Shown piece by piece: positions 1 to 60,122 of a stretch of 60,122 nt of DNA. This DNA comes from Vulcanimicrobiota bacterium (GTDB lineage: Bacteria > Vulcanimicrobiota > Vulcanimicrobiia > Eremiobacterales > Eremiobacteraceae): positions 1-60,122 of the forward strand of contig JABCYQ010000018.1 in assembly GCA_013290125.1 (NCBI GenBank), read 5' to 3'. How positions within the stretch are numbered: the stretch's first letter is position 1; every line of letters starts with the position of its first letter. The notes below the pieces were generated by a model. The model made no database searches. It worked only from the letters and a program-made list of their open reading frames with translations, and was not told the origin of the DNA. Position numbers and translations under genes: made by a program.

Positions 1-268
1 AGAAGCGGAACAGCGAGCCGTTCTTACCGACACGCGTCTGAGTGAAGAGCACTGGACCCGCCGACGTCAACTTCACGGCGACGCCTATGATGATATACAG
101 CGGCGCGAGCGCGATGAGCAGCACGGCGCTGACGCAGATGTCGAGCGTTCGCTTCCATAGTATCCACCACTGCGGAACCGCGCGCCGCTCGACGAACGCC
201 ACCTTGGCCGGGTAACGCGGCTCGGCGTCGCGCGCGGCTTGCGGCAGTATGGCTGACGGCGTGCTCAT
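1..268 (-). CDS. Bacterial sugar transferase, N-terminal part (runs off window)
   Basis: This is the first 89 codons of a polyprenyl-phosphate sugar-1-phosphate transferase (PF02397, WcaJ/EPS type), which starts lipid-linked exopolysaccharide repeat synthesis at the membrane. A hydrophobic segment (about residues 47-64) follows the family-typical KRTLD. After it come KLTSAGPVLFTQTRVGK and the start of the core, matching the family pattern GPVLFxQxRxG. Its ATG overlaps the deoB stop (ATGA), so it is probably translationally coupled to deoB. The catalytic Asp/Glu/Arg part is outside the window. The linked deoB has no obvious role in polysaccharide synthesis. Confidence 0.85.
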   Translation of the reverse strand, partial: MSTPSAILPQAARDAEPRYPAKVAFVERRAVPQWWILWKRTLDICVSAVLLIALAPLYIIIGVAVKLTSAGPVLFTQTRVGKNGSLFRF

Positions 269-1422
269 ACGATCAGCGGCGTCCAGGGTTCGGTAATGCC
301 GAACGTCTGCAAGACGCGTTCGCCGACTTGAGAAAAGGAGTCGAGTTCGCCAAGTACGCGGCCGGCGACGCCAGGGCGGTAGTCGACGAGCGGCGTGAAC
401 TCGCGCGTGTGGTCGGTGCCTGAAGCCGTCGGGTCGCATCCGTGATCTGCCGTGATGAGCAATCGATCTCCCACATGCAGGCGATTCAAGAGCTGGGGCA
501 GCGCGCGGTCGAGTGCGATGAGCGCTTTTGCATAGCCGTCGGCATCGCGTCTATGCCCATACTTCGAATCGAAATCGTTGAGATTCGTGAAGCACAGGCC
601 GCCGGCTCCGTGGTCGAGCCACTCGAGCGTTCGGGCGATGCCCTCGGCGTTGTCGGCTGTTCGGCTCGCGGCCGCTATACCCTGGCAACAGAAGATATCC
701 TCGATCTTGCCGAGGCCGCACGTCGGAACGCCGGCGCGTTCTAGAGCGTCTAGTATGCTCGGGCGCGGCGGCGCGACCGCATAGTCGCGGCGGTTTGCGG
801 TGCGCTCGAACGCGCCGGGCGAGCCGCGAAATGGGCGGGCGATGACCCGGTTGACGCGATTGGGCGGCACGAGCATCGCGCGCGCTTGCTCGCACCACGA
901 CCAAAGAGTCGCAAGCGGAACGATGTCTTCATGCGCGGCGACCTGAAAGACCGAATCCGCAGACGTGTAGACGATCGGCCTTCCGGTGTTCATGTGTTCG
1001 CGGCCGAGCCGCTCGATGATCTCCGTACCGGATGCGGCCACGTTGCCGAGCACTTTTGCACCGGCGATCGCCTCGAAACGCTCGATGACATCTGGTGGAA
1101 AGCCGTTGGGATACGTCGGAAAGGCATTCCGGATGACGATGCCCATCATCTCCCAGTGCCCGGTGATCGTATCTTTTCCGGCGCTCGCCTCGAGCAATCG
1201 CGCGACCGTCGCGCTGGGCTGCGTCACCGCGGAGACGCCGGGAATCTTTGTGATGCATCCGAGACCGAGCGCCTCGAACGTGGGCAGCGCTAAACCGCCC
1301 GCCGCTTTTGCGGTGTTGCCGAGCGTGTTCGCGTTTGGCGAATCACCAAAGGTTGCGACGTCCGGCGCCGCGCCCACGCCCCCGGAATCGATGACGAGCA
1401 CGATCGCGCGGGCACGGGCCAC
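265..1422 (-). CDS. deoB: Phosphopentomutase
   Basis: DeoB interconverts (deoxy)ribose 1-phosphate and 5-phosphate in nucleoside salvage. The 385-residue protein has the alkaline-phosphatase-superfamily metal motifs: DSGGVGAAPD near the N-terminus, TGHWEMMG in the middle, and near the C-terminus TADHGCDPT followed by GTDHTRE. Its length is normal for the family. GTG is the start, directly abutting the TAA of the upstream secreted-protein gene. Its stop overlaps the sugar transferase start, so the three genes look co-transcribed. Confidence 0.95.
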   Translation of the reverse strand: MARARAIVLVIDSGGVGAAPDVATFGDSPNANTLGNTAKAAGGLALPTFEALGLGCITKIPGVSAVTQPSATVARLLEASAGKDTITGHWEMMGIVIRNAFPTYPNGFPPDVIERFEAIAGAKVLGNVAASGTEIIERLGREHMNTGRPIVYTSADSVFQVAAHEDIVPLATLWSWCEQARAMLVPPNRVNRVIARPFRGSPGAFERTANRRDYAVAPPRPSILDALERAGVPTCGLGKIEDIFCCQGIAAASRTADNAEGIARTLEWLDHGAGGLCFTNLNDFDSKYGHRRDADGYAKALIALDRALPQLLNRLHVGDRLLITADHGCDPTASGTDHTREFTPLVDYRPGVAGRVLGELDSFSQVGERVLQTFGITEPWTPLIV

Positions 1423-1806
1423 TTACCAATCCACTCTGACGTCGACCGAGCGCGTCGCATGCGCGCCATCGCGGCGCACCGCCGTGATGATCAGTTTCTG
1501 GCGGCCGATGGGCAGCGGAACGTTCGGAAGCTGCATCGAGAGGCGGAACTTTCCGATCGCGATACGCGGCACGCCCACGCGGATCGAGCCGACTTGCGCG
1601 GTCACGGCGGCCGCGTTGCTCGTTGTGATCACGCGGCCGGTGAAGAGGTCGCCGGGATGGAATTCGGTGGATGAGAGCGAGACCGAGACGATCTTCACCG
1701 GATCCGTGTCCGCGGCGAACGGAACGCCCGATGGGACGGGCTCCGGCGTCGCCGCTGTGAGAAACACCAGCGCCGCAAGCGCGCCCAAAAATTTCATCGC
1801 TGACAT
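1423..1806 (-). CDS. Small secreted protein of unknown function
   Basis: The product has 127 residues. A signal peptide is visible (about residues 1-19, MKFLGALAALVFL then AAT). The mature part is short and beta-rich (alternating hydrophobic stretches such as KIVSVSLSS and GRVITTSN), perhaps a single Ig-like or filament-like exported domain. I do not recognise a family. It abuts deoB with no gap, so it probably shares its message. A repeat cluster lies just upstream of its start. Confidence 0.6.
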   Translation of the reverse strand: MSAMKFLGALAALVFLTAATPEPVPSGVPFAADTDPVKIVSVSLSSTEFHPGDLFTGRVITTSNAAAVTAQVGSIRVGVPRIAIGKFRLSMQLPNVPLPIGRQKLIITAVRRDGAHATRSVDVRVDW

Positions 1807-1857
1807 GTTCTTCGTTTGGGCCTCCGCTTCCGGCTCGCTGATCTGGAGGGGCTTTTT

Positions 1858-1893
1858 GAAGGGGCCGACTTCACTGAAGGGGCCGACTTCACT
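1858..1893. repeat. Two tandem 18-base repeat units (partial REP arms)
   Basis: Two adjacent copies of an 18-base unit, GAAGGGGCCGACTTCACT, run straight into the left arm of the REPIN-like element that follows. Each unit is the first half of the arm without its palindromic return. This looks like local slippage or amplification of the arm's 5' half. Confidence 0.9.
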
Positions 1894-1960
1894 GAAGGGG
1901 CCGACTTTATGTCGGCCCGCGTTGTGTTTGCCAGGGCCGACATGAAGTCGGCCCCTTCAG
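1894..1960. repeat. REPIN-like element 1 (two inverted arms, 15-base spacer)
   Basis: The left arm (1894-1918) starts GAAGGGGCCGAC and ends GTCGGCCC. A 15-base spacer GCGTTGTGTTTGCCA (1919-1933) follows. The right arm (1934-1960) is the inverted copy ending GGCCCCTTCAG. The same architecture and a similar spacer recur at 9178, 22564, 32668 and 51306. It lies between the divergent secreted-protein gene and mfd. Confidence 0.9.
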
Positions 1961-2069
1961 ATTGACCTCTTCAATCTAACGTAAGTGTGGTAAAATGCGG
2001 TTCTAAACCAATAGGCCGGGTCGAGCGCGACCCGGCCACTGCCCATTTTGGAGACCGCATCCAGCCACG

Positions 2070-5000
2070 ATGCAAACCGGCGATCGTCTGCTCGACCTCT
2101 TCTCTTCCTCAACGCCGCTCGTCGGGGAGTTGCAGCGTTTCGTCCGCGCGCGTCTCAGCGTCGACGTCCTTGATACCGCGCAGGGCGCGAAACCGTTCGT
2201 CATCGCTTCCCTGTGGCGCGAGATCGGCGGCCAGATCATCGTCTGGTCTGGAATGCAGGAGTCGGCCGACCGCTTTGCTTCGGATTGCGCGTTCTATCTC
2301 GACCACCGCGGATCGCCGGTCTGGTCGATCGCGGCGCGCGACGAGATGTCGGATGCGCCGCTCAACCCGACGCTGCAGAGCGCGCGGATGGAAGCGCTCG
2401 CGCATCTAGCAGGCGGACGGCCGGGCGTTTTCTGTGTCGCGCACGAGGCGTTGCGCAGCACGGTACGTTCCCCTGACGACTTCAAGCGCGCAACTCGCCG
2501 GCTGCACGTGAGCGATACAATCGATTGGGAAGCACTGCTAGCCGATCTCGTCGCGCTGGGCTACGAGCGCGTCGACACGGTAGGCGCGGCCGGTGAGTTC
2601 GCGGTGCGCGGCGGAATCATCGACGTCTTTCCGCCGCTCTCGGATCTACCGTTGCGCCTCGAGTTTTTCGGCGACGTGTTGGAGAGCGTCCGCTCCTTCG
2701 CGCTCGCCGATCAGCGATCCGTCGGCGAAGAGAAGTCGGCGGTCATATCGCCCTGGTCCGATGGACCGGCTGGGACCACAGGTTGCGTCCTGGACTATGC
2801 GCCCGATGCGTTGGTCGTCGTCGAGGACCAGGACATGATCGCGGCAGCGGACAGCGCGCCGCTTGTCGAGAGCGGCGGCGATTCGATCATCGCGGCGGAT
2901 GACGATGATTCTGACCGTAGTAGGGCGAGCAACGCTCGCCCAAATGACGACGACGACGACGACGATGAGGACGAACCCAAAGACGATACGTTCACGCTCG
3001 CGGAGCTGGTCGGGCGAACGCAACATCGCGCCGTTGTTACGTTCCAGCCCGATATCGCCGGCGTCAGGATCGCACGCGCGGCGGACGAAAAGATCGCGGT
3101 GGGAGCCGGCATCGCGCCGCAATACGGACGCAGCGTTGAGCGCTTCGTCGACGACGTGCGAACGCGTATCGCCCGGGGCCAAACTGTCGCCATCGTCTCC
3201 GTGGGCCATCGGCGCGTGCGAGAAATGCTCGACGAAGCCGACATCGCCGTTGAATCGCGCGGTCGCGGACGGGTGATCGTCTCAGACGGCACGCTCGATG
3301 CCGGCTTTGTCATGGATCGCCTCAACCTGGCGGTGATCGGCGACGCCGAATTGTTCGGCCACTCGGCGCGGCGCCACAAGATGAGGGCCGCGAAGGAAGG
3401 CGTGCCGCTCAGTGAAGCCGACTTAAAAGCCGGCGAATATTTCGTGCACGCCAACCACGGCATCGGCCAGTATGTCTCGCTCGAACGTCTCACGATCGAC
3501 GACGTAGAGCGCGACTTCATGCTCCTGCGGTATCTCGGCGAAGACCGCCTTTACGTCCCCATCGATCAGATGCATCTGGTGCGCAAGTACGTCGCTTCCG
3601 ACGGTGCGGCACCGCGGCTCTCGAAGATGGGCGGCAGCGATTGGGCGCGCACACGCGCGCGAGTCAGAGAAGCCGTCGACACGATCGCGCAGGGTCTCGT
3701 CCGTTTGTACGCGGAACGCGAAACGGCGCAGGGTCACTCTTTTGCCCCCGACACGCCGTGGCAAGCGGAACTCGAAGAATCGTTCCCCTACGACGAGACT
3801 CCCGATCAGAGCAGCGCGATCGAAGCGGTCAAAGCAGACATGGAGCGGCCGCGGCCGATGGACCGGCTGATCTGCGGCGACGTCGGTTACGGCAAGACCG
3901 AAGTCGCGATCCGCGCCGCGTTCAAGGCGATCATGGATCGCAAGCAGGTCGCCGTGCTCGTGCCTACCACAGTCTTGGCAGCGCAGCACTTCCGCACGTT
4001 CTCCGATCGCTTCGCCGCCTTCCCCGTAAGGATCGGTCTGCTCTCGCGATTCCGCACGCGCGAAGAGCAGAAAGAGACGCTGCGCGAACTGCACGCCGGC
4101 GGCATCGACATCGTCGTCGGTACGCACCGGCTGCTGCAGAAGGACGTCGGGTTCGCGCGGCTCGGCCTCGTCATCGTCGACGAAGAGCAGCGCTTTGGCG
4201 TGATGCACAAAGAGCGCCTGAAAGAATTGCGCCGCTCCGTCGACGTGCTCACGCTCTCGGCCACGCCGATACCCCGCACACTGCACATGGCGATGGTGGG
4301 CGTGCGCGATCTCTCGCTCATCCAGACCGCGCCGGTCAACCGCGTCGCGATCAAGACCGTGGTCACGCCCGCGAACGACGCGGTGGTCGGTCAAGCGCTG
4401 CGGCAAGAATTCGAGCGCAACGGTCAGGTCTATTTCGTGCACAACCGCATCGAGACGATCTACGGCGTCGCCGCCGCATTGCAAGCGCTTGCACCGCGCG
4501 CGCGCATCGTCGTCGGACACGGGCAGATGAAAGAGGGCGAGCTGGAAAAGGTGATGGTCGCGTTCGTCAACGGCGAGTTCGACATGCTCGTCTCGACGAC
4601 GATCATTGAAAACGGTCTCGACATCCCCAACGTCAACACGATCGTCGTCAACAATGCGGATCGCTTTGGTCTGGCGCAACTCTATCAACTTCGCGGCCGA
4701 GTGGGGCGCAGCGCGCACCAGGCCTACGCATATTTTCTCCATCAGCCGCATCGCAAGCTCACCGTCGAAGCCGAGTCGCGGCTCGATGCCATCCGCGAAT
4801 TCTCGCATCTCGGATCGGGTCTACAGTTGGCGATGCGAGATTTGGAGATCAGAGGCGCCGGCAATCTGCTCGGACAGCGGCAATCAGGATTCATCGCGGC
4901 AGTAGGCTTTGAGACCTATTGCCAGATCCTTCAGGAAGCGATCGCGCAGCGCCGCGGGGAGCCGCAGCCGCAAGAGATTCCGCCGCCCGTCCTCGACCTG

Positions 5001-5414
5001 CGTGTCAGCGCGTACCTTCCGTCGGAATACGTCAAGGGCGCGGGTCAGAAGATCGACATGTACCAGCGGCTGGCCGCCGCCCGTTCGATCCCCGAAGTGG
5101 ACGCGGCCGGCGAGGAACTGCGCGACCGCTTTGGTCCGCTGCCGTCGCCCGTGGAGGCGCTGCTCGAACTGACGCGTGTGCGCGTACTCGCAGCGGCCAA
5201 AGGAGTCGAAAAAGTTGCACTCGAACAGCGGCGATTGACACTCGAGATCGGGCGACGGTTTTCATTCTCCGAACAAGCGCTTCCAGCGCTTACCGCCCTA
5301 ACCCGGGGAAACTTTCGTTTCACGCAGAGCGCGATCGTCATCCACCTGCCAACTTCGATGCAGGCGCGTGACGGCATGCTCGGCACCGTGCGCGAGATCC
5401 TGACCGCTCTTTGA
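2070..5414 (+). CDS. mfd: Transcription-repair coupling factor Mfd
   Basis: Mfd is an ATP-driven translocase that removes RNA polymerase stalled at lesions and recruits UvrA. The 1114 residues run as follows: UvrB-like N-terminal domain (to about 250), a very acidic linker, the RNAP-interacting CarD-like domain (about 452-512, KAGEYFVHANHGIGQYV), then the helicase. Walker A is near 603-610 (GDVGYGKT) and the DEEQ box is at 704-707. A C-terminal TRCF domain ends the protein. The linker (about 277-303) contains a palindromic repeat read in frame, then a run of Asp. The order mfd, a foldase, mazG, rqcP resembles the Bacillus mfd-yabN-yabO region. Confidence 0.97.
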   Translation: MQTGDRLLDLFSSSTPLVGELQRFVRARLSVDVLDTAQGAKPFVIASLWREIGGQIIVWSGMQESADRFASDCAFYLDHRGSPVWSIAARDEMSDAPLNPTLQSARMEALAHLAGGRPGVFCVAHEALRSTVRSPDDFKRATRRLHVSDTIDWEALLADLVALGYERVDTVGAAGEFAVRGGIIDVFPPLSDLPLRLEFFGDVLESVRSFALADQRSVGEEKSAVISPWSDGPAGTTGCVLDYAPDALVVVEDQDMIAAADSAPLVESGGDSIIAADDDDSDRSRASNARPNDDDDDDDEDEPKDDTFTLAELVGRTQHRAVVTFQPDIAGVRIARAADEKIAVGAGIAPQYGRSVERFVDDVRTRIARGQTVAIVSVGHRRVREMLDEADIAVESRGRGRVIVSDGTLDAGFVMDRLNLAVIGDAELFGHSARRHKMRAAKEGVPLSEADLKAGEYFVHANHGIGQYVSLERLTIDDVERDFMLLRYLGEDRLYVPIDQMHLVRKYVASDGAAPRLSKMGGSDWARTRARVREAVDTIAQGLVRLYAERETAQGHSFAPDTPWQAELEESFPYDETPDQSSAIEAVKADMERPRPMDRLICGDVGYGKTEVAIRAAFKAIMDRKQVAVLVPTTVLAAQHFRTFSDRFAAFPVRIGLLSRFRTREEQKETLRELHAGGIDIVVGTHRLLQKDVGFARLGLVIVDEEQRFGVMHKERLKELRRSVDVLTLSATPIPRTLHMAMVGVRDLSLIQTAPVNRVAIKTVVTPANDAVVGQALRQEFERNGQVYFVHNRIETIYGVAAALQALAPRARIVVGHGQMKEGELEKVMVAFVNGEFDMLVSTTIIENGLDIPNVNTIVVNNADRFGLAQLYQLRGRVGRSAHQAYAYFLHQPHRKLTVEAESRLDAIREFSHLGSGLQLAMRDLEIRGAGNLLGQRQSGFIAAVGFETYCQILQEAIAQRRGEPQPQEIPPPVLDLRVSAYLPSEYVKGAGQKIDMYQRLAAARSIPEVDAAGEELRDRFGPLPSPVEALLELTRVRVLAAAKGVEKVALEQRRLTLEIGRRFSFSEQALPALTALTRGNFRFTQSAIVIHLPTSMQARDGMLGTVREILTAL
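2915..2945. repeat. Class B palindromic repeat inside the mfd reading frame
   Basis: The palindrome GGGCGAGC (2923-2930), loop AAC, GCTCGCCC (2934-2941) is preceded by GACCGTAG and followed by CAAA. The same flanks occur at the intergenic copy beside eno (46531-46549, reverse complement). Here it is translated as mfd residues about 283-292 (R-S-R-A-S-N-A-R-P-N) without breaking the frame. Confidence 0.8.
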
Positions 5415-5451
5415 CGGCGATGGCGCGGCACGATTCTACAGGAGGTTTTTG

Positions 5452-6369
5452 ATGAATCCCACGCCCGCGATGGCCGCGATCCTCGCCGCAGGCCTGATCA
5501 CGACGGTCGCCGGCTGCGCAAGCAGCAAGCCCGTCATAACTGTCAACGGAACGGCGATCTCGCAAGCTGAGTTCGACAAGAAGCTTGAGTCGAACGTCCG
5601 TGCGAGCCAGCCCGTGCTCCAGCAGATGGTCGACAAGCTGCTCATCACCCAATATGCCGCAAACAACAACATCACGGCGAGCGACGCCGATGTGACCACC
5701 GCACTGAACAAGGTCGAGGCGAACTTCCCGGCCGGTCAGTTCGATCAAGTCCTCAAGCAGCAGGGCATGACGATGGACGACGCGCGCGACATCATCCGCG
5801 AGCAAGTGCTGCTCAAGAACGCCGTCGACAAAGATATCAAAGTCGACCAGGCGCAGATCGACGCATACTTGAAGACCAACAAGATGACCATGAACTCGCC
5901 GTCGCAAGTCCGCGTCCGTCACATCCTCGTGAAGACGCAGGCCGAAGCGATCATGATCGAACAGAAATTGAAGGGCGGCGCGGACTTCGCTGCGCTCGCG
6001 AAGCAATACTCGATCGACCCATCGAGCAAAGACAAGGGCGGCGAGCTGCAAGCGTTCGGTCCGGGCCAGATGGTGCAGCCGTTCCAAGACGCCGCGTTCA
6101 AGCTCAAGGTCGGCCAGATCAGCGCTCCGGTGCAGTCGCCGTTCGGCTGGCACGTCATCCAGAGCGAGCAGATCACGCCCATGACGCGCGATTCGATCGT
6201 CGCTGCGATTCAGGCACAACAGGAGCCCACCGCCACGACGAACCTGATCACAACGCTGCGTCAGCAGGCGAAGATCGACTACAACGATCCCACGTTCAGC
6301 GGATTGTTCCCGTCACCGCAGCCGTTGCCGCCGACGGGCGGCGCACCTGCCGCGACGCCGCACAGCTAA
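5452..6369 (+). CDS. PrsA/SurA-like peptidyl-prolyl isomerase lipoprotein
   Basis: This is a parvulin-type foldase, presumably acting outside the cytoplasmic membrane on exported proteins. The signal peptide ends in the lipobox VAGC, so the protein should be lipidated. An N-terminal SurA-like helical region (about 30-145) precedes the rotamase domain, which opens with VRVRHILVKT and ends with FGWHVIQ. The ATG at 5452 is chosen because AGGAGG at 5440-5445 is 6 bases upstream; a TTG at 5449 would be too close. A strong terminator follows the gene. Confidence 0.9.
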   Translation: MNPTPAMAAILAAGLITTVAGCASSKPVITVNGTAISQAEFDKKLESNVRASQPVLQQMVDKLLITQYAANNNITASDADVTTALNKVEANFPAGQFDQVLKQQGMTMDDARDIIREQVLLKNAVDKDIKVDQAQIDAYLKTNKMTMNSPSQVRVRHILVKTQAEAIMIEQKLKGGADFAALAKQYSIDPSSKDKGGELQAFGPGQMVQPFQDAAFKLKVGQISAPVQSPFGWHVIQSEQITPMTRDSIVAAIQAQQEPTATTNLITTLRQQAKIDYNDPTFSGLFPSPQPLPPTGGAPAATPHS

Positions 6370-6391
6370 CGCTCCCGAGTCATAAGGAACG

Positions 6392-6421
6392 GGCCGGCGT
6401 CAACGCCGGCCTTCTTTTTTT
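6392..6421 (+). terminator. Rho-independent terminator after the foldase gene
   Basis: A perfect 8-base stem, GGCCGGCG (6392-6399), with loop TCAA and CGCCGGCC (6404-6411), is followed by TTC and a long T run. It should end the mfd/foldase transcript before mazG. Confidence 0.9.
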
Positions 6422-6486
6422 CCAAGGATGACGTCGCGCTGCTGTTCGAAGGGCCGTCGCTGCCACCGCGTCAAAGCACAAGCGCG

Positions 6487-7680
6487 ATGCCGACCTTGAC
6501 GATTATCGGGCTTGGCCCGGGCGACGCGTCACTTCTGACGCTCGGCGGTCTGGCGGGCCTAGAGCAAGCCACGCGCGTCGCGTTGTGCGGCATCGCGCCC
6601 GACCTCGAAGAACATCTGCGCGCGCGGGGCATCCGTCTTGTAGCCGCTCCGTTTCACGGCACATCGCTGCTGCGCGGCGTACCGGAAGCGGTGGATGCCG
6701 CTGCCGATTTCGCTCTTCAGGGCGACGCGGCGCTCGGCGTGCCCGGACATCCGATGTTGGACGTGCCCGGTTTGCCGCACGTGCTCGCCGGCCTTGGACA
6801 GCGCGGCGTGCGCGTCCGCATGATCGCAGGTGTGCCGCGCGCGGCGCTCTCCGCGGCCGCCGCCACGCCGCTCTTGCCGTTGCCGCCGGTGGCGATCCAT
6901 CACACGTGGGATGAGCTTGTCGAAGTCATGGCGCGCCTGCGCGTCAGCTGCCCATGGGACAAGGAGCAGACGCACGAATCGCTGCTGCCGTACCTCGTCG
7001 AGGAAGCGCATGAAGTCGTGGAAGCGGTCGATGAGCGCGATCCAAAAAAGCTGAGCGAAGAACTCGGCGACTTGCTCTTGCAGATCGTCTTCCACGCCCA
7101 GATCGCGTCGGAAAAGGGTCAGTTCTCCGTGGCCGACGTCATCGACGCGCTCTCCAACAAGATGATCCGGCGGCATCCGCACGTGTTCGGCGATGCGCGC
7201 ATCTCCACGACGCAAGAGCAGATGAAGTCGTGGGAGCTGCTGAAGACGCAAGAAGCGTCGATCAAACACCGCGAGTCGCTGCTCGACGGCATTCCGAAGA
7301 GCCTCCCTTCATTGCTCGGCTCGCAGCGCATGCAGGAAAAAGCCGCGACCGTCGGCTTCGACTGGCCGCAGACCGACGAGATCGTGGCGAAACTGCGCGA
7401 AGAACTCGCCGAGCTTCACGCCGCGATGGCAGGCGAATCCCGCGACGCGATCCGCGACGAACTCGGTGACGTCTTCTTCACACTCGTTAATCTCGCGCGG
7501 CGGCTCGGCCTTGACGCCGAGGCGGCACTGCGCGGCGCGAATGCGAAATTCCGCGCACGCTTTGCTTCGATGGAGCGCTTCGCCGGCGGCGGTGCGACCG
7601 CGCTCGCGGGGCGCAGCCTCGAAGATCTGGACGCCTTGTGGCGCCGGGCGAAGGACCATGAGGCTGGACAAGTTTCTTAA
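6487..7680 (+). CDS. mazG: MazG nucleotide pyrophosphohydrolase with N-terminal methylase-like domain (YabN type)
   Basis: MazG hydrolyses (d)NTPs to monophosphates and pyrophosphate, a house-cleaning and stress role. The N-terminal 135 residues resemble a shortened tetrapyrrole (SAM) methylase fold (TIIGLGPGDASLLT start), as in Bacillus YabN. From about 140, WDELVEVMARLRVSCPWDKEQTHESL begins the first MazG repeat. Its EExxE...ExxD metal site is seen in EEAHEVVEA and SEELGDLLL. A second MazG half lies near the C-terminus. The 3' end overlaps rqcP by 23 bases. Confidence 0.93.
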   Translation: MPTLTIIGLGPGDASLLTLGGLAGLEQATRVALCGIAPDLEEHLRARGIRLVAAPFHGTSLLRGVPEAVDAAADFALQGDAALGVPGHPMLDVPGLPHVLAGLGQRGVRVRMIAGVPRAALSAAAATPLLPLPPVAIHHTWDELVEVMARLRVSCPWDKEQTHESLLPYLVEEAHEVVEAVDERDPKKLSEELGDLLLQIVFHAQIASEKGQFSVADVIDALSNKMIRRHPHVFGDARISTTQEQMKSWELLKTQEASIKHRESLLDGIPKSLPSLLGSQRMQEKAATVGFDWPQTDEIVAKLREELAELHAAMAGESRDAIRDELGDVFFTLVNLARRLGLDAEAALRGANAKFRARFASMERFAGGGATALAGRSLEDLDALWRRAKDHEAGQVS

Positions 7681-7918
7681 AGTGGCGCGCTTGGCCAAAC
7701 GGCGGACTGCGGCCAAAGATGCGCTCGACGCCGGGCGGATCGAATGCGGCGGACGCGCCGTGAAGCCGGCGCATGTCGTCAAGCCGGGCGACGAACTGCT
7801 GATACATTACGCGAGCCGCGATGTGCGCGTGCGCGTGCTTGCAGTTCCCGAGCGCGCCGGTGCCCGTGTGAAACCGGACGAGCTGTACGTGCTGCTGTCG
7901 GATGTTCCAGCTTCGTGA
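7658..7918 (+). CDS. rqcP: S4-domain RNA-binding protein, RqcP (YabO/Hsp15 family)
   Basis: The 86-residue protein is nearly all S4 domain (MRLDKFLKVARLAKRRTAAK, then GRIECGGRAVKPAHVVKPGD). RqcP binds the 50S subunit and helps RqcH add Ala tails to stalled nascent chains; Hsp15 is the alternative name in proteobacteria. RqcP is preferred because the neighbour upstream is the YabN-type mazG, as in Bacillus. Translation starts inside mazG and its stop overlaps the next gene's GTG (GTGA). Confidence 0.85.
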   Translation: MRLDKFLKVARLAKRRTAAKDALDAGRIECGGRAVKPAHVVKPGDELLIHYASRDVRVRVLAVPERAGARVKPDELYVLLSDVPAS

Positions 7919-9081
7919 CGGCGCACGCGCTGCCGGATCGCGCCACCGGTCCGCTCACAGTGGGAATGTTCTCCGACTCGTATCTGCCGGAGAAGAACGG
8001 CGTAGCCGCGTCCGTGGTGGTGGCCGCCCGCGCGCTGCGCCGGCGCGGCCATCGCGTGATCATCGTCGCGCCGGCGCACGACACGACCGCGGCAGATGAA
8101 CCCGATGTCTTCCGCTTCCACTCCGCGTCGTTCCCATTTTATCCGCAACTGCGCATGGCTTTTCCGCTTCCGGCGAAGCTGCTGACGTCTTTGCCGCATG
8201 TCCCCTTTGATGTCATCCATTGTCACTCGTTCTTCTTCGTGGGGTGCATGGGCGCATATCTAGCGCAACGGCGCAAGACGCCGCTCATCTTCACGTATCA
8301 CACCCGCTTCACACAGTACACGCACTATGTGCCTTTGCGGCCGGCGTTCACAGAATCGCGCTTCGTCTGGTTGTCGCGCGAGTTCTCGAACAGATGCGAC
8401 CGCATCATCGCGCCGACGCGCTTCACCGCCGACGAGCTCAACGGATACGGGGTCAACAAACCGATCGACGTCCTGCCGACGGGCGTCGACCTCTCCATGT
8501 TCGAGGGCGGCTGCATGCAATCCGAAACGCTTCGCGCGCGCTGCGGCGGGCCGATCGCTCTGTATGCGGGCCGGTTGGGCAAGGAGAAGAATCTCGATCT
8601 CGTGCTGGCGGCGTTCGCGCTCGTCGCGGAAAAGCTGCCGCGCGCGCGCCTTGTGATCGCGGGCGAGGGGCCATACGAAGCGGAGCTGCGCAAGTATGCG
8701 GAGTCGCTGCCGTGCGCGCCCTCCATCGAATTCACCGGCGCGCTCGAAAAGCCGGACCTCGGCGCGTGGTATCGCGCCGCCGATGCCTTCGCATTCGCGT
8801 CGACGACCGAGACGCAAGGGCTCGTGCTCGTGGAAGCGTTGTCGCACGGCGTGCCGGTCGTCGCGGTCGATTGCCCTGTATCGCGCGAAGTCGTCGGCCG
8901 CGGCGCCTCGGGCAGGCTCGTCGAGTGCACGCCCCAGGCGTTCGCCGACGGGTTGATCGAGATGCTGACGAGCACGGCTGTCGAACGCGCTTCGAACGCG
9001 GACGCCGCGCGCGTGGCAGCCGCGCCTTATGCGATGGATACGGTGGGCGAGCGCCTCGAAGCGATCTATTTGACGGTATAA
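7915..9081 (+). CDS. GT4 family glycosyltransferase
   Basis: The 388-residue GT-B glycosyltransferase has the N-terminal pattern FSDSYLPEKNGV, as in glycolipid mannosyl/glucosyltransferases (PimB/UgtP-like). The C-terminal GT4 signature includes YAGRLGKEKNLDLVLAAF, and TTETQGLVLVEALSHGVPVVA carries the EX7E-type site. The likely role is lipid-linked sugar transfer at the cytoplasmic face; the acceptor cannot be told. GTG 7915 overlaps the rqcP stop, while longer in-frame versions only read through rqcP. A repeat array begins three bases after its stop. Confidence 0.88.
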   Translation: MTAHALPDRATGPLTVGMFSDSYLPEKNGVAASVVVAARALRRRGHRVIIVAPAHDTTAADEPDVFRFHSASFPFYPQLRMAFPLPAKLLTSLPHVPFDVIHCHSFFFVGCMGAYLAQRRKTPLIFTYHTRFTQYTHYVPLRPAFTESRFVWLSREFSNRCDRIIAPTRFTADELNGYGVNKPIDVLPTGVDLSMFEGGCMQSETLRARCGGPIALYAGRLGKEKNLDLVLAAFALVAEKLPRARLVIAGEGPYEAELRKYAESLPCAPSIEFTGALEKPDLGAWYRAADAFAFASTTETQGLVLVEALSHGVPVVAVDCPVSREVVGRGASGRLVECTPQAFADGLIEMLTSTAVERASNADAARVAAAPYAMDTVGERLEAIYLTV

Positions 9082-9083
9082 AT

Positions 9084-9177
9084 GTAGGGGCCGATTTTGT
9101 TTCGGCCCCGGTTTTGAAGGGGCCGATTTTATATCGGCCCGGTTTTGAAGGGGCCGATTTTATATCGGCCCGGTTTT
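9084..9177. repeat. Tandem array of 31-base REP units
   Basis: A diverged first arm (9084-9109, GTAGGGGCCGATT...) is followed by perfect 31-base units starting GGTTTTGAAGGGGCCGATTT. Copies are at 9110-9140, 9141-9171 and 9172-9202; the third overlaps the left arm of REPIN 2. There are no unique spacers, so it is a plain tandem array. Confidence 0.92.
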
Positions 9178-9243
9178 GAAGGGGCCGATTTTATATCGGC
9201 CCACGTTTTATCGGCCGGGGCCGACGTAAAGTCGGCCCTTCAG
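9178..9243. repeat. REPIN-like element 2
   Basis: The left arm (9178-9202) starts GAAGGGGCCGATT and ends ATCGGCCC. The 15-base spacer is ACGTTTTATCGGCCG (9203-9217). The inverted right arm (9218-9243) ends GGCCCTTCAG. It sits between convergent genes, the glycosyltransferase and a lipoprotein. Confidence 0.88.
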
Positions 9244-9250
9244 TCATTCC

Positions 9251-10192
9251 TTACGGCGTGTGCAGAGCGCAGGCGCCGATCTTGTTGCTCCATAGCGGCT
9301 GGACGGCGAACGAAGATCCGTTCAGCGTGATGTCGGCGAGATTCTGCCACGCGCACGCGTCACCGATCTCACCAAGCGTGTTGCTGTACCATGCCGTGTT
9401 GAGGTTGACTTTCGGATCCGTCTGGCTCTCGGCTTCCTCATGGCCAGCGACGATGCTGACGCCATCAAGGAGGCCGGGCGCGCCCGGGTTGACGCTGTTC
9501 TCACCACAGCTGCCGCCGGCGTCGGTCATGTACGGCAGATTGGTGTATGAGATCTCGCCGCCGCCCGACGTCGTCGGGCTGTGATACGCGCAGAATGTAG
9601 AGCCGAAGCCGGCCGAGTTGTGAAGGTGCGGCGTCGCTACGACGTAGTTGCCGTCGACGTTGTAGCCGAAATGCGCTTCGCCCTTTGCGGCTTCCGCCTG
9701 GATCTGCGCGTCGGTCGGCGACGTCGGCACGGCCGAGGCATCGACCCACGTGCCCGCGAGCTGACCAGTCCTGTTATGGATGTTGAACTTGGAGCTGCCG
9801 ACTTTGTCATAGTACTGCGAATCGGTGTTCAGCCACGGGCTCCCGCCGATGCCGGTCAAGAATGCCGTCAGGTAGGCCTTCTCGTGCGACGGATCCGCGC
9901 TTGCCTTCTGGAATCCCCAGTAGATGACGTAGATGTGCGGCCGGCGCTCGATCGGACCGCCGAAGTATCGAAGGTTGCTCGGGTTGGCGTCGGGCCGGGC
10001 AGAATCCATGGTGCGCATGATGTGCACGCGCGCGGGGTCGATGCCTGCCGCCAACATCGCGCTGTCGCTCCGGACGATCGACTGCGGACTGACCGGGCTC
10101 TGCGGTCCCGGCAGCGAGCTGCCCGCACCACTGCAAGCCGTTAGCGCTGCCGCCGTCAGGCCGATTGCCGCCAATTTCAAAGACTGGTGCAT
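9251..10192 (-). CDS. Secreted lipoprotein resembling plant EXORDIUM/PHI-1 proteins
   Basis: The product has 313 residues. A lipobox LTAC ends the signal peptide (cysteine about 20). From about 85 the sequence reads RPHIYVIYWGFQ. Near the C-terminus, SIVAGHEEAESQTDP is followed by an AWY and GEIGDACAW. This resembles the EXORDIUM/PHI-1 family block (VIAHELAEVATNP, AWY, EIADLCE) and related bacterial exported proteins with an HExxE-like motif. The catalytic role is unproven; the H-E-x-x-E may bind metal. Conserved-looking cysteines (FCAYH, GSCGEN, DACAW, ACALH) suggest disulfides. The function is inferred only at fold level. Confidence 0.6.
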   Translation of the reverse strand: MHQSLKLAAIGLTAAALTACSGAGSSLPGPQSPVSPQSIVRSDSAMLAAGIDPARVHIMRTMDSARPDANPSNLRYFGGPIERRPHIYVIYWGFQKASADPSHEKAYLTAFLTGIGGSPWLNTDSQYYDKVGSSKFNIHNRTGQLAGTWVDASAVPTSPTDAQIQAEAAKGEAHFGYNVDGNYVVATPHLHNSAGFGSTFCAYHSPTTSGGGEISYTNLPYMTDAGGSCGENSVNPGAPGLLDGVSIVAGHEEAESQTDPKVNLNTAWYSNTLGEIGDACAWQNLADITLNGSSFAVQPLWSNKIGACALHTP

Positions 10193-10266
10193 GCTACGAA
10201 GTATCCTCCTCCACGATATGGGTGGATTGGCTTCACATAAAGAGCGAGCCGTACACGTGCGCCCTT

Positions 10267-10289
10267 AGGGGTCTCCTAATACGACCCCT
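10267..10289. promoter_or_regulatory. Inverted repeat in the leader of the lipoprotein gene
   Basis: AGGGGTC (10267-10273) and GACCCCT (10283-10289) form a perfect 7-base stem around a 9-base loop, about 75 bases upstream of the minus-strand lipoprotein start. GAGAC just outside (10291-10295) could pair instead with GTCTC in the stem. It may be an operator or a leader hairpin; there is no T run, so it is not a clear terminator. Confidence 0.3.
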
Positions 10290-10367
10290 TGAGACTCTCG
10301 AATGCATATGCGATACGAGATGATGTGACGATTCGCACAATCAATCGATCGTCTAGACGTCTCATCG

Positions 10368-10405
10368 CATAAAAAACGGGGCCGACGAGAAATCGTCGGC
10401 CCCGT
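10368..10405 (-). terminator. Rho-independent terminator built on a REP-like palindrome
   Basis: On the minus strand, the stem ACGGGGCCGACGA, loop TTTC, TCGTCGGCCCCGT (10405-10376) is followed by six T. It lies 30 bases after the stop of the beta-propeller lipoprotein gene. The stem core GGGGCCGAC is the same as that of the dispersed repeats in this window, so a repeat copy may have become the terminator. Confidence 0.85.
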
Positions 10406-10434
10406 TCCTTACCAGATCGGTGAAGGGCTTCTCT

Positions 10435-11490
10435 TTAGAGAGGCGCTCCAGGATCGGTCGCGACGCCGAACGGCGGGCTCGATGAGCCGAGACCGGTCGA
10501 GATCGTGTTGACTTCAACGCCGCCCGGATACGTGTATTCGTGGACGACGCCGAAGACCGCGTCTGAGACGTAGACGTGCCGCTCATTGCGCACGAGCGCA
10601 ACGCCGAGCGGATCGCCGTTGTCAGATGCGAACGTGAACGACGGTGTGCCTGACGGCAGCTCGTAGATTCCCGCGAACGGGCCGAGCTGGTCGAGCCCAA
10701 GCAGATCCTGCGTGTTATCGAACTGCAGGCCGCCGGGGAATCCCGTCGTGACGCTTGTCAGATGTGCCGTGCCGCTGCCCGGATAGTACTTGACCATCGC
10801 GCCGAGGCCGGTGTTCAGGTCGATGTAGTTGACATACAGCGTGCTGCTGTCATTGAGGCCGTCGAACAGCACTTTCAAGTTGTTCGGCACTGTCAGCATG
10901 GACGTCGGGCTGTTGGCGCCCGGCGCATACACGGACACTGAACCGGCGATGGCGTTCACGTCGAAGATGTTCGACGCGTAAACCGTGCCATCCGAATCAA
11001 CCGCCACGTCGACCGGGAACTGGTTCGGGTCGGCTAGCGTGCGGAACGGGTTCAGGTGGCCCTTGTGGAACACCAGGACGTTGTTGGCGCCAGTATTGGC
11101 GACATAGAGATCGCCGTTGGCTGTCGTGGTCATGCCTTGCGGATTGATCACGCCGTTGACGATCGTGCCGACCGGGCTCTGGCCCGTGCCGGTCTGCCGG
11201 TAGACCTGGATGTCACTGGTGAAGAACTGCGAGACGTACAGGAAAGCATCGCCTGCTCCGACATCCTTGGACATCCATCCCTTGGGTTGCACCGTCGACG
11301 GATGAACGAGAGCCAACTTGGCCGGGTTCATCACTGACGGAACGCGCGACATCGACATCGGGCTGACATGCTGTCCGGACGGCTGACTGCCGGCGATCGG
11401 ATTGACCGCTGACGTGCCACCCGAGCAGCCGGCCAGCGCGGCGATCGCCGCGGCTGCGCCTAGCGCATAGAGCGGGGTAGGAATACGCAT
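10435..11490 (-). CDS. Secreted beta-propeller lipoprotein (NHL/SMP-30-like)
   Basis: The 351-residue protein has a signal peptide ending in lipobox LAGC (cysteine about 22). The mature chain has repeating blade-like segments (GDLYVANTGANNVLVF, GTVYASNIFDVNA, RHVYVSDAVFGVV), typical of YncE/NHL six-bladed propellers in exported proteins. Such domains usually bind ligands or proteins; no catalytic motif is seen. It ends in the terminator above. A second, longer propeller of the same style is at 42770-44305. Confidence 0.75.
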   Translation of the reverse strand: MRIPTPLYALGAAAAIAALAGCSGGTSAVNPIAGSQPSGQHVSPMSMSRVPSVMNPAKLALVHPSTVQPKGWMSKDVGAGDAFLYVSQFFTSDIQVYRQTGTGQSPVGTIVNGVINPQGMTTTANGDLYVANTGANNVLVFHKGHLNPFRTLADPNQFPVDVAVDSDGTVYASNIFDVNAIAGSVSVYAPGANSPTSMLTVPNNLKVLFDGLNDSSTLYVNYIDLNTGLGAMVKYYPGSGTAHLTSVTTGFPGGLQFDNTQDLLGLDQLGPFAGIYELPSGTPSFTFASDNGDPLGVALVRNERHVYVSDAVFGVVHEYTYPGGVEVNTISTGLGSSSPPFGVATDPGAPL

Positions 11491-11553
11491 TCAGTTTATC
11501 TCCTCGAAACGTTTCAGGTGATAGAGATGCGCCCACCGGGCGCGAGCGTATAC

Positions 11554-11582
11554 TGGGTATCGCCACCGGTCGGAGATGTCAA
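11554..11582 (-). promoter_or_regulatory. Possible promoter of the propeller lipoprotein gene
   Basis: A perfect -35 hexamer TTGACA (11582-11577, minus strand) lies about 90 bases upstream of the start. At 17-base spacing the -10 is TACCCA, which is poor, so this is only a candidate. Confidence 0.3.
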
Positions 11583-11587
11583 AAGTA

Positions 11588-11689
11588 TCGAGCAGCTTTT
11601 CCTCGACACTATAGGCATCTCGTGAGACGGTGGTCAGAAGCCGCCCTTCCCCGCAGGGATGGGAAAGCTTGCGCCAGCCTGCGCGTCGG
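11588..11689 (+). ncRNA. Candidate structured RNA in the gap upstream of whiA
   Basis: The 420-base stretch 11491-11913 has no convincing gene. On the plus strand it can fold in order. A hairpin TCGAG/CTCGA (11588-11606) comes first. A closing stem from GAGACG (about 11624) to CGTC...TCTC (about 11684-11694) then encloses two hairpins. One is AAGCCGCCCTTCCC (from 11638), loop CGCA, GGGATGGGAAAGCTT. The other is GCGC CAGCCT GCGC (11671-11684). A terminator follows immediately. No known riboswitch consensus (c-di-GMP-I, SAM, cobalamin, ydaO) fits by eye. The strand is assigned from the terminator's T run. Confidence 0.4.
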
Positions 11690-11743
11690 CTCTCATCTAA
11701 TCCTGTGCCAAAAGTGGCACTCCGCGATGATTAGAGCTTTTTT
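11689..11743 (+). terminator. Rho-independent terminator ending the candidate RNA
   Basis: The inner stem GTGCCA (11705-11710), loop AAAG, TGGCAC (11715-11720) is extended by CTAATC (11697-11702) pairing with GATTAG (11729-11734). GCTCT/AGAGC can pair outside. TTTTTT follows at 11738-11743. No plus-strand gene ends upstream within 2 kb, so the terminated transcript should start in the gap itself. Confidence 0.7.
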
Positions 11744-11913
11744 CCCAAATCGCTCACGCGCGCGCGAAAGTCCCATGTACCTTTGACTCAAGCGAACAGC
11801 CCGGTTGAAGTCCTTTGCCGCGCAGCGAGCTTCGGGTCGCGGCGCGGGAGCCGCCGGTCGGGAACGCCAAGGTCCGCGGCGCAATGGGATTCGTCCGCGA
11901 TCGGACCGCGCGC

Positions 11914-12786
11914 ATGAAGGTCTTTTCGGCCGACGCTAAAGACGAAATCGCTCGCGCGCCGTTTCGGCCCGATTGTTGTCCGCGCGCATTCCTCGCGGCA
12001 TTCGCCGCATTGGGGCGGCGCGATCTGCGAAGCACAAAAAGTGGTGAGGCCACCATTCGCGCGCCTCGGGTGTCGATTGCGCGCGCCGTGCTCAAAGCGG
12101 CTGCGCAAGTCCACATCCGGGCACACGCACAAGATCTTGACACGCGACGCGCGCGCGAAACGCATTCCGTCGCAGTCACGCTTGACGTGCAGACGTTGGC
12201 CAAGCGTATGCATCCGGCGCGCGCATGTTGCCGGCGCGCGTGGATCCGCGGCGCATTCCTCGCATGCGGATCGGTCGCAGATCCGACGCGCGGTTATCAC
12301 CTCGAGTTCAACGCGCGCGACGATGCCGCGGCGCGCGCGATCGCTGCGGGCTTAGCAGCCGTCGGCGTCGATGCGGGGATCTCTCGTCGCAGAAAAAAGC
12401 CGCTCGCATACGTGAAAGGCGGCCAAGCTGTCGCTGATCTCCTTGCGCAGATGGGCGCGACGCAGACCGTCCTCTCGTTGGACGACGTGCGCGCGCGGCG
12501 CGAGACGAAGAACAGCATCCGGCGCACGGTGAATAGCGAAGCCGCGAACGCCGCGCGCGCCGGAACCGCGTCGGCACGCCAGCTCGAAGCGGCCACGACG
12601 TTGCTTCATCCCGCTCGCGTGCATGTGCTTTCGGCGGCTCTTCGAGAAGCCGCGCGATTGCGTCATGCGCATCCCGACCTGACCTTGAGCGAACTCGGGC
12701 GCCGCGCGCGGCCGGTTGTGACGAAATCCTCGATGGCCTATCGCCTGCGCGAGATCGAGCGCCTGGCCCACTCCCGCCGCCGTTGA
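11914..12786 (+). CDS. whiA: WhiA, DNA-binding protein (sporulation/cell-division regulator family)
   Basis: WhiA family proteins combine a LAGLIDADG-like N-terminal domain with a C-terminal HTH and influence cell division and carbon metabolism. The N-terminus MKVFSADAKDEIARAPF then DCC matches the family start (FSxxxKxEL...CC). The C-terminus (REAARLRHAHPDLTLSELG, then TKSSMAYRLREIE) matches the WhiA HTH. With ATG 11914 it has 290 residues, slightly short for the family; an in-frame ATG at 11884 and TTG at 11815 would add non-family residues. It is followed by gap-pgk-tpiA, as in Actinobacteria. Confidence 0.88.
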   Translation: MKVFSADAKDEIARAPFRPDCCPRAFLAAFAALGRRDLRSTKSGEATIRAPRVSIARAVLKAAAQVHIRAHAQDLDTRRARETHSVAVTLDVQTLAKRMHPARACCRRAWIRGAFLACGSVADPTRGYHLEFNARDDAAARAIAAGLAAVGVDAGISRRRKKPLAYVKGGQAVADLLAQMGATQTVLSLDDVRARRETKNSIRRTVNSEAANAARAGTASARQLEAATTLLHPARVHVLSAALREAARLRHAHPDLTLSELGRRARPVVTKSSMAYRLREIERLAHSRRR

Positions 12787-12814
12787 AGAGGCCGACATAA
12801 AGTCGCCCCTTCAT
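12785..12814. repeat. Degenerate solo REP copy after whiA
   Basis: The sequence GAAGAGGCCGACATAAAGTC then GCCCCTTCAT is a single REP palindrome with one mismatch and one base lost. It overlaps the last two bases of the whiA stop codon. It lies between whiA and gap. Confidence 0.75.
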
Positions 12815-12941
12815 TCGACAAACGTCGGCGGGCAACTGGGAAGCGGATAGAGCCGTGCAGGTTCGGCGCCGTCAAGACGGATAAAACGTCGGTACATAAG
12901 GCCGGTGCGAATCGCAGACGGCCAGTTTGGAGGACTCGCTC

Positions 12942-13955
12942 GTGCCATTTCGCATCGCCATCAACGGGTTCGGTCGAATCGGCCGCCAGGGCTTCCGCGC
13001 TCTGATGGAACGCCATCCGGAGATCGACGTCGTCGCCGTCAACGATCTCGGCGACGCCAACACCGCGACGCACCTCTTCAAGTACGACTCCACGTACGGC
13101 CGGTTTCCCGGAACGGTGACGCATACGAGCGACTCGTTCACCATCAACGGCAAGACGGTCCGACTCGTGCAAGAGCGCGATCCCGCGAAGCTCCCCTGGC
13201 GCGAGTTGAACGTCGATCTCGTGATCGAGTCCACCGGCTTTTTCACCGATGCCGCCAAAGCGCGGGCGCACATCGAAGCCGGTGCGAAGCGCGTCATCAT
13301 CTCGGCGCCGGCGAAGAACGAAGATATCACGATCGTGCTCGGCGTCAACGAAGACAAATTCGATCCGGCCAAGCATTTCATCATATCAAACGCCTCGTGC
13401 ACCACGAACTGTCTTGCGCCGCCCACGAAAGTACTGCTGGACGAACTGGGCATAGTCAAAGGCACGATGACGACGATACACTCGTACACAAACGATCAAC
13501 GACTTCTCGATTTCCCGCACGAAGATCTGCGCCGCGCCCGCGCGGCTGCGCTCAACATCATCCCGACGACGACCGGCGCGGCCAAGGCCATCTATCTCGT
13601 CATACCGGAGATGAAGGGCAAACTCGACGGATTCTCGCTGCGCGTTCCCACGCCGACCGTCTCGGTCGTGGACCTCGTCGTGGAGACTGAGAAATCGTCG
13701 ACCAAGGACGATGTCAATGCGCTGATGCGCAAGTGGTCTGAGTCCGCGCGCATGAAAGGCATCCTCGGAGTCACCGACGAGCCGCTCGTCTCGACGGATT
13801 TCCGCGGCGATTCGCGGTCATCGATCGTCGACTCGCTCTGCACGATGGTGGTCGGGGGAAATCTCGTGAAGGTCATCGCGTGGTACGACAACGAGTGGGG
13901 CTACTCGTCGCGGATCGCCGACCTCACGGACTACGTCCTGAAGAAATCCGCGTAG
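12942..13955 (+). CDS. gap: Glyceraldehyde-3-phosphate dehydrogenase (type I)
   Basis: This is the glycolytic NAD-dependent GAPDH, converting glyceraldehyde 3-phosphate to 1,3-bisphosphoglycerate. The 337 residues include the Rossmann start [15 protein letters not shown], the catalytic cysteine in SNASCTTNC, and HSYTNDQ followed by the conserved [19 protein letters not shown]. The GTG at 12942 is preferred because GGAGG (12929-12933) lies 8 bases upstream; a TTG at 12927 overlaps that site. pgk starts 4 bases after its stop. Confidence 0.97.
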
Positions 13956-13959
13956 CGGC

Positions 13960-15153
13960 ATGGCCGCACGTTACCTAGCCGACGCGGACGTCAGCGGCAA
14001 GCGCGTCCTCGTCCGCGAGGACCTCAACGTGCCGCTCGAAGGCGGCCGCATCACGGACGACACACGCATCGTCGCCGCCGCTCCCACGCTGCGCGCGTTG
14101 AGCGATCGCGGCGCGAAGGTGATCGTGCTCTCCCACCTCGGCAGGCCGGATGGAATTGTCGTGGAGTCGCTCCGGCTCGCACCGGTCGCAACGTGCTTGG
14201 CCGAGGTGCTCGGACGGCCGGTGCTCACCGCGCCGGATTGCATCGGTCCGCAAGCGCAGGCCGCGGTGGACGCCCTGCATGACGGCGACATCCTGCTGCT
14301 CGAAAACGTCCGCTTTCATAAGGAAGAAGAAAAAAACGATCCGGGCTTTGCGCGCGCACTCGCACAGCTCGGCGACCTGTACGTGAACGACGCGTTCGGC
14401 ACGGCTCACCGCGCGCACGCTTCGACGACCGGCATCGCGTCGTATCTGCCTTCGTATATGGGACCGCTGATGGCACGCGAGCTCGAGGTCCTCGATGCGA
14501 TCCTCTCGGATCCGCATCGCCCGTTCGTCGCGGTGCTCGGCGGGGCGAAAGTATCGGACAAGATCGGCGTGATCGAGCGGCTGTTGGAGCTCTGCGATCA
14601 GATCGTGGTCGGCGGCGGCATGGCCAACACATTGCTGGCAGCGGAAGGCATCGACGTCGGAAAATCGCTGCGCGATCCCGATCTCGAGCCGGCACGACAC
14701 GTCTTCGCGAAGATTCACGAAGGCCACGTGCGGGCGCATCTGCATCTGCCGAACGATGCCGTCGTTGCCAAGGAGCTCAAAGAGGGCGTCGACACGCGTT
14801 TCGTCGACGTCAAACACGTGGCGCCCGACGAAATGATCCTCGACATCGGTCCGGGCACGGCCGAGCATTTTCGCGGCACGATCTTGCACGCCAAGACAGT
14901 GCTCTGGAACGGTCCGATGGGCGTGTTCGAAAACGACGCGTTCGCGGCCGGTACCGAAGCGGTCGGCCAGGCGATCGTGGATTCGGGGGCGATGTCCGTC
15001 GTCGGTGGTGGCGACTCCGCCGCCGCCGCGCATAAACTTGGCTTTGCCGCGAAGATGTCGCACATCTCGACGGGCGGCGGCGCGACGCTCGAGTATCTCG
15101 AAGGCAAAGAATTGCCGGGCGTGGCCGCGTTGCGTCAGGCACCGCCGGCGTGA
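13960..15153 (+). CDS. pgk: Phosphoglycerate kinase
   Basis: Pgk makes ATP and 3-phosphoglycerate from 1,3-bisphosphoglycerate. The 397 residues are the normal length. Motifs include RVLVREDLNVPLEGG at the N-terminus, LSHLGRPDG, the hinge-region LGGAKVSDKIGVIE, and the nucleotide-binding WNGPMGVFE and VVGGGDSAAAAHKLG. It is the second gene of the gap-pgk-tpiA-gpmI operon. Its TGA overlaps the tpiA GTG (GTGA), implying coupled translation. Confidence 0.97.
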   Translation: MAARYLADADVSGKRVLVREDLNVPLEGGRITDDTRIVAAAPTLRALSDRGAKVIVLSHLGRPDGIVVESLRLAPVATCLAEVLGRPVLTAPDCIGPQAQAAVDALHDGDILLLENVRFHKEEEKNDPGFARALAQLGDLYVNDAFGTAHRAHASTTGIASYLPSYMGPLMARELEVLDAILSDPHRPFVAVLGGAKVSDKIGVIERLLELCDQIVVGGGMANTLLAAEGIDVGKSLRDPDLEPARHVFAKIHEGHVRAHLHLPNDAVVAKELKEGVDTRFVDVKHVAPDEMILDIGPGTAEHFRGTILHAKTVLWNGPMGVFENDAFAAGTEAVGQAIVDSGAMSVVGGGDSAAAAHKLGFAAKMSHISTGGGATLEYLEGKELPGVAALRQAPPA

Positions 15154-15905
15154 GCTCGCGCCGACCGCTTTACGCCGCAAACTGGAAGATGTTCAAGTCG
15201 CCGCTTGAGACGCGCGAATACGTCGAAGCGTTCGCGCCCGAAGCCGCCGCGCTGACCGAGCGGACCGACATCGTGCTCTGCGCGCCCTTCACCGATCTAA
15301 CCGCGCTCGTCGATTCGCTCTCCGGCTCGCGGATCGGCGCCGGTGCGCAGGACTGTTATTGGACGCCCGAAGGCGCTTTCACCGGCGAGGTCAGCGCTTC
15401 GATGATCGCGGGGATCGGCTGCCGTTATTGCATCGTCGGACACTCCGAACGCCGGCAGCAGTTCTGCGAAACCGATGCGATGGTCGCGAAGAAAGTAAAT
15501 GCGTTGATAGCGGAGGGCGTCACGCCGATCGTCTGCGTCGGCGAGTCGCTGGAGGAGCATAAAGCGGGCGCGACGCTGCAACGCGTGATGCAGCAGGTTT
15601 CGGATGGTGTCGGTCACCTTACCGATGACCAACGGGCCGCCATTGTCATCGCGTACGAGCCTATCTGGGCCATCGGGACCGGCCTTGCAGACACGCCCGA
15701 AAATGCAAACCGAACTATCGCGCTTATCCGCCAGACGGCCGGCGGTCTTGACGACGCCCGAATTTTGTACGGCGGTTCGATGAAAGCGGAGAACGCTATG
15801 GCGTTGTGCCAGGAGCCCGATATCGACGGCGGCTTGGTGGGTTCGGCAAGCCTGCATCCGGCGGCGTTCCTCACGCTGATCAAGAGCGGTCTCGGCGATG
15901 CCTAG
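15150..15905 (+). CDS. tpiA: Triose-phosphate isomerase
   Basis: TpiA interconverts dihydroxyacetone phosphate and glyceraldehyde 3-phosphate. The 251-residue TIM barrel shows NWKMFKS (substrate Lys), the catalytic His in IVGHSERRQ, the catalytic Glu in AYEPIWAIGTG, and the phosphate-binding YGGSMKAENA. GTG start overlaps the pgk stop, and its own end overlaps gpmI by 8 bases. Confidence 0.97.
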   Translation: MSSRRPLYAANWKMFKSPLETREYVEAFAPEAAALTERTDIVLCAPFTDLTALVDSLSGSRIGAGAQDCYWTPEGAFTGEVSASMIAGIGCRYCIVGHSERRQQFCETDAMVAKKVNALIAEGVTPIVCVGESLEEHKAGATLQRVMQQVSDGVGHLTDDQRAAIVIAYEPIWAIGTGLADTPENANRTIALIRQTAGGLDDARILYGGSMKAENAMALCQEPDIDGGLVGSASLHPAAFLTLIKSGLGDA

Positions 15906-17430
15906 ACGCCCGGTCGTGCTCTGCATCCTCGACGGCTTCGGGTGTTCAAAAGAGGTGCGCGGCAACGCGATCGCCGCCGCCGACATGCCGAACTGGCGCA
16001 CGCTCGCCGCGAATAATCCTTATACGGAGCTCGGCGCGGCCGAAGAAGCAGTTGGCCTGCCGCACGAACAGCAGGGGAACAGCGAAGTCGGCCACTTGAA
16101 TCTCGGCGCGGGGCGTGTCGTGCTCCAGAGCGTGACGCGAATCGACGATGCGATCGCGCGCGGAACTTTCGCTTCGAATCCCGTTTTGCAAGGATGTTTC
16201 GCGCACGTCAGGCGGACGGGCGGCGCGCTGCATCTCCTTGGTCTCGTCTCACCGGGGGGCGTCCACTCGTCCATGCGGCATTTGTACGCGACCATGGATG
16301 CGGCGAAAGCGGTCGGAGTGCCCGTCAAGATCGCCGCGTTTCTCGATGGAAGAGACACGCCGCCGCGAAGTGCGGGCGAATACTTGCGCGAGCTCGAGAC
16401 CGCCTGCGCGGCCAACGGCAACGCATCGATTTCGATGATCTGCGGCCGTTTCTTCGCCATGGACAGGGACAAACGGTGGGAGCGGACGCAGCGGGCGTAC
16501 GACGCGCTCGTAGGCGGCGTCGCTTTAACCGCTCCATCCGCCTTGTCGGGATTGGAGGCTGCGTACGCGCGCGGCGAAGACGATGAATTCGTGCAGCCGA
16601 CGATTTGTTCGTTGACGGCAGCCCCGATCGTAGTGGACGGCGATGCGTGTTTCTTCTTCAACTTCCGGCCCGATCGCGCGCGCCAGTTGACGCGCGCGTT
16701 TTCGGATCCGGCGTTTGCGGAATTCCCGGTCAAGCGATTCAACGATCTCATGTTCGCGATCATGACTTTGTACGATGCGTCGTTTTCGAATCCGGTCATG
16801 TTCGGGAAAATCTTCGAGAAAGAGACACTGGGCGAGATCGTGTCCGGGGCCGGTCTGCGCCAACTGCGGCTCGCCGAGACCGAGAAATACGCGCACGTCA
16901 CGTACTTCTTCAGCGGTGGGCGCGAGGAACCGTTTCCTGGCGAGGATCGCGAGCTCGTGCCGTCGGCACGAGAGGTCGGTACGTACGATCATCTGCCGGC
17001 GATGCGCGCGAGAGAGATCACGGAAAAAGCCGTAGCGGCGATCCGATCGGACAAGTACGCGCTCATCGTGATGAACTTCGCGAATCCTGACATGGTTGGG
17101 CACACGGGCAAGTGGGGGCCGATCGTCGAGGCGCTTCATGTGGTAGATGAGTGTCTCGGGAAGGTCGTAGCTGCGGCACGCGATTCCGAGGCGATACTTA
17201 TCGTGACTGCCGATCACGGCAACGCCGAGGCAAAGATCGATCTTGCGACCGGCACGGAATTGACGGCGCATACCACCAACGTCGTGCCGCTCGTCATAGC
17301 CGGTGCGCCGGGCGTGACCCGGCTGCGAGATGGCGGGCGGCTGTGCGACGTCGCGCCGACCATTTGCGCGCTCATGGATCTTCCTCAACCCGCGGCGATG
17401 ACGTGCCATTCATTGCTTCTCCCTGACTGA
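15898..17430 (+). CDS. gpmI: 2,3-bisphosphoglycerate-independent phosphoglycerate mutase
   Basis: GpmI interconverts 3- and 2-phosphoglycerate using two Mn ions and a phosphoserine. The 510 residues have the N-terminal ILDGFGC metal motif, the catalytic serine in GNSEVGHLNLGAGR, FLDGRDTPPRS, and the C-terminal ADHGNAE. Length is normal. The start lies within tpiA. With eno at 46549 the window has the whole triose-to-phosphoenolpyruvate route. Confidence 0.97.
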   Translation: MPRRPVVLCILDGFGCSKEVRGNAIAAADMPNWRTLAANNPYTELGAAEEAVGLPHEQQGNSEVGHLNLGAGRVVLQSVTRIDDAIARGTFASNPVLQGCFAHVRRTGGALHLLGLVSPGGVHSSMRHLYATMDAAKAVGVPVKIAAFLDGRDTPPRSAGEYLRELETACAANGNASISMICGRFFAMDRDKRWERTQRAYDALVGGVALTAPSALSGLEAAYARGEDDEFVQPTICSLTAAPIVVDGDACFFFNFRPDRARQLTRAFSDPAFAEFPVKRFNDLMFAIMTLYDASFSNPVMFGKIFEKETLGEIVSGAGLRQLRLAETEKYAHVTYFFSGGREEPFPGEDRELVPSAREVGTYDHLPAMRAREITEKAVAAIRSDKYALIVMNFANPDMVGHTGKWGPIVEALHVVDECLGKVVAAARDSEAILIVTADHGNAEAKIDLATGTELTAHTTNVVPLVIAGAPGVTRLRDGGRLCDVAPTICALMDLPQPAAMTCHSLLLPD

Positions 17431-17450
17431 CGAGGCCGAAACCTCAATCT

Positions 17451-17475
17451 GAAGGGGCCGACTTTATGTCGGCCC
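17451..17475. repeat. Solo REP arm after the glycolytic operon
   Basis: A single 25-base copy, GAAGGGGCCGAC then TTTATGTCGGCCC, matches the left arm of REPIN 1 exactly. It lies 20 bases after the gpmI stop. Confidence 0.88.
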
Positions 17476-17536
17476 TCGATTCTGGTGTTCACAACTTAGC
17501 CGCATTTGCGCGGTAACACAGCCACTTTCCCGACGT

Positions 17537-17580
17537 ATCGTCCTCGCACTAATCCCGTAAGTGCAGAGCCGGAGGACGAT
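17537..17580 (+). promoter_or_regulatory. Hairpin that would hide the ribosome-binding site of the flagellar operon
   Basis: ATCGTCCTC (17537-17545) is complementary to GAGGACGAT (17572-17580). Directly inside, GCACT (17546-17550) pairs with AGTGC (17560-17564), leaving a 7-base bulge on the 3' side. The 3' arm contains GGAGG (17571-17575), the Shine-Dalgarno for the ATG at 17583. The stem could block initiation until opened by heat, a protein or another RNA. Only the pairing is seen; regulation is inferred. Confidence 0.45.
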
Positions 17581-17582
17581 TC

Positions 17583-18251
17583 ATGGAAGCACCCGACAGC
17601 CTCGCGTGCGCGGCCGCAGGAATGCGGTTCCAGCAAGCGCGTCTCGATGCCATCGCGGCGAACCTTTCAAATTCCAACACGCCCGGGTACCGCGCACTTG
17701 ATTCGAGCGGTGAGTTCTCGACCAAGCTCACCGCGGCGCAAACCTCGCAAGGATCGTTACGCCCCACCGGCGTGGCCACGGATCTCGCGCTTTCAGGTCC
17801 GGGCTATTTCGCAGTAGCGGCCCCCGACGGCGTCCGCTACACGCGCGACGGCAGACTTTCGGTAATCGGCGACACGTTGCGCGATCTGGCTGGTAACGCG
17901 CTGCTCGGGTCGCTCGGACCCGCCCGATTTCCACACGGCGCTACGATCGACACCGATGGGCGCATCATTTCCGGCGGACGCGTGATCGATCGGCTGCGAA
18001 TCGTCGACATCGGGCCTGGCGCGACACGCGATGCGGGCGGCTACAGCGCTCCGGCCGGCAACGCGACTATACGCCGCTCCACCTCACAAGTCAGGAGCGG
18101 CTTTCTCGAAGACTCGGGCGTCAATCCGCTTCAAGAGATGACCGCGCTCGTTTCGGCGCAGCGCGCGTTCGAAGCCGACCAAAAGGCCGCGCAGCGCGCC
18201 GACGAGACGCTGCGCCGCGCCGTCACGGACGTACCGGCGGTGCACGCGTGA
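17583..18251 (+). CDS. flgF: Flagellar basal-body rod protein, FlgF-like
   Basis: This is a rod/hook-family protein exported through the flagellar type III system. The 222 residues include the N-terminal family signature MRFQQARLDAIAANLSNSNTPGYRA, the middle GPGYFAV...YTRDGRLSV, and the C-terminal helix EMTALVSAQRAFEADQKAAQRADE. FlgF is favoured over FlgG by its short length and its place before a more FlgG-like gene; the two families are hard to separate by eye. Its stop overlaps the next GTG. Confidence 0.8.
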   Translation: MEAPDSLACAAAGMRFQQARLDAIAANLSNSNTPGYRALDSSGEFSTKLTAAQTSQGSLRPTGVATDLALSGPGYFAVAAPDGVRYTRDGRLSVIGDTLRDLAGNALLGSLGPARFPHGATIDTDGRIISGGRVIDRLRIVDIGPGATRDAGGYSAPAGNATIRRSTSQVRSGFLEDSGVNPLQEMTALVSAQRAFEADQKAAQRADETLRRAVTDVPAVHA

Positions 18252-18982
18252 ACAGAGCTCTCGTCGCCGGCGCCGCAGGCATGGCGGCGCAACAAGCGAT
18301 CATCGATGCGATCTCGGTCAATCTCGCCAACGCGGACACGCCCGGCTATCGCAGCGACCGGCCCGAATTCGCCGCGCTCGTCACGCCGGAGGGCGTGGCG
18401 GTCGGCACCATTGACAACGGCCAAAGAAAGCTCTTCTCCCAAGGCAAGCTTGAGTCCACGAACAACTCCGACGATCTCGCGATCGACGGTGAAGGGTTGT
18501 TCGAGGTGCAGACCCCGGCCGGTCGCGCCGCATTCACGCGCGCGGGCAACTTCACGCCCGACGCAAACGGCCGGCTGCGATTGCCGAACGGCGCCGCGCT
18601 CGCCGGCGTTGTTCTGCCGCGGGGCACGACACAGATCACGGTCGCGGAGGGCGGCGCGGTCCGCTGCCGGGTCGCCGGCAAGTCGGCGGAGGTCATAGCC
18701 GGGCACGTTCGGCTTTGCGCGTTCTCCGACAACACCAAACTTCGCTTCGACGCGGACGGTCTTTTCTATGCCACGCAAGCATCCGGCAAGTGCTTTCGGG
18801 GGACGGCTGGCACCGGCGGCTTCGGAACTGTGAAGCAGCGCTGCCTAGAACGCTCAAACGTCAACGTGATCGGCGCCATGATGGCCGTGCTCGCCGCTCA
18901 ACGTGCATACGAGGCCAGCGCGAAGACGGTGCAAGCCGCAGACGAGCTGTTGCGCCTCGCCAACAACCTCGAGCGCGGCTGA
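18248..18982 (+). CDS. flgG: Flagellar distal rod protein, FlgG-like
   Basis: The product has 244 residues. The N-terminus has MAAQQAIIDAISVNLANADTPGYRS. The D1 part includes LAIDGEGLFEVQT and AFTRAGNFTPDANGRL. The C-terminal helix is NVIGAMMAVLAAQRAYEASAK. FlgG forms the distal rod through the periplasm and outer layers. It is somewhat shorter than usual (about 260) and carries four cysteines between about 138 and 199 (RCR, RLCAF, GKCFR, QRCLE), odd for a rod protein. GTG start overlaps the flgF stop. Confidence 0.82.
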   Translation: MNRALVAGAAGMAAQQAIIDAISVNLANADTPGYRSDRPEFAALVTPEGVAVGTIDNGQRKLFSQGKLESTNNSDDLAIDGEGLFEVQTPAGRAAFTRAGNFTPDANGRLRLPNGAALAGVVLPRGTTQITVAEGGAVRCRVAGKSAEVIAGHVRLCAFSDNTKLRFDADGLFYATQASGKCFRGTAGTGGFGTVKQRCLERSNVNVIGAMMAVLAAQRAYEASAKTVQAADELLRLANNLERG

Positions 18983-18987
18983 CGCGC

Positions 18988-19263
18988 ATGTCGGATCCTC
19001 TCGTTCAAGCGTGCCGCCAATTCGAAGCCACGCTTCTCAAACAATCGCTTCTCGAATCGGGTTTCGGCAAGCAGATTCAGATCGCAGACGATGCGGACGG
19101 CGAGAACGCCGGGTGCGCTAATCCGATCTTGGGTTCGAATTCGTCAGACTCCGACATCTTGCAATCGTTGCATGCAGACGCGATGGCGCAGGCCATCGCA
19201 AATGCCGATCCCTCCGGCTTCAGCCGTTCGCTTGCGACACAATTGGAAAAGGTCAAATCATGA
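18988..19263 (+). CDS. flgJ: Rod-binding protein, FlgJ N-terminal domain only
   Basis: The 91-residue protein carries the rod-cap motif ACRQFEATLLKQSLLES, typical of the FlgJ N-terminal domain (PF10135), with a C-terminal helix SLHADAMAQAIA. The peptidoglycan hydrolase domain of proteobacterial FlgJ is absent, as in many non-proteobacterial phyla. ATG is 5 bases after flgG, and the stop overlaps the sigma factor start (ATGA). Confidence 0.78.
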   Translation: MSDPLVQACRQFEATLLKQSLLESGFGKQIQIADDADGENAGCANPILGSNSSDSDILQSLHADAMAQAIANADPSGFSRSLATQLEKVKS

Positions 19264-20069
19264 ATCCGGTACGGTCACGTCAAGCGCAGTCGGTCACGGC
19301 GTCCTCGCAGATCGGCGCAGATGCGGCGCTTGAAGAACATGCTCTTGCGTACGCAGCGTCGCGCAGTCAGAGCGATCGATCCCTTGCGTGCGAAGCAGCG
19401 CTCCCGATGGTGCGGCGCATCGCATCCGGCGTCTTGCGGCGTCTCCCATCCTACTTCGTCAGCGACGACTTGATCGGTGACGGCTGCGTCGGCTTGCTGC
19501 GCGCGCTCGACTCCTTCGATCCAAGCTACGGCGTTTCGTTCGATGCGTGGGCGAGCCGCATCATCCGCGGCGCCATGTTCAACGGGCTTCGGCGCATGGA
19601 CGCCATCCCCGAACGGACGCGGCGCGATGCTCGGATGCTCGACGCCGCCCGCTGGAGTCTCGCGCAGACGAAAGGCGCAGCGCCGGACGACCACGCGGCA
19701 GCCGCGGGCGCCGGTCTCACCGCAGACAAACTCGGTGCGGTCCAACTCGCATTGCTCCGGGCCACACCGGTATCGCTCGACGCGGCGCTGCCGGGTTCGC
19801 CATGCGGTTCCACGGTCGGAGAACGCGTCGCAGCCACCACCGACGATCCCGCCGATGTGGCCGCGCGCCGCGATATCGAGCGCACGGTTGGCGCTGCGGT
19901 GCGGGCGTTGTCCGCGCGCGAACAGCTCATCATAGCGGCCTGCTACGCCGGCTCCTCAACGTTCCGCGAGGTCGGCGGACGACTCGGCATCAGCAAGCAG
20001 CGGGTCTCGCAGATCCACAGCCGGACGCTTACGGGTCTGCGCACTGTTCTCGCGCAGCACGCCGACTGA
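19260..20069 (+). CDS. fliA: RNA polymerase sigma-28 family factor (FliA)
   Basis: The product is a 269-residue sigma-70 family factor of FliA type, directing late flagellar genes. Region 2 is clear (SDDLIGDGCVGLLRALDSFDPSYGVSFDAWASRIIRGAM), followed by the FliA-like LRRMDAIPERTRRDAR. Region 4 ends the protein (LSAREQLIIAACYAG, GGRLGISKQRVSQIHSR). Its place after rod genes supports the assignment; a general stress (SigB-like) factor is less likely. Confidence 0.87.
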   Translation: MNPVRSRQAQSVTASSQIGADAALEEHALAYAASRSQSDRSLACEAALPMVRRIASGVLRRLPSYFVSDDLIGDGCVGLLRALDSFDPSYGVSFDAWASRIIRGAMFNGLRRMDAIPERTRRDARMLDAARWSLAQTKGAAPDDHAAAAGAGLTADKLGAVQLALLRATPVSLDAALPGSPCGSTVGERVAATTDDPADVAARRDIERTVGAAVRALSAREQLIIAACYAGSSTFREVGGRLGISKQRVSQIHSRTLTGLRTVLAQHAD

Positions 20070-20071
20070 CC

Positions 20072-20344
20072 ATGGGCGGACCTCGCTCGTCAACCGCGCT
20101 CGCTGCTGTCCGCAATCCGGCCGCTCGGGTCGTAGATGGCGTCGATCAAACCACGCAGAGCGGTTCGCCAGAGTCCATCGCAAGTCGGACCGATGCCATC
20201 TCGCTTAGTGCACGCGCGGCTGCTCTGCTACGCGTGGGGTTAGCCGTGCGCGCCTATGTGATGAGCGGCTGGGAACAAATCAGGCGCACGGTCACGTTCG
20301 CAAACGGTCGCACGCTCGTTTTGGAGAATGGGATCTATCGTTGA
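20072..20344 (+). CDS. Small protein after fliA, weakly FlgM-like
   Basis: The 90-residue product starts 2 bases after the fliA stop, so it is probably the last gene of the operon. Residues about 41-52 read TDAISLSARAAAL, similar to the D-x-V-x-L-S-x-x-A block of the anti-sigma factor FlgM. The C-terminus ends NGIYR. The rest does not match FlgM by eye. Position next to its potential partner is the main argument; otherwise unknown. Confidence 0.5.
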   Translation: MGGPRSSTALAAVRNPAARVVDGVDQTTQSGSPESIASRTDAISLSARAAALLRVGLAVRAYVMSGWEQIRRTVTFANGRTLVLENGIYR

Positions 20345-20357
20345 TCCGCAGCCCGAG

Positions 20358-20849
20358 TTAGGCAGTGGCTTTCGTGTCCAGCCCGAAACGCGCGATCTCT
20401 TTATCGAGATCCAATCGTTTGATGGTCGCGCGCGCGTCGCGTTCGCCATCCTTCAATAGATGTTCCGGCACCGGCCACATGATCTCGAACTCCAGGCCAT
20501 CGGGGTCCGAACCGTACAAACTCTTGGTGGACCCGTGGTCCGTCGCGCCGGTCAACTTGCCCGCCGCTTCTAACTTCTCACGGTAGTCGCGAAGGTCGCG
20601 CAGGCTTTCGACCTCCCACGCGATGTGATATAAGCCGACCGTCTCACGCCCCGCGGCCGATTGCGCGGCAGTCTCGCCGACGGAGAAGAACGCGATGTCG
20701 TGGTCGTTTTTCGACCCTGGCGCTTGCATGAAGAGCGCGTCTTCCATGCCGAACGCGTCGCGAAAACCGAGAACGTCTCGATAAAATGAAGCCGTCTTTG
20801 CCGCATCGCGGACGAATAAGACGGCATGGTTCATGCGGACGATTGGCAT
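20358..20849 (-). CDS. VOC superfamily metalloenzyme (glyoxalase/dioxygenase-like)
   Basis: The 163 residues have VOC beta-alpha-beta-beta-beta folds: MNHAVLFVRDAAKTASFYRDVLGF at the start, with His8 as the first metal ligand. GLYHIAWEVESL supplies a second His, and DPDGLEFEIMWP the Glu. This resembles glyoxalase/catechol-2,3-dioxygenase-like proteins of unknown substrate. Its ATG lies at the divIVA stop, so it may be the last gene of the division cluster transcript. Confidence 0.8.
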   Translation of the reverse strand: MPIVRMNHAVLFVRDAAKTASFYRDVLGFRDAFGMEDALFMQAPGSKNDHDIAFFSVGETAAQSAAGRETVGLYHIAWEVESLRDLRDYREKLEAAGKLTGATDHGSTKSLYGSDPDGLEFEIMWPVPEHLLKDGERDARATIKRLDLDKEIARFGLDTKATA

Positions 20850-21322
20850 TATGAGGCGGCTGGTGCCGAGTTCTTTTGGATCTTTGGATCGTCCACCAGC
20901 GCGAGATGTCGTGTAAGGAACGAGCGCAGATCGTGCTTCACGGTCTCGATCTGGTCGCGCATGCGAGCCAGTTCCGATTTCGCATCGTCGATCTGCCGAC
21001 GCACGCCGAGCAGCTCTCCCTCGACCTCCATCTTCGCGCGATCCTTTATGAGATCGGTCTCCTTGTGCGCCGCAGCCTTCACTTCGTCGGCGGTGCGTTG
21101 CGCGAGCACGAGCGTGCTCTGAAGAGTCTCCTCGATAGCTTTGAAGTGGGCGATGCGCTCGCGAAGGTCCGCTACTTCCGTTTCAAGCCTGCCCCGCTCT
21201 TCGATCTCGACCTCGAGCGACGCGACGATCTCATCGAGGAATTGATCGACTTCCTCGCGCGCGTACCCCTGCAGAGCCTTCTTGAATTCGCGGTGCTCGA
21301 TGTCGAGCGGCGTGATCTTCAA
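20849..21322 (-). CDS. divIVA: DivIVA-domain cell pole/division protein
   Basis: The 157-residue protein begins ITPLDIEHREFKKALQGYAREEVDQFLDEI, the DivIVA membrane-curvature-binding domain. A long coiled coil follows (about 30-135, rich in E/R/K heptads). DivIVA marks poles or septa in Gram-positive-type bacteria. The TTG start at 21322 is required because the family motif begins at residue 2-3. It follows sepF, as in the conserved yggS-sepF-divIVA order. Confidence 0.92.
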   Translation of the reverse strand: MKITPLDIEHREFKKALQGYAREEVDQFLDEIVASLEVEIEERGRLETEVADLRERIAHFKAIEETLQSTLVLAQRTADEVKAAAHKETDLIKDRAKMEVEGELLGVRRQIDDAKSELARMRDQIETVKHDLRSFLTRHLALVDDPKIQKNSAPAAS

Positions 21323-21338
21323 GCGACGATCCTTCAGT

Positions 21339-21749
21339 TTAGTAGCCGTCGTACGTGCCCGAGGCGGCGTAGTCGGTGTCCTTGGCGTTGACGTGGACGT
21401 TGTTCGGCACGAACAGGTAGATGCTTTCGGCGAGGCGCTGCATCTTGCCGTCCATGGTGTAGACCACGCCGCTCAAGAAATCGACGACGCGCTGCTGCAG
21501 AGAGCGATCCGCCCCGACGAGATTCACGACCACGTGATGGCGTGCGCGCAGCGAATCAGCGAGTTCCGAGACGTCATCGAAGCGCCGCGGTTGATAGACG
21601 GAGACCACGGTGCGCCGCGACGTCTTCGCGTCGCGCAGCGAGACAACAGCCGGGCGGCCTTCCTCGTCGAGGAGTTCGTCCTCGAAGTCGTCATCCTCGC
21701 CGAGCCCGAAATGGCTCTTGAATTTCGTCCAAACGCCTGCAGTCAGCAT
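21339..21749 (-). CDS. sepF: Cell division protein SepF
   Basis: SepF binds FtsZ and anchors or bundles it at the septum. The 136 residues have a short N-terminal amphipathic segment (WTKFKSHFGL), an acidic linker, and then the SepF domain (RRTVVSVYQPRRFDDVSELADSL, VVVNLVGADRSLQQRVVDFLSGVVYTMDG). SepF plus DivIVA without visible FtsA/ZipA fits a Terrabacteria-type divisome. Confidence 0.93.
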   Translation of the reverse strand: MLTAGVWTKFKSHFGLGEDDDFEDELLDEEGRPAVVSLRDAKTSRRTVVSVYQPRRFDDVSELADSLRARHHVVVNLVGADRSLQQRVVDFLSGVVYTMDGKMQRLAESIYLFVPNNVHVNAKDTDYAASGTYDGY

Positions 21750-21755
21750 CCGTGC

Positions 21756-22517
21756 CTACCCTTCTCCACGCGGAGCGTCTACTCGTTTCGGCGGCCGTGC
21801 GCCGAACAGCGCCGTTCCCAATCTCACCATGGTCGATCCCGCGGCCACCGCTGCTTCAAGATCCGCCGACATGCCCAAAGACAGAATCGCATCTTCGCCG
21901 CACAGCGGGCGGATCGCATCGAATGCGCGCCCTGCGCGTTCGAATGCTGCATGGATCTGCGTCGGATCATCGGGCCCGATCGCCATGATGCCGCGAAGCC
22001 GCAGATGTTCGTAGTGACTCACGTGCGCCGCGAACTCCGCAGCATTTTCGAGTGCGACGCCGGCTCTCTTATCGCCGACCACGTTGATCTGCAGGAGAAC
22101 GTCCAGCCGTTTTGACGCGCCTTGAGCCGCGTGATCGAGCGCGTCTGCTGCTGATCTCTCGTCGAGCGATTGCACGACATCGAATAGTTCGGCGATCCGC
22201 TTTGCTTTGTTGCGCTGCAGACCGCCTATGAAATGGCGGCGCGCTGCAATGTCGGCGTTCGCCGAGAACGCTGCGAACTTCGCGGCGGCCTCCTGCAAGT
22301 AGTTCTCGCCGATGTTGGTCAACCCAGCATTCACGGCCGCTGTCATCGCCTCCGGACCGAATCCCTTGGTCACTGCGAGCACTGCTACCGTTTCTGGTCC
22401 GCGCCCGCATTGTACGCACGCACGTGCGATCCGGTCGCGCACTTTCTGAAGGTTGTCCGCGACCAGCCGCTCGAACGCAGCGTGCTCGGATTCGCTCAAA
22501 CGTTCGATACGTTCCAA
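21756..22517 (-). CDS. yggS: Pyridoxal-phosphate homeostasis protein (YggS/PLPBP)
   Basis: YggS is a single-domain TIM-barrel PLP carrier. About 253 residues are present, with the PLP lysine in VLAVTKGFG, then GENYLQEAAAKF and HFIGGLQRNKAKRI, and the C-terminal LSLGMSADLEAAVAAGSTMVRLGTALFG. The start is uncertain. The frame is open up to 22685, but that part is read through REPIN 3 and the end of tgt. TTG codons at 22517 and 22499 are the plausible starts; the longer one is given. Confidence 0.88.
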   Translation of the reverse strand: MERIERLSESEHAAFERLVADNLQKVRDRIARACVQCGRGPETVAVLAVTKGFGPEAMTAAVNAGLTNIGENYLQEAAAKFAAFSANADIAARRHFIGGLQRNKAKRIAELFDVVQSLDERSAADALDHAAQGASKRLDVLLQINVVGDKRAGVALENAAEFAAHVSHYEHLRLRGIMAIGPDDPTQIHAAFERAGRAFDAIRPLCGEDAILSLGMSADLEAAVAAGSTMVRLGTALFGARPPKRVDAPRGEG

Positions 22518-22563
22518 CCTGCGGTCCAGTAATCCTCGTGTATCTGAAGGTCCGGTCGTTTCT

Positions 22564-22628
22564 GAAGGGCTCGACGCTAGTCGGCCCGCGTTACGTCCGC
22601 TCGGGCCGACTAGCGTCGGCCCCTTCAG
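22564..22628. repeat. REPIN-like element 3, overlapping the 3' end of tgt
   Basis: The left arm (22564-22587) reads GAAGGGCTCGACGCTAGTCG then GCCC. The spacer is GCGTTACGTCCGCTC (22588-22602) and the right arm (22603-22628) ends GTCGGCCCCTTCAG. The tgt stop codon (22591-22593) lies in the spacer and its last codons are the right arm. Confidence 0.9.
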
Positions 22629-23733
22629 AAAATCGAGCCACGCGCTCGGCGCGATAGTCGGCGAAGCGCCCGGCGAGAATGGCATCGCGCGCGCCGGCTG
22701 CGAGACGGATCATGAACGTGATATTGTGCAGACTGAGCAGACGTGCGCCGAGCATCTCCCCTGCACGCATGCAGTGCGCGAGATACGCGCGAGTGAAATC
22801 CGCGCAGGCGGCGCAGCTGCAGTCGGGATCCAAGGGCGTGAAATCGTCGGCGAAGCGGGCGTTGCGGAGATTGAGACGCCCGACGGAAGTAAGTGCGAGT
22901 GCGTGCCGCGCGCAGCGTGTGGGATAGACGCAGTCGAACATATCCACGCCCGCCTCGATTCCGGCGAGCAGATCCTCCGGCGTGCCGACGCCCATCAGGT
23001 AGCGCGGCTTCTCTGCGGGCAGTTCATCGCACGTCGCTCGCGTCATCGCAATGCTCGAGGCGCGCTCCTCACCGAGCCACAACCCGCCGATCGCATAGCC
23101 AGGGAAATCCAACGATACGAGATCACGCCCGTTCGCGCGTCGCACGTCTTCAAACGTCGCGCCTTGCACGATCGCGAAGGTCAGTTGATCGCCGCGCGTC
23201 TTGGCTCGGCGCGCCCGCTCGGCCCAGCCGAGAGTCCGTCGCGCGGCATCGGCGACGCGGTCGCGGTCGGCATCCGGCGGCGCGACGTCGTCGAGGACCA
23301 TCGCGATATCGCTCCCCAACGCTTCTTGCAACGCGACGACCGACTCGGGCGTGAACGTGTGGCGCGTACCGTCGAGGTGCGACGCGAAATGATAGCCGGC
23401 GTCATCGACGCGCGAGAGCTTGCTCAGCGAGAACACCTGGAAGCCGCCGCTGTCCGTCAGAATGGCGCGATCCCACGACATGAATCCGTGCAGCCCGCCG
23501 GCGCGCTCGATGATCTCTGCGCCAGGCCGCAAATAACAGTGATACGCATTGGCCAGGATGATCCGTGCGCCGCTCGTGCGCAGTTCGTCCGGCGCAAGAG
23601 ACTTGACGGCGGCTTGGGTGCCGACCGGCATGAAGACCGGCGTGGGCACGTCGCCGTGGCGCGTGCGCAAGATGCCGGCGCGCGCATCTCCGTCGGTTTT
23701 CTCAAGCGTGAACGCCGAGTGCGAAACCGTCAT
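22591..23733 (-). CDS. tgt: Queuine tRNA-ribosyltransferase
   Basis: Tgt exchanges guanine 34 for the queuosine precursor in GUN-anticodon tRNAs. The 380 residues include FMPVGTQAAVKSL, the catalytic Asp in LTDSGGFQVFSLSKL, AIGGLWLGEE and RYLMGVGTPEDLLAGIEAGVDMFDCVYPTR. The zinc site is CSCAAC plus a later His. The start is ATG 23733, overlapping the rluD stop (ATGA). The last 11 residues (EGADASRPERT) are encoded by REPIN 3. Confidence 0.95.
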   Translation of the reverse strand: MTVSHSAFTLEKTDGDARAGILRTRHGDVPTPVFMPVGTQAAVKSLAPDELRTSGARIILANAYHCYLRPGAEIIERAGGLHGFMSWDRAILTDSGGFQVFSLSKLSRVDDAGYHFASHLDGTRHTFTPESVVALQEALGSDIAMVLDDVAPPDADRDRVADAARRTLGWAERARRAKTRGDQLTFAIVQGATFEDVRRANGRDLVSLDFPGYAIGGLWLGEERASSIAMTRATCDELPAEKPRYLMGVGTPEDLLAGIEAGVDMFDCVYPTRCARHALALTSVGRLNLRNARFADDFTPLDPDCSCAACADFTRAYLAHCMRAGEMLGARLLSLHNITFMIRLAAGARDAILAGRFADYRAERVARFSEGADASRPERT

Positions 23734-24668
23734 CCCGAGCGCTCCGCTCGCAAGCGCAGCACGAGTGCGGCGATATCGGTCGGCCACGGCGACTCGAACG
23801 AGAGCGCCTCGCCGCTGATCGGATGAACAAACCGCAATCGAGCTGCGTGCAGCGCCTGACGCCGCATGCCGAGATCATCGCGGCCGGCGCCGTAGGTGCG
23901 GTCGCCGACGATCGGGTGACCGATCGCCGCGCAATGCACGCGGATCTGATGCGTGCGGCCGGTTTCGAGGCGCAGCTGCAGCAGCGTGACGTCGATCGAA
24001 GATCCCGGTCGCGCGAAGACTTCGGCGACGCGGAAGTGCGTGACCGCCCTCCTGCCTTCGTCGCGCACCGCGAAGCGAGTTCTATCTTCGGGATCGCGGC
24101 CTATCGGCGCGTCGACCGTTCCGCTGACCTGTGCGAACTTGCCCCAGACGAGTGCATCGTATCCGCGTTCTATCTCGCGCCGCGCCATCGCTTCCGACAG
24201 TCCGCGCATGGCGCGTTCGCTCACCGCGACCACGAGCAATCCGCTCGTGTCCTTGTCGAGGCGATGCACTATGCCCGGCCGCAAGACGCCGTTGATCGCC
24301 GGTAGCGGACCTAGCGCGGCGAGCAATGCGTTGACGAGCGTGCCGCGCGCGCTGCCCGGCGCCGGGTGAGTCGCCATGCCGGCGGGCTTGTCGACGACGC
24401 AGATATCGCTGTCTGCATAGACGATCGCGATCGGAATTTTTTCGGGGAGCGCGGCTGGTGCTGTGTCCGGCGGAAGCGTGATGTCCACGCTATCGCCGTC
24501 TGCCAAAATATAGGAAGTCTTCTCGGCGAAACCGTTGACTGTCACGCAGCCATCGCGGATGAGCGCTGCGCTCGCGGTGCGCGATTTGTCGAGATGCCGT
24601 GCGACCGCGAGATCGAGACGGCTGCCGGACTCGTCTGTCGTGGCCGTGAACGCCACGCTTCGGGTCAC
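23730..24668 (-). CDS. rluD: 23S rRNA pseudouridine synthase, RluD type
   Basis: The 312-residue RluA/RluD family enzyme has an N-terminal S4 domain (SRLDLAVARHLDKSRTASAALIRDG). The catalytic domain includes the Asp in VHRLDKDTSGLLVVA, plus LETGRTHQIRVHCAAIGHPIVGD. RluD modifies helix 69 of 23S rRNA. GTG start overlaps the lspA stop (GTGA). The lspA-rluD pair is a common arrangement. Confidence 0.93.
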   Translation of the reverse strand: MTRSVAFTATTDESGSRLDLAVARHLDKSRTASAALIRDGCVTVNGFAEKTSYILADGDSVDITLPPDTAPAALPEKIPIAIVYADSDICVVDKPAGMATHPAPGSARGTLVNALLAALGPLPAINGVLRPGIVHRLDKDTSGLLVVAVSERAMRGLSEAMARREIERGYDALVWGKFAQVSGTVDAPIGRDPEDRTRFAVRDEGRRAVTHFRVAEVFARPGSSIDVTLLQLRLETGRTHQIRVHCAAIGHPIVGDRTYGAGRDDLGMRRQALHAARLRFVHPISGEALSFESPWPTDIAALVLRLRAERSG

Positions 24669-25126
24669 GGCGCCGGCGCGGCCTTCCGCTTGTCATGGAT
24701 CAGCATGCGGATCAGGAGCAGGATGACGCCGACCGATATCGCCGAGTCGGCCACATTGAACACCGGCCACACGCGGAAGTCGATGAAATCGACGACGTAG
24801 CTCAAGCGCATGCGATCGGCGATGTTGCCGATAGCGCCGCCGAGTATCATGCCGAAGGCGATGTGCGTGGTGAAGCCGGCGTTGCCCGTGCTCCGGTACC
24901 AGAGGAAGAAACCGATCAGGACGATCGATGCGAACGTTGCGAGCAGCAGCGGGTGAGAACCGAAGAGCCCGAACGCGCCGTGCGTGTTCTGCACGTATGT
25001 CAGATAGAGGAGGTGCGGTATGACGATGCGGCTCTCGTCCGGCATGAATGTAGTCGAGACGACATGCTTGCTGTACTGGTCGCCTGCGACGATGAGCGCG
25101 GCGACTATGACGAAGACGATCGACAG
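24665..25126 (-). CDS. lspA: Lipoprotein signal peptidase (signal peptidase II)
   Basis: LspA removes the signal peptide from diacylglyceryl-modified prolipoproteins. It has four membrane helices. DQYSKHVVST after helix 1 matches the family DQxxK. The catalytic aspartates are in GNIADRM and FNVADSAISVG. ATG at 25045 would delete helix 1 and the DQxxK motif. The only in-frame start codon upstream, after the ccdA stop, is CTG 25126, with AGAGGG 8 bases before it. This gives 153 residues, the normal length. Confidence 0.88.
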   Translation of the reverse strand: MSIVFVIVAALIVAGDQYSKHVVSTTFMPDESRIVIPHLLYLTYVQNTHGAFGLFGSHPLLLATFASIVLIGFFLWYRSTGNAGFTTHIAFGMILGGAIGNIADRMRLSYVVDFIDFRVWPVFNVADSAISVGVILLLIRMLIHDKRKAAPAP

Positions 25127-25138
25127 TGTCTTAGCCCT

Positions 25139-25939
25139 CTACTTCTTGACGTCGTACGCGGCGACTAAGCTCTCGATGCTCTGACCCGTGAGGTACGAGA
25201 TATAGACCGGCACGAGCGGGAGCACGCACGGTGAGATGAACGACACGAGCCCGGCGACGAAGACCGCGCCGATCGTGATGACGTCGCCGTTGGCCTCAGG
25301 TCCCGTGCCGAGATTCGCAAGCGCCGGGAACGTCTCATACAGCCACGCCGTGAAGCGAAGGAATCCATTCGTGAACAGCACGAGTCCCGTCGCGACGACG
25401 AGTAAACCCGCTACGAATTCGACGACCGGCAAAAATCGTTTGATGCGATTGAGGAATGGCAGCACGTACTGCAGGCCGATCGCTGTCGCAAGCAGCGGCA
25501 CACCGAGACCCATCGAATAGACGAAGAGCAACCACATTGCCTGACCGACGGTCTGTGCTGTGCTCGCCATCCCGAGAACTGCCGCGAGGATCGGGCCGAT
25601 GCACGGCGACCAGCCGGCTGCGAAGCCGACTCCGACTAGCACGTCGCCGGCATATGAAACGCCGCCCTTGCGGAATTGCAAGCGTTTGTCCATCGCGAGG
25701 AACGGCAGCCGGAACAGGCCCATCATATTCAGGCCAAGAATGATGATGACGATCCCGAGCACGTGCGTTATGGCCGTTCGATATGTTTCGAACAGCGTTC
25801 CGAGCGCGCTTGCCGAAGCGCCGGCTGCGATGAAAACGAGCGTAAATCCAAGGATGAAGAACAACGAATGGATGACGACATCCCGGCGACCGGCGCCGGG
25901 TGCGGCAGCCGCGCCGACCGCTTGTGTGCTAGAACTCAT
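25139..25939 (-). CDS. ccdA: CcdA-family thiol-redox membrane protein, apparently circularly permuted
   Basis: CcdA/DsbD-type proteins pass electrons across the membrane for cytochrome c maturation. The 266 residues have six hydrophobic helices (about 21-45, 58-76, 98-122, 134-160, 170-200, 220-247). In the usual order the SPCVLPLVP helix is first. Here VFVAGLVSFISPCVLPLVPV is last (Cys238). The N-terminus starts with the HSLFFILGFTLVFIAAG helix that is normally second. The other cysteine, in GWSPCIGP (Cys113), is normal. Each canonical helix appears once, so nothing is missing. It precedes lspA by 12 bases. Confidence 0.85.
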   Translation of the reverse strand: MSSSTQAVGAAAAPGAGRRDVVIHSLFFILGFTLVFIAAGASASALGTLFETYRTAITHVLGIVIIILGLNMMGLFRLPFLAMDKRLQFRKGGVSYAGDVLVGVGFAAGWSPCIGPILAAVLGMASTAQTVGQAMWLLFVYSMGLGVPLLATAIGLQYVLPFLNRIKRFLPVVEFVAGLLVVATGLVLFTNGFLRFTAWLYETFPALANLGTGPEANGDVITIGAVFVAGLVSFISPCVLPLVPVYISYLTGQSIESLVAAYDVKK

Positions 25940-25999
25940 ATCTGATCTGCGGCCTGCCGTCTCTGAATTCGCGAACTCGCGTCACGAAGGAGTTTCTGC

Positions 26000-26860
26000 T
26001 TGACCGCTGCGCTGGCAACGGCATCGCATTGGTTTACGTATCCGAATATCAATCCGGTTGCATTCCATATCGGAATACTTTCAGTCCGATGGTATGGCAT
26101 CACGTACCTTATCGGCGCCATGCTCGTCTACCTCCAGATGCAGCGTGCCGGAAGTCGAGCGCGCACAGGCATGACAGTCGATCAAGCGCAGGAATTTGTC
26201 GTATACGCCATGATCGGCGTCGTGCTGGGTGGGCGACTGTTTTTCTTGATCGCCGATGTGCTGACGCCGGCTGCAGCGGGCGGCAATTCGATATCACACT
26301 ATCTTCAGAATCCGCTCGACATCATCGCGATCTGGAAAGGGGGCATGGCGTTTCACGGCGGGCTCATCGGCGCCATCATCGGAATATGGCTGTTCGTCCG
26401 TCGCAACAAGCTGGCGTTTTATCCCGTCACCGATGAAGCGGCGCTCTGGATCCCCGTCGCGATCGCGCTCACGCGTTGCGCGAACTTCATCAATGGCGAA
26501 TTGCCAGGCCGACTGACCGCGTCACCGATCGGGATCCTGTTTCCTGATTATCCGGGCTATCGCTATCCGTCGCAGCTTTTTGAAGCCGTGGGAATGCTCG
26601 TCATCGTGTTGCCGCTGCTCTGGTGGATCCATGGCGCGGTTCGCAGACAGGACGGTCAGGTGCTGTGGGCGTTCATCGCCGGATACGGCCTGGTTCGCAC
26701 CATCGTCGAATTTTATCGCGAGCCCGGCATCGTGTTCCTCGGACTGACCGGCGCGCAGTACCTGACGATCGCGATGTTCATACTCGGCATCGTGATGTAT
26801 TGGCAGGTCTCGCGACCGAAGACGATCACAACGACAAGCGGTCGCGTTCGCACGACGTGA
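26000..26860 (+). CDS. lgt: Prolipoprotein diacylglyceryl transferase
   Basis: Lgt transfers diacylglycerol from phosphatidylglycerol to the lipobox cysteine. The 286 residues have about seven membrane segments. Motifs: SVRWYGITYLIGAML near the start, GGRLFFLI, GGMAFHGGLIG with the key His, RCANFINGELPGR and RYPSQLFEA. TTG 26000 is chosen, with AAGGAG 7 bases upstream. It is divergent from ccdA-lspA. The stop overlaps the next GTG. Confidence 0.95.
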   Translation: MTAALATASHWFTYPNINPVAFHIGILSVRWYGITYLIGAMLVYLQMQRAGSRARTGMTVDQAQEFVVYAMIGVVLGGRLFFLIADVLTPAAAGGNSISHYLQNPLDIIAIWKGGMAFHGGLIGAIIGIWLFVRRNKLAFYPVTDEAALWIPVAIALTRCANFINGELPGRLTASPIGILFPDYPGYRYPSQLFEAVGMLVIVLPLLWWIHGAVRRQDGQVLWAFIAGYGLVRTIVEFYREPGIVFLGLTGAQYLTIAMFILGIVMYWQVSRPKTITTTSGRVRTT

Positions 26861-27323
26861 GGCTCGGCGTCACGATCTGGACCGCCGCCGTCTTTCTCGC
26901 CTTCGCGACGCCCGTCGCGGCCAACGTGTCACCATCCGGCCCAGCGTTGATCACGAGGCAAGCGATGAAAGTTTTGGATGGTGTGTGGACCTGCCGCCAG
27001 CATATCATCGGCAGCACGACATCGACGACCACGCTCACTATCGCGCCGGCGAACGAGACGCAGTGGATGCACGCCTCGATGCTTGGACGATGTTCGTAGT
27101 CACCGACGGTGAAAAGGGTGAGTTCGGCGGCGACTGGTGGCAAGGAAACACGTTTACGTGGCATGGCACCATGCAGGACATGCTGGCGGGGCATTTCTAC
27201 AATCGCGAGATCGTTTGGACGCGCCGTGGCGAGTCGGGCCTGGCTTGGAATGAATATGACGTGTTGGCCGGCGGCGAGCGCGTGCTCTTCTTATCATCGA
27301 TTTGCTCGATGAAGCCTCACTGA
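26857..27323 (+). pseudogene. Secreted protein gene split by a -1 frameshift
   Basis: GTG 26857 overlaps the lgt stop and opens a frame with a signal peptide (TIWTAAVFLAFATPVAA) and KVLDGVWTCRQHIIG, ending at TAG 27097-27099. The same-strand frame that is -1 relative to it continues sensibly from about 27078 (DAWTMFVVTDGEKGEFGGDW to 27323). The two halves look like one roughly 155-residue secreted beta-barrel-like protein. An in-frame ATG at 27090 could restart translation. It may be a real mutation, a sequencing error or two small genes; no classic slippery site is seen. Confidence 0.55.
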
Positions 27324-27342
27324 TGCCTGAAAGGATCCTTTT

Positions 27343-28221
27343 GTGTTTGTTGTGCAAGCAATCATCATACTCGCGGCCATCGCGATGGCCATCCTCGTCG
27401 GTCGACGCATCGTTTCCGCCGAGCGCATCGACTACCGGGCTCTCATTGAAGCGGTGGCTATCGTCGCAGTAGCGATCGGCATCACGTCATCGTTCGGCGA
27501 GATACCGGCCGGTTCGCGTGGGGTTGTACTGCGCTTCGGCGCCACGACCGGTGAAGTAAAACAGCCGGGCTTCTATGTCATAACGCCGTTCATCGAGAGC
27601 GTGCAGCCCATCAACTGCCAGGTCGTCGCGTTCTCTGCCGACGCCAGCGCCGCGTCGCTCGATTTGCAGACCGTTCAGACGAAGGTCACGCTCAACTACT
27701 CCGTCGACCCGGATAAGGTCGTGGATCTCTACAACCGGCTGAACATGGAGTACGAGGATCGCATCGTGGCGCCGTCCATTCAGGAAGCGACCAAGGCCAC
27801 TACCGCGAGGTTCAAGGCCAGCGACCTCATCACTGAGCGGCAAATCGCGCAGGACGCGCTTGAGAAGAACCTCGATACGCGGCTGCAATCTTTTGACATG
27901 CACGTCGCGGCCATCTCAATCACCGACTTCCAGTTCTCCACCGATTTCGCCAACGCCATCGAAGCAAAGGTCGTCGCGTATCAAAACTTCCTGCAGGCGC
28001 AGAACAAGTTGAAGCAGATCCAAGTCGAGGCGCAGCAGAACATCGCACAAGCCCAAGGCGAGGCGACCGCCACCAGGCTGCGGCGCGAGCAGATCACGCC
28101 GCTCACCGTCGAGTACGATGCGGTGCACGTCTGGGATGGCAAACTGCCGGGCGTGGTGGGCGGCGCGATACCGTTCTTCAACCTCGGCAACTTGGATTCA
28201 CAGACCACTCCCAACAAATGA
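27343..28221 (+). CDS. SPFH/prohibitin-family membrane protein
   Basis: The 292-residue protein has two N-terminal hydrophobic segments (about 1-20 and 35-50). The SPFH domain follows (SSFGEIPAGSRGVVLRFGAT, GFYVITPFIESVQ, LQTVQTKVTLNYSV). A coiled-coil (about 205-255, FLQAQNKLKQIQVEAQQNIAQAQGEA) and a short tail end it. Prohibitin-like proteins assemble in membrane rings and often modulate FtsH-type proteases. GTG start, 19 bases after the broken gene. Confidence 0.88.
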   Translation: MFVVQAIIILAAIAMAILVGRRIVSAERIDYRALIEAVAIVAVAIGITSSFGEIPAGSRGVVLRFGATTGEVKQPGFYVITPFIESVQPINCQVVAFSADASAASLDLQTVQTKVTLNYSVDPDKVVDLYNRLNMEYEDRIVAPSIQEATKATTARFKASDLITERQIAQDALEKNLDTRLQSFDMHVAAISITDFQFSTDFANAIEAKVVAYQNFLQAQNKLKQIQVEAQQNIAQAQGEATATRLRREQITPLTVEYDAVHVWDGKLPGVVGGAIPFFNLGNLDSQTTPNK

Positions 28222-28310
28222 GCGGTGGCTAGCCCACGCGATATGAAATGGATCGTGCCGACGACGTATTGAGCGCGTCCGCGCTGGAGGGCGGTTTCGC
28301 GATTGTCCGT

Positions 28311-28336
28311 GGGCCGACTGGCGTCGGCCCTTTCGG
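28311..28336. repeat. Solo REP arm between the SPFH and ileS genes
   Basis: A single palindrome, GGGCCGACTGGCGTCGGCCC followed by TTTCGG, lies just past the convergent ileS stop. The tip (TGGC) differs from other copies. Confidence 0.8.
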
Positions 28337-28343
28337 ATATTCT

Positions 28344-31300
28344 TCAGATCTTGGCGACAGATACTTCGAACGGGCCGCGCGATAGCTCCCACTTCGTGGC
28401 AAGCGTCTGCTCCTTGATATAGTCGCGCCATTCGGTTGCCGCACTGAACATGTCGTCGTCTGCGGTGATCGACACCGCGATGCGATCGCTGACGTTCAGG
28501 CCAGTTGCCTTGCGTGCGTCCTGGACCGCTCGCACGATCTCCCGTGCCGAGCCTTCCAATTCAAGCGCTCGATCCAGACGCGTGTCGAGTGCGACCAGCG
28601 TGCCGTCGCCTTCGGCAAATGCAAAGCCCTGCGCCGACTTGCTGTCCACTAACACGTCGTCCGGTTCGAGTGAAAATGTCTTGCCGTCGGTCGCGACATC
28701 GAATTTCTCGCCCGCGGCGACCGCAACCGCGACGGCGCGAGCATCGGCGGACGCGATCGCCTTGCGCAGCGCGCCGAGTTCCTTGCCGAAGCGCGGTCCG
28801 AGGCGTGGAAGATTCGGGCGCAGACCGTATTCGATGAACGACGCGTCGATGCCGACGACTTGGACGTCCTTCACGTTGAGTTCGTCCAGAACGAGGGCGC
28901 GAAAACGACGAAGCGCTGCGTCATCGCCGGCAGTCCGCGCGCGCACGTATGCGATGGAGAGTGGCTGGCGCGTCTTCACTTTGGCGGTGGCACGCGCCTG
29001 ACGGCCTAGCTCCACCGCTCGGCGCACGGCATCCATCTGCGTCAGCAGCGACTCGTCGATCGCTGCCGACCTAACAGTCGGCCACGATGCGAGGTGTACG
29101 CTGTTCGGCGCCGACGGATCCATCGGCGCGACGAGGTATCCGTAAAGCGATTCGGCGAGGAACGGCATGAACGGCGCGATCAGCAGGGTGACGCCTGTGA
29201 GACATTCGTAGAGCGTGCGAAACGCCGAGCGAGCGTCGTCGCCGGTCGCAGATCCCCAGAATCTATCGCGCGAGAGCCGCACGTACCAGTTCGAGAGATC
29301 GTCGGCGAACGTCTCGACGGCCTTTCCGGCCGTTGCGGCGTCGTACTCTTCGAGGGCACGCGTGACGGCGCCGGTCGTGACGTCCAGCCGGCCGGCGATC
29401 CAGCGGTCCATCTCTGAGCGCTTCGCGAGCGGCACGTCGGTCGGCACACCGACGCTTTCGGCGTTCGCATACATACCGAAGAATTTCGCCGTGTTCCACA
29501 ACGTGTTGATGAAACCGCGCGCGCCATCGGCGACCAACTCCTGCGAGATCCGCTTGGCCGCTCCAGGCGCCGAGCCGGTGAAGAAATACCAACGCAGCGC
29601 GTCGGCGCCGAGCGTGTCGAAGATCGAATACGGGTCGAGGATGTTGCCTTTGCTCTTGGACATCTTCTCGCCGCTCGCGTCCACGACGTGGCCGAGGCAG
29701 ATGACGTTCTTGAACGCCGGCTTGTCGAAGAGCATGGTCGCGATCGCGTGCAGAGAATAGAACCAGCCGCGCGTCTGGTCCACGGCCTCGCAGATGAAGT
29801 CGGCCGGGAAGAGAATGCCTTGATCGATATCTGCGGCATGCTCGAACGGATAGTGCCACTGCGCGTATGGCATCGAACCAGAATCGAACCAGGCGTCGAT
29901 CACTTCAGGCACGCGCCGGTATTCGCGACCGTCGCGCACGAACGTCACGGCGTCGATCACCGGACGGTGCAGGTCGAGTGCGGTCAGGTCACGTCCGCAC
30001 AAAGCGGAAAGTTCTGCGATGGAGCCGACGCAGACGAAGCGCTCGCCGTCCGTCCAGAGCGGCAGCGGCGTCCCCCAGAAACGCTCGCGCGAGAGCGCCC
30101 AATCCACGTTATTCTCGAGCCAGTTGCCGAACCGGCCGTACTTGACGTTGTCGGGCACCCAATTGATCTCGTCGTTGAGCGCGAGCAGGCGGGCCTTGCG
30201 TTCGGTGGTCCGGATGAACCACGCGGTCTTTGCGATATAGAGCAACGGATCGCCGGTGCGCCAGCCGAACGGATAGCTGTGGCGAATGGTCTCGGCGCGG
30301 AACATGAGACCGCGCGCTTGAAGATCGTGACTGATCGGCTTGTCCGCGTCCTTGAAGAACAGACCCGCTGCGACCGTCACTTCCGGCACGACGTGACCGG
30401 TGAGATCGACGCTGTAGTATATAGGAAGATCGCGCGCTTTTCCGATCGCGAGATCCTCCGGACCGTATGCGGGTGCGATGTGCACGACACCGGTGCCGTC
30501 TTCGGTCGTGACAAAGGATTCGGCGACCACATAGTAGCGGTCGCGCTCGTCGCGGCAGTAATCGTATAACGGCACATAACGGATGCCCGCAAATTCGGCG
30601 CCGCGGGTGCGGCGTTCGACCGTGACGGCTTCGTCGCGGAACACGTTGGCCAACAACGGTTCGGCCACGATGAGCCGCTCGCCGTCGCGCGCGACCGTGC
30701 AATACGTGACGTCGGGATGGACCGCAAGCGCCATGTTGGCCGGGAGCGTCCACGGCGTCGTCGTCCACGCGAGGAACGACGTCGCGGGATCGTCTTTCCA
30801 GCGGAAGCGGACGAACACCGATGGATCGTCCACATCCTTGTAACCTTGCGCCACTTCGTGGTCGGAGAGCGTCGCGCCGATGCGCGGATCGTACGGCACC
30901 GATTTGTAATCTTGCTGGATGAGGCCCTTATCCCAGAGCCGCTTGAGCAACGCCCACACGCTTTCGATGTAGTCGTTGGTGAGCGTGAAATACGCGTCGT
31001 CGAGATCCACCCAGTAACCCATGCGCTCGGTCATGCGGTTCCAGTCGCCGACGTATTCGTGGACGCTCTCGCGACACAGACGCGTGAATTCTTCGATGCC
31101 GACTTCCGCGACGATGCGGCTCTTGTCGAAGATGCCGAGCTTGCGTTCTACTTCATGTTCGACCGGCAACCCGTGCGTATCCCAGCCCGCCTTGCGCAGC
31201 ACGCGCTTGCCGCGCATCGTCCAAAAACGCGGGAAGAGATCTTTGAACGCGCGGGCCAGGACGTGGTGCACGCCCGGCTTGCCGTTCGCCGTGGGCGGGC

Positions 31301-31463
31301 CTTCGTAAAAAATATAGCGCTCGTCGTTCTTCGTCTGCTCGAGCGAACGAGCGAAGACGTTCTCTTGCTTCCAAAACTCGAGGATCTCGAGTTCGCGTCT
31401 CGGCGAATCGGGCTGGTCGGGCATGACGGGAAAGAGCCGCGCCACGTTGCGCTCGTCGCTCAC
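28344..31463 (-). CDS. ileS: Isoleucyl-tRNA synthetase
   Basis: The 1039-residue class I synthetase charges tRNA-Ile. The HIGH-equivalent is HHVL (residues 66-69, after GKPGV). GWDTHGLPVEHEVE and the KMSKSKGN loop (about residue 599) are clear, as are the CP1 editing domain and a tRNA-binding C-terminal region. The length and the GKPGVHHVLAR form suggest the eukaryote-like type 2 IleS, often mupirocin-tolerant; this is inference. GTG 31463 overlaps the stop of the upstream protease gene (GTGA). Confidence 0.95.
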   Translation of the reverse strand: MSDERNVARLFPVMPDQPDSPRRELEILEFWKQENVFARSLEQTKNDERYIFYEGPPTANGKPGVHHVLARAFKDLFPRFWTMRGKRVLRKAGWDTHGLPVEHEVERKLGIFDKSRIVAEVGIEEFTRLCRESVHEYVGDWNRMTERMGYWVDLDDAYFTLTNDYIESVWALLKRLWDKGLIQQDYKSVPYDPRIGATLSDHEVAQGYKDVDDPSVFVRFRWKDDPATSFLAWTTTPWTLPANMALAVHPDVTYCTVARDGERLIVAEPLLANVFRDEAVTVERRTRGAEFAGIRYVPLYDYCRDERDRYYVVAESFVTTEDGTGVVHIAPAYGPEDLAIGKARDLPIYYSVDLTGHVVPEVTVAAGLFFKDADKPISHDLQARGLMFRAETIRHSYPFGWRTGDPLLYIAKTAWFIRTTERKARLLALNDEINWVPDNVKYGRFGNWLENNVDWALSRERFWGTPLPLWTDGERFVCVGSIAELSALCGRDLTALDLHRPVIDAVTFVRDGREYRRVPEVIDAWFDSGSMPYAQWHYPFEHAADIDQGILFPADFICEAVDQTRGWFYSLHAIATMLFDKPAFKNVICLGHVVDASGEKMSKSKGNILDPYSIFDTLGADALRWYFFTGSAPGAAKRISQELVADGARGFINTLWNTAKFFGMYANAESVGVPTDVPLAKRSEMDRWIAGRLDVTTGAVTRALEEYDAATAGKAVETFADDLSNWYVRLSRDRFWGSATGDDARSAFRTLYECLTGVTLLIAPFMPFLAESLYGYLVAPMDPSAPNSVHLASWPTVRSAAIDESLLTQMDAVRRAVELGRQARATAKVKTRQPLSIAYVRARTAGDDAALRRFRALVLDELNVKDVQVVGIDASFIEYGLRPNLPRLGPRFGKELGALRKAIASADARAVAVAVAAGEKFDVATDGKTFSLEPDDVLVDSKSAQGFAFAEGDGTLVALDTRLDRALELEGSAREIVRAVQDARKATGLNVSDRIAVSITADDDMFSAATEWRDYIKEQTLATKWELSRGPFEVSVAKI

Positions 31464-32599
31464 GGTTGTGCGGTCCCCTTCTTTGCGAGCGCTGCGAAGA
31501 TCGTATCGTGCGTCACGGTGCCCATGAGCGACCCGCCTTCGAAGACGGGAAGCTCGCGAACCGTGTGCAGTTCGAGTTGCGAAAGTGCATCGCACGCGGC
31601 CGCATCTGCGTTGATGCTTGGCATGCGGTGCGCCGGCGTCATGACCGCTCGCACGGGTGTGACATCCCAGAGATTGTGCGGCACGGCGCCTGTGTCGCGC
31701 ACGGCGATCAGACCGATGAACCGGCCGTCATCCACGACGGCATAGGCGGCCGATGGATCGCCGACGACGATCGAGCTCACAAACGCGGATACGGACGTTT
31801 CTGCCGGAACGGAGATGAGCTTCGGCGATAGACACTCGGTCACGCTCATCCGCTCGAGCGCGAGATTGATACGCGCCTGCCGTGCGCTGACGAGAGATGC
31901 TTGGAAGAGAAATCCGCCGATGACCACGGGCCACAGCGCGAACGACCAATTCGGATCGGAGTGGTAGGAGAGAATCGCGAACGCGATTCCGGCGAGGATC
32001 AGCAGCGACGCGACGACGGAACTGATCAGCGCGGCGAAGCCGGTCGCCCGCGCTTGACTCTTCAGCGTTCGCCACAGCGCAGCCCGCACGATTCTGCCGC
32101 CGTCGCTCGGAAATGCCGGCAGCAAGTTGAAAAGACCGAGCAACGCGTTGCCGAGCGTGAGAAATTCTGCAAGCGCCCAGCCCCACTCGAAGCGCAATGC
32201 GCGGAACACGAGCCAGAACAGCCCGAAGAGCGCGGAAAGGCAGAAGCTCGCAAGCGGTCCGGCACCGGCCATCCACACTTCGTCGGAAGGCGAGCCAGGT
32301 TCGCGTAGGATTGTCGCGACGCCGCCGAAGAGGAAGAGCGTGATGTTGCCAATCGGAATGCCTTGGCGCCTGGCGACGAATGCATGCGCAAATTCGTGGA
32401 CCACGACGCTTGCGAAAAGCAATAAGCTCACCGTCAGCCCCAGCGCCACTCGCTGCGCATGCGAAAGCGGGAAATCGAGCAGCGACGAGCCTTCGAACGC
32501 GGAGTACGCGAAAAGCGCATAGACGATCAACCAACTCGGGTGCACGCCGATTTCGATTCCAGCGATGCTGCCGATCCGAACAGTCCAACGAAGCCGCAT
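31460..32599 (-). CDS. Site-2-type (M50) zinc metalloprotease with CBS domains
   Basis: The product is a 379-residue intramembrane protease of the S2P family. The zinc motif is HEFAH (in ASVVVHEFAHAFVARRQG), and the third ligand is in NLLPAFPSDGGRI (usually NLLPxxPLDGG). Six or so helices precede a C-terminal CBS pair (about 245-375; LIAVRDTGAVPHN, ELPVFEGGSLMGTVTHDTI), which likely senses adenine nucleotides. Such proteins cleave anti-sigma factors or other membrane substrates. Confidence 0.9.
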   Translation of the reverse strand: MRLRWTVRIGSIAGIEIGVHPSWLIVYALFAYSAFEGSSLLDFPLSHAQRVALGLTVSLLLFASVVVHEFAHAFVARRQGIPIGNITLFLFGGVATILREPGSPSDEVWMAGAGPLASFCLSALFGLFWLVFRALRFEWGWALAEFLTLGNALLGLFNLLPAFPSDGGRIVRAALWRTLKSQARATGFAALISSVVASLLILAGIAFAILSYHSDPNWSFALWPVVIGGFLFQASLVSARQARINLALERMSVTECLSPKLISVPAETSVSAFVSSIVVGDPSAAYAVVDDGRFIGLIAVRDTGAVPHNLWDVTPVRAVMTPAHRMPSINADAAACDALSQLELHTVRELPVFEGGSLMGTVTHDTIFAALAKKGTAQP

Positions 32600-32667
32600 A
32601 ACGGTCTTTTCCGTCTCCCCGTTGCGGTTTCCGCCATGGCGCGCGCGCGAACCTTATGAGGGCCGAT

Positions 32668-32732
32668 GAAGGGGCCGACTTTATGTCGGCCCTAGCGAAT
32701 GCAACGTGGGCCGACATAAAGTCGGCCCCTTC
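32668..32732. repeat. REPIN-like element 4
   Basis: The left arm (32668-32692) is GAAGGGGCCGAC...GTCGGCCC, the spacer is TAGCGAATGCAACGT (32693-32707), and the inverted right arm (32708-32732) ends GGCCCCTTC. The spacer reads ACGTTGCATTCGCTA on the minus strand, similar to REPIN 5, so this element is in the opposite orientation. Confidence 0.9.
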
Positions 32733-32756
32733 GGGCGGTTCGTTTGGGCGGTTCGT

Positions 32757-33869
32757 TCAGGCGCGCGGGGAACGGGTGGCGCGCTCGACGAGTTCCTGCA
32801 GCCAATCGAATGCGAGCCGCGCGCGCGCGACCAGCGGCGGCGTCGCGGCTGCCAGGTGTGCGGCGAGCTGCGGCCGACGATTCCAGAAGCCGTCAGCGAG
32901 CTCGTCCAACTTCGTGCCGGGAACGAGCGCCGCTTGCGGATACGACAAGTTCTGCATGAGTGCGCCGATCTTCGGATCGTACGGCACCGCGATGAACGGA
33001 ACAGCCGCAAGCGCCGCGATTATCAAAGCGTGCAGTCGCATGGAGACGACCGCCGAGCAGGCGCCGATGATCGCAGCGAGCGCCGGCAGGTCGTACCCTC
33101 CGGCAAGCAACAGCGGCGCGCTTTTGCAGCGCCGGATCACGTGCGTGGCGGCGTCAGCGTCGTCCGGCACCTGCAGCGGCACGAGGATGACTTGTGCGTG
33201 ATGCTCGAGTGCAAGCTTGTCGACGAGAGCCGCGATCTGCGGAAGCAGCCGGTCGAAGATCGGCGCGTGACGCACGATAACGGCGACCATATCGCCGCGC
33301 ACGCCGAGCAGTCCCTCGCGCGCGAGCGTCACCTCACGAGCGCCGTGTCCCGGCATATCCGCGGCCAAGACCGGATCGGCGGCGAGGCGCACGTCGACGC
33401 GCGGCAGCAGCGACCGCAGCAGCGTTGCGCTGCCCTCGTCGCGCACGCAAGCCAGCTCGATATCGCAGCACGTTCGGCGGACGATCTGCTTGCCGAGGAA
33501 ATCGAGCGGCCCGATGCCTTGAGCGAAGATCGCCGCGGGCCGGTTTGCGGTCTGCGCTTCGCGGATCACGCCGGCGTAATAGATCAGACTGCGCAAACTC
33601 GTCGCGGTCTGGAGCAGTCCGCCGCCGCCGCTCACGACGACGTCCGATGCACGCACAGCATCTTGAATGGTGCGCCATTCCATTCGCGGCAATGCGCGCA
33701 CGCCGAACGTAGCGGCCGTCTCCTCCGGCTTCGCCGATAGCACCGTCAAGACGTCGTCGGGCCGGCGCCGCCGCCATTCGTCCACGATGACGCGCAAGAT
33801 CGCCTCGTCGCCGAAGTTCCCGAATCCCCAGTAGCCTGAGAACAGCAGCGACGCCGGCCGCGTCGTCAT
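32757..33869 (-). CDS. csaB: Polysaccharide pyruvyl transferase CsaB
   Basis: CsaB adds ketal-linked pyruvate to secondary cell-wall polysaccharide, the anchor for SLH-domain proteins. The 370 residues start LLFSGYWGFGNFGDEAIL and contain VSGGGGLLQTATSLRSLIYY, AIFAQGIGPL and the C-terminal VVSMRLHALIIAALAAVPFIAVPYDPKI. ATG 33869 overlaps the stop of the DUF5693 gene (ATGA); the open frame upstream is non-coding extension. This pair recurs together in Firmicutes and relatives. Confidence 0.93.
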   Translation of the reverse strand: MTTRPASLLFSGYWGFGNFGDEAILRVIVDEWRRRRPDDVLTVLSAKPEETAATFGVRALPRMEWRTIQDAVRASDVVVSGGGGLLQTATSLRSLIYYAGVIREAQTANRPAAIFAQGIGPLDFLGKQIVRRTCCDIELACVRDEGSATLLRSLLPRVDVRLAADPVLAADMPGHGAREVTLAREGLLGVRGDMVAVIVRHAPIFDRLLPQIAALVDKLALEHHAQVILVPLQVPDDADAATHVIRRCKSAPLLLAGGYDLPALAAIIGACSAVVSMRLHALIIAALAAVPFIAVPYDPKIGALMQNLSYPQAALVPGTKLDELADGFWNRRPQLAAHLAAATPPLVARARLAFDWLQELVERATRSPRA

Positions 33870-35905
33870 CGCTCGTTGCGCGCCGCTTGCCGTGCGAAGA
33901 TCAGACGATAGACGATCTGGAGCACGACGCCGATGACAAATCCGAGCACGACGCCGTTGATCGTCCTCAGGATACCCACGTTCAGCGGTGTATGTATATG
34001 AGAGAACGTGTCGAGAACGTCGGCTAGACCGACCCCGCCCGCCAGCACCACGAGCCACCCGATGAACGCTCGATGTCGGGCGAGGAGCGCTGGAAGCAGG
34101 ACGATCAGCGGATACCCGATCGCAAATTCCTTGAAGCGCGGTCTTGCGCCGGTCAACTGCACGAGCCAACCCCGCAGCTGCGTCTCGATACCGGACACGC
34201 CGATATCCGGCTGGTTGCCGGATCGTAAGACGAGTAGAACAGCCGCAGCGGCGAGCAGCACAAGTGCGGCAAGATGCCATGCTTTGACCGGCGCGGTCGC
34301 GGCGTCGCCCGGCTTGGAAGCGGCGCCGAACTTCGGCGTGAACGCATAGAGAAGCAGCAATGCGAGGGGCGGCACCACGAGCAGCATCTTGACGCCGGCG
34401 AACATATCGATCTCCAGCATAAACGCGGCCTGCGCCAAGAGTCCCGTCACGTATGCCGCGCCGATGCTCGCGATCGCGACGCACGTCACGAGCGCGATCC
34501 CTCCATCCGCGATTGTTCGCGTCAGCGGTGCGCGCGGATCTGGATCGCGCAGGAACCAGCGCGCGAGCGCCGAGCCGGCGAGCACCGCGAAGGTCAGTGC
34601 GGCACCGAGCGCCGCAGCCTTGCGCACGAACTCGTCGTGATGGATCGCGAGCGCGCCCCAGTATGTCACCGCGCTCGCGGCGTAAAGCGTCCACCCCATC
34701 CAAGGACGCGCTGCGCCGTACAGGTCGAGCAAGAGAATGAATGCGGCGGCCGCGCCGAGCACGGCGAGGAACCAGAGCACCGTGAGTTTGATTCCCTTGA
34801 AATCCACGAACGCGCCCGCGCGGCCCTCCCGAAAACCATTCGCGGTCAGGCGATCGCGCAATTCGTTCAACATCGCAAGGTTGGTCTGCTCGGCGGAAAG
34901 CGTCTGCACCGTGCCGTCGGGGGCGGTTGTCTGGATCACGTGCGGGAATGTGCGCAAGTAGATGACGCGGATGTTGCGCTCGCGCACGCCGAGCACGTAC
35001 GTCGCGACGACGTCGTCGAGCTGCATCTTCTGCAGGAGCGGCTGGGCGATCGCTTGGACGCGGACGGTCTGCCCGGGGATCTCGCGCCCAAGCGACTGCG
35101 TGCCCTTTTGCACTTGGTCGTCCGAATACGCTTCGACGTCGCCGAAGTTCACGTGAGAGCTCTTGAACTCATTCGCCGTCGCGTCGAGCTGAAATGGAAA
35201 ACCCAACACTTCGTTGCGCTGACCGAAGAAGATGATGGTGCCGATCTCGCCGCCGCGCAGCATCTGATCGAAGACGGCGCCTATACCCGCGGGATCCAAC
35301 CGTTCGTTGTTCTGCACGCGCGGATCCACGAGCAGCCCCAGCCGGCGGACGCGCTGTGCAAAATCCTGCGGGATGCCAAGCCCGACCGCATTGAAGTAAT
35401 CGAGCTGCGTCTTGACGGCGATCAGCGCCGGAAGACGCGCGCGCAGCACACGTACGGTCTTCGGTTCGAACTGCGTGCGTAGCACCGTGCGGTAGCGGTC
35501 GAGCGTCGTGCGATCGTAGACGAGGATGTAGACGCTCAAAGGATCGATCGATTTCGACCGGACCATGGACGCAAGCATCGGATCGCTGAGCGGAGACGTC
35601 CGCGCGGCATTGATGAGCTGCTGACCCGACTGGACATACGCGCTCGAGCCGTCGTTGACGCGCTGCCCGAGCTCTTCGTAGACCGCGACGGACGTTAGGC
35701 CGGCACGGCGCATCTCGCGCAGCAGCTCGTCCAGATCGTAGCCGTAAGCCTGCGCGAACTGGACGAGATCCTGCTGGTCCATCGTGACTTCGACGGAGCG
35801 GTTCTGCGCTTCGTAGCGCCAGCGATCGAATGCGACGGCGAGAGAAGCGAGGAGGCCAAGCGCGACGAGAGCGACGGCGATGCGTCGCAGCATGGAAATG
35901 CGCAT
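33866..35905 (-). CDS. DUF5693 family membrane protein
   Basis: The 679-residue protein has an N-terminal anchor (about 7-25), a large extracytoplasmic region (about 30-370; QQDLVQFAQAYGYDLDELLREMRRAGLTSVAVYEELGQRV) and eight or so C-terminal helices (from about 375). This fits DUF5693, whose gene commonly lies beside csaB. The link suggests a role in making or exporting pyruvylated wall polysaccharide; its biochemistry is not known. Confidence 0.85.
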   Translation of the reverse strand: MRISMLRRIAVALVALGLLASLAVAFDRWRYEAQNRSVEVTMDQQDLVQFAQAYGYDLDELLREMRRAGLTSVAVYEELGQRVNDGSSAYVQSGQQLINAARTSPLSDPMLASMVRSKSIDPLSVYILVYDRTTLDRYRTVLRTQFEPKTVRVLRARLPALIAVKTQLDYFNAVGLGIPQDFAQRVRRLGLLVDPRVQNNERLDPAGIGAVFDQMLRGGEIGTIIFFGQRNEVLGFPFQLDATANEFKSSHVNFGDVEAYSDDQVQKGTQSLGREIPGQTVRVQAIAQPLLQKMQLDDVVATYVLGVRERNIRVIYLRTFPHVIQTTAPDGTVQTLSAEQTNLAMLNELRDRLTANGFREGRAGAFVDFKGIKLTVLWFLAVLGAAAAFILLLDLYGAARPWMGWTLYAASAVTYWGALAIHHDEFVRKAAALGAALTFAVLAGSALARWFLRDPDPRAPLTRTIADGGIALVTCVAIASIGAAYVTGLLAQAAFMLEIDMFAGVKMLLVVPPLALLLLYAFTPKFGAASKPGDAATAPVKAWHLAALVLLAAAAVLLVLRSGNQPDIGVSGIETQLRGWLVQLTGARPRFKEFAIGYPLIVLLPALLARHRAFIGWLVVLAGGVGLADVLDTFSHIHTPLNVGILRTINGVVLGFVIGVVLQIVYRLIFARQAARNER

Positions 35906-35959
35906 GGGGTCGAGCCTTTGCGCTCAACCCCAGCGTTGCCTGTCATCGCATCGAGCGCG

Positions 35960-36427
35960 CTATGAAGTGCGGTTCTTGAGCTCGTCGGCGGCTTCGCGCA
36001 ATTTCCCAGCAGCGAAATCGAGCGCCGCGGCCGCAGCTTCCACCGAAAGCCGCGCGACATGTTCGCCCTTTTCCGCCGCGACTCTCGCGAACTCTTCCAA
36101 TTGCTCGGTGAAACGCCCATCGCGAAATGCCTGAGCGACGCGGTCGCCGGGCCATTGCCACGTGCTTCCGTAAACACCTGCGGCGCCGATGCGCCGCGCG
36201 CACTCTTCGGGCGAACCCAACACCGCGAGTTGCGCGCGAACGATGTCGCCGTCGATCAACAGCTTCGATGCCGCCGTAGCGGCTTGCGCGCAGGCTGACG
36301 ATGTGTCTTGGTGCAGCCGATCGGCGGCTGCCATGCGGGCAGACGGCGGTAGCGGCAGCGCGTTGCGTACGCTGTCGACGTACGTGTTCAGCAGAACTGT
36401 GGCATCGGGTGCGAATTGCATGGTCAT
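35960..36427 (-). CDS. HAAS-like small protein
   Basis: The 155-residue protein has an N-terminal three-helix segment (about 13-95; LPLPPSARMAAADRLHQD then AVLGSPEECARRIG) resembling HAAS/DUF1700 domains, often linked to PadR-type or membrane signalling partners. The C-terminal half is a charged amphipathic helix. No membrane segment is seen. ATG overlaps the stop of the deacetylase gene (ATGA), so it belongs to the envelope operon. Confidence 0.55.
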   Translation of the reverse strand: MTMQFAPDATVLLNTYVDSVRNALPLPPSARMAAADRLHQDTSSACAQAATAASKLLIDGDIVRAQLAVLGSPEECARRIGAAGVYGSTWQWPGDRVAQAFRDGRFTEQLEEFARVAAEKGEHVARLSVEAAAAALDFAAGKLREAADELKNRTS

Positions 36428-38331
36428 AGATTCGATCCCATGTTGAAGGAGTGGGCCGGAACGAGCCGGCGTTTCAGTATATCGCCGGACGCGGCGGCAT
36501 GTTTCAACGGTTCCAGAACCAGGGTCGCCGTTTGTCCCGAGGTGAGGTTGCCGAGCACGACGCTCGTGCCGGACTGCGTTGCGACGGCGTCGGTGCCGCT
36601 CGCGCTGACCACCCGGACGGCGCTCGACACGTCGAGCGTCAATCCGGAAATCGCGGCCGGAGACGTGACCCGCACGGTCTCAAGGTCGCCGTTGAAAGAC
36701 GTCGCGATCTGCACGCGTCCTCTGTTCAGCCAAAAATCGCCGAACGCGTCCATATCCCCGACCCAAAAGCGGCCTTTGACATGACTGTACAGGGCAAGTT
36801 CCGTCGGCAGTTTGTCGGCGACGACGTCCGGATGTATCAGCACCACGCATACGCCGTGCAGCACGGCTTCATCGTCGAGCACTTTGTCGAAGTCGGGGAC
36901 GAGCGGAAGCATGGGAGTCTTCGAGTCGGTGATCAGGATCGGGAATTCGGTGATGGCCGATTCATGATCGTACGATCCGTCGGCAAGATGGCGGAACGGG
37001 AATACGGTCAAGAGGTTGCCCGCGGTATACGACGAGTCGAAACGGTAACCGCTGCGCGTCAACGCTTCGAATTGGCGCGGATGGATGTAGAGATAGCCCG
37101 ATCGAAATGCGTCGACGTCGATTCCCGCAACGGCACCGTCCAGCAGCGCTTTGCTGACCAGCATCTCGCCGAGCAGCGAGCCGCCGAGTGTGCGCCCCTT
37201 CACGACCTTCGAACCTCCGGCAACCACTTTCGGATGGTAGTTCGCCGGCGTCTCGGCGCCGCTCCCGAACGGGTACTGGGAATAGTCGCGAGCGTGCGCG
37301 ACGGTATGGCTTGCGATATCGCCGCCAAGCGAGAAGACTTTGACGGTATTCGCTTTTCCGGTGGCGTCGAAAAACGCGGAGTCGGCTTGATCGTTCACGT
37401 TCTTGGTCTGGATGAAGTAGGTGGCATGAATGCCGTGCGCGTGCTCGGCTTTCGCGTACGCGACCATGTTGATGATGGAGAGCGAATAGTCTACGTCGTG
37501 CGTGAAGATCAACGCGCCGGACATGCCATCCGGCACGGTATCCAGCGTGATGGCGCCGCGCACGTAGGCGAGATACCAATCGCGCACCATAAACTGCGGG
37601 GAGTCGGCGCTCGGTTCGAAGTGGTTGTCGTACCAGCGGAACGAATCCGGCGCGTGGTTATTCTGCGGGATGACGACGAGATCGTACAGCGCCGCTCCTA
37701 AGGCGATCACGCGCCCGCGGCCGATCGGCCGCACGCTGACCGCGCCCGTCCCGTCGTCGAAATGCGCGACGGCGCGCGCACCGCTCCCGGCAACGGGCGT
37801 CAAGCTCTGGGTCACGTCGGCCGTGTCCTCTTTCGGATTGCCGATCTCAATCGTCTGCGATTGCCACGCCTGCAAGTGGGCGAACCCCGGATCGCCGGAC
37901 GCGACGTCGAAGTGGATTTCGTAACGCTTTTGCGACGCGACGGTCGGCTTGATGCCCGCCAGATCTTGCGCACCCATCGATTCCGGATCGTTGATGATCA
38001 GCGTGCCGCCGGCGCTTGCATAGGCGCGCATCGCTGATTCGACGGACGCGGTCATCTCGTCGCCGCTTAATTCGCCGGCCACGATGACCATCGGCTGTCG
38101 CAGCGCCTCGGCGACATCGTGCGTCACGAAGAGCGGGATCCCCATGTCAGATGCGATATGCCGATCCCCCAGCGGATCGTAGGTGGGTGAGAGAACCAAC
38201 GACGCGACCGCGCGTGGATCGCGTGCGCTCTGCGCAGCGGCGCCAACGGTTCGGACTGACATAGTGACCGCGCACGCAATCGCAAGGAAGACAAGCCCGG
38301 CCGCGCTCCCCGCTCTTATAGCTGGAGTCAA
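36424..38331 (-). CDS. Secreted polysaccharide deacetylase-like (NodB fold) protein
   Basis: The 635 residues begin with a signal peptide/anchor. The N-terminal part (about 45-245) resembles a glutamine-amidotransferase-like sensor fold (QPMVIVAGELSGDEM, GGTLIINDPES, GRGRVIALGAALYDL). A NodB-like domain follows with the metal motif ALIFTHDVDYS and SHTVAH. A C-terminal beta region ends it. CE4-type activity on an exported polysaccharide is inferred from DxD and HxxxH-like ligands. TTG start overlaps the upstream stop (TTGA). Confidence 0.75.
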   Translation of the reverse strand: MTPAIRAGSAAGLVFLAIACAVTMSVRTVGAAAQSARDPRAVASLVLSPTYDPLGDRHIASDMGIPLFVTHDVAEALRQPMVIVAGELSGDEMTASVESAMRAYASAGGTLIINDPESMGAQDLAGIKPTVASQKRYEIHFDVASGDPGFAHLQAWQSQTIEIGNPKEDTADVTQSLTPVAGSGARAVAHFDDGTGAVSVRPIGRGRVIALGAALYDLVVIPQNNHAPDSFRWYDNHFEPSADSPQFMVRDWYLAYVRGAITLDTVPDGMSGALIFTHDVDYSLSIINMVAYAKAEHAHGIHATYFIQTKNVNDQADSAFFDATGKANTVKVFSLGGDIASHTVAHARDYSQYPFGSGAETPANYHPKVVAGGSKVVKGRTLGGSLLGEMLVSKALLDGAVAGIDVDAFRSGYLYIHPRQFEALTRSGYRFDSSYTAGNLLTVFPFRHLADGSYDHESAITEFPILITDSKTPMLPLVPDFDKVLDDEAVLHGVCVVLIHPDVVADKLPTELALYSHVKGRFWVGDMDAFGDFWLNRGRVQIATSFNGDLETVRVTSPAAISGLTLDVSSAVRVVSASGTDAVATQSGTSVVLGNLTSGQTATLVLEPLKHAAASGDILKRRLVPAHSFNMGSNL

Positions 38332-40061
38332 AGGCGAATCGCCACGTTCAACTGGAGCGTATTGGCGGAATAGGGGATCGGCAGCCCGCGCCTGCCGCCG
38401 GAATAGCGCACCGTGGCGTCGTCAATCGAGAACGTCATGCGCGTCGTATCAAACGTGAAGTAAGGCTCGAACCGGAAGATGCCGGTCGATCCGGTCGGGC
38501 CGTAAAACGTGTTCGTCGTGCGCGCGCCCGTCGTGAACTGCACGCCGCCGCTGACATGGTCGTTCACGCGCTCCGAATAGGTGAGCGCGAGCGTCGCGTC
38601 GCGCTGTGCTAGGAAGTCGTAGTACCCGTGGGAATGGCTGATCTGATTGTACGGCGGCTTTGGATTGCGCGTGCTGTACGAGTAGCTATTCGCAAAGCCG
38701 GCATCTCGGTAGTTGATGTCGGTGACGAGCGACGCGCCGGAAAAACTCAGCGGCTGGGTCCGGTTGACATCGAGGTCCAGTTCGCGAAACAAATTCCCGT
38801 CGCTATAGTACGCGGACTGCATGGCGACGCCAGCCATATTGCGACCGAAGCGGTGATCGCCGTTGACGGCGAGCGTGGTGAGCCGGATGACCGCGGACTG
38901 CCCATTGAGGACTGGAACACCGCCGTTGGCCGCGATGCTGCCGTCCACGCCGCCGTAGACCAGGCTCGCGCCGTAGTCGTTCAATCCGACCGCGCCGGAG
39001 AACGCGAGCGATGTATCCGTCGTCGATGGCTGGCCGATGAAGCGCGAGTTGTCGGCGCGTAGGTCGAAGCTTGCGGCCGCGCTGTGCGAGTAGCCGGCCA
39101 CTACGCCGAAGCGGTCCGCGGTCGTCGATGCACCGCCGCCCGCGATGGAATATCGTGCAGCGTACAGGCCGAAATACGTCGTCGGATCGGCGTAGAATCG
39201 CTGGATGAGTTGAAGGTTCCGCTCCAAGCCGTCGCTGCCGGTCGTCGTGACAGAGGCGATGTCGGTCAGCGGCGCGATGCGCAGATCGACTTGGCGAAGG
39301 ATGTCGAGCGCGTCGGCATCTTCGGGCGCCAACTCCACAGCGCGCCGCGCGATCGCTTGCGCGGTCGCTAGATCTCCTTCCCAGTATGCGACGCTCGCAA
39401 GACCGACCAGCGCATCCACATCGTTGGGTTGCGCCGCAAGGACTTGTTCGTAGTCCGCGCGCGCGCCGCCGAACCGGTTCGTGTATGATTCAACCGCTGC
39501 AAGGCCAACGCGTGCGTCGCCGTTTTGCGGATCTTTTGCGAGGACCGCGCGATACAGTTTCTCCGCATCCGGATATTTGTTTGCGAACGTGTATGTGTCG
39601 GCAAGACCGACTTGCGCATCGGTGTCGTCCGCGTTCGCCTTGAGTTCAGCGGCGAATTGCGCTTCAGCGTCTGCGTAGTCGTGATTGTATGCGTATGCAC
39701 GCCCGAGAAGCACGCGCGCTTCGCCGTCGGCGGGATCCTTCGCGAGGACCGCATCAAGGACGGCGATCGCCTTACCTTGGGCGCCGGTGTACGAATAGGC
39801 TTGCGCGAGTGCGACAGCGACGTCACGGTTTGAAGGGTCGGCTTGATAGACAGGTTCGAGCAGTGCAACGGCTTGCAACGGACGTCCGGTGCTCATCAAC
39901 GACTTCGCCGTCGCTACCTGCGTGACTGGATCAGGCGCAGAACTCGGCGCGCTCGTCGGCGCGACGGCTGTCGTCTGTCCACGCGCGGCGCCGGCACTCG
40001 CGCAGACGAGCGCCGAACTCAGGATGAGCGAAAGAGCGGCCACCGCGATGCTGCTGCGCAA
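38328..40061 (-). CDS. TPR plus C-terminal beta-barrel protein (YaiO/PgaA-like)
   Basis: The 577-residue protein has a signal peptide (SIAVAALSLILSSALVCASA). TPR-type repeats occupy about 45-250 (GRPLQAVALLEPVYQADPSN, YADAEAQFAAELKANADD, YPDAEKLYRAVLAKDPQNG). The rest has alternating aromatic beta-strands typical of an outer-membrane barrel, as in exopolysaccharide exporters. TTG 40061 is chosen to give a standard signal peptide; TTG 40085 is possible. It is the first gene of a five-gene envelope operon. Confidence 0.75.
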   Translation of the reverse strand: MRSSIAVAALSLILSSALVCASAGAARGQTTAVAPTSAPSSAPDPVTQVATAKSLMSTGRPLQAVALLEPVYQADPSNRDVAVALAQAYSYTGAQGKAIAVLDAVLAKDPADGEARVLLGRAYAYNHDYADAEAQFAAELKANADDTDAQVGLADTYTFANKYPDAEKLYRAVLAKDPQNGDARVGLAAVESYTNRFGGARADYEQVLAAQPNDVDALVGLASVAYWEGDLATAQAIARRAVELAPEDADALDILRQVDLRIAPLTDIASVTTTGSDGLERNLQLIQRFYADPTTYFGLYAARYSIAGGGASTTADRFGVVAGYSHSAAASFDLRADNSRFIGQPSTTDTSLAFSGAVGLNDYGASLVYGGVDGSIAANGGVPVLNGQSAVIRLTTLAVNGDHRFGRNMAGVAMQSAYYSDGNLFRELDLDVNRTQPLSFSGASLVTDINYRDAGFANSYSYSTRNPKPPYNQISHSHGYYDFLAQRDATLALTYSERVNDHVSGGVQFTTGARTTNTFYGPTGSTGIFRFEPYFTFDTTRMTFSIDDATVRYSGGRRGLPIPYSANTLQLNVAIRL

Positions 40062-40191
40062 CGATTCCCTCGAGTGAGTGGGCAAGAGGCGCGCGCGAAA
40101 TCGTCGAAAGCCGCCACGTGATCGCCTCGCGCCGGCTTCGCGCCGGGTCACTGCGACCTTCGAAGGCGGGGCGTGGTGCGCCTCCAGCCCC

Positions 40192-41142
40192 ATGACGGTG
40201 AACGTCACGTGCACGGTGTGCGACGGCGCACCGGCGTGCGCGGGATGCATCGCCGCCGCGATGCTCCTTTCATCTGCGGGTCATACCACGCGGCACACGT
40301 CGCGTTACTCGGCACTGCGCGCGGCGGCGGCCGGGTCTTTCGGCTTTGATGCCTTCATCGTACCGATCGGATCCAACGAGCGCGCCGTCGCGGACGCGGC
40401 GGTCAGCGTTCTAGCGGACAAGAGAGTAGCGCTCGTCCTGGATGACGCGGCGCGCCCACCGATCGCACTGCCGCCGCACTTTGCGATCGTGAGGCGCAGC
40501 AGATTCGATCAAGGCGCGTTTTCCCTCGACTGGTTGACGTCGCCCCCACCAGTCGCGCAAACATCTGCGGTAATGCGGACAGCCGCGCCGTTGGTCGGCG
40601 CCGATGACGATGACCGGATTCGAGCGACGCGCCGCATCCACGCTTATGCGACAGCGCAACGTCAGGAGCTCGCGGCGCACGACAGCCCGTCGACCGGACT
40701 CGACATGCTGGCCGTGCTCGAAGACGAAGTGCACTGGTGGCGCGCGAGTGGCAGCGGCTTCGGCATAGTGCTCTTGCACATCGGCGGACTCTTCGAGCAT
40801 GCATCGGACGATGAGAATAGGGAAGCATCAGCAGAGGCCATGCTCGCGGCCTTGCGATCGGTTGCGCGTCACGGCGACACGCTCGCTCGTCAGCGCGAGG
40901 ATTTCGTGATCGTTCTGCCCGAGGCCGACGACGCCGGCGCCACGAACGTCGCGCGTCGCGTCGTCGCGGCGCTCTTGGTCGCGCACGACGGGCTTCCGCC
41001 GCGTCCGCGGCGCGCGAAGGGGCTTGCGGCGTGGAGCGCCGGCGTCGCGTCGTGTCCGGGCGACGGATCTTCGAGCGAGGCGCTCGTCGCGCGCGCAAGC
41101 GCCACGCTGCGGCCATTCGATCAGTGGATGAGAGAGCGGTGA
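40192..41142 (+). CDS. Degenerate GGDEF-like protein with Cys-rich N-terminus
   Basis: The 316-residue protein begins TVNVTCTVCDGAPACAGC, a possible metal site. A middle part (about 20-160) is unrecognised. The C-terminal 150 residues follow the GGDEF fold (LAVLEDEVHWWRASGSGFGIVLLHIGG, later VARHGDTLARQREDFVIVLPEADDAGATNVARRV). The signature is replaced by RQRED, so cyclase activity is unlikely. It may bind nucleotide or protein. It is divergent from the TPR-barrel gene over 130 bases. GTGA overlap links it to the next gene. Confidence 0.65.
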   Translation: MTVNVTCTVCDGAPACAGCIAAAMLLSSAGHTTRHTSRYSALRAAAAGSFGFDAFIVPIGSNERAVADAAVSVLADKRVALVLDDAARPPIALPPHFAIVRRSRFDQGAFSLDWLTSPPPVAQTSAVMRTAAPLVGADDDDRIRATRRIHAYATAQRQELAAHDSPSTGLDMLAVLEDEVHWWRASGSGFGIVLLHIGGLFEHASDDENREASAEAMLAALRSVARHGDTLARQREDFVIVLPEADDAGATNVARRVVAALLVAHDGLPPRPRRAKGLAAWSAGVASCPGDGSSSEALVARASATLRPFDQWMRER

Positions 41143-41456
41143 AAGATGGCCATGACGGCATCGCGGGCGCATACGATCGCGGAGAGCTGACGGTCGCGCG
41201 CTTCAACGACGCGTGTCGTGATTGCAGTCACTCAAGACCGTCCGGGCGTTCGTTCCTCTGTGAAAGAAGGCAGATGCGCGTGTTCGCGGATGCCACGTGC
41301 TCTTCGTTCGAACCGCGCGACACCGGAAAACCATTCGCTACGCTTGCGATCCGTAAAGCGCTCTATCATGCGAATCTCACAGTAGAGATGGCGATCGATC
41401 AGCATATGGAATTACAGGCGCGCGTCGCAGCTGTGAACGCCGGACGAGTCGGCTAG
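41139..41456 (+). CDS. Small Cys-motif protein, unknown
   Basis: The 105-residue product is coupled to the GGDEF-like gene (GTGA). The middle reads ACRDCSHSRPSGRSFLCERR then DATCSSFEPR: four cysteines in a C-x2-C ... C ... C arrangement, plausibly one zinc site. The two coupled genes both carry Cys clusters, which suggests a shared metal or redox context. No family recognised. Confidence 0.6.
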   Translation: MKDGHDGIAGAYDRGELTVARFNDACRDCSHSRPSGRSFLCERRQMRVFADATCSSFEPRDTGKPFATLAIRKALYHANLTVEMAIDQHMELQARVAAVNAGRVG

Positions 41457-41585
41457 AATCTCTGCCAACCCTCACGGCCGGTTCATCCATCGCTCATGCG
41501 GTTGCCTCGTGCGCATCGTATCCTTACGACATGAAACGGTCGCGCTATTCGCGCGGCTCACTTTGTCGAAAGGATCAATACTCCA

Positions 41586-42677
41586 ATGCGCACTCAATTT
41601 GCAAGCGCGCTTCTCGCGACCGTCCTCCTCGCAGGATGCGGCGGCGCGGGCAGCGGCGTTCTCACGAATCCTGGCGGCGGAAATCCTGGCGGCGGCGGCG
41701 GTTCGCAATCGCAGTCGACCACGCAAGCCGAAGCGCAATCTTCGATGGGAACCGTTCAGGATGACAACCTCACCGTCGGACTCTTTGACGGCACCGCAGG
41801 CGCGACGCTCAACCTGGTCAAGCGCAACGCCGACGTAGCGTCAGGCACATGTCACGACGGCGTCGAGCGGACCGTGACGCATGTCAGCTCGACCGAGACG
41901 ATCTACGAGACCAAGTACTTCTATGATAACAGCTGCACCATACTCGCGAAAGACGTCGTCGCCGACGTGGTCCAGAACACGCAGTCCAACGAGACGATCA
42001 ACCGCACAGCCACATTTTACAATCACGCCGACACGGTACTCGGTCAGCGCAAGACTCAATACGCGATCACGGGAGCGCCCGGCAACTTCTCCGCGGTGAT
42101 CACGAGCGATTTCTTCATCGGCACCTCGACGTCGCCGGAATCGCAGCGCGGACATCAGATCACGGTCTCGCCGGCCGGCACCAACGTCTTCAACGTCGCT
42201 GGCAATGGCGGCTGGGTGGACAATGACGGCGTGCCGAAGATCAACGAGTCATTCGGCGGCCAGGGCCAGCTGCAAGGCGTCACCGCGACCGTTGACGGCG
42301 CGGGCGACGTGACCTTCGCCGGCTCTCACCTCGAGACGATCTCAAAAGGTTCGCTCGGCAGCATCACGCTCTCGTCGACACCGCCCTTCACCATCAGCGG
42401 CGGCACGGTGCTCGGCAATCGCACCGCGAGCGGATCCATCGAGTTCGATTCGAACGGCAATCTGGTCGCGCTCTCGGTCAACGTCTCGCTCATCAACGGC
42501 GGCAGCGCCGTCCTGACGAGCTCGGGCACGCCTCCCACGGTCAGCATCAACGGCACGATCATGAACGCAAGTGGCGCAGTGGTCGCGACGTTCTCGGTTG
42601 ACCAGTTCGGCGACGGCGTCATCACCTACGCCAACGGCCAGCAGGGCATCATCCTCGACTGGCACGTGGTCGACTAA
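41586..42677 (+). CDS. Secreted lipoprotein of unknown function
   Basis: The 363-residue protein has a lipobox LAGC (signal MRTQFASALLATVLLAGC). A low-complexity Gly/Ser/Gln linker follows (GGGNPGGGGGSQSQSTTQAE). The mature part is beta-rich with many Asn/Thr/Gly residues and no recognised catalytic motif. Two cysteines (GTCHDG, NSCTIL) could form a disulfide. A terminator follows. The product is probably surface-exposed. Confidence 0.65.
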   Translation: MRTQFASALLATVLLAGCGGAGSGVLTNPGGGNPGGGGGSQSQSTTQAEAQSSMGTVQDDNLTVGLFDGTAGATLNLVKRNADVASGTCHDGVERTVTHVSSTETIYETKYFYDNSCTILAKDVVADVVQNTQSNETINRTATFYNHADTVLGQRKTQYAITGAPGNFSAVITSDFFIGTSTSPESQRGHQITVSPAGTNVFNVAGNGGWVDNDGVPKINESFGGQGQLQGVTATVDGAGDVTFAGSHLETISKGSLGSITLSSTPPFTISGGTVLGNRTASGSIEFDSNGNLVALSVNVSLINGGSAVLTSSGTPPTVSINGTIMNASGAVVATFSVDQFGDGVITYANGQQGIILDWHVVD

Positions 42678-42703
42678 CCCGAACCAACCAACGTCCGTCC
42701 GCG

Positions 42704-42741
42704 CAGCGAGGCCGGTCGATCGACCGGCCTCGCTGTTTTTT
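42704..42741 (+). terminator. Rho-independent terminator after the lipoprotein gene
   Basis: A near-continuous 16-base inverted repeat, CAGCGAGGCCGGTCGA then TCGACCGGCCTCGCTG (42704-42735), is followed by six T. It also separates this gene from the convergent propeller gene. Confidence 0.9.
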
Positions 42742-42769
42742 GGGGCGGACGGTCGCCCTCTGGTTGGTG

Positions 42770-44305
42770 CTAGAATGGGGCTACGGCTGGAAACGCGGGA
42801 TCGGAAAGATTGGGGAACGACCCAGAGGTCGATATCTGATTTCCGTTCGGATCGTAGACGTTGACAAAGTCTCCGATCTCGCCCTCGCAAGAATTCCCCA
42901 TGCCCGTATTTGTGATGTAGATTTCTCCGTTTGCCGAGTCGAACGTGATGAACCCAGGACAGTTCAGCCCGCTGAATTGTCCTGTTGGCGTGATGGGATC
43001 GCCCTGTTGATCGAACACGTTGACACTGGCGCAATTGAGATTCGTCACGTACAGCTCGCCGTTTGCCGGATCAAACGCGATTCCCGACGGTGCACACAAT
43101 GGATTGAGCGCGAACGAGCCTGACGGCGTGATTTGATTTCCGTTTTGGTCGTATTCCGTTATGTTGTAGTTCGGGAATCCGTTTACCACGTAGAGATGAT
43201 CGTTTGCGGAATCAAACGCCAGACTTTGTGGCGCGTTGAGACTCGGGAACGACCCCGTCACCGTGATCTGATTTCCGTTCTGATCGTACGCGGTGACGCT
43301 ATTTTCGGCGCCGTTTGCGACGTACAGCTCGTCGTTTGCTGAATCGAACGTGATCGCCGCGCCGAACGCGTTCGGGAACGTCCCAGTCAGTGCGATCTGC
43401 GTGCCGTTCTTGTCGTAACTCGTGACGTTGTTGTTAAAGGGGTAGAGATTGAACACATAGAGATGGCTATTGGCGGTGTCGTACGCGAGTCCGTAGGGCT
43501 TGCTCAGATTCGGAAATCCGCCCGACGGGTTGAGCACGTTCCCGTTTTGATCGTACATGGTGACCGTGTTGTTGGCTGGGTTGGCGATATAGATCCGCGC
43601 GGGAGATGCCGGCGTCGGACTGGCCACTGGCTCCGAGAAAAGAGCCAATCCGGCGGAGCCGCCTGCGTTTATGGGCATAGGCACCGGCGCGCCGGCGAAA
43701 TTCAGAGTTGATCCGCTGACGGAGAATTGGCCGACCGTCTGCCAGCTATATGGCCCGACGGTCGTCGGATCCCAGAGCGCCATGAAATAGTTCTGGCCAG
43801 CAGTCGACTGCGGCACCGTGATCTGAAACGCTGGTATCGTCGAGAATGTTGCGTTCACCGGCGACTCGACGCTGAGATAGAGAAGCGGCGTGCCCCCCGA
43901 TGGCGAGATGCTGAGCGGATGCGCATGTCTCGGCGCCCCGTGCGGCTGTAGAGAATTCCGGATCTTGATCAACGGTGGAAACGGCTGCGTGAAGAGGCTT
44001 ACGACGAATGAACTTGTCGTACCGGACTGGTTGTTGTTAGGAACCGTGATGGACTCCGAGTAGTTCGCAATGCCGGGCAATGGAAATTGTTGACCGACAG
44101 CGGCGAACGGCACCGAAGTAGATGGAGCTTGCGGAGGTGGTGATCCAAATACGGGCGGTGGTGCGCAGACGCACGAGCCTCCGCCGCCGCACGCGGCGAT
44201 CATCGCGGCGGCGCCGAAACTCAGAACCGCCGGGATTCCAAGCGGCAACGTGATTCGAGCTCGCCGCTCCGTAGAGCAGGAACGACCACCATGCGAATTT
44301 CGCAT
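42770..44305 (-). CDS. Secreted propeller-repeat lipoprotein
   Basis: The 511-residue protein has an N-terminal signal with a lipobox-like IAAC. A Pro-rich linker and a beta-sandwich-like part (about 60-215) follow. Then there are six or seven near-identical blades of about 40-45 residues, each with the pattern AFDSANDHLYVVN then VTAYDQNGNQI. High similarity between blades suggests recent internal duplication. Such NHL-like repeats often serve adhesion or binding; no enzyme motif is seen. Confidence 0.75.
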   Translation of the reverse strand: MRNSHGGRSCSTERRARITLPLGIPAVLSFGAAAMIAACGGGGSCVCAPPPVFGSPPPQAPSTSVPFAAVGQQFPLPGIANYSESITVPNNNQSGTTSSFVVSLFTQPFPPLIKIRNSLQPHGAPRHAHPLSISPSGGTPLLYLSVESPVNATFSTIPAFQITVPQSTAGQNYFMALWDPTTVGPYSWQTVGQFSVSGSTLNFAGAPVPMPINAGGSAGLALFSEPVASPTPASPARIYIANPANNTVTMYDQNGNVLNPSGGFPNLSKPYGLAYDTANSHLYVFNLYPFNNNVTSYDKNGTQIALTGTFPNAFGAAITFDSANDELYVANGAENSVTAYDQNGNQITVTGSFPSLNAPQSLAFDSANDHLYVVNGFPNYNITEYDQNGNQITPSGSFALNPLCAPSGIAFDPANGELYVTNLNCASVNVFDQQGDPITPTGQFSGLNCPGFITFDSANGEIYITNTGMGNSCEGEIGDFVNVYDPNGNQISTSGSFPNLSDPAFPAVAPF

Positions 44306-44333
44306 CGACGTCCCTCACCGGTAGTACCGTTCG

Positions 44334-44409
44334 TGGTGGGCGAAGAGGGGCTCGAACCCCCGACATCCGCCTTGTAAGGGCGGCGCTCTACCAACTGAGC
44401 TATTCGCCC
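44334..44409 (-). tRNA. tRNA-Val (TAC anticodon)
   Basis: A full cloverleaf is visible on the minus strand. The acceptor is GGGCGAA/TTCGCCC, and the D-arm region is TAGCTCAGTTGGTAGAGC. The anticodon loop is CTTACAA with TAC, and the T-arm is GGGGGTTCGAGCCCC. ACCA is encoded at the 3' end (44337-44334). Confidence 0.96.
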
Positions 44410-44508
44410 GCGCTGACGCACGTGGACATTCGCGCCCGACAGTAGAGGACCTAGCCCGCAGCGCTGGAAAGGCGAATAGACTCATTCCGAAGACCGAGGT
44501 GAAGCGCC

Positions 44509-45978
44509 ATGCGCTCAAAGCTTTGGGCGTTTTCTTTTGCAACTGCGATCCTGTCGGGAACCATGCCGTCGCTGGCGCGTGCCGACGCTACGGCGATCCC
44601 CCCCACCGTCGCCGACGTCTTCGCACGCCACGAAGCGGCGGTGGGCTACTCGTTGTCGGACGGCAAAGCAGCGCCGTTCATCAGGTACTGGTCGAGCACA
44701 TGGAAGGACGAAATCGGCAATCCCGACAGCGCAACATCTGTCGATTGGCAGGCGGGCGCCTTCTATCGCTATGAGTTCACGTATCTCGGGTCGACCTCAA
44801 GCATCGGCTTCGATGGCCAGAAGTTTTGGTACGGCTCGACGAACGACAACGTCTCCGAGGAGACCGGGTTCGCGCGTCCTTACCGGGTCACCGCATCCAT
44901 AGTCTATGCCGAGGCCTTCGACTCGTCTCTAAATGCAAAATATCTGCGATCGGCGCCGCCTGACGATATCATCCGAATCCAGCCGCCGAACGGGGTTACA
45001 GCTGACGTCTACTTCAACAAGAATACAGCTTTCATCGATCGCGTCGTTTATGATCCGAACGGCTATGCGGTTTTGGAGCAGTATCGCGATTACCGCGCCG
45101 AAGGTCCGGTGGTCGTCGCGCACACGGTCCAATACTATGACACGATCAGCACGTTGACGAAGTTCGAGTGGAACGCGCAGTTCGACACGACCGCGGTCAA
45201 CCCACCGACACCGCATCAGTATCTCTGGCTGCCCGCGAGCGGAAGCACGACGGTGCCATTCGATAATCACGGCGGCGTGATCATCGTAGGTTCGGTAAAT
45301 GGCACCGACGGTCACTTTCTTCTCGATAGCTCAACGGATGGGATAAAGCTCAGCAAGCACTTCGCGAAGATCGGCGGATTAAAGCTTAACGAGAATGCAA
45401 AGGCCCAGGAGGCCGCGCCGACCGTAGATTCGATCGACGTCGGCGACATGCAGATGCGCGATGTACACGTGGCCGTCATCAACGGGAACTATAGTGGGCC
45501 CTACGATGGGATTCTGGGAAGCGACGTGTTCGCCAAGACCGTCGTCACCATCGACTTTGATAAGAAGCTCGTGACGTTTCAAGATCCTTCGTCGTTTCAC
45601 TTCGACGGAGCAAGGCCGTCCATCGCCCTTACCTTTGACGACGGCTTGCCGCAGATCCCGGTGACGGCGAATGGCAACGCGACCTTTCCGGCTGGCGTTT
45701 CCTCGGGGTTGATGTTCCTGATGACGATGAGTGCGGGATTCATGGCGGCGCACCCGGACATCGCAAATTCGAATGGCAAGTATTCGAGCATCGGTACAAT
45801 TGGCGAGCTCGCCATCGGCCCGTTCAAAGTTCCAAACGTGCGTGTCTTCCCATTCGAATACGCGAGGGGCTACTCAAACGTTCCGGTGGCTCCTGCGTTT
45901 CTGGGAATGAGGGTGCTGTCGTCGTTCAATATGACGTTTGACTATTCCGATCGTCTGTTGTTCTTGACGCCCGATTGA
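44509..45978 (+). CDS. Secreted retropepsin-like (aspartyl protease fold) protein
   Basis: The 489 residues start with a signal peptide (to about 25, SLARADA). The N-terminal half (about 35-230) is beta-rich, like outer-membrane lipoprotein carriers. The C-terminal half has the aspartic-protease fold: GHFLLDSSTDGIKLS where DTG is expected, then YDGILGSDVFAKTVVTIDF. DSS in place of D-T/S-G makes proteolysis doubtful. A second lobe (LMFLMTMSAG) is present but poor. A binding role is possible. Confidence 0.7.
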   Translation: MRSKLWAFSFATAILSGTMPSLARADATAIPPTVADVFARHEAAVGYSLSDGKAAPFIRYWSSTWKDEIGNPDSATSVDWQAGAFYRYEFTYLGSTSSIGFDGQKFWYGSTNDNVSEETGFARPYRVTASIVYAEAFDSSLNAKYLRSAPPDDIIRIQPPNGVTADVYFNKNTAFIDRVVYDPNGYAVLEQYRDYRAEGPVVVAHTVQYYDTISTLTKFEWNAQFDTTAVNPPTPHQYLWLPASGSTTVPFDNHGGVIIVGSVNGTDGHFLLDSSTDGIKLSKHFAKIGGLKLNENAKAQEAAPTVDSIDVGDMQMRDVHVAVINGNYSGPYDGILGSDVFAKTVVTIDFDKKLVTFQDPSSFHFDGARPSIALTFDDGLPQIPVTANGNATFPAGVSSGLMFLMTMSAGFMAAHPDIANSNGKYSSIGTIGELAIGPFKVPNVRVFPFEYARGYSNVPVAPAFLGMRVLSSFNMTFDYSDRLLFLTPD

Positions 45979-45982
45979 CCCA

Positions 45983-46273
45983 CTACTTCGCGGAGGTTGC
46001 GACGAACAGGGCTGCTTCTTCGGCGTCGGCTGCAGTAGCGTTTGAATAGTCGCACACGGGAGAGCCTTCGAGCCACACCGTCGCAAAACAGTCGTCGCAG
46101 CCCATCACAGATATTGCCTTACCGTTGAGCTCCGACGTGTAGTGCCCATCTTCATCCGGGCCCGACGGCGCGGCCAAGCCCGGCCGCCTTTCGCTTAACC
46201 GGGCAAAGAACAGCGCGCTCCAATCAGATACGGTCATGACAACGTCGCGAGATACATCATGGTTCGCGATCAT
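45983..46273 (-). CDS. Hypothetical small protein
   Basis: The 96-residue product starts 4 bases from the convergent aspartyl-fold gene and has C-x2-C (GCDDCFATVWLEG) and one later cysteine. The start is not certain; an internal ATG at about residue 13 (MTVSDWSALFF) also fits. No family recognised. Confidence 0.45.
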   Translation of the reverse strand: MIANHDVSRDVVMTVSDWSALFFARLSERRPGLAAPSGPDEDGHYTSELNGKAISVMGCDDCFATVWLEGSPVCDYSNATAADAEEAALFVATSAK

Positions 46274-46296
46274 CCGCGTTCAGAATTCGGGAAATG

Positions 46297-46369
46297 TACC
46301 CCCAGGGGAATTCGAATCCCCGTCGCCGCCGTGAAAGGGCGGTGTCCTAGGCCTCTAGACGATGGGGGC
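46297..46369 (-). tRNA. tRNA-Glu (TTC anticodon)
   Basis: A cloverleaf is visible on the minus strand. The acceptor is GCCCCCA/TGGGGGT, the anticodon loop is CTTTCAC with TTC, and the T-arm is GGGGATTCGAATCCCC. The bases after the discriminator A are C-A, so CCA is not encoded. Confidence 0.95.
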
Positions 46370-46385
46370 GCACGTTTCGACCGTT

Positions 46386-46459
46386 TGGGCCCGGCAGGAC
46401 TTGAACCTGCGACCAACCGGTTATGAGCCGGCCGCTCTGACCAACTGAGCTACAGGCCC
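46386..46459 (-). tRNA. tRNA with CAT anticodon (Ile2 or elongator Met)
   Basis: The acceptor is GGGCCTG/CGGGCCC with one G-U pair, the anticodon loop is CTCATAA, and the T-arm is GCAGGTTCAAGTCCTGC. CCA is not encoded. It lacks the three G-C pairs of initiator tRNA's anticodon stem. Ile2 (lysidine-modified) and elongator Met both fit; the T-arm GGTCGCAGGTTCAAGTCC is closer to Ile2 of E. coli. Confidence 0.9.
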
Positions 46460-46530
46460 GCGCCGGCCACCTCCATAGTATAGGAAGGAATAGGAAGCGA
46501 GTCAACGGGATTCGCGGCGCCGCTTATTTT

Positions 46531-46548
46531 GGGCAAGCGATGCTTGCC

Positions 46549-46549
<1 letters not shown>
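46531..46549. repeat. Class B palindrome at the 3' end of eno
   Basis: GGGCAAGC, loop GAT, GCTTGCCC (46531-46549), with flanks TTTT and TACGG. On the minus strand it reads ...CCGTAGGGCAAGC, and that TAG is the eno stop. The flanks match the repeat inside mfd. Confidence 0.85.
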
Positions 46550-47850
<1,301 letters not shown>

Positions 47851-48300
47851 CTACTCCGTGATCCAGCGCTGCGTGGCGCGCTTGTACGTCAGGAGTTCGG
47901 ATGTCTTGAAGAACAGTTTGACTTCGCGTTTCGCGCTTTTGACGCTGTCGGAACCATGCACGAGATTGCGACCGACTTGCATGCTGAGATCACCGCGAAT
48001 CGATCCCGGCGTCGCGGCGACGGGATTCGTCGCGCCGATCGTCGCGCGACATAGTTCGACCGCGTTCGGGCCCTCCACCACCATCGCGACGACCGGAGTG
48101 GCCGTGATGTACTCGACCAGCGGCTTGAAGAACGGCTTGCCGACATGTTCGCGGTAGTGCTCTTTGGCGAGCTGCGTCGAGATGGCGAGCAGCTTCAGAC
48201 CCACGATCTGCAATCCGCGACGTTCGAAGCGGGAGATGATCTCGCCGACCAATCCGCGCTGGACCGCATCTGGTTTTGCGAGAAGCAACGTTCGTTCCAC
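47851..48300 (-). CDS. ndk: Nucleoside diphosphate kinase
   Basis: Ndk transfers the gamma-phosphate between NTPs and NDPs through a phospho-His. The 149 residues read ERTLLLAKPDAVQRGLVGEIISRFERRG at the start, and the catalytic His is in NLVHGSDSVKSAKREV. The GTG at 48300 is chosen, with AAAGGA about 8 bases upstream; the longer frame adds non-family residues. Confidence 0.95.
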   Translation of the reverse strand: MERTLLLAKPDAVQRGLVGEIISRFERRGLQIVGLKLLAISTQLAKEHYREHVGKPFFKPLVEYITATPVVAMVVEGPNAVELCRATIGATNPVAATPGSIRGDLSMQVGRNLVHGSDSVKSAKREVKLFFKTSELLTYKRATQRWITE

Positions 48301-48335
48301 CAGGGGATTCCTTTCACGAACGTGCGGCAGGCACG

Positions 48336-49580
48336 CTATCGCGCCAGCCGCACGTACTCTATCTTCCGCTCGAGGATGTCCACGGCATGGTCCCATGTGA
48401 ACCGGGCGGCCGTCTCCAGACCTCTTGCGCGTATGTTTTTCTGAAGCTCCGGCATGTCCTGGAGCCGCGCGACGTACGAGGCCAATTCCGTGCCGTCATC
48501 GGTGTCGACCACGAGCGCGTTGTCAAACGGCAGCGCGTAGTCCTCGCCGGTCGCGCCGGTGACCGCCACGCCTCCCACCGCCATCACCTCTAACCCGACG
48601 AGCCCGAACGGTTCGCGGCCGCTGTTGGCCAGCACCGCGTCAGCAGCTGCGTACAGCGCGTCGCGATCGCTGTCCGAGACGAAGTACTGCAACTCGACGA
48701 CATCCTCGACCGCGCCTGCGATCGCCGCCGCAAGTCCGTTCGGAACCGAACGCACGATCTGGTGAGAAAGCCCGCGCGTGCGCAGCCGTTCACGAACTGC
48801 GTTGCCGTGCGGTTCCGCCCCGCCGCGCATCACAAGTTTTGGCCGGCGTCCGATGCGCTTAAGCTCCGCGACCGCATCGACCGCCATCAGCCAGCGTTTG
48901 TCAGGGTCAAAGCGCCCGAATTTCACGAGGCCGATGCCGGCGCCGAGCGCACGCGAGATCTCGCTCACGAGTTTCGGCGGCGGCTTGGCTGCAAGACGCG
49001 CCTTTGGAATGCCGTTTGGGATGATCAGCGGATCCTGGCCGACGGCCGCCATCATGTGTTTCATCCAGCGGCTGACCGTCGTGATGGTCGTGGCGCGTTT
49101 GAGGCGCCGCCAATCGATGCGATCGAAGCCGTAGACGTTGTTCGCGTTCCACAAGATGTCGACGGCGTCGCCGCGTCCGGCGACGTCGGCGAGTTGGCGG
49201 ATCATGATCGCGGTCTGAGTCATCTGCCATTCTTCGGCCAGCACAATGACCCGGTCGCCGCGTTCGGCCGCGGGCTTCACGTGCGCGTCCACGACGCGTT
49301 GCGGAATCGTGCGCTGATAGTCGAGCACTTTTCCCCATTCGCCGTCGTACACGCCATCGGGATGATAGCGCGAGATCCACTGACACCAGCGATGCCACGT
49401 GAGCCCCGGCGCCGGCGTTTCGGTAGGCGCGAGCTCTGGGTCGCCGACGAAGTAAAGATCCGTCTGCGCGCCGCGCGATGCAAGCGCGCTTGCGAGTTCC
49501 GCCGCGCGCACGCCGAGGCCGCCGGCGCGGCTATACACGTCGGGACCTTCGAACGACAGCATCACGTAGGACGTCGCCAT
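48336..49580 (-). CDS. GT4-type glycosyltransferase
   Basis: The 414-residue GT-B enzyme shows SFEGPDVYSRAGGLGVRAAELASAL (N-lobe glycine loop). The C-lobe reads GLVKFGRFDPDKRWLMAVDAV, then SGREPFGLVGLEVMAVGGVAVTG with the acidic EX7E-like site. The N-terminal AGGLGVRAAE is reminiscent of starch/glycogen-synthase-like GT4 members. Acceptor and donor are unknown. It ends 35 bases from ndk; it might be the first gene of an ndk-eno transcript. Confidence 0.82.
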   Translation of the reverse strand: MATSYVMLSFEGPDVYSRAGGLGVRAAELASALASRGAQTDLYFVGDPELAPTETPAPGLTWHRWCQWISRYHPDGVYDGEWGKVLDYQRTIPQRVVDAHVKPAAERGDRVIVLAEEWQMTQTAIMIRQLADVAGRGDAVDILWNANNVYGFDRIDWRRLKRATTITTVSRWMKHMMAAVGQDPLIIPNGIPKARLAAKPPPKLVSEISRALGAGIGLVKFGRFDPDKRWLMAVDAVAELKRIGRRPKLVMRGGAEPHGNAVRERLRTRGLSHQIVRSVPNGLAAAIAGAVEDVVELQYFVSDSDRDALYAAADAVLANSGREPFGLVGLEVMAVGGVAVTGATGEDYALPFDNALVVDTDDGTELASYVARLQDMPELQKNIRARGLETAARFTWDHAVDILERKIEYVRLAR

Positions 49581-49601
49581 GCACGGGTGTACGCTACATG
49601 C

Positions 49602-49631
49602 GTAGGGGCCGACCTTTCGGCCGGCCCCTAC
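49602..49631. repeat. Solo palindromic REP copy
   Basis: GTAGGGGCCGACC, TTTC, GGCCGGCCCCTAC is a single symmetric copy with GTAG...CTAC ends. It lies between the glycosyltransferase start and the MerR stop. Confidence 0.85.
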
Positions 49632-49653
49632 GCGACTCCGTCGCTTCCGTTAA

Positions 49654-50445
49654 CTACGAGGCGCGGAAGAACACGCTTTCGCGATGCACGAACTCCCGAT
49701 GGTGATGCTGCAACCGCAAGAGGATGTCGGCGTTGCCGTTGCTCGCCATCCACGTGCAGACGACGATGATCGGAAGCTTGGCCGCCCATTGCGTGATGTG
49801 GGCTTCGTACGCCGCGAGCACGGAGTCGTCCGTGCCGTCGGGATCCATCTCGGGATGACCGAGCAGCCGCAGCGATTGCCAACCCGCGTTGAGGATGCCC
49901 ATGACGGTGTCGTGAAACGCATCTACTTGCTGCGACGCGACCAAATGCGCCGGCGCCGACTCAAACCACGTGAACGTGAGCTGCCTTGAGTTCTCGAGCT
50001 GACGCAGATCGAAGCCGCTCGCCGCGACGAGATGTTCGAGCGGTTCGCGATGATCCGGGTGTACGACGAGCATGACCGCCTGATCGCCGCGCAACGCGTT
50101 GACGATGAAGTCGCGCGCGAATGCGTGGTATTCGTCGAGGTCCTGCACGACGTAGAGCACGTGCCGGCCGTGCGAGACGTTCGGCCCGGCGATGCCGAGG
50201 TCGAGCGGCGCGAATCCTGAAGGACGCGCGTCGAGTTTCTCGCGGATCAGCGAGAGCGAGTATCCCTTGCTCTTCAACCGGTTGATCTCATCGACGCGCG
50301 CGACCGCTTCTTCCTCGTCGAAGAGATTGGTGCGCCCTTGCACCGAGTCGACGTCCAACAGGCCGCACTCGCCGTATTTGCGAAGCGTCGGCACCGATAC
50401 GTTGAGGCGAACTGCGAGTTCTTTGATCGTAACTTTACGCGCCAA
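49654..50445 (-). CDS. MerR-family regulator with MEDS (DcmR-type) sensory domain
   Basis: The 263 residues start with a MerR-like winged HTH (TIKELAVRLNVSVPTLRKYGECGLL, to about 75). A MEDS domain (PF14417) follows from about 90 (HGRHVLYVVQDLDEYHAFARDFIVNALRGDQAVMLVVHPDHREPLEHLV). MEDS is a sensory domain described in DcmR of methylotrophs and in archaeal proteins; its ligand is not settled. TTG start with GGAGG 9 bases upstream. It is divergent from birA over 48 bases. Confidence 0.8.
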   Translation of the reverse strand: MARKVTIKELAVRLNVSVPTLRKYGECGLLDVDSVQGRTNLFDEEEAVARVDEINRLKSKGYSLSLIREKLDARPSGFAPLDLGIAGPNVSHGRHVLYVVQDLDEYHAFARDFIVNALRGDQAVMLVVHPDHREPLEHLVAASGFDLRQLENSRQLTFTWFESAPAHLVASQQVDAFHDTVMGILNAGWQSLRLLGHPEMDPDGTDDSVLAAYEAHITQWAAKLPIIVVCTWMASNGNADILLRLQHHHREFVHRESVFFRAS

Positions 50446-50493
50446 GACCGTGGTCCTCCGGAATTCGTTCCATCTTGTTCCGAGGTGTATCCG

Positions 50494-51294
50494 TTGACCG
50501 CCGATGCGTCGTTCCCGCCCGTGCTGCTCGATGAGGTCGCTATCGCGGCCGGCGTCGCAGCGTTGCCAAGGTTCGGTCGGGTGCGCTATTCGGTAACGGT
50601 GGACTCGACCAACGCTCGCGCGCTCGAGTCACTGTATGCATATGATGCGCTTGGCATATCATTTGTTACGGAGTCACAGGAGGCAGGTAGGGGCCGCGGC
50701 GGCCGCTCGTGGACGTCGCCGCCGGCGGCTGGCCTGCTCTGTTCCACGATCCTTCCGGCCGAAATCCCGCATGCGTGTCTGCCGGCCGTCGGCTTTTGGG
50801 CGGCGCTTGCGATCCGAGGTGCTATCGAGCGCGAAACGCGTGTCGCGGCGGGCTTCAAATGGCCGAACGACCTGCTTTTGCGCGGACGCAAGTGTGCTGG
50901 AATCTTGTGCGAGGCGAGGTCGATCGGCGCGTCGTCACGGGTAGTCGTCGGCGCCGGGATCAATGTCAATCGACCGAAGAAGGTGCCGCCAGAATTAGAC
51001 GCCGCCTGGTTGACGGACGGCGCTGGCGTGCTGATTGATCGTACCGCCCTGCTAGTGACGTTGCTCACACAGTACGAGCAGTCGTTTGATGAGCTGCTTC
51101 GCTACCCGACGCGGGTCATCGAACGCTGGGCGGCCGACGCAGCGCTAGACGGACAGACCGTCGCGGTGAAAGCGCTCGACGGTTCGGTGGTGCACGAGGG
51201 TTCGGTGCTCGGTGTCGGTTCCGACGGCGCGCTGTTTCTGCGCACGAGCGGAGGCGATGTTCGCGTGACCTTAGGCGACGTCAGCGCTATCTGA
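50494..51294 (+). CDS. birA: Biotin--protein ligase (no HTH domain)
   Basis: The 266-residue ligase biotinylates acetyl-CoA carboxylase carrier protein via biotinyl-AMP. Motifs are VTVDSTNARALE, GRGRGGRSWTSPPAAGL, FKWPNDLLLRGRKCAGIL and GAGINVNR, with a C-terminal SH3-like domain. The N-terminal HTH of repressor-type BirA is lacking. TTG 50494 is chosen, with GAGGTG upstream; GTG 50485 is an alternative. Confidence 0.92.
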   Translation: MTADASFPPVLLDEVAIAAGVAALPRFGRVRYSVTVDSTNARALESLYAYDALGISFVTESQEAGRGRGGRSWTSPPAAGLLCSTILPAEIPHACLPAVGFWAALAIRGAIERETRVAAGFKWPNDLLLRGRKCAGILCEARSIGASSRVVVGAGINVNRPKKVPPELDAAWLTDGAGVLIDRTALLVTLLTQYEQSFDELLRYPTRVIERWAADAALDGQTVAVKALDGSVVHEGSVLGVGSDGALFLRTSGGDVRVTLGDVSAI

Positions 51295-51305
51295 TCGCTA
51301 TATTT

Positions 51306-51370
51306 GAAGGGGCCGACGCTAGTCGGCCCACGTCACGTTCGCTTGGGCCGACTAACGTCGGCCCCTTCAG
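51306..51370. repeat. REPIN-like element 5
   Basis: The left arm (51306-51329) starts GAAGGGGCCGACGC, the spacer is ACGTCACGTTCGCTT (51330-51344), and the right arm (51345-51370) ends GTCGGCCCCTTCAG. It lies between convergent birA and lipA. Confidence 0.9.
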
Positions 51371-51397
51371 GTAGTTCCCCTCAGTGTGATTGGTCGG

Positions 51398-52258
51398 TCA
51401 GAGCATCGTAGCGAAGGCTTGCTCGGCGTGATACGACGAGCGAACGAGCGGTCCGCTCACGACCTGATGGAAGCCCATCGGCTTCACCTGCGCCGCAAAC
51501 CACGCGAATTTCTCCGGCGTGACGAACTCCACGACGTTGAGATGCTTCTTCGTCGGCTGCAGATACTGACCAAAGGTGATGATGTCCACGCCCGCGCCGC
51601 GCAGATCTCGCGCCGTATGCAAGACGTCGTCGTCAGTCTCACCGAGGCCGAGCATGATGCTCGATTTCGTGAACATCTCCGGCCGCATCGCCTTCGCATT
51701 TGCCAGCACGTGCAGCGACTGGTCGTAGCCGCAGCGTCGATCGCGGACTGAACGCGTCAGCGCGCGCGTCGTTTCGATGTTGTGTGCGTAGACGTCGGGC
51801 ACTGCGTCGATCACAACGCGGAGCGCCGCTTCATCGCCGCGGTAGTCTGACGTGAGCACTTCCACTTTCACATGCGGTGTGCGCGCGCGGATAGCGCGGA
51901 TCGCCGCTGCCATCGCAGCCGCACCGCCGTCCGGTAGATCATCGCGGTCCACGCACGTGATCACTGCATAGTTCAAGCCGAGGTCTTCTATCGAGCGCGC
52001 GAGCTTGTACGCTTCGAGCGGATCAACGGGATTCGGCAGCCCGGTCTTGACGTTGCAGAAGCGGCAGCCGCGCGTGCACGTAGCGCCGAGGATCATGAAC
52101 GTGCCTGTGCCGACACCCCAACACTCGGCGATGTTCGGACACATCGCCTCTTGGCAGACGGTGTGGAGGCCGCGCTCTTTGACGATGCCGCGCAGGCGCT
52201 CGTAGTTGTCGCCGCTCGGCAGTTTGACTTTGAGCCATTCGGGTTTTCGGGCGATCAT
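51398..52258 (-). CDS. lipA: Lipoyl synthase
   Basis: LipA is a radical SAM enzyme that inserts two sulfurs into octanoyl-lysine on E2 proteins. The 286 residues carry the auxiliary-cluster motif CQEAMCPNIAEC, the radical SAM CTRGCRFC and the C-terminal RSSYHA. ATG is 3 bases after the lipB stop. Its product would activate the E2 encoded 2 kb upstream. Confidence 0.96.
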   Translation of the reverse strand: MIARKPEWLKVKLPSGDNYERLRGIVKERGLHTVCQEAMCPNIAECWGVGTGTFMILGATCTRGCRFCNVKTGLPNPVDPLEAYKLARSIEDLGLNYAVITCVDRDDLPDGGAAAMAAAIRAIRARTPHVKVEVLTSDYRGDEAALRVVIDAVPDVYAHNIETTRALTRSVRDRRCGYDQSLHVLANAKAMRPEMFTKSSIMLGLGETDDDVLHTARDLRGAGVDIITFGQYLQPTKKHLNVVEFVTPEKFAWFAAQVKPMGFHQVVSGPLVRSSYHAEQAFATML

Positions 52259-52261
52259 GGG

Positions 52262-52963
52262 CTACGACACTTGGGCCGACATAAAGTCGGCCCCTTCTGG
52301 CCGGTCGGCCCCTTCTGGCTGGCTTACGAACTTCAGATCGAAGACCGTGGCGAACGCGTCGAGGAGCGGCCTCTTCATCTCAGCCACGCTGACGTCACGT
52401 CCGGCAGCCAGCGAAACGTTCGTGACCGCCACCTCCGGCATTCCGCACGGATTGATCAAGCGGTAGTATGAGAGATCGGTGCAGACGTCGAGCGCGAAAC
52501 CGTGATAGGTGACGCTGCGCCGCACGGCCGCTCCGATCGACGCGACCTTCGCGTCGCGCACGAAAACACCGGGATGATCGCTACGTCTCACGCCTTCCAC
52601 ACCGAAATGCGCGAGCGCTCGGATGATGCTCTCTTCCATGCGCCGCACGAAGCCTTGCACTTCGCGCAAGCGAGCAAGTTTGAAGATCGGATAGCCGACA
52701 AGTTGACCCAGTCCGTGATACGTGAGATCGCCGCCGCGTTCAACCTCGAAATAATCTACTCCGCGTCGTCGCAGATCTTCGGCGGCGACGAGCAGATTGT
52801 GTTTCTTGCCGGACTTGCCCATTGTGATGACCGGCGTGTGCTCGCAGAGCAAGAACGTATCGCCGATCAGATCGTCCGCACGCGTCTCCAGCAACGTTTT
52901 CTGCATGCGCCACGCCGGTTCGTAGGCGACGACGCCGAGATCACGCAGCGCGGCGGTGGACAT
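52262..52963 (-). CDS. lipB: Octanoyltransferase LipB
   Basis: LipB moves octanoate from acyl-carrier protein to lipoyl domains. The 233 residues include RGGDLTYHGLGQLVGYP, the Lys in AKVASIGAAVRR, TYHGFALDV and the catalytic cysteine in LINPCGMPEV. The C-terminal 18 residues (PEGADRPEGADFMSAQVS) are repeat-derived. Length is otherwise normal. It sits 6 bases after lpd. Confidence 0.94.
   Translation of the reverse strand: MSTAALRDLGVVAYEPAWRMQKTLLETRADDLIGDTFLLCEHTPVITMGKSGKKHNLLVAAEDLRRRGVDYFEVERGGDLTYHGLGQLVGYPIFKLARLREVQGFVRRMEESIIRALAHFGVEGVRRSDHPGVFVRDAKVASIGAAVRRSVTYHGFALDVCTDLSYYRLINPCGMPEVAVTNVSLAAGRDVSVAEMKRPLLDAFATVFDLKFVSQPEGADRPEGADFMSAQVS
52273..52319. repeat. REP arm plus partial duplicate at the 3' end of lipB
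   Basis: On the minus strand, one full arm (GAAGGGGCCGAC...GTCGGCCC) is preceded by a duplicate of its first 16-17 bases (CCAGAAGGGGCCGACC). Both are translated as lipB C-terminal residues. Confidence 0.85.
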
Positions 52964-52969
52964 AGTGGA

Positions 52970-54373
52970 TCAACCCGTCTTGGTGTTGACGATATGGATG
53001 GCTTTGCCGTGAAGCGCTTCGGCCGCCTCCATGATCGATTCGCCGAACGTGGGATGCGCGTGAATCGACAATCCGATGTCTTCGACCGTGGCGCCCATCT
53101 CGATCGCGATCACCGCTTCGCCGATCATCGCTTCCGCCATCGGCGAGACGGCGTGAATGCCTAAGACCAGGTCGGTCTTCTTATCGCCCACGATCTTGAC
53201 CATGCCGTCGGTGACACCGACCGTGCGCGCGCGGCCGAGCGCCGTCAGCCGGAACTTGCCGATGCTGATCTCGTGACCCGCGGCCTTCGCCTGTTCTTCG
53301 GAAAGACCGGCGGTGGCGACTTGCGGATCGGTGTAGACGCAGTTGGGAACCGCCATCGGATCGTATGCAGACGGTAGGCCCGCGATCACCTCAGCGGCGA
53401 CAACGCCTTCCTTCATCGCCTTGTGCGCTAGCAATGGCCCGCCGGCGCAATCCCCCACGGCGTACACGCTGGCTACATTAGTCATGCGGCGCAGGTCAAC
53501 GCCGATGAAGCCGCGTTCCATCTTGATGCCGAGTTTGTCCACACCCTTTGGCGTGCGCGGCCGGCGGCCGACGGCGACGAGCACCTTATCGAACTCGCGC
53601 GTTTCCGTCAGCTCGCCCTCAAGTTTGGCCGAGACCTTCGATCCGCGCACTTCGACCGAAGCACACTTCGTCTTGAGGTATATGTTGATGCCTTGCTTCT
53701 TCAGCGAGCGCAGCAGCGTCTGCGAGATCTCGAGGTCGGTATCACCCAACGCGCGATCCATCATCTCCACGACGGTCACGTCCGCGCCCAAGCGGCGGTA
53801 GATCGTGGCAAACTCGAGGCCGATGACGCCCGCGCCGAGGATGAGAATGGTCTTGGGAAGATCGGTCAACGAGACCGCGTCGTCGGAGTTGAGGATCGTC
53901 TTGCCGTTGCGTTCCATGTTGGGAAGCGGAATGGGCTCCGAGCCGCTTGCGATGATGAGCGAAGCGCACGTGAATGTCTCCGAGCCGCCTTCGGTCTTGG
54001 CGACCTTCACGGTGCTCTTGTCCACGATCTCTGCGACACCGAATACCGACTCGACTTTGTTCGATTTATATAGTGAGCCGATGCCGCCGACGAGATCGTC
54101 GATCATCTTGGCTTTCCACTTGTTCAGCGTGGCGAGGTCCAGCTTCGGCGCGCCGAACGTGACGCCCATCTGCTCGAGCTCTTTTGCCTGCGTGATCACT
54201 TCGCCGACGTGGAGCAGCGCTTTACTGGGCATGCAGCCCCAATTGAGACAGACTCCGCCCAAGCGCTCTTGCTCGACGCACAGCACCTTCTTGCCCAACT
54301 GGCCCAAGCGGATCGCGGCAGAGTAGCCGCCTGGCCCGCCGCCGATGACGATCGCGTCGTAGGATGTCGGCAC
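52970..54373 (-). CDS. lpdA: Dihydrolipoyl dehydrogenase (E3)
   Basis: E3 reoxidises dihydrolipoyl groups with NAD via FAD and a redox disulfide. The 467 residues show the FAD motif VIGGGPGGYSAAIRLGQLG, the disulfide GGVCLNWGCMPS, the NAD motif ILGAGVIGLEFATIY, and the C-terminal His-Glu in HAHPTFGESIMEAAEALHG. GTG start, 4 bases after the E2 stop. It is the last catalytic subunit of the complex in this operon. Confidence 0.97.
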   Translation of the reverse strand: MPTSYDAIVIGGGPGGYSAAIRLGQLGKKVLCVEQERLGGVCLNWGCMPSKALLHVGEVITQAKELEQMGVTFGAPKLDLATLNKWKAKMIDDLVGGIGSLYKSNKVESVFGVAEIVDKSTVKVAKTEGGSETFTCASLIIASGSEPIPLPNMERNGKTILNSDDAVSLTDLPKTILILGAGVIGLEFATIYRRLGADVTVVEMMDRALGDTDLEISQTLLRSLKKQGINIYLKTKCASVEVRGSKVSAKLEGELTETREFDKVLVAVGRRPRTPKGVDKLGIKMERGFIGVDLRRMTNVASVYAVGDCAGGPLLAHKAMKEGVVAAEVIAGLPSAYDPMAVPNCVYTDPQVATAGLSEEQAKAAGHEISIGKFRLTALGRARTVGVTDGMVKIVGDKKTDLVLGIHAVSPMAEAMIGEAVIAIEMGATVEDIGLSIHAHPTFGESIMEAAEALHGKAIHIVNTKTG

Positions 54374-54377
54374 GCGA

Positions 54378-55712
54378 CTAATTCCCTTCCATCAATAGTA
54401 GTTCGGGCGCAGCGAGAAGGTCTGCGATCTCGCGCAAGAAGCGCGCGGCGAGCGCGCCGTCGACGACGCGGTGATCGAAAGCGAGCGAAAGGTAGACCAT
54501 GCTGCGCACGACGATCTGGCCATCGCGAACCACCGGCCGCTCCTGGATGCTGTGGGTTCCCATGATCGCCACTTCCGGATGGTTGATCACCGGGAACGTC
54601 AGCAGGCCACCGACCGATCCGACATTGGTGATGGTGAACGTTCCGCCGGTGATATCGTCGTGTGAGAGTTTGCCGTTACGCGCTTTCTCGGCGAGATTGA
54701 CGATCTCGCGCGCCAGTTCGAATATGCTCATTTGATCGGCGTCGTGTATGACAGGCACGACCAGGCCGGCTTCAGTGTCCGTGGCGATGCCGATGTTGTA
54801 GTTCTTCTTGAGCACGATCTCTCCGGCTGCATCATCCAGCGAAGAGTTCACGAACGGATACTTCTTGAGCGCCGCAGTAGCGGCTTTGACGAAGAAAGGC
54901 AGATACGTGAGCTTCACGCCGCGCTCTGCCGCACGCTCTTTGCTGCGCGTGCGCCAGCGGACGAGCTCGGTCATATCCGCTTCGTCCACCTGCAGCGTGT
55001 GCGCCGCCGTGTGCTTGCTGTGGATCATGTGCTGCGCGATGTTGCGGCGCAGACCGCGCAACGGCACGCGCTCCGGCAGAGCAGTTGGCGCCGCCGCTTG
55101 CGAACGCTGCGCTCCAGACGACGCGGCCGGCGCCGCGGCACCGGATTTCGACACGCGCTCGACATCGCCGCGCTGGATGCGCCCGCCTTCACCGGATCCG
55201 CGGACTGCTGCGAGATCAACGCCGAGTTCGCGCGCGAGCTTGCGCACGGCTGGTGCGGCAAGCGGTTTGCCGGCAAGCGAAGTGTCAGCCGCTTCGCGCG
55301 CGACTGGCGCCGATGACTCCGCGGCCTTCGCGGACGGCTCAGCGGCCTTGGCGGTTTTGGGCGCTTCGGCGGCAGCGGCTGGTTGCGATTCGACTTTACC
55401 GTTGGGCGCTGCGTCGGATGCCTGGACGTGCGGCGTGACGTGCTCGAGTTTTGTCGTGTCGTCGAGTTTCTCGCCCGGCTGGCCGAAGATAGCGATCGGC
55501 TTGCCGATCGGAACCACTTCGCCTTCCTTCGCCACTTGCTTCAGCAAGATGCCGGCGTATGGCGACGGCACTTCGACCGTCACCTTGTCGGTCATGACCT
55601 CGACGAGCAACTGGTCCTGCTCGACCATATCGCCCTCTTTGACGAGCCACTTCACGATCTCGCCTTCGACGACTGATTCGGCCAGCTCGGGCATCTCCAG
55701 TTCGACTGCCAT
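54378..55712 (-). CDS. Dihydrolipoamide acyltransferase (E2) of a 2-oxoacid dehydrogenase complex
   Basis: The 444 residues run in order: lipoyl domain (EVMTDKVTVEVPSP, lipoyl-Lys about 43), an Ala/Pro-rich linker, an E1/E3-binding domain (APAVRKLARELGVDLAAVRGSGEGGRIQRGDV) and the catalytic domain (SLAFDHRVVDGALAARFL). The domain layout fits branched-chain or pyruvate complexes. ATG 55712 begins the lipoyl domain exactly; the frame is open upstream through E1beta but that is not coding. Confidence 0.95.
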   Translation of the reverse strand: MAVELEMPELAESVVEGEIVKWLVKEGDMVEQDQLLVEVMTDKVTVEVPSPYAGILLKQVAKEGEVVPIGKPIAIFGQPGEKLDDTTKLEHVTPHVQASDAAPNGKVESQPAAAAEAPKTAKAAEPSAKAAESSAPVAREAADTSLAGKPLAAPAVRKLARELGVDLAAVRGSGEGGRIQRGDVERVSKSGAAAPAASSGAQRSQAAAPTALPERVPLRGLRRNIAQHMIHSKHTAAHTLQVDEADMTELVRWRTRSKERAAERGVKLTYLPFFVKAATAALKKYPFVNSSLDDAAGEIVLKKNYNIGIATDTEAGLVVPVIHDADQMSIFELAREIVNLAEKARNGKLSHDDITGGTFTITNVGSVGGLLTFPVINHPEVAIMGTHSIQERPVVRDGQIVVRSMVYLSLAFDHRVVDGALAARFLREIADLLAAPELLLMEGN

Positions 55713-55765
55713 GTTGCATCCTTCTTCGGCTGCGGCCGGCGCGCGGCCGCCGCGAGCGGCGACGA

Positions 55766-56767
55766 CTAGAAGTTGAGCGTCTTCTTTATGGCGCGGGTGA
55801 CGCGCTCGACGTTCGGCATGTACGCTTTCTCGAGCGCGTAGGGAAACGGCGTGTCCCAGCCGCCCACTCTGACGATCGGTCCCTCCAGATATTCGATGCC
55901 GGTCTCGGCGATATAGGCCGCGATCTCGCCCATAAAGCCGCCGATGCGCGGCGCTTCCTGCAGCAGGACGACGTGACCGGTCTTCGCGACCGTGGTCATG
56001 ATTGCGTCGCAGTCGTACGGCTGCAACGTCCGCAGATCGAGCACTTCGACGTCGACGCCTTGCGGCTTCAGCTTCTCGGCCGCATCGAGCGCGAGCTGGA
56101 CCATCGCGCCGAACGTGATGAGCGAGACGTGTTTGCCTTCCCGCGCGATGGCCGCTTTGCCGAGCGGCACTTCGTACGCGCCGTTTGGAATTTCTTGCTT
56201 CTGAAACCGGTAGATCTTCTTCGGTTCCATGAAGACCACCGGATCGTCGTCGCGGATCGACGAGATGAGCAGGCCTTTCGCATCGTACGGATTGCTGGGC
56301 GCGACGACTTTCAGACCCGGCGTGGCGACGAAGTACGCCTCGGGCGACTGCGAGTGATAGCCGCCGCCGCGCACGCCGCCGCCGTACGGCGAGCGGACGA
56401 CCATCGGGCAGTAGAACTGCCCGGCGGATCGGTAGCGCATCTTCGCCGCTTCGGAGACGAGCATGTCGAATCCGGGGAAAAGGAAATCGATGAATTGGAT
56501 CTCGGCCACCGGCCGCAATCCGAACATCGCCATGCCGACGGCGGCGCCGATTATCCCGAGCTCGGCGAGCGGCGTGTCGATGACGCGATCCTTGCCGAAC
56601 TTGTCGATAAGCCCTTCTGTGACCAGGAAGACGCCGCCGCGCGGTCCGATGTCCTCGCCGAGCGTGACCACGTTGGGGTCGAGCGTCATCTCGTCGATCA
56701 TCGCCGAGCGGACCGCCTGCACCATGGTGGACAGCGTTGTTTTCTTTTCTACTTCTACCGTTGCCAT
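55766..56767 (-). CDS. 2-oxoacid dehydrogenase E1 component, beta subunit
   Basis: The 333 residues include [57 protein letters not shown] and the C-terminal [28 protein letters not shown]. This is the E1 beta subunit of pyruvate or branched-chain 2-oxoacid dehydrogenase; with E1 alpha it decarboxylates the 2-oxoacid using thiamine diphosphate. It lies between E1 alpha and E2. Confidence 0.94.
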
Positions 56768-56782
56768 CTCGTCGCAGCCCCT

Positions 56783-57880
56783 TTAGACGCCGAGCTCGGC
56801 GGCGAGCTCTTTGCGCTCCCACTCAAGCTGCGGCGTGTACGCCGCATAGGTGTGATCGAGCACTGTCATCATCTCCGGCACCGGACTCGCTTCGGCTTCG
56901 GCCAGCGCCTTCGCGACTTCGGCTTTGACGTCGACGAGCAACGCTTCTTCCTTCTTCTCATCCCAGAGCTTTTGCGAAGCGAGGAAGTTGCGGAAACGCA
57001 TGATCGGGTCGCGCTGCGTGCGCCACATCTCGAGTTCGCCCTTTGGACGATAGCGCGTGTCGTCGTCGGCCGATGAGTGCGGTCCATAGCGATAGGTGTA
57101 CGATTCGATCAGGCTCGGCCCGCGGCCGGCACGCGCTTTGTCGGCGCAATGTTTGGTCACGGCGTAGACCGCGAGCAGGTCGTTGCCGTCCACCAAGAAG
57201 CCTTCCATGCCGTATGCTTTAGCCTTCTCGGCGATGGTCTTCGTATGCGTCTGTTCTTCGAGCTTCACGCTGATCGCGTATTGGTTGTTCTGACAGAACA
57301 GGATCACCGGCGAATTGTAGACCGCTGCGAAGTTCATCCCGACGTGGAAGTCGCCTTCGCTCGTCGCACCGTCGCCGAAATAGCAGATCGTGATGCCGTC
57401 GGATTTCTTGATGTGCTGCGCCATCGCGGTGCCGACCGCTTCTGTGATCTGATTCCCGACCGTTGAAGACGGCGGCGGCATGTTGAGGTCGCGCCGGCCC
57501 GGACCGTGCGGCATGAGGCGGCCTTGGCTGGGATCGAGCATCCGCCCAAGTTGATGCGCGAACCATTCGGATGCCTTGAGCCCCTTGATCATGAGGCTCC
57601 CTTGCGAGCGATGGTCGCCGTACATCCAATCTTGTGCCCGCAGCGGAAGCGCGCTGCCGATCTGACTCGCTTCTTGTCCGGCGATTTGCGCGAAAAAGCC
57701 CGAGCGGCCTTGGCGCACGAGGATGTAGCAACGATCATCGACCGCGCGTGCGAACACAAGCTCGCGATACATGCGCAGGTAATCGTCAGTGGACAAACCG
57801 AGCTCTTTGACGTCGGCTGACGGGCGGCCGTCGTACTCCAGGTACTTGATCGGCGTGTCTGTGAACGGCTTGATCTGCAT
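56783..57880 (-). CDS. 2-oxoacid dehydrogenase E1 component, alpha subunit (branched-chain-like)
   Basis: The 365 residues have the thiamine-diphosphate motif GDGATSEGDFHVGMNFAAVYNSPVILFCQNN and the regulatory-loop region YRYGPHSSADDDTRY. GDGATSEGDFH and PPPSSTVGNQITEAVG resemble branched-chain 2-oxoacid dehydrogenases more than PdhA, but substrate cannot be fixed by eye. ATG 57880 has GGAG at good spacing; the longer frame adds nine residues. It is the first gene of E1a-E1b-E2-E3-lipB-lipA. Confidence 0.93.
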   Translation of the reverse strand: MQIKPFTDTPIKYLEYDGRPSADVKELGLSTDDYLRMYRELVFARAVDDRCYILVRQGRSGFFAQIAGQEASQIGSALPLRAQDWMYGDHRSQGSLMIKGLKASEWFAHQLGRMLDPSQGRLMPHGPGRRDLNMPPPSSTVGNQITEAVGTAMAQHIKKSDGITICYFGDGATSEGDFHVGMNFAAVYNSPVILFCQNNQYAISVKLEEQTHTKTIAEKAKAYGMEGFLVDGNDLLAVYAVTKHCADKARAGRGPSLIESYTYRYGPHSSADDDTRYRPKGELEMWRTQRDPIMRFRNFLASQKLWDEKKEEALLVDVKAEVAKALAEAEASPVPEMMTVLDHTYAAYTPQLEWERKELAAELGV

Positions 57881-58116
57881 CGTGCTCTCCGGAAGCGGGG
57901 GGACCACTCGTCCAAGCGTTCCTATAAGAGGAAGCCCGGCAGTCCCGACGCGATGGGTATAAAGACCGAACGATTGCGGCGGTTTTTCTTGGGCCTTCTT
58001 GTTTGTCTTTCGTCCATTCCCTCCGAAAGACGGAATTTGCGACGAGGCGCCGGCCAGTCGGCTTACTTAACGTTTCTCCTGTCGGATTGATGTTTTCATT
58101 TCGCAGGAGCAAGAAT

Positions 58117-58139
58117 TGGCCGACGCTAGTCGGCCCTTG
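58117..58139. repeat. Solo REP arm at the 3' end of the DUF1697 gene
   Basis: TGGCCGACGCTAGTCGGCCC then TTG is a single palindrome with the GCTA tip also seen in REPINs 3 and 5. The TAG within its tip (minus strand) is the stop codon of the DUF1697 gene. Confidence 0.85.
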
Positions 58140-58695
58140 AGCTCGTCCTAACGGGCGAAGTTTCACAAAGGCCCGCGAGTTTGAGCACGGTATTCCAATT
58201 GCGGCCCGTGCCCGGCGTGCCGATCTTCCGCTCGATCACCGCATTTGTGAGTCGCGATCTTCCTATTCCATCCGCGTAGAAGATGTAGAGCTGCTTGCCT
58301 TTCGCCCGCACTTTCTCGCGACCGGTGATGCTTGCCGCAAGTTCTGAAACGCGCTTTTTATCAGCTTCGGCCTTGCAGAACAGCACGACAAGATGGCCCG
58401 GGTCGCTCTTCGCTTCGGGGCGGAATGGATTTGTTGAGACGATTGCAGCCAGTTCGTCGGCCGAGCGCACCATGAAGTCGGTTTTTAGCGCCAACCGTTT
58501 CGCGGCTTCGCGCTCGAGGAGGCTCTCGAGATCATCGGTGCGCTTCGCGCTGGATCGAAAGATAAGGTTGCCGCTTTGCAGCACGCTTTGAGGCTCATCC
58601 ATGCCGATCGCTGCGAGCATGGAGCGGAGATCGGCCATCGCGACCGGCTGATGGCCCGCGACGTTGACGGCGCGCAGGAAAGCAAAATACGTCAT
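58126..58695 (-). CDS. DUF1697 family protein
   Basis: The 189-residue product matches DUF1697: TYFAFLRAVNVAGHQPVAMADLRSMLAAIG, then VLQSGNLIFRSS and a C-terminal half with GRSRLTNAVIERKIGTPGTGRNWNTVLKL. The function of the family is unknown. ATG 58695 matches the family start; ATG 58710 is possible. The last residues and stop are formed by a REP arm. Confidence 0.85.
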   Translation of the reverse strand: MTYFAFLRAVNVAGHQPVAMADLRSMLAAIGMDEPQSVLQSGNLIFRSSAKRTDDLESLLEREAAKRLALKTDFMVRSADELAAIVSTNPFRPEAKSDPGHLVVLFCKAEADKKRVSELAASITGREKVRAKGKQLYIFYADGIGRSRLTNAVIERKIGTPGTGRNWNTVLKLAGLCETSPVRTSSRAD

Positions 58696-58763
58696 TGCGG
58701 CGTTCTTCATGGCTGCGCGCCAAAGATACTTGGCGCGTCGCATGGAATCCGCCCGACGATGTG

Positions 58764-58812
58764 GGGCGGACGTATATGGTCCGCCATGTAGGGCGGACCT
58801 TCATGGTCCGCC
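58764..58812. repeat. Class C palindromic repeats (two copies)
   Basis: Two adjacent palindromes share GGGCGGAC and GGTCCGCC arms. The first (58764-58785) has tip GTATAT, the second (58790-58812) tip CTTCAT and is preceded by ATGTA. They lie between the divergent DUF1697 gene and the next plus-strand gene. Confidence 0.85.
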
Positions 58813-58881
58813 GCGGGAGGCCATGCTATCAACCTCGCACCTTTCAACTTTTTCAAGATCACGGTCGGGCTGTATCGCATC

Positions 58882-59481
58882 GTGCCGGGTCCACCGCTCG
58901 ATCCTGGGATGCAAGGCGAACTGCTGAAGGAACTGCACCGCGACTACCCGTCGCTGACGCAGATCCAGGGCGGCGTTCTTTTCTCCGACCCGCCGAAGGG
59001 CCGGACGCTCGTGATCGATCAGGCCCGGGTCGAATCCAGCGAGACGAGCCCGCGATCGGCGAGTCAAGCGATCGAGCGCATCGGCGAAGAATTCCAAAAG
59101 ACGCTGCGCATCGTTGCGTATCCCGCGCCCTACCGCGTGAAAGTCGAAGCCGACGGCACGATCCAGGCGTGGGAGGGACTCGATCCGGTCGCCGTTCTGA
59201 AACGTCACGCGCCGCCGAACGAGGAATGGGATTCGCTCGGCGGCTCGTGCAGGTTCGCGTGCGTGCGTTATCTCTTCGCCACGCCCGACGGCGGACAGCG
59301 CGACATCCGCGTGGAGCCTCTATTCCAAGCCCCGGACAAGTTCTACACGTCGGCGATCTCCATGCCAGGCGCGAACGCGTGCGCGACGCTCGAGTCCGCG
59401 ATGGAGCGCGCGCGGCAGGAAGCCGATATCATCGAGCGGCTGAGCGATCGTCTCGTCGCCGACATCGCGAAGGATGCGTGA
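58882..59481 (+). CDS. Protein of unknown function
   Basis: The 199-residue product starts at GTG 58882. The frame reads sensibly upstream (FNFFKITVGLYRI) back to the class C repeat but lacks ATG/GTG/TTG there; CTG 58870 is the only other candidate. The sequence is mixed alpha/beta (GGVLFSDPPKGRTLVIDQARVE, RIVAYPAPYRVKVEADGTIQAWEGL). No membrane or signal segment is seen. It overlaps the next gene by 8 bases. Confidence 0.55.
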   Translation: MPGPPLDPGMQGELLKELHRDYPSLTQIQGGVLFSDPPKGRTLVIDQARVESSETSPRSASQAIERIGEEFQKTLRIVAYPAPYRVKVEADGTIQAWEGLDPVAVLKRHAPPNEEWDSLGGSCRFACVRYLFATPDGGQRDIRVEPLFQAPDKFYTSAISMPGANACATLESAMERARQEADIIERLSDRLVADIAKDA

Positions 59482-59980
59482 AGTGAGCCCACAGACGTAC
59501 ATCAACATCGCCGTACTGTTATTGGTCGCCGGTGTTATCGCGTTTCGACTTTCGCGCGAGCGTAAGATCCCGATAGGCAGCCTGTGGGTCTTCCCCGGCA
59601 TCGTCTTCGTGCTGGCGATCGCCGACATCGTATACGAGCGCGTCGTTTCCCCGCTCGATGTCGTCTACATGCTGCTCGGCTTGATCGCGGGCGTCGGTCT
59701 TGGCTGGTATCAGGGCGTGCACAGCACAGTCCGCGTGGACAAAACGGCGAAAGCGGCGTTTGTAAAAGCGTCGCCGTTCGGCGCCTTTCTCTTTGTGGCG
59801 GCTATCGGATTCCGTCTTGGCGCGCGTTACCTGACCGGTGGCCTCTCTGCGCCGGACGCGTCGGGGCGTCTCACGCCGGAGGCCGCGCTCGTCAGCGCGA
59901 TCGCGCTGATGTTCGCCGTAGGGATACTATTTGGGTTGCGGCTCTACGTGAAACGCGCCTTCGATGAATCACCCGCGTGA
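59474..59980 (+). CDS. CcdC/DUF1453-like membrane protein
   Basis: The 168-residue product has four hydrophobic helices (about 11-26, 39-55, 62-82, 105-120) and another near the C-terminus. RLSRERKIPIGSLWVFPGIVF after helix 1 and GLIAGVGLGWYQG fit the DUF1453/CcdC family seen near cytochrome maturation genes in Bacillus. The function is unknown. ATG 59474 overlaps the upstream stop; GTG 59483 is an alternative start. Confidence 0.7.
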   Translation: MREVSPQTYINIAVLLLVAGVIAFRLSRERKIPIGSLWVFPGIVFVLAIADIVYERVVSPLDVVYMLLGLIAGVGLGWYQGVHSTVRVDKTAKAAFVKASPFGAFLFVAAIGFRLGARYLTGGLSAPDASGRLTPEAALVSAIALMFAVGILFGLRLYVKRAFDESPA

Positions 59981-59997
59981 CATACGCTACAGCCCCG

Positions 59998-60025
59998 TAG
60001 CAGGGCAAGCGTCGCTTGCCCTGCT
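59998..60025. repeat. Class B palindrome near the window end
   Basis: GTAGCAGGGCAAGCG, T, CGCTTGCCCTGCT is the third class B copy, with an extended stem. The last 97 bases of the window hold no visible gene. Confidence 0.85.
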
Positions 60026-60122
60026 TGTGAAACCTGCGTTTACAGAGACGGTCTCTGATTCAGAACACCGCCGCGGCGAACCGGGACCATGGGAAGGCGC
60101 TGCGCATTCACGCCGTAGCGCT

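Follow-up and report, generated by a model that had tools for sequence, protein, structure and literature searches.

A conserved element in the gap before whiA as a candidate cis-acting leader of an NHL-repeat lipoprotein gene

The window, i.e., the whole stretch of 60,122 nucleotides that was analysed, contains at 11491-11883 a gap between a minus-strand gene for an NHL-repeat lipoprotein (10435-11490) and the plus-strand whiA gene. Our main reading, to which we give a probability of about 0.55, is that this gap carries a cis-acting leader of the lipoprotein gene. The minus strand has a conserved core at 11635-11745, which lies 144 bases before the lipoprotein gene; in three species of one genus, NHL lipoproteins are preceded by the same arrangement. 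The element would be a new, narrowly distributed leader that probably acts as RNA, and possibly as a DNA control region. An earlier note on this DNA had proposed a plus-strand structured RNA associated with whiA; this assignment looks wrong, and the element looks like a minus-strand one that forms the control region of the lipoprotein gene. Its parts and neighbours, in window coordinates, are listed here (models R1 and R2 are described below).

10435..11490, minus strand: gene for the NHL-repeat lipoprotein, on which the element probably acts (Pfam NHL, 5.2e-10; lipobox-type N-terminus by eye)
11500..11505, minus strand: ribosome-binding site GAGGAG, by eye
11559..11564, minus strand: GGYGAT box, in 4/4 copies; position relative to the ATG, -59 to -75
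11563..11633, minus strand: variable arm P4, with a CCACCG/CGGTGG base and an apical hairpin at 11584-11610, from the fold of the four copies
11635..11745, minus strand: conserved core of the leader element, matched by R2; a third species (G002) has two copies with this core, first found by R1
11638..11670, minus strand: hairpin P3 with boxes 4 (AAGCKTWCC) and 5 (GGGAAGG), which is the first hairpin of the earlier note on the opposite strand
11680..11688, minus strand: box 3, CGA(CG/AA)CGCA, in 4/4 copies
11700..11704, minus strand: box 2, AGGAT, 26 bases after box 1
11705..11720, minus strand: hairpin GTGCCA/TGGCAC directly before box 2, strong in the window and its sister species, weaker in the other two copies
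11731..11740, minus strand: box 1, AAAGYTCTAA, in 4/4 copies and 0/24 other NHL leaders
11687..11741, plus strand: terminator-like stem with its T run, whose terminator form is not conserved (sister comparison, shuffles)
11884..12786, plus strand: whiA, with an in-frame ATG at 11884 common to the sister

When 61 genomes were searched with the gap sequence, matches were obtained only in its own genome and in one congener (the sister, G001), with which the gap is 82.7% identical. Because this identity exceeds both that of third codon positions in six nearby genes read in frame (54-75%, the glycosyltransferase gene being left out) and that of the three nearest other intergenic gaps (63.6-72.9%), the gap, as judged from this comparison, is under selection. 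Further stretches in the same table were 72-89% identical and possibly overlap genes, so that the comparison rests on the nearest gaps. A coding remnant was rejected, since comparison of window and sister shows broken frames on both strands; in a plus-strand frame 12 of 23 differences fell on third positions (p ~0.05, an estimate), but this frame is interrupted in the window. A repeat or mobile element was also rejected, the gap being single-copy in its own genome. At 11770-11796 lie 27 bases without any difference from the sister; part of this block (TTGAGNCAAANGTACNTG, minus strand) is shared with the third-species copy that lies beside a divergent gene, and the block is perhaps a promoter. 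Elsewhere in the window, a GGGGCCGATTTTATATCGGCCC-type unit was seen by eye in tandem and inverted copies at 9082-9240, after the glycosyltransferase gene, and dispersed repeats of ~70 bases occur at 22560-22630 and 51300-51372, with several relatives in the sister contig.

A model built by sequence alone from the window and sister copies (R1) was run on 117 genomes of the class, and it matched only these two source species and G002, at C74:27983-28101 (E 4.7e-4) and 26397-26510 (E 6.1e-3). About one chance match is expected at E 0.01 over 117 genomes, so that the R1 scores alone are modest. Each G002 copy immediately precedes a minus-strand NHL lipoprotein (26830-27876 and 25222-26301), and the upstream regions of these two genes align at 72% over 101 bases (E 4e-10). 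The element is thus known in four copies within one genus, i.e., one in the window, one in the sister and two in G002, and all four lie on the lipoprotein's own strand, 93-144 bases before its ATG. A position on the same strand, just upstream of one kind of gene, as expected of a cis-acting leader, was therefore observed in 4/4 copies. The G002 copy at 26395-26505 is flanked by two same-strand genes and hence serves no divergent gene. Three of the four copies are syntenic or tandem and all belong to one genus, so they represent few independent events.

The restricted distribution was borne out by other searches. A pattern of boxes 1 and 2 plus AAGC gave four matches in the 117 genomes, all in this genus, and the reversed control pattern gave none. 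A second model made from all four copies (R2, which includes the window copy by construction) gave no additional match when run on 24 chosen genomes, or when 18 loci holding other NHL genes were scanned with its filters off. Weak R2 matches in two of 149 phylum genomes (G123 and G101) fell inside protein-coding frames, and pattern matches in G026 and G052 were unsupported by R2; all were discarded as chance. After reading 29 NHL loci, dropping two that had no start codon and adding the window, 28 leaders were available, four with the element and 24 without it, and the full box set was present in 0/24 of the latter. Searches of phages and plasmids gave no match to the element, and one exact pattern found nothing in viral contigs; a loose box pattern there hit 67 loci, none of which fitted the model at E 0.1, and these were taken as chance. 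With Rfam 15 at the gathering cut-off only three tRNAs were found in the window and only tRNAs in seven further loci. At E 10 the gap gave a single match, of chance level at 13.1 bits where the cut-off is 50, and a third-species copy gave none, so that the element does not reach the score of any Rfam family. The earlier note's candidate, a structured element without a known family, stands to this extent: the element is conserved, probably structured, and no family was retrieved. Literature searches found no paper on it, which is no proof of absence.

The NHL lipoproteins of window and sister are 86% identical. This protein family is expanded to at least ~27-34 matches in G002, G026, G032, G041, G046, G052 and G055, with two members each in the window genome and the sister and none in many relatives. 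A second lipoprotein-like gene, with no Pfam or NCBIfam match, is present in the window at 9251-10192 (minus strand), and the third species has a relative of it at L076 7930-8979, within its NHL array.

On the lipoprotein's own strand the five boxes, P3, P4 and the GGYGAT box span about -250 to -69 of the ATG. The spacing from box 1 to box 5 is near-constant in the four copies (34, 18, 18 and 18-19), and the distance from the start of box 5 to GGYGAT is variable (51-86 bases). We then analysed folding against shuffled sequences; z values are given in the order window, sister, G002 27993-28102 and G002 26395-26505. P3 (AAGCN...NGCTT) formed in 4/4 copies (z -1.57, -1.74, -2.59 and -1.53), its fifth pair being U-G in two copies and G-U in the other two, and its end pair being broken in one. 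P4 measured 76, 74, 48 and 40 bases as cut and differed in sequence, with a hairpin arm in each copy that folded better than shuffles in 4/4 (z -4.11, -2.35, -2.28 and -3.20). The whole element gave -3.11, -2.40, -1.18 and -2.80. A z of -2 or lower was reached by 3/4 element leaders and 3/24 other NHL leaders with a 76-base window, by 3/4 and 2/24 with a 150-base window, and by 1/4 and 3/24 with a 48-base window. RNAalifold on the four cores predicted 12 consensus pairs, two of them with changes on both sides, among four sequences; the covariation is minimal and only suggestive. Furthermore, the opposite strand of the whole element folded with z of -3.67, -3.26, -2.31 and -1.66; both strands fold about equally, and therefore folding cannot choose the strand.

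These features bear also on the main rival, a DNA control region, in which the boxes would bind proteins or form parts of a promoter for the lipoprotein gene, perhaps also for a divergent gene, and the hairpins would be DNA dyads. We regard this as possible, at a tentative level. The rigid box spacing, the equal folding of both strands, the weak covariation, the perfect GTGCCA/TGGCAC dyad and the 27-base block, which is identical in the sister and partly kept in the third-species copy beside a divergent gene, would all be in keeping with it. However, P4 varies in length and sequence yet remains a hairpin arm, the third species does not share the sequence of the dyad (among 14 genomes, window and sister alone matched its pattern), and the conserved stretch of ~180 bases is long for a promoter. 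The GTGCC/GGCAC dyad was also weighed as a sigma-54 site, which was rejected because no -12 element was seen by eye. No minus-strand promoter was recognised upstream of the core, and the sole sigma-70-like match in the gap falls inside the element.

The position before the ribosome-binding site, together with a rigid core and a variable arm, suggests a cis-acting 5′ leader. In this leader reading, the element would be transcribed as the 5′ untranslated region of the lipoprotein gene, the transcript would fold around P3 and P4, and the fold would set lipoprotein translation by exposing or hiding the ribosome-binding site; alternatively, the element may act by binding a protein or a small RNA. 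The ribosome-binding site has possible pairing partners: in both third-species copies they lie at GGYGAT or immediately past it (8-9 pairs), and in the window ATCTCC, within P4, is complementary to GGAGAT (6 pairs); the complements found in the sister were unconvincing. Since chance readily produces matches of six pairs, translation control is something we infer. The most specific version, a new riboswitch-like RNA class of one genus whose rigid five-box core and variable arm act on the ribosome-binding site of an NHL surface lipoprotein, seems to us unlikely.

On the plus strand, the earlier note had described a three-way-junction-like fold followed by a terminator. The gap, the hairpin at 11638-11670 and the GCGC/GCGC hairpin at 11671-11684 are all present as it claimed. 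The three-way fold (11622-11700) is not above chance (z -0.37; 72 of 200 shuffles fold as well), the enclosing GAGACG/CGTC..TCTC pairing is not kept in the sister, and the stretch as originally delimited (11588-11743) gave z -0.27, with 77/200 shuffles folding as well. The hairpin at 11638-11670 is retained in the sister and, in reshaped form, in both third-species copies. The terminator fared better in the window itself: a plus-strand stem at ~11687-11737 is followed by six T, and the stem alone gave z -3.10, matched by 2/200 shuffles. In the sister, however, the T run and the 3′ arm are kept letter for letter, the 5′ arm differs and the stem is lost (z -1.40 for the same 56 bases), and no T run was read at that place in the third-species copies. 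A stem plus T run kept in relatives, the mark of an intrinsic terminator, was thus not found; loss of the stem with retention of the T run and 3′ arm is hard to reconcile with selection for a terminator and agrees with conservation of the sequence for some other reason.

It is accordingly very improbable that the gap yields a small RNA from the plus strand, or an attenuator of whiA, that ends at the terminator 11687-11741, in spite of the well-folding stem and its six T, since the related copies are tied to minus-strand NHL lipoproteins and the relatives of whiA lack the element. It is correct that no plus-strand gene is found in more than 2 kb upstream of the gap, but one copy of the element has no divergent gene, and whiA of the third species directly follows another gene, a regulator-like one. 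In 8/8 other family members read (G003-G006, G009 and G011-G013) whiA begins at most ~110 bases after the preceding plus-strand gene, which is a glycosyltransferase in seven of them, and such a gap before whiA is absent from all eight. In the window, an ATG at 11914 within whiA is not shared by the sister; downstream of whiA come a glyceraldehyde-3-phosphate dehydrogenase gene and then frames that we take to be pgk, tpiA and gpmI. As separate observations, G002 whiA (L076:14995-15987, plus strand) carries near its N-terminus a tandem GTACTAGGGCAAGCATCGCTTGCCC-type repeat that is read through in frame, and repeats of this type also precede NHL genes in G002; the stretch at 11843-11870, just upstream of whiA in the window, has a short similarity to the whiA 3′ end of several class members, which may be chance or a remnant.

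The conserved feature could also be a leader peptide or small gene, namely the minus-strand frame at 11693-11776 (27 codons), whose ATG is shared with the sister, as is a stop at nearly the same place. We consider this most improbable: the 23 differences in the ungapped block against the sister are not biased to third positions (6 third, 12 first and 5 second), and, by eye, one third-species copy has no start codon after the last stop and the other runs past the stop. A comparison is offered by the ilvB-II motif of Corynebacterium, which likewise is conserved ahead of a single gene within one genus and was first sought as a structured RNA; every representative described there carries the start and stop codon of a leader peptide (PMC10272879). 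In contrast, a start and stop are present in the window and sister copies, and no start was seen by eye in one of the four copies, which is from the third species. The element resembles riboswitches and other structured 5′ leader RNAs in its conserved boxes and hairpins upstream of a start codon on the gene's own strand, in its variable arm and in the possible pairing to the ribosome-binding site; unlike them, it has no Rfam family match and was found in a single genus.

These results indicate that what looks like a convincing terminator on the plus strand can be a by-product of conservation for the opposite strand, and that one sister and one further species sufficed to reverse both the strand and the target gene. 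Should the element be an RNA, it would represent a leader not described so far, linked to a lipoprotein family with at least 34 matches in one genome of the genus, and only the lipoprotein copies nearest whiA would be under its control.
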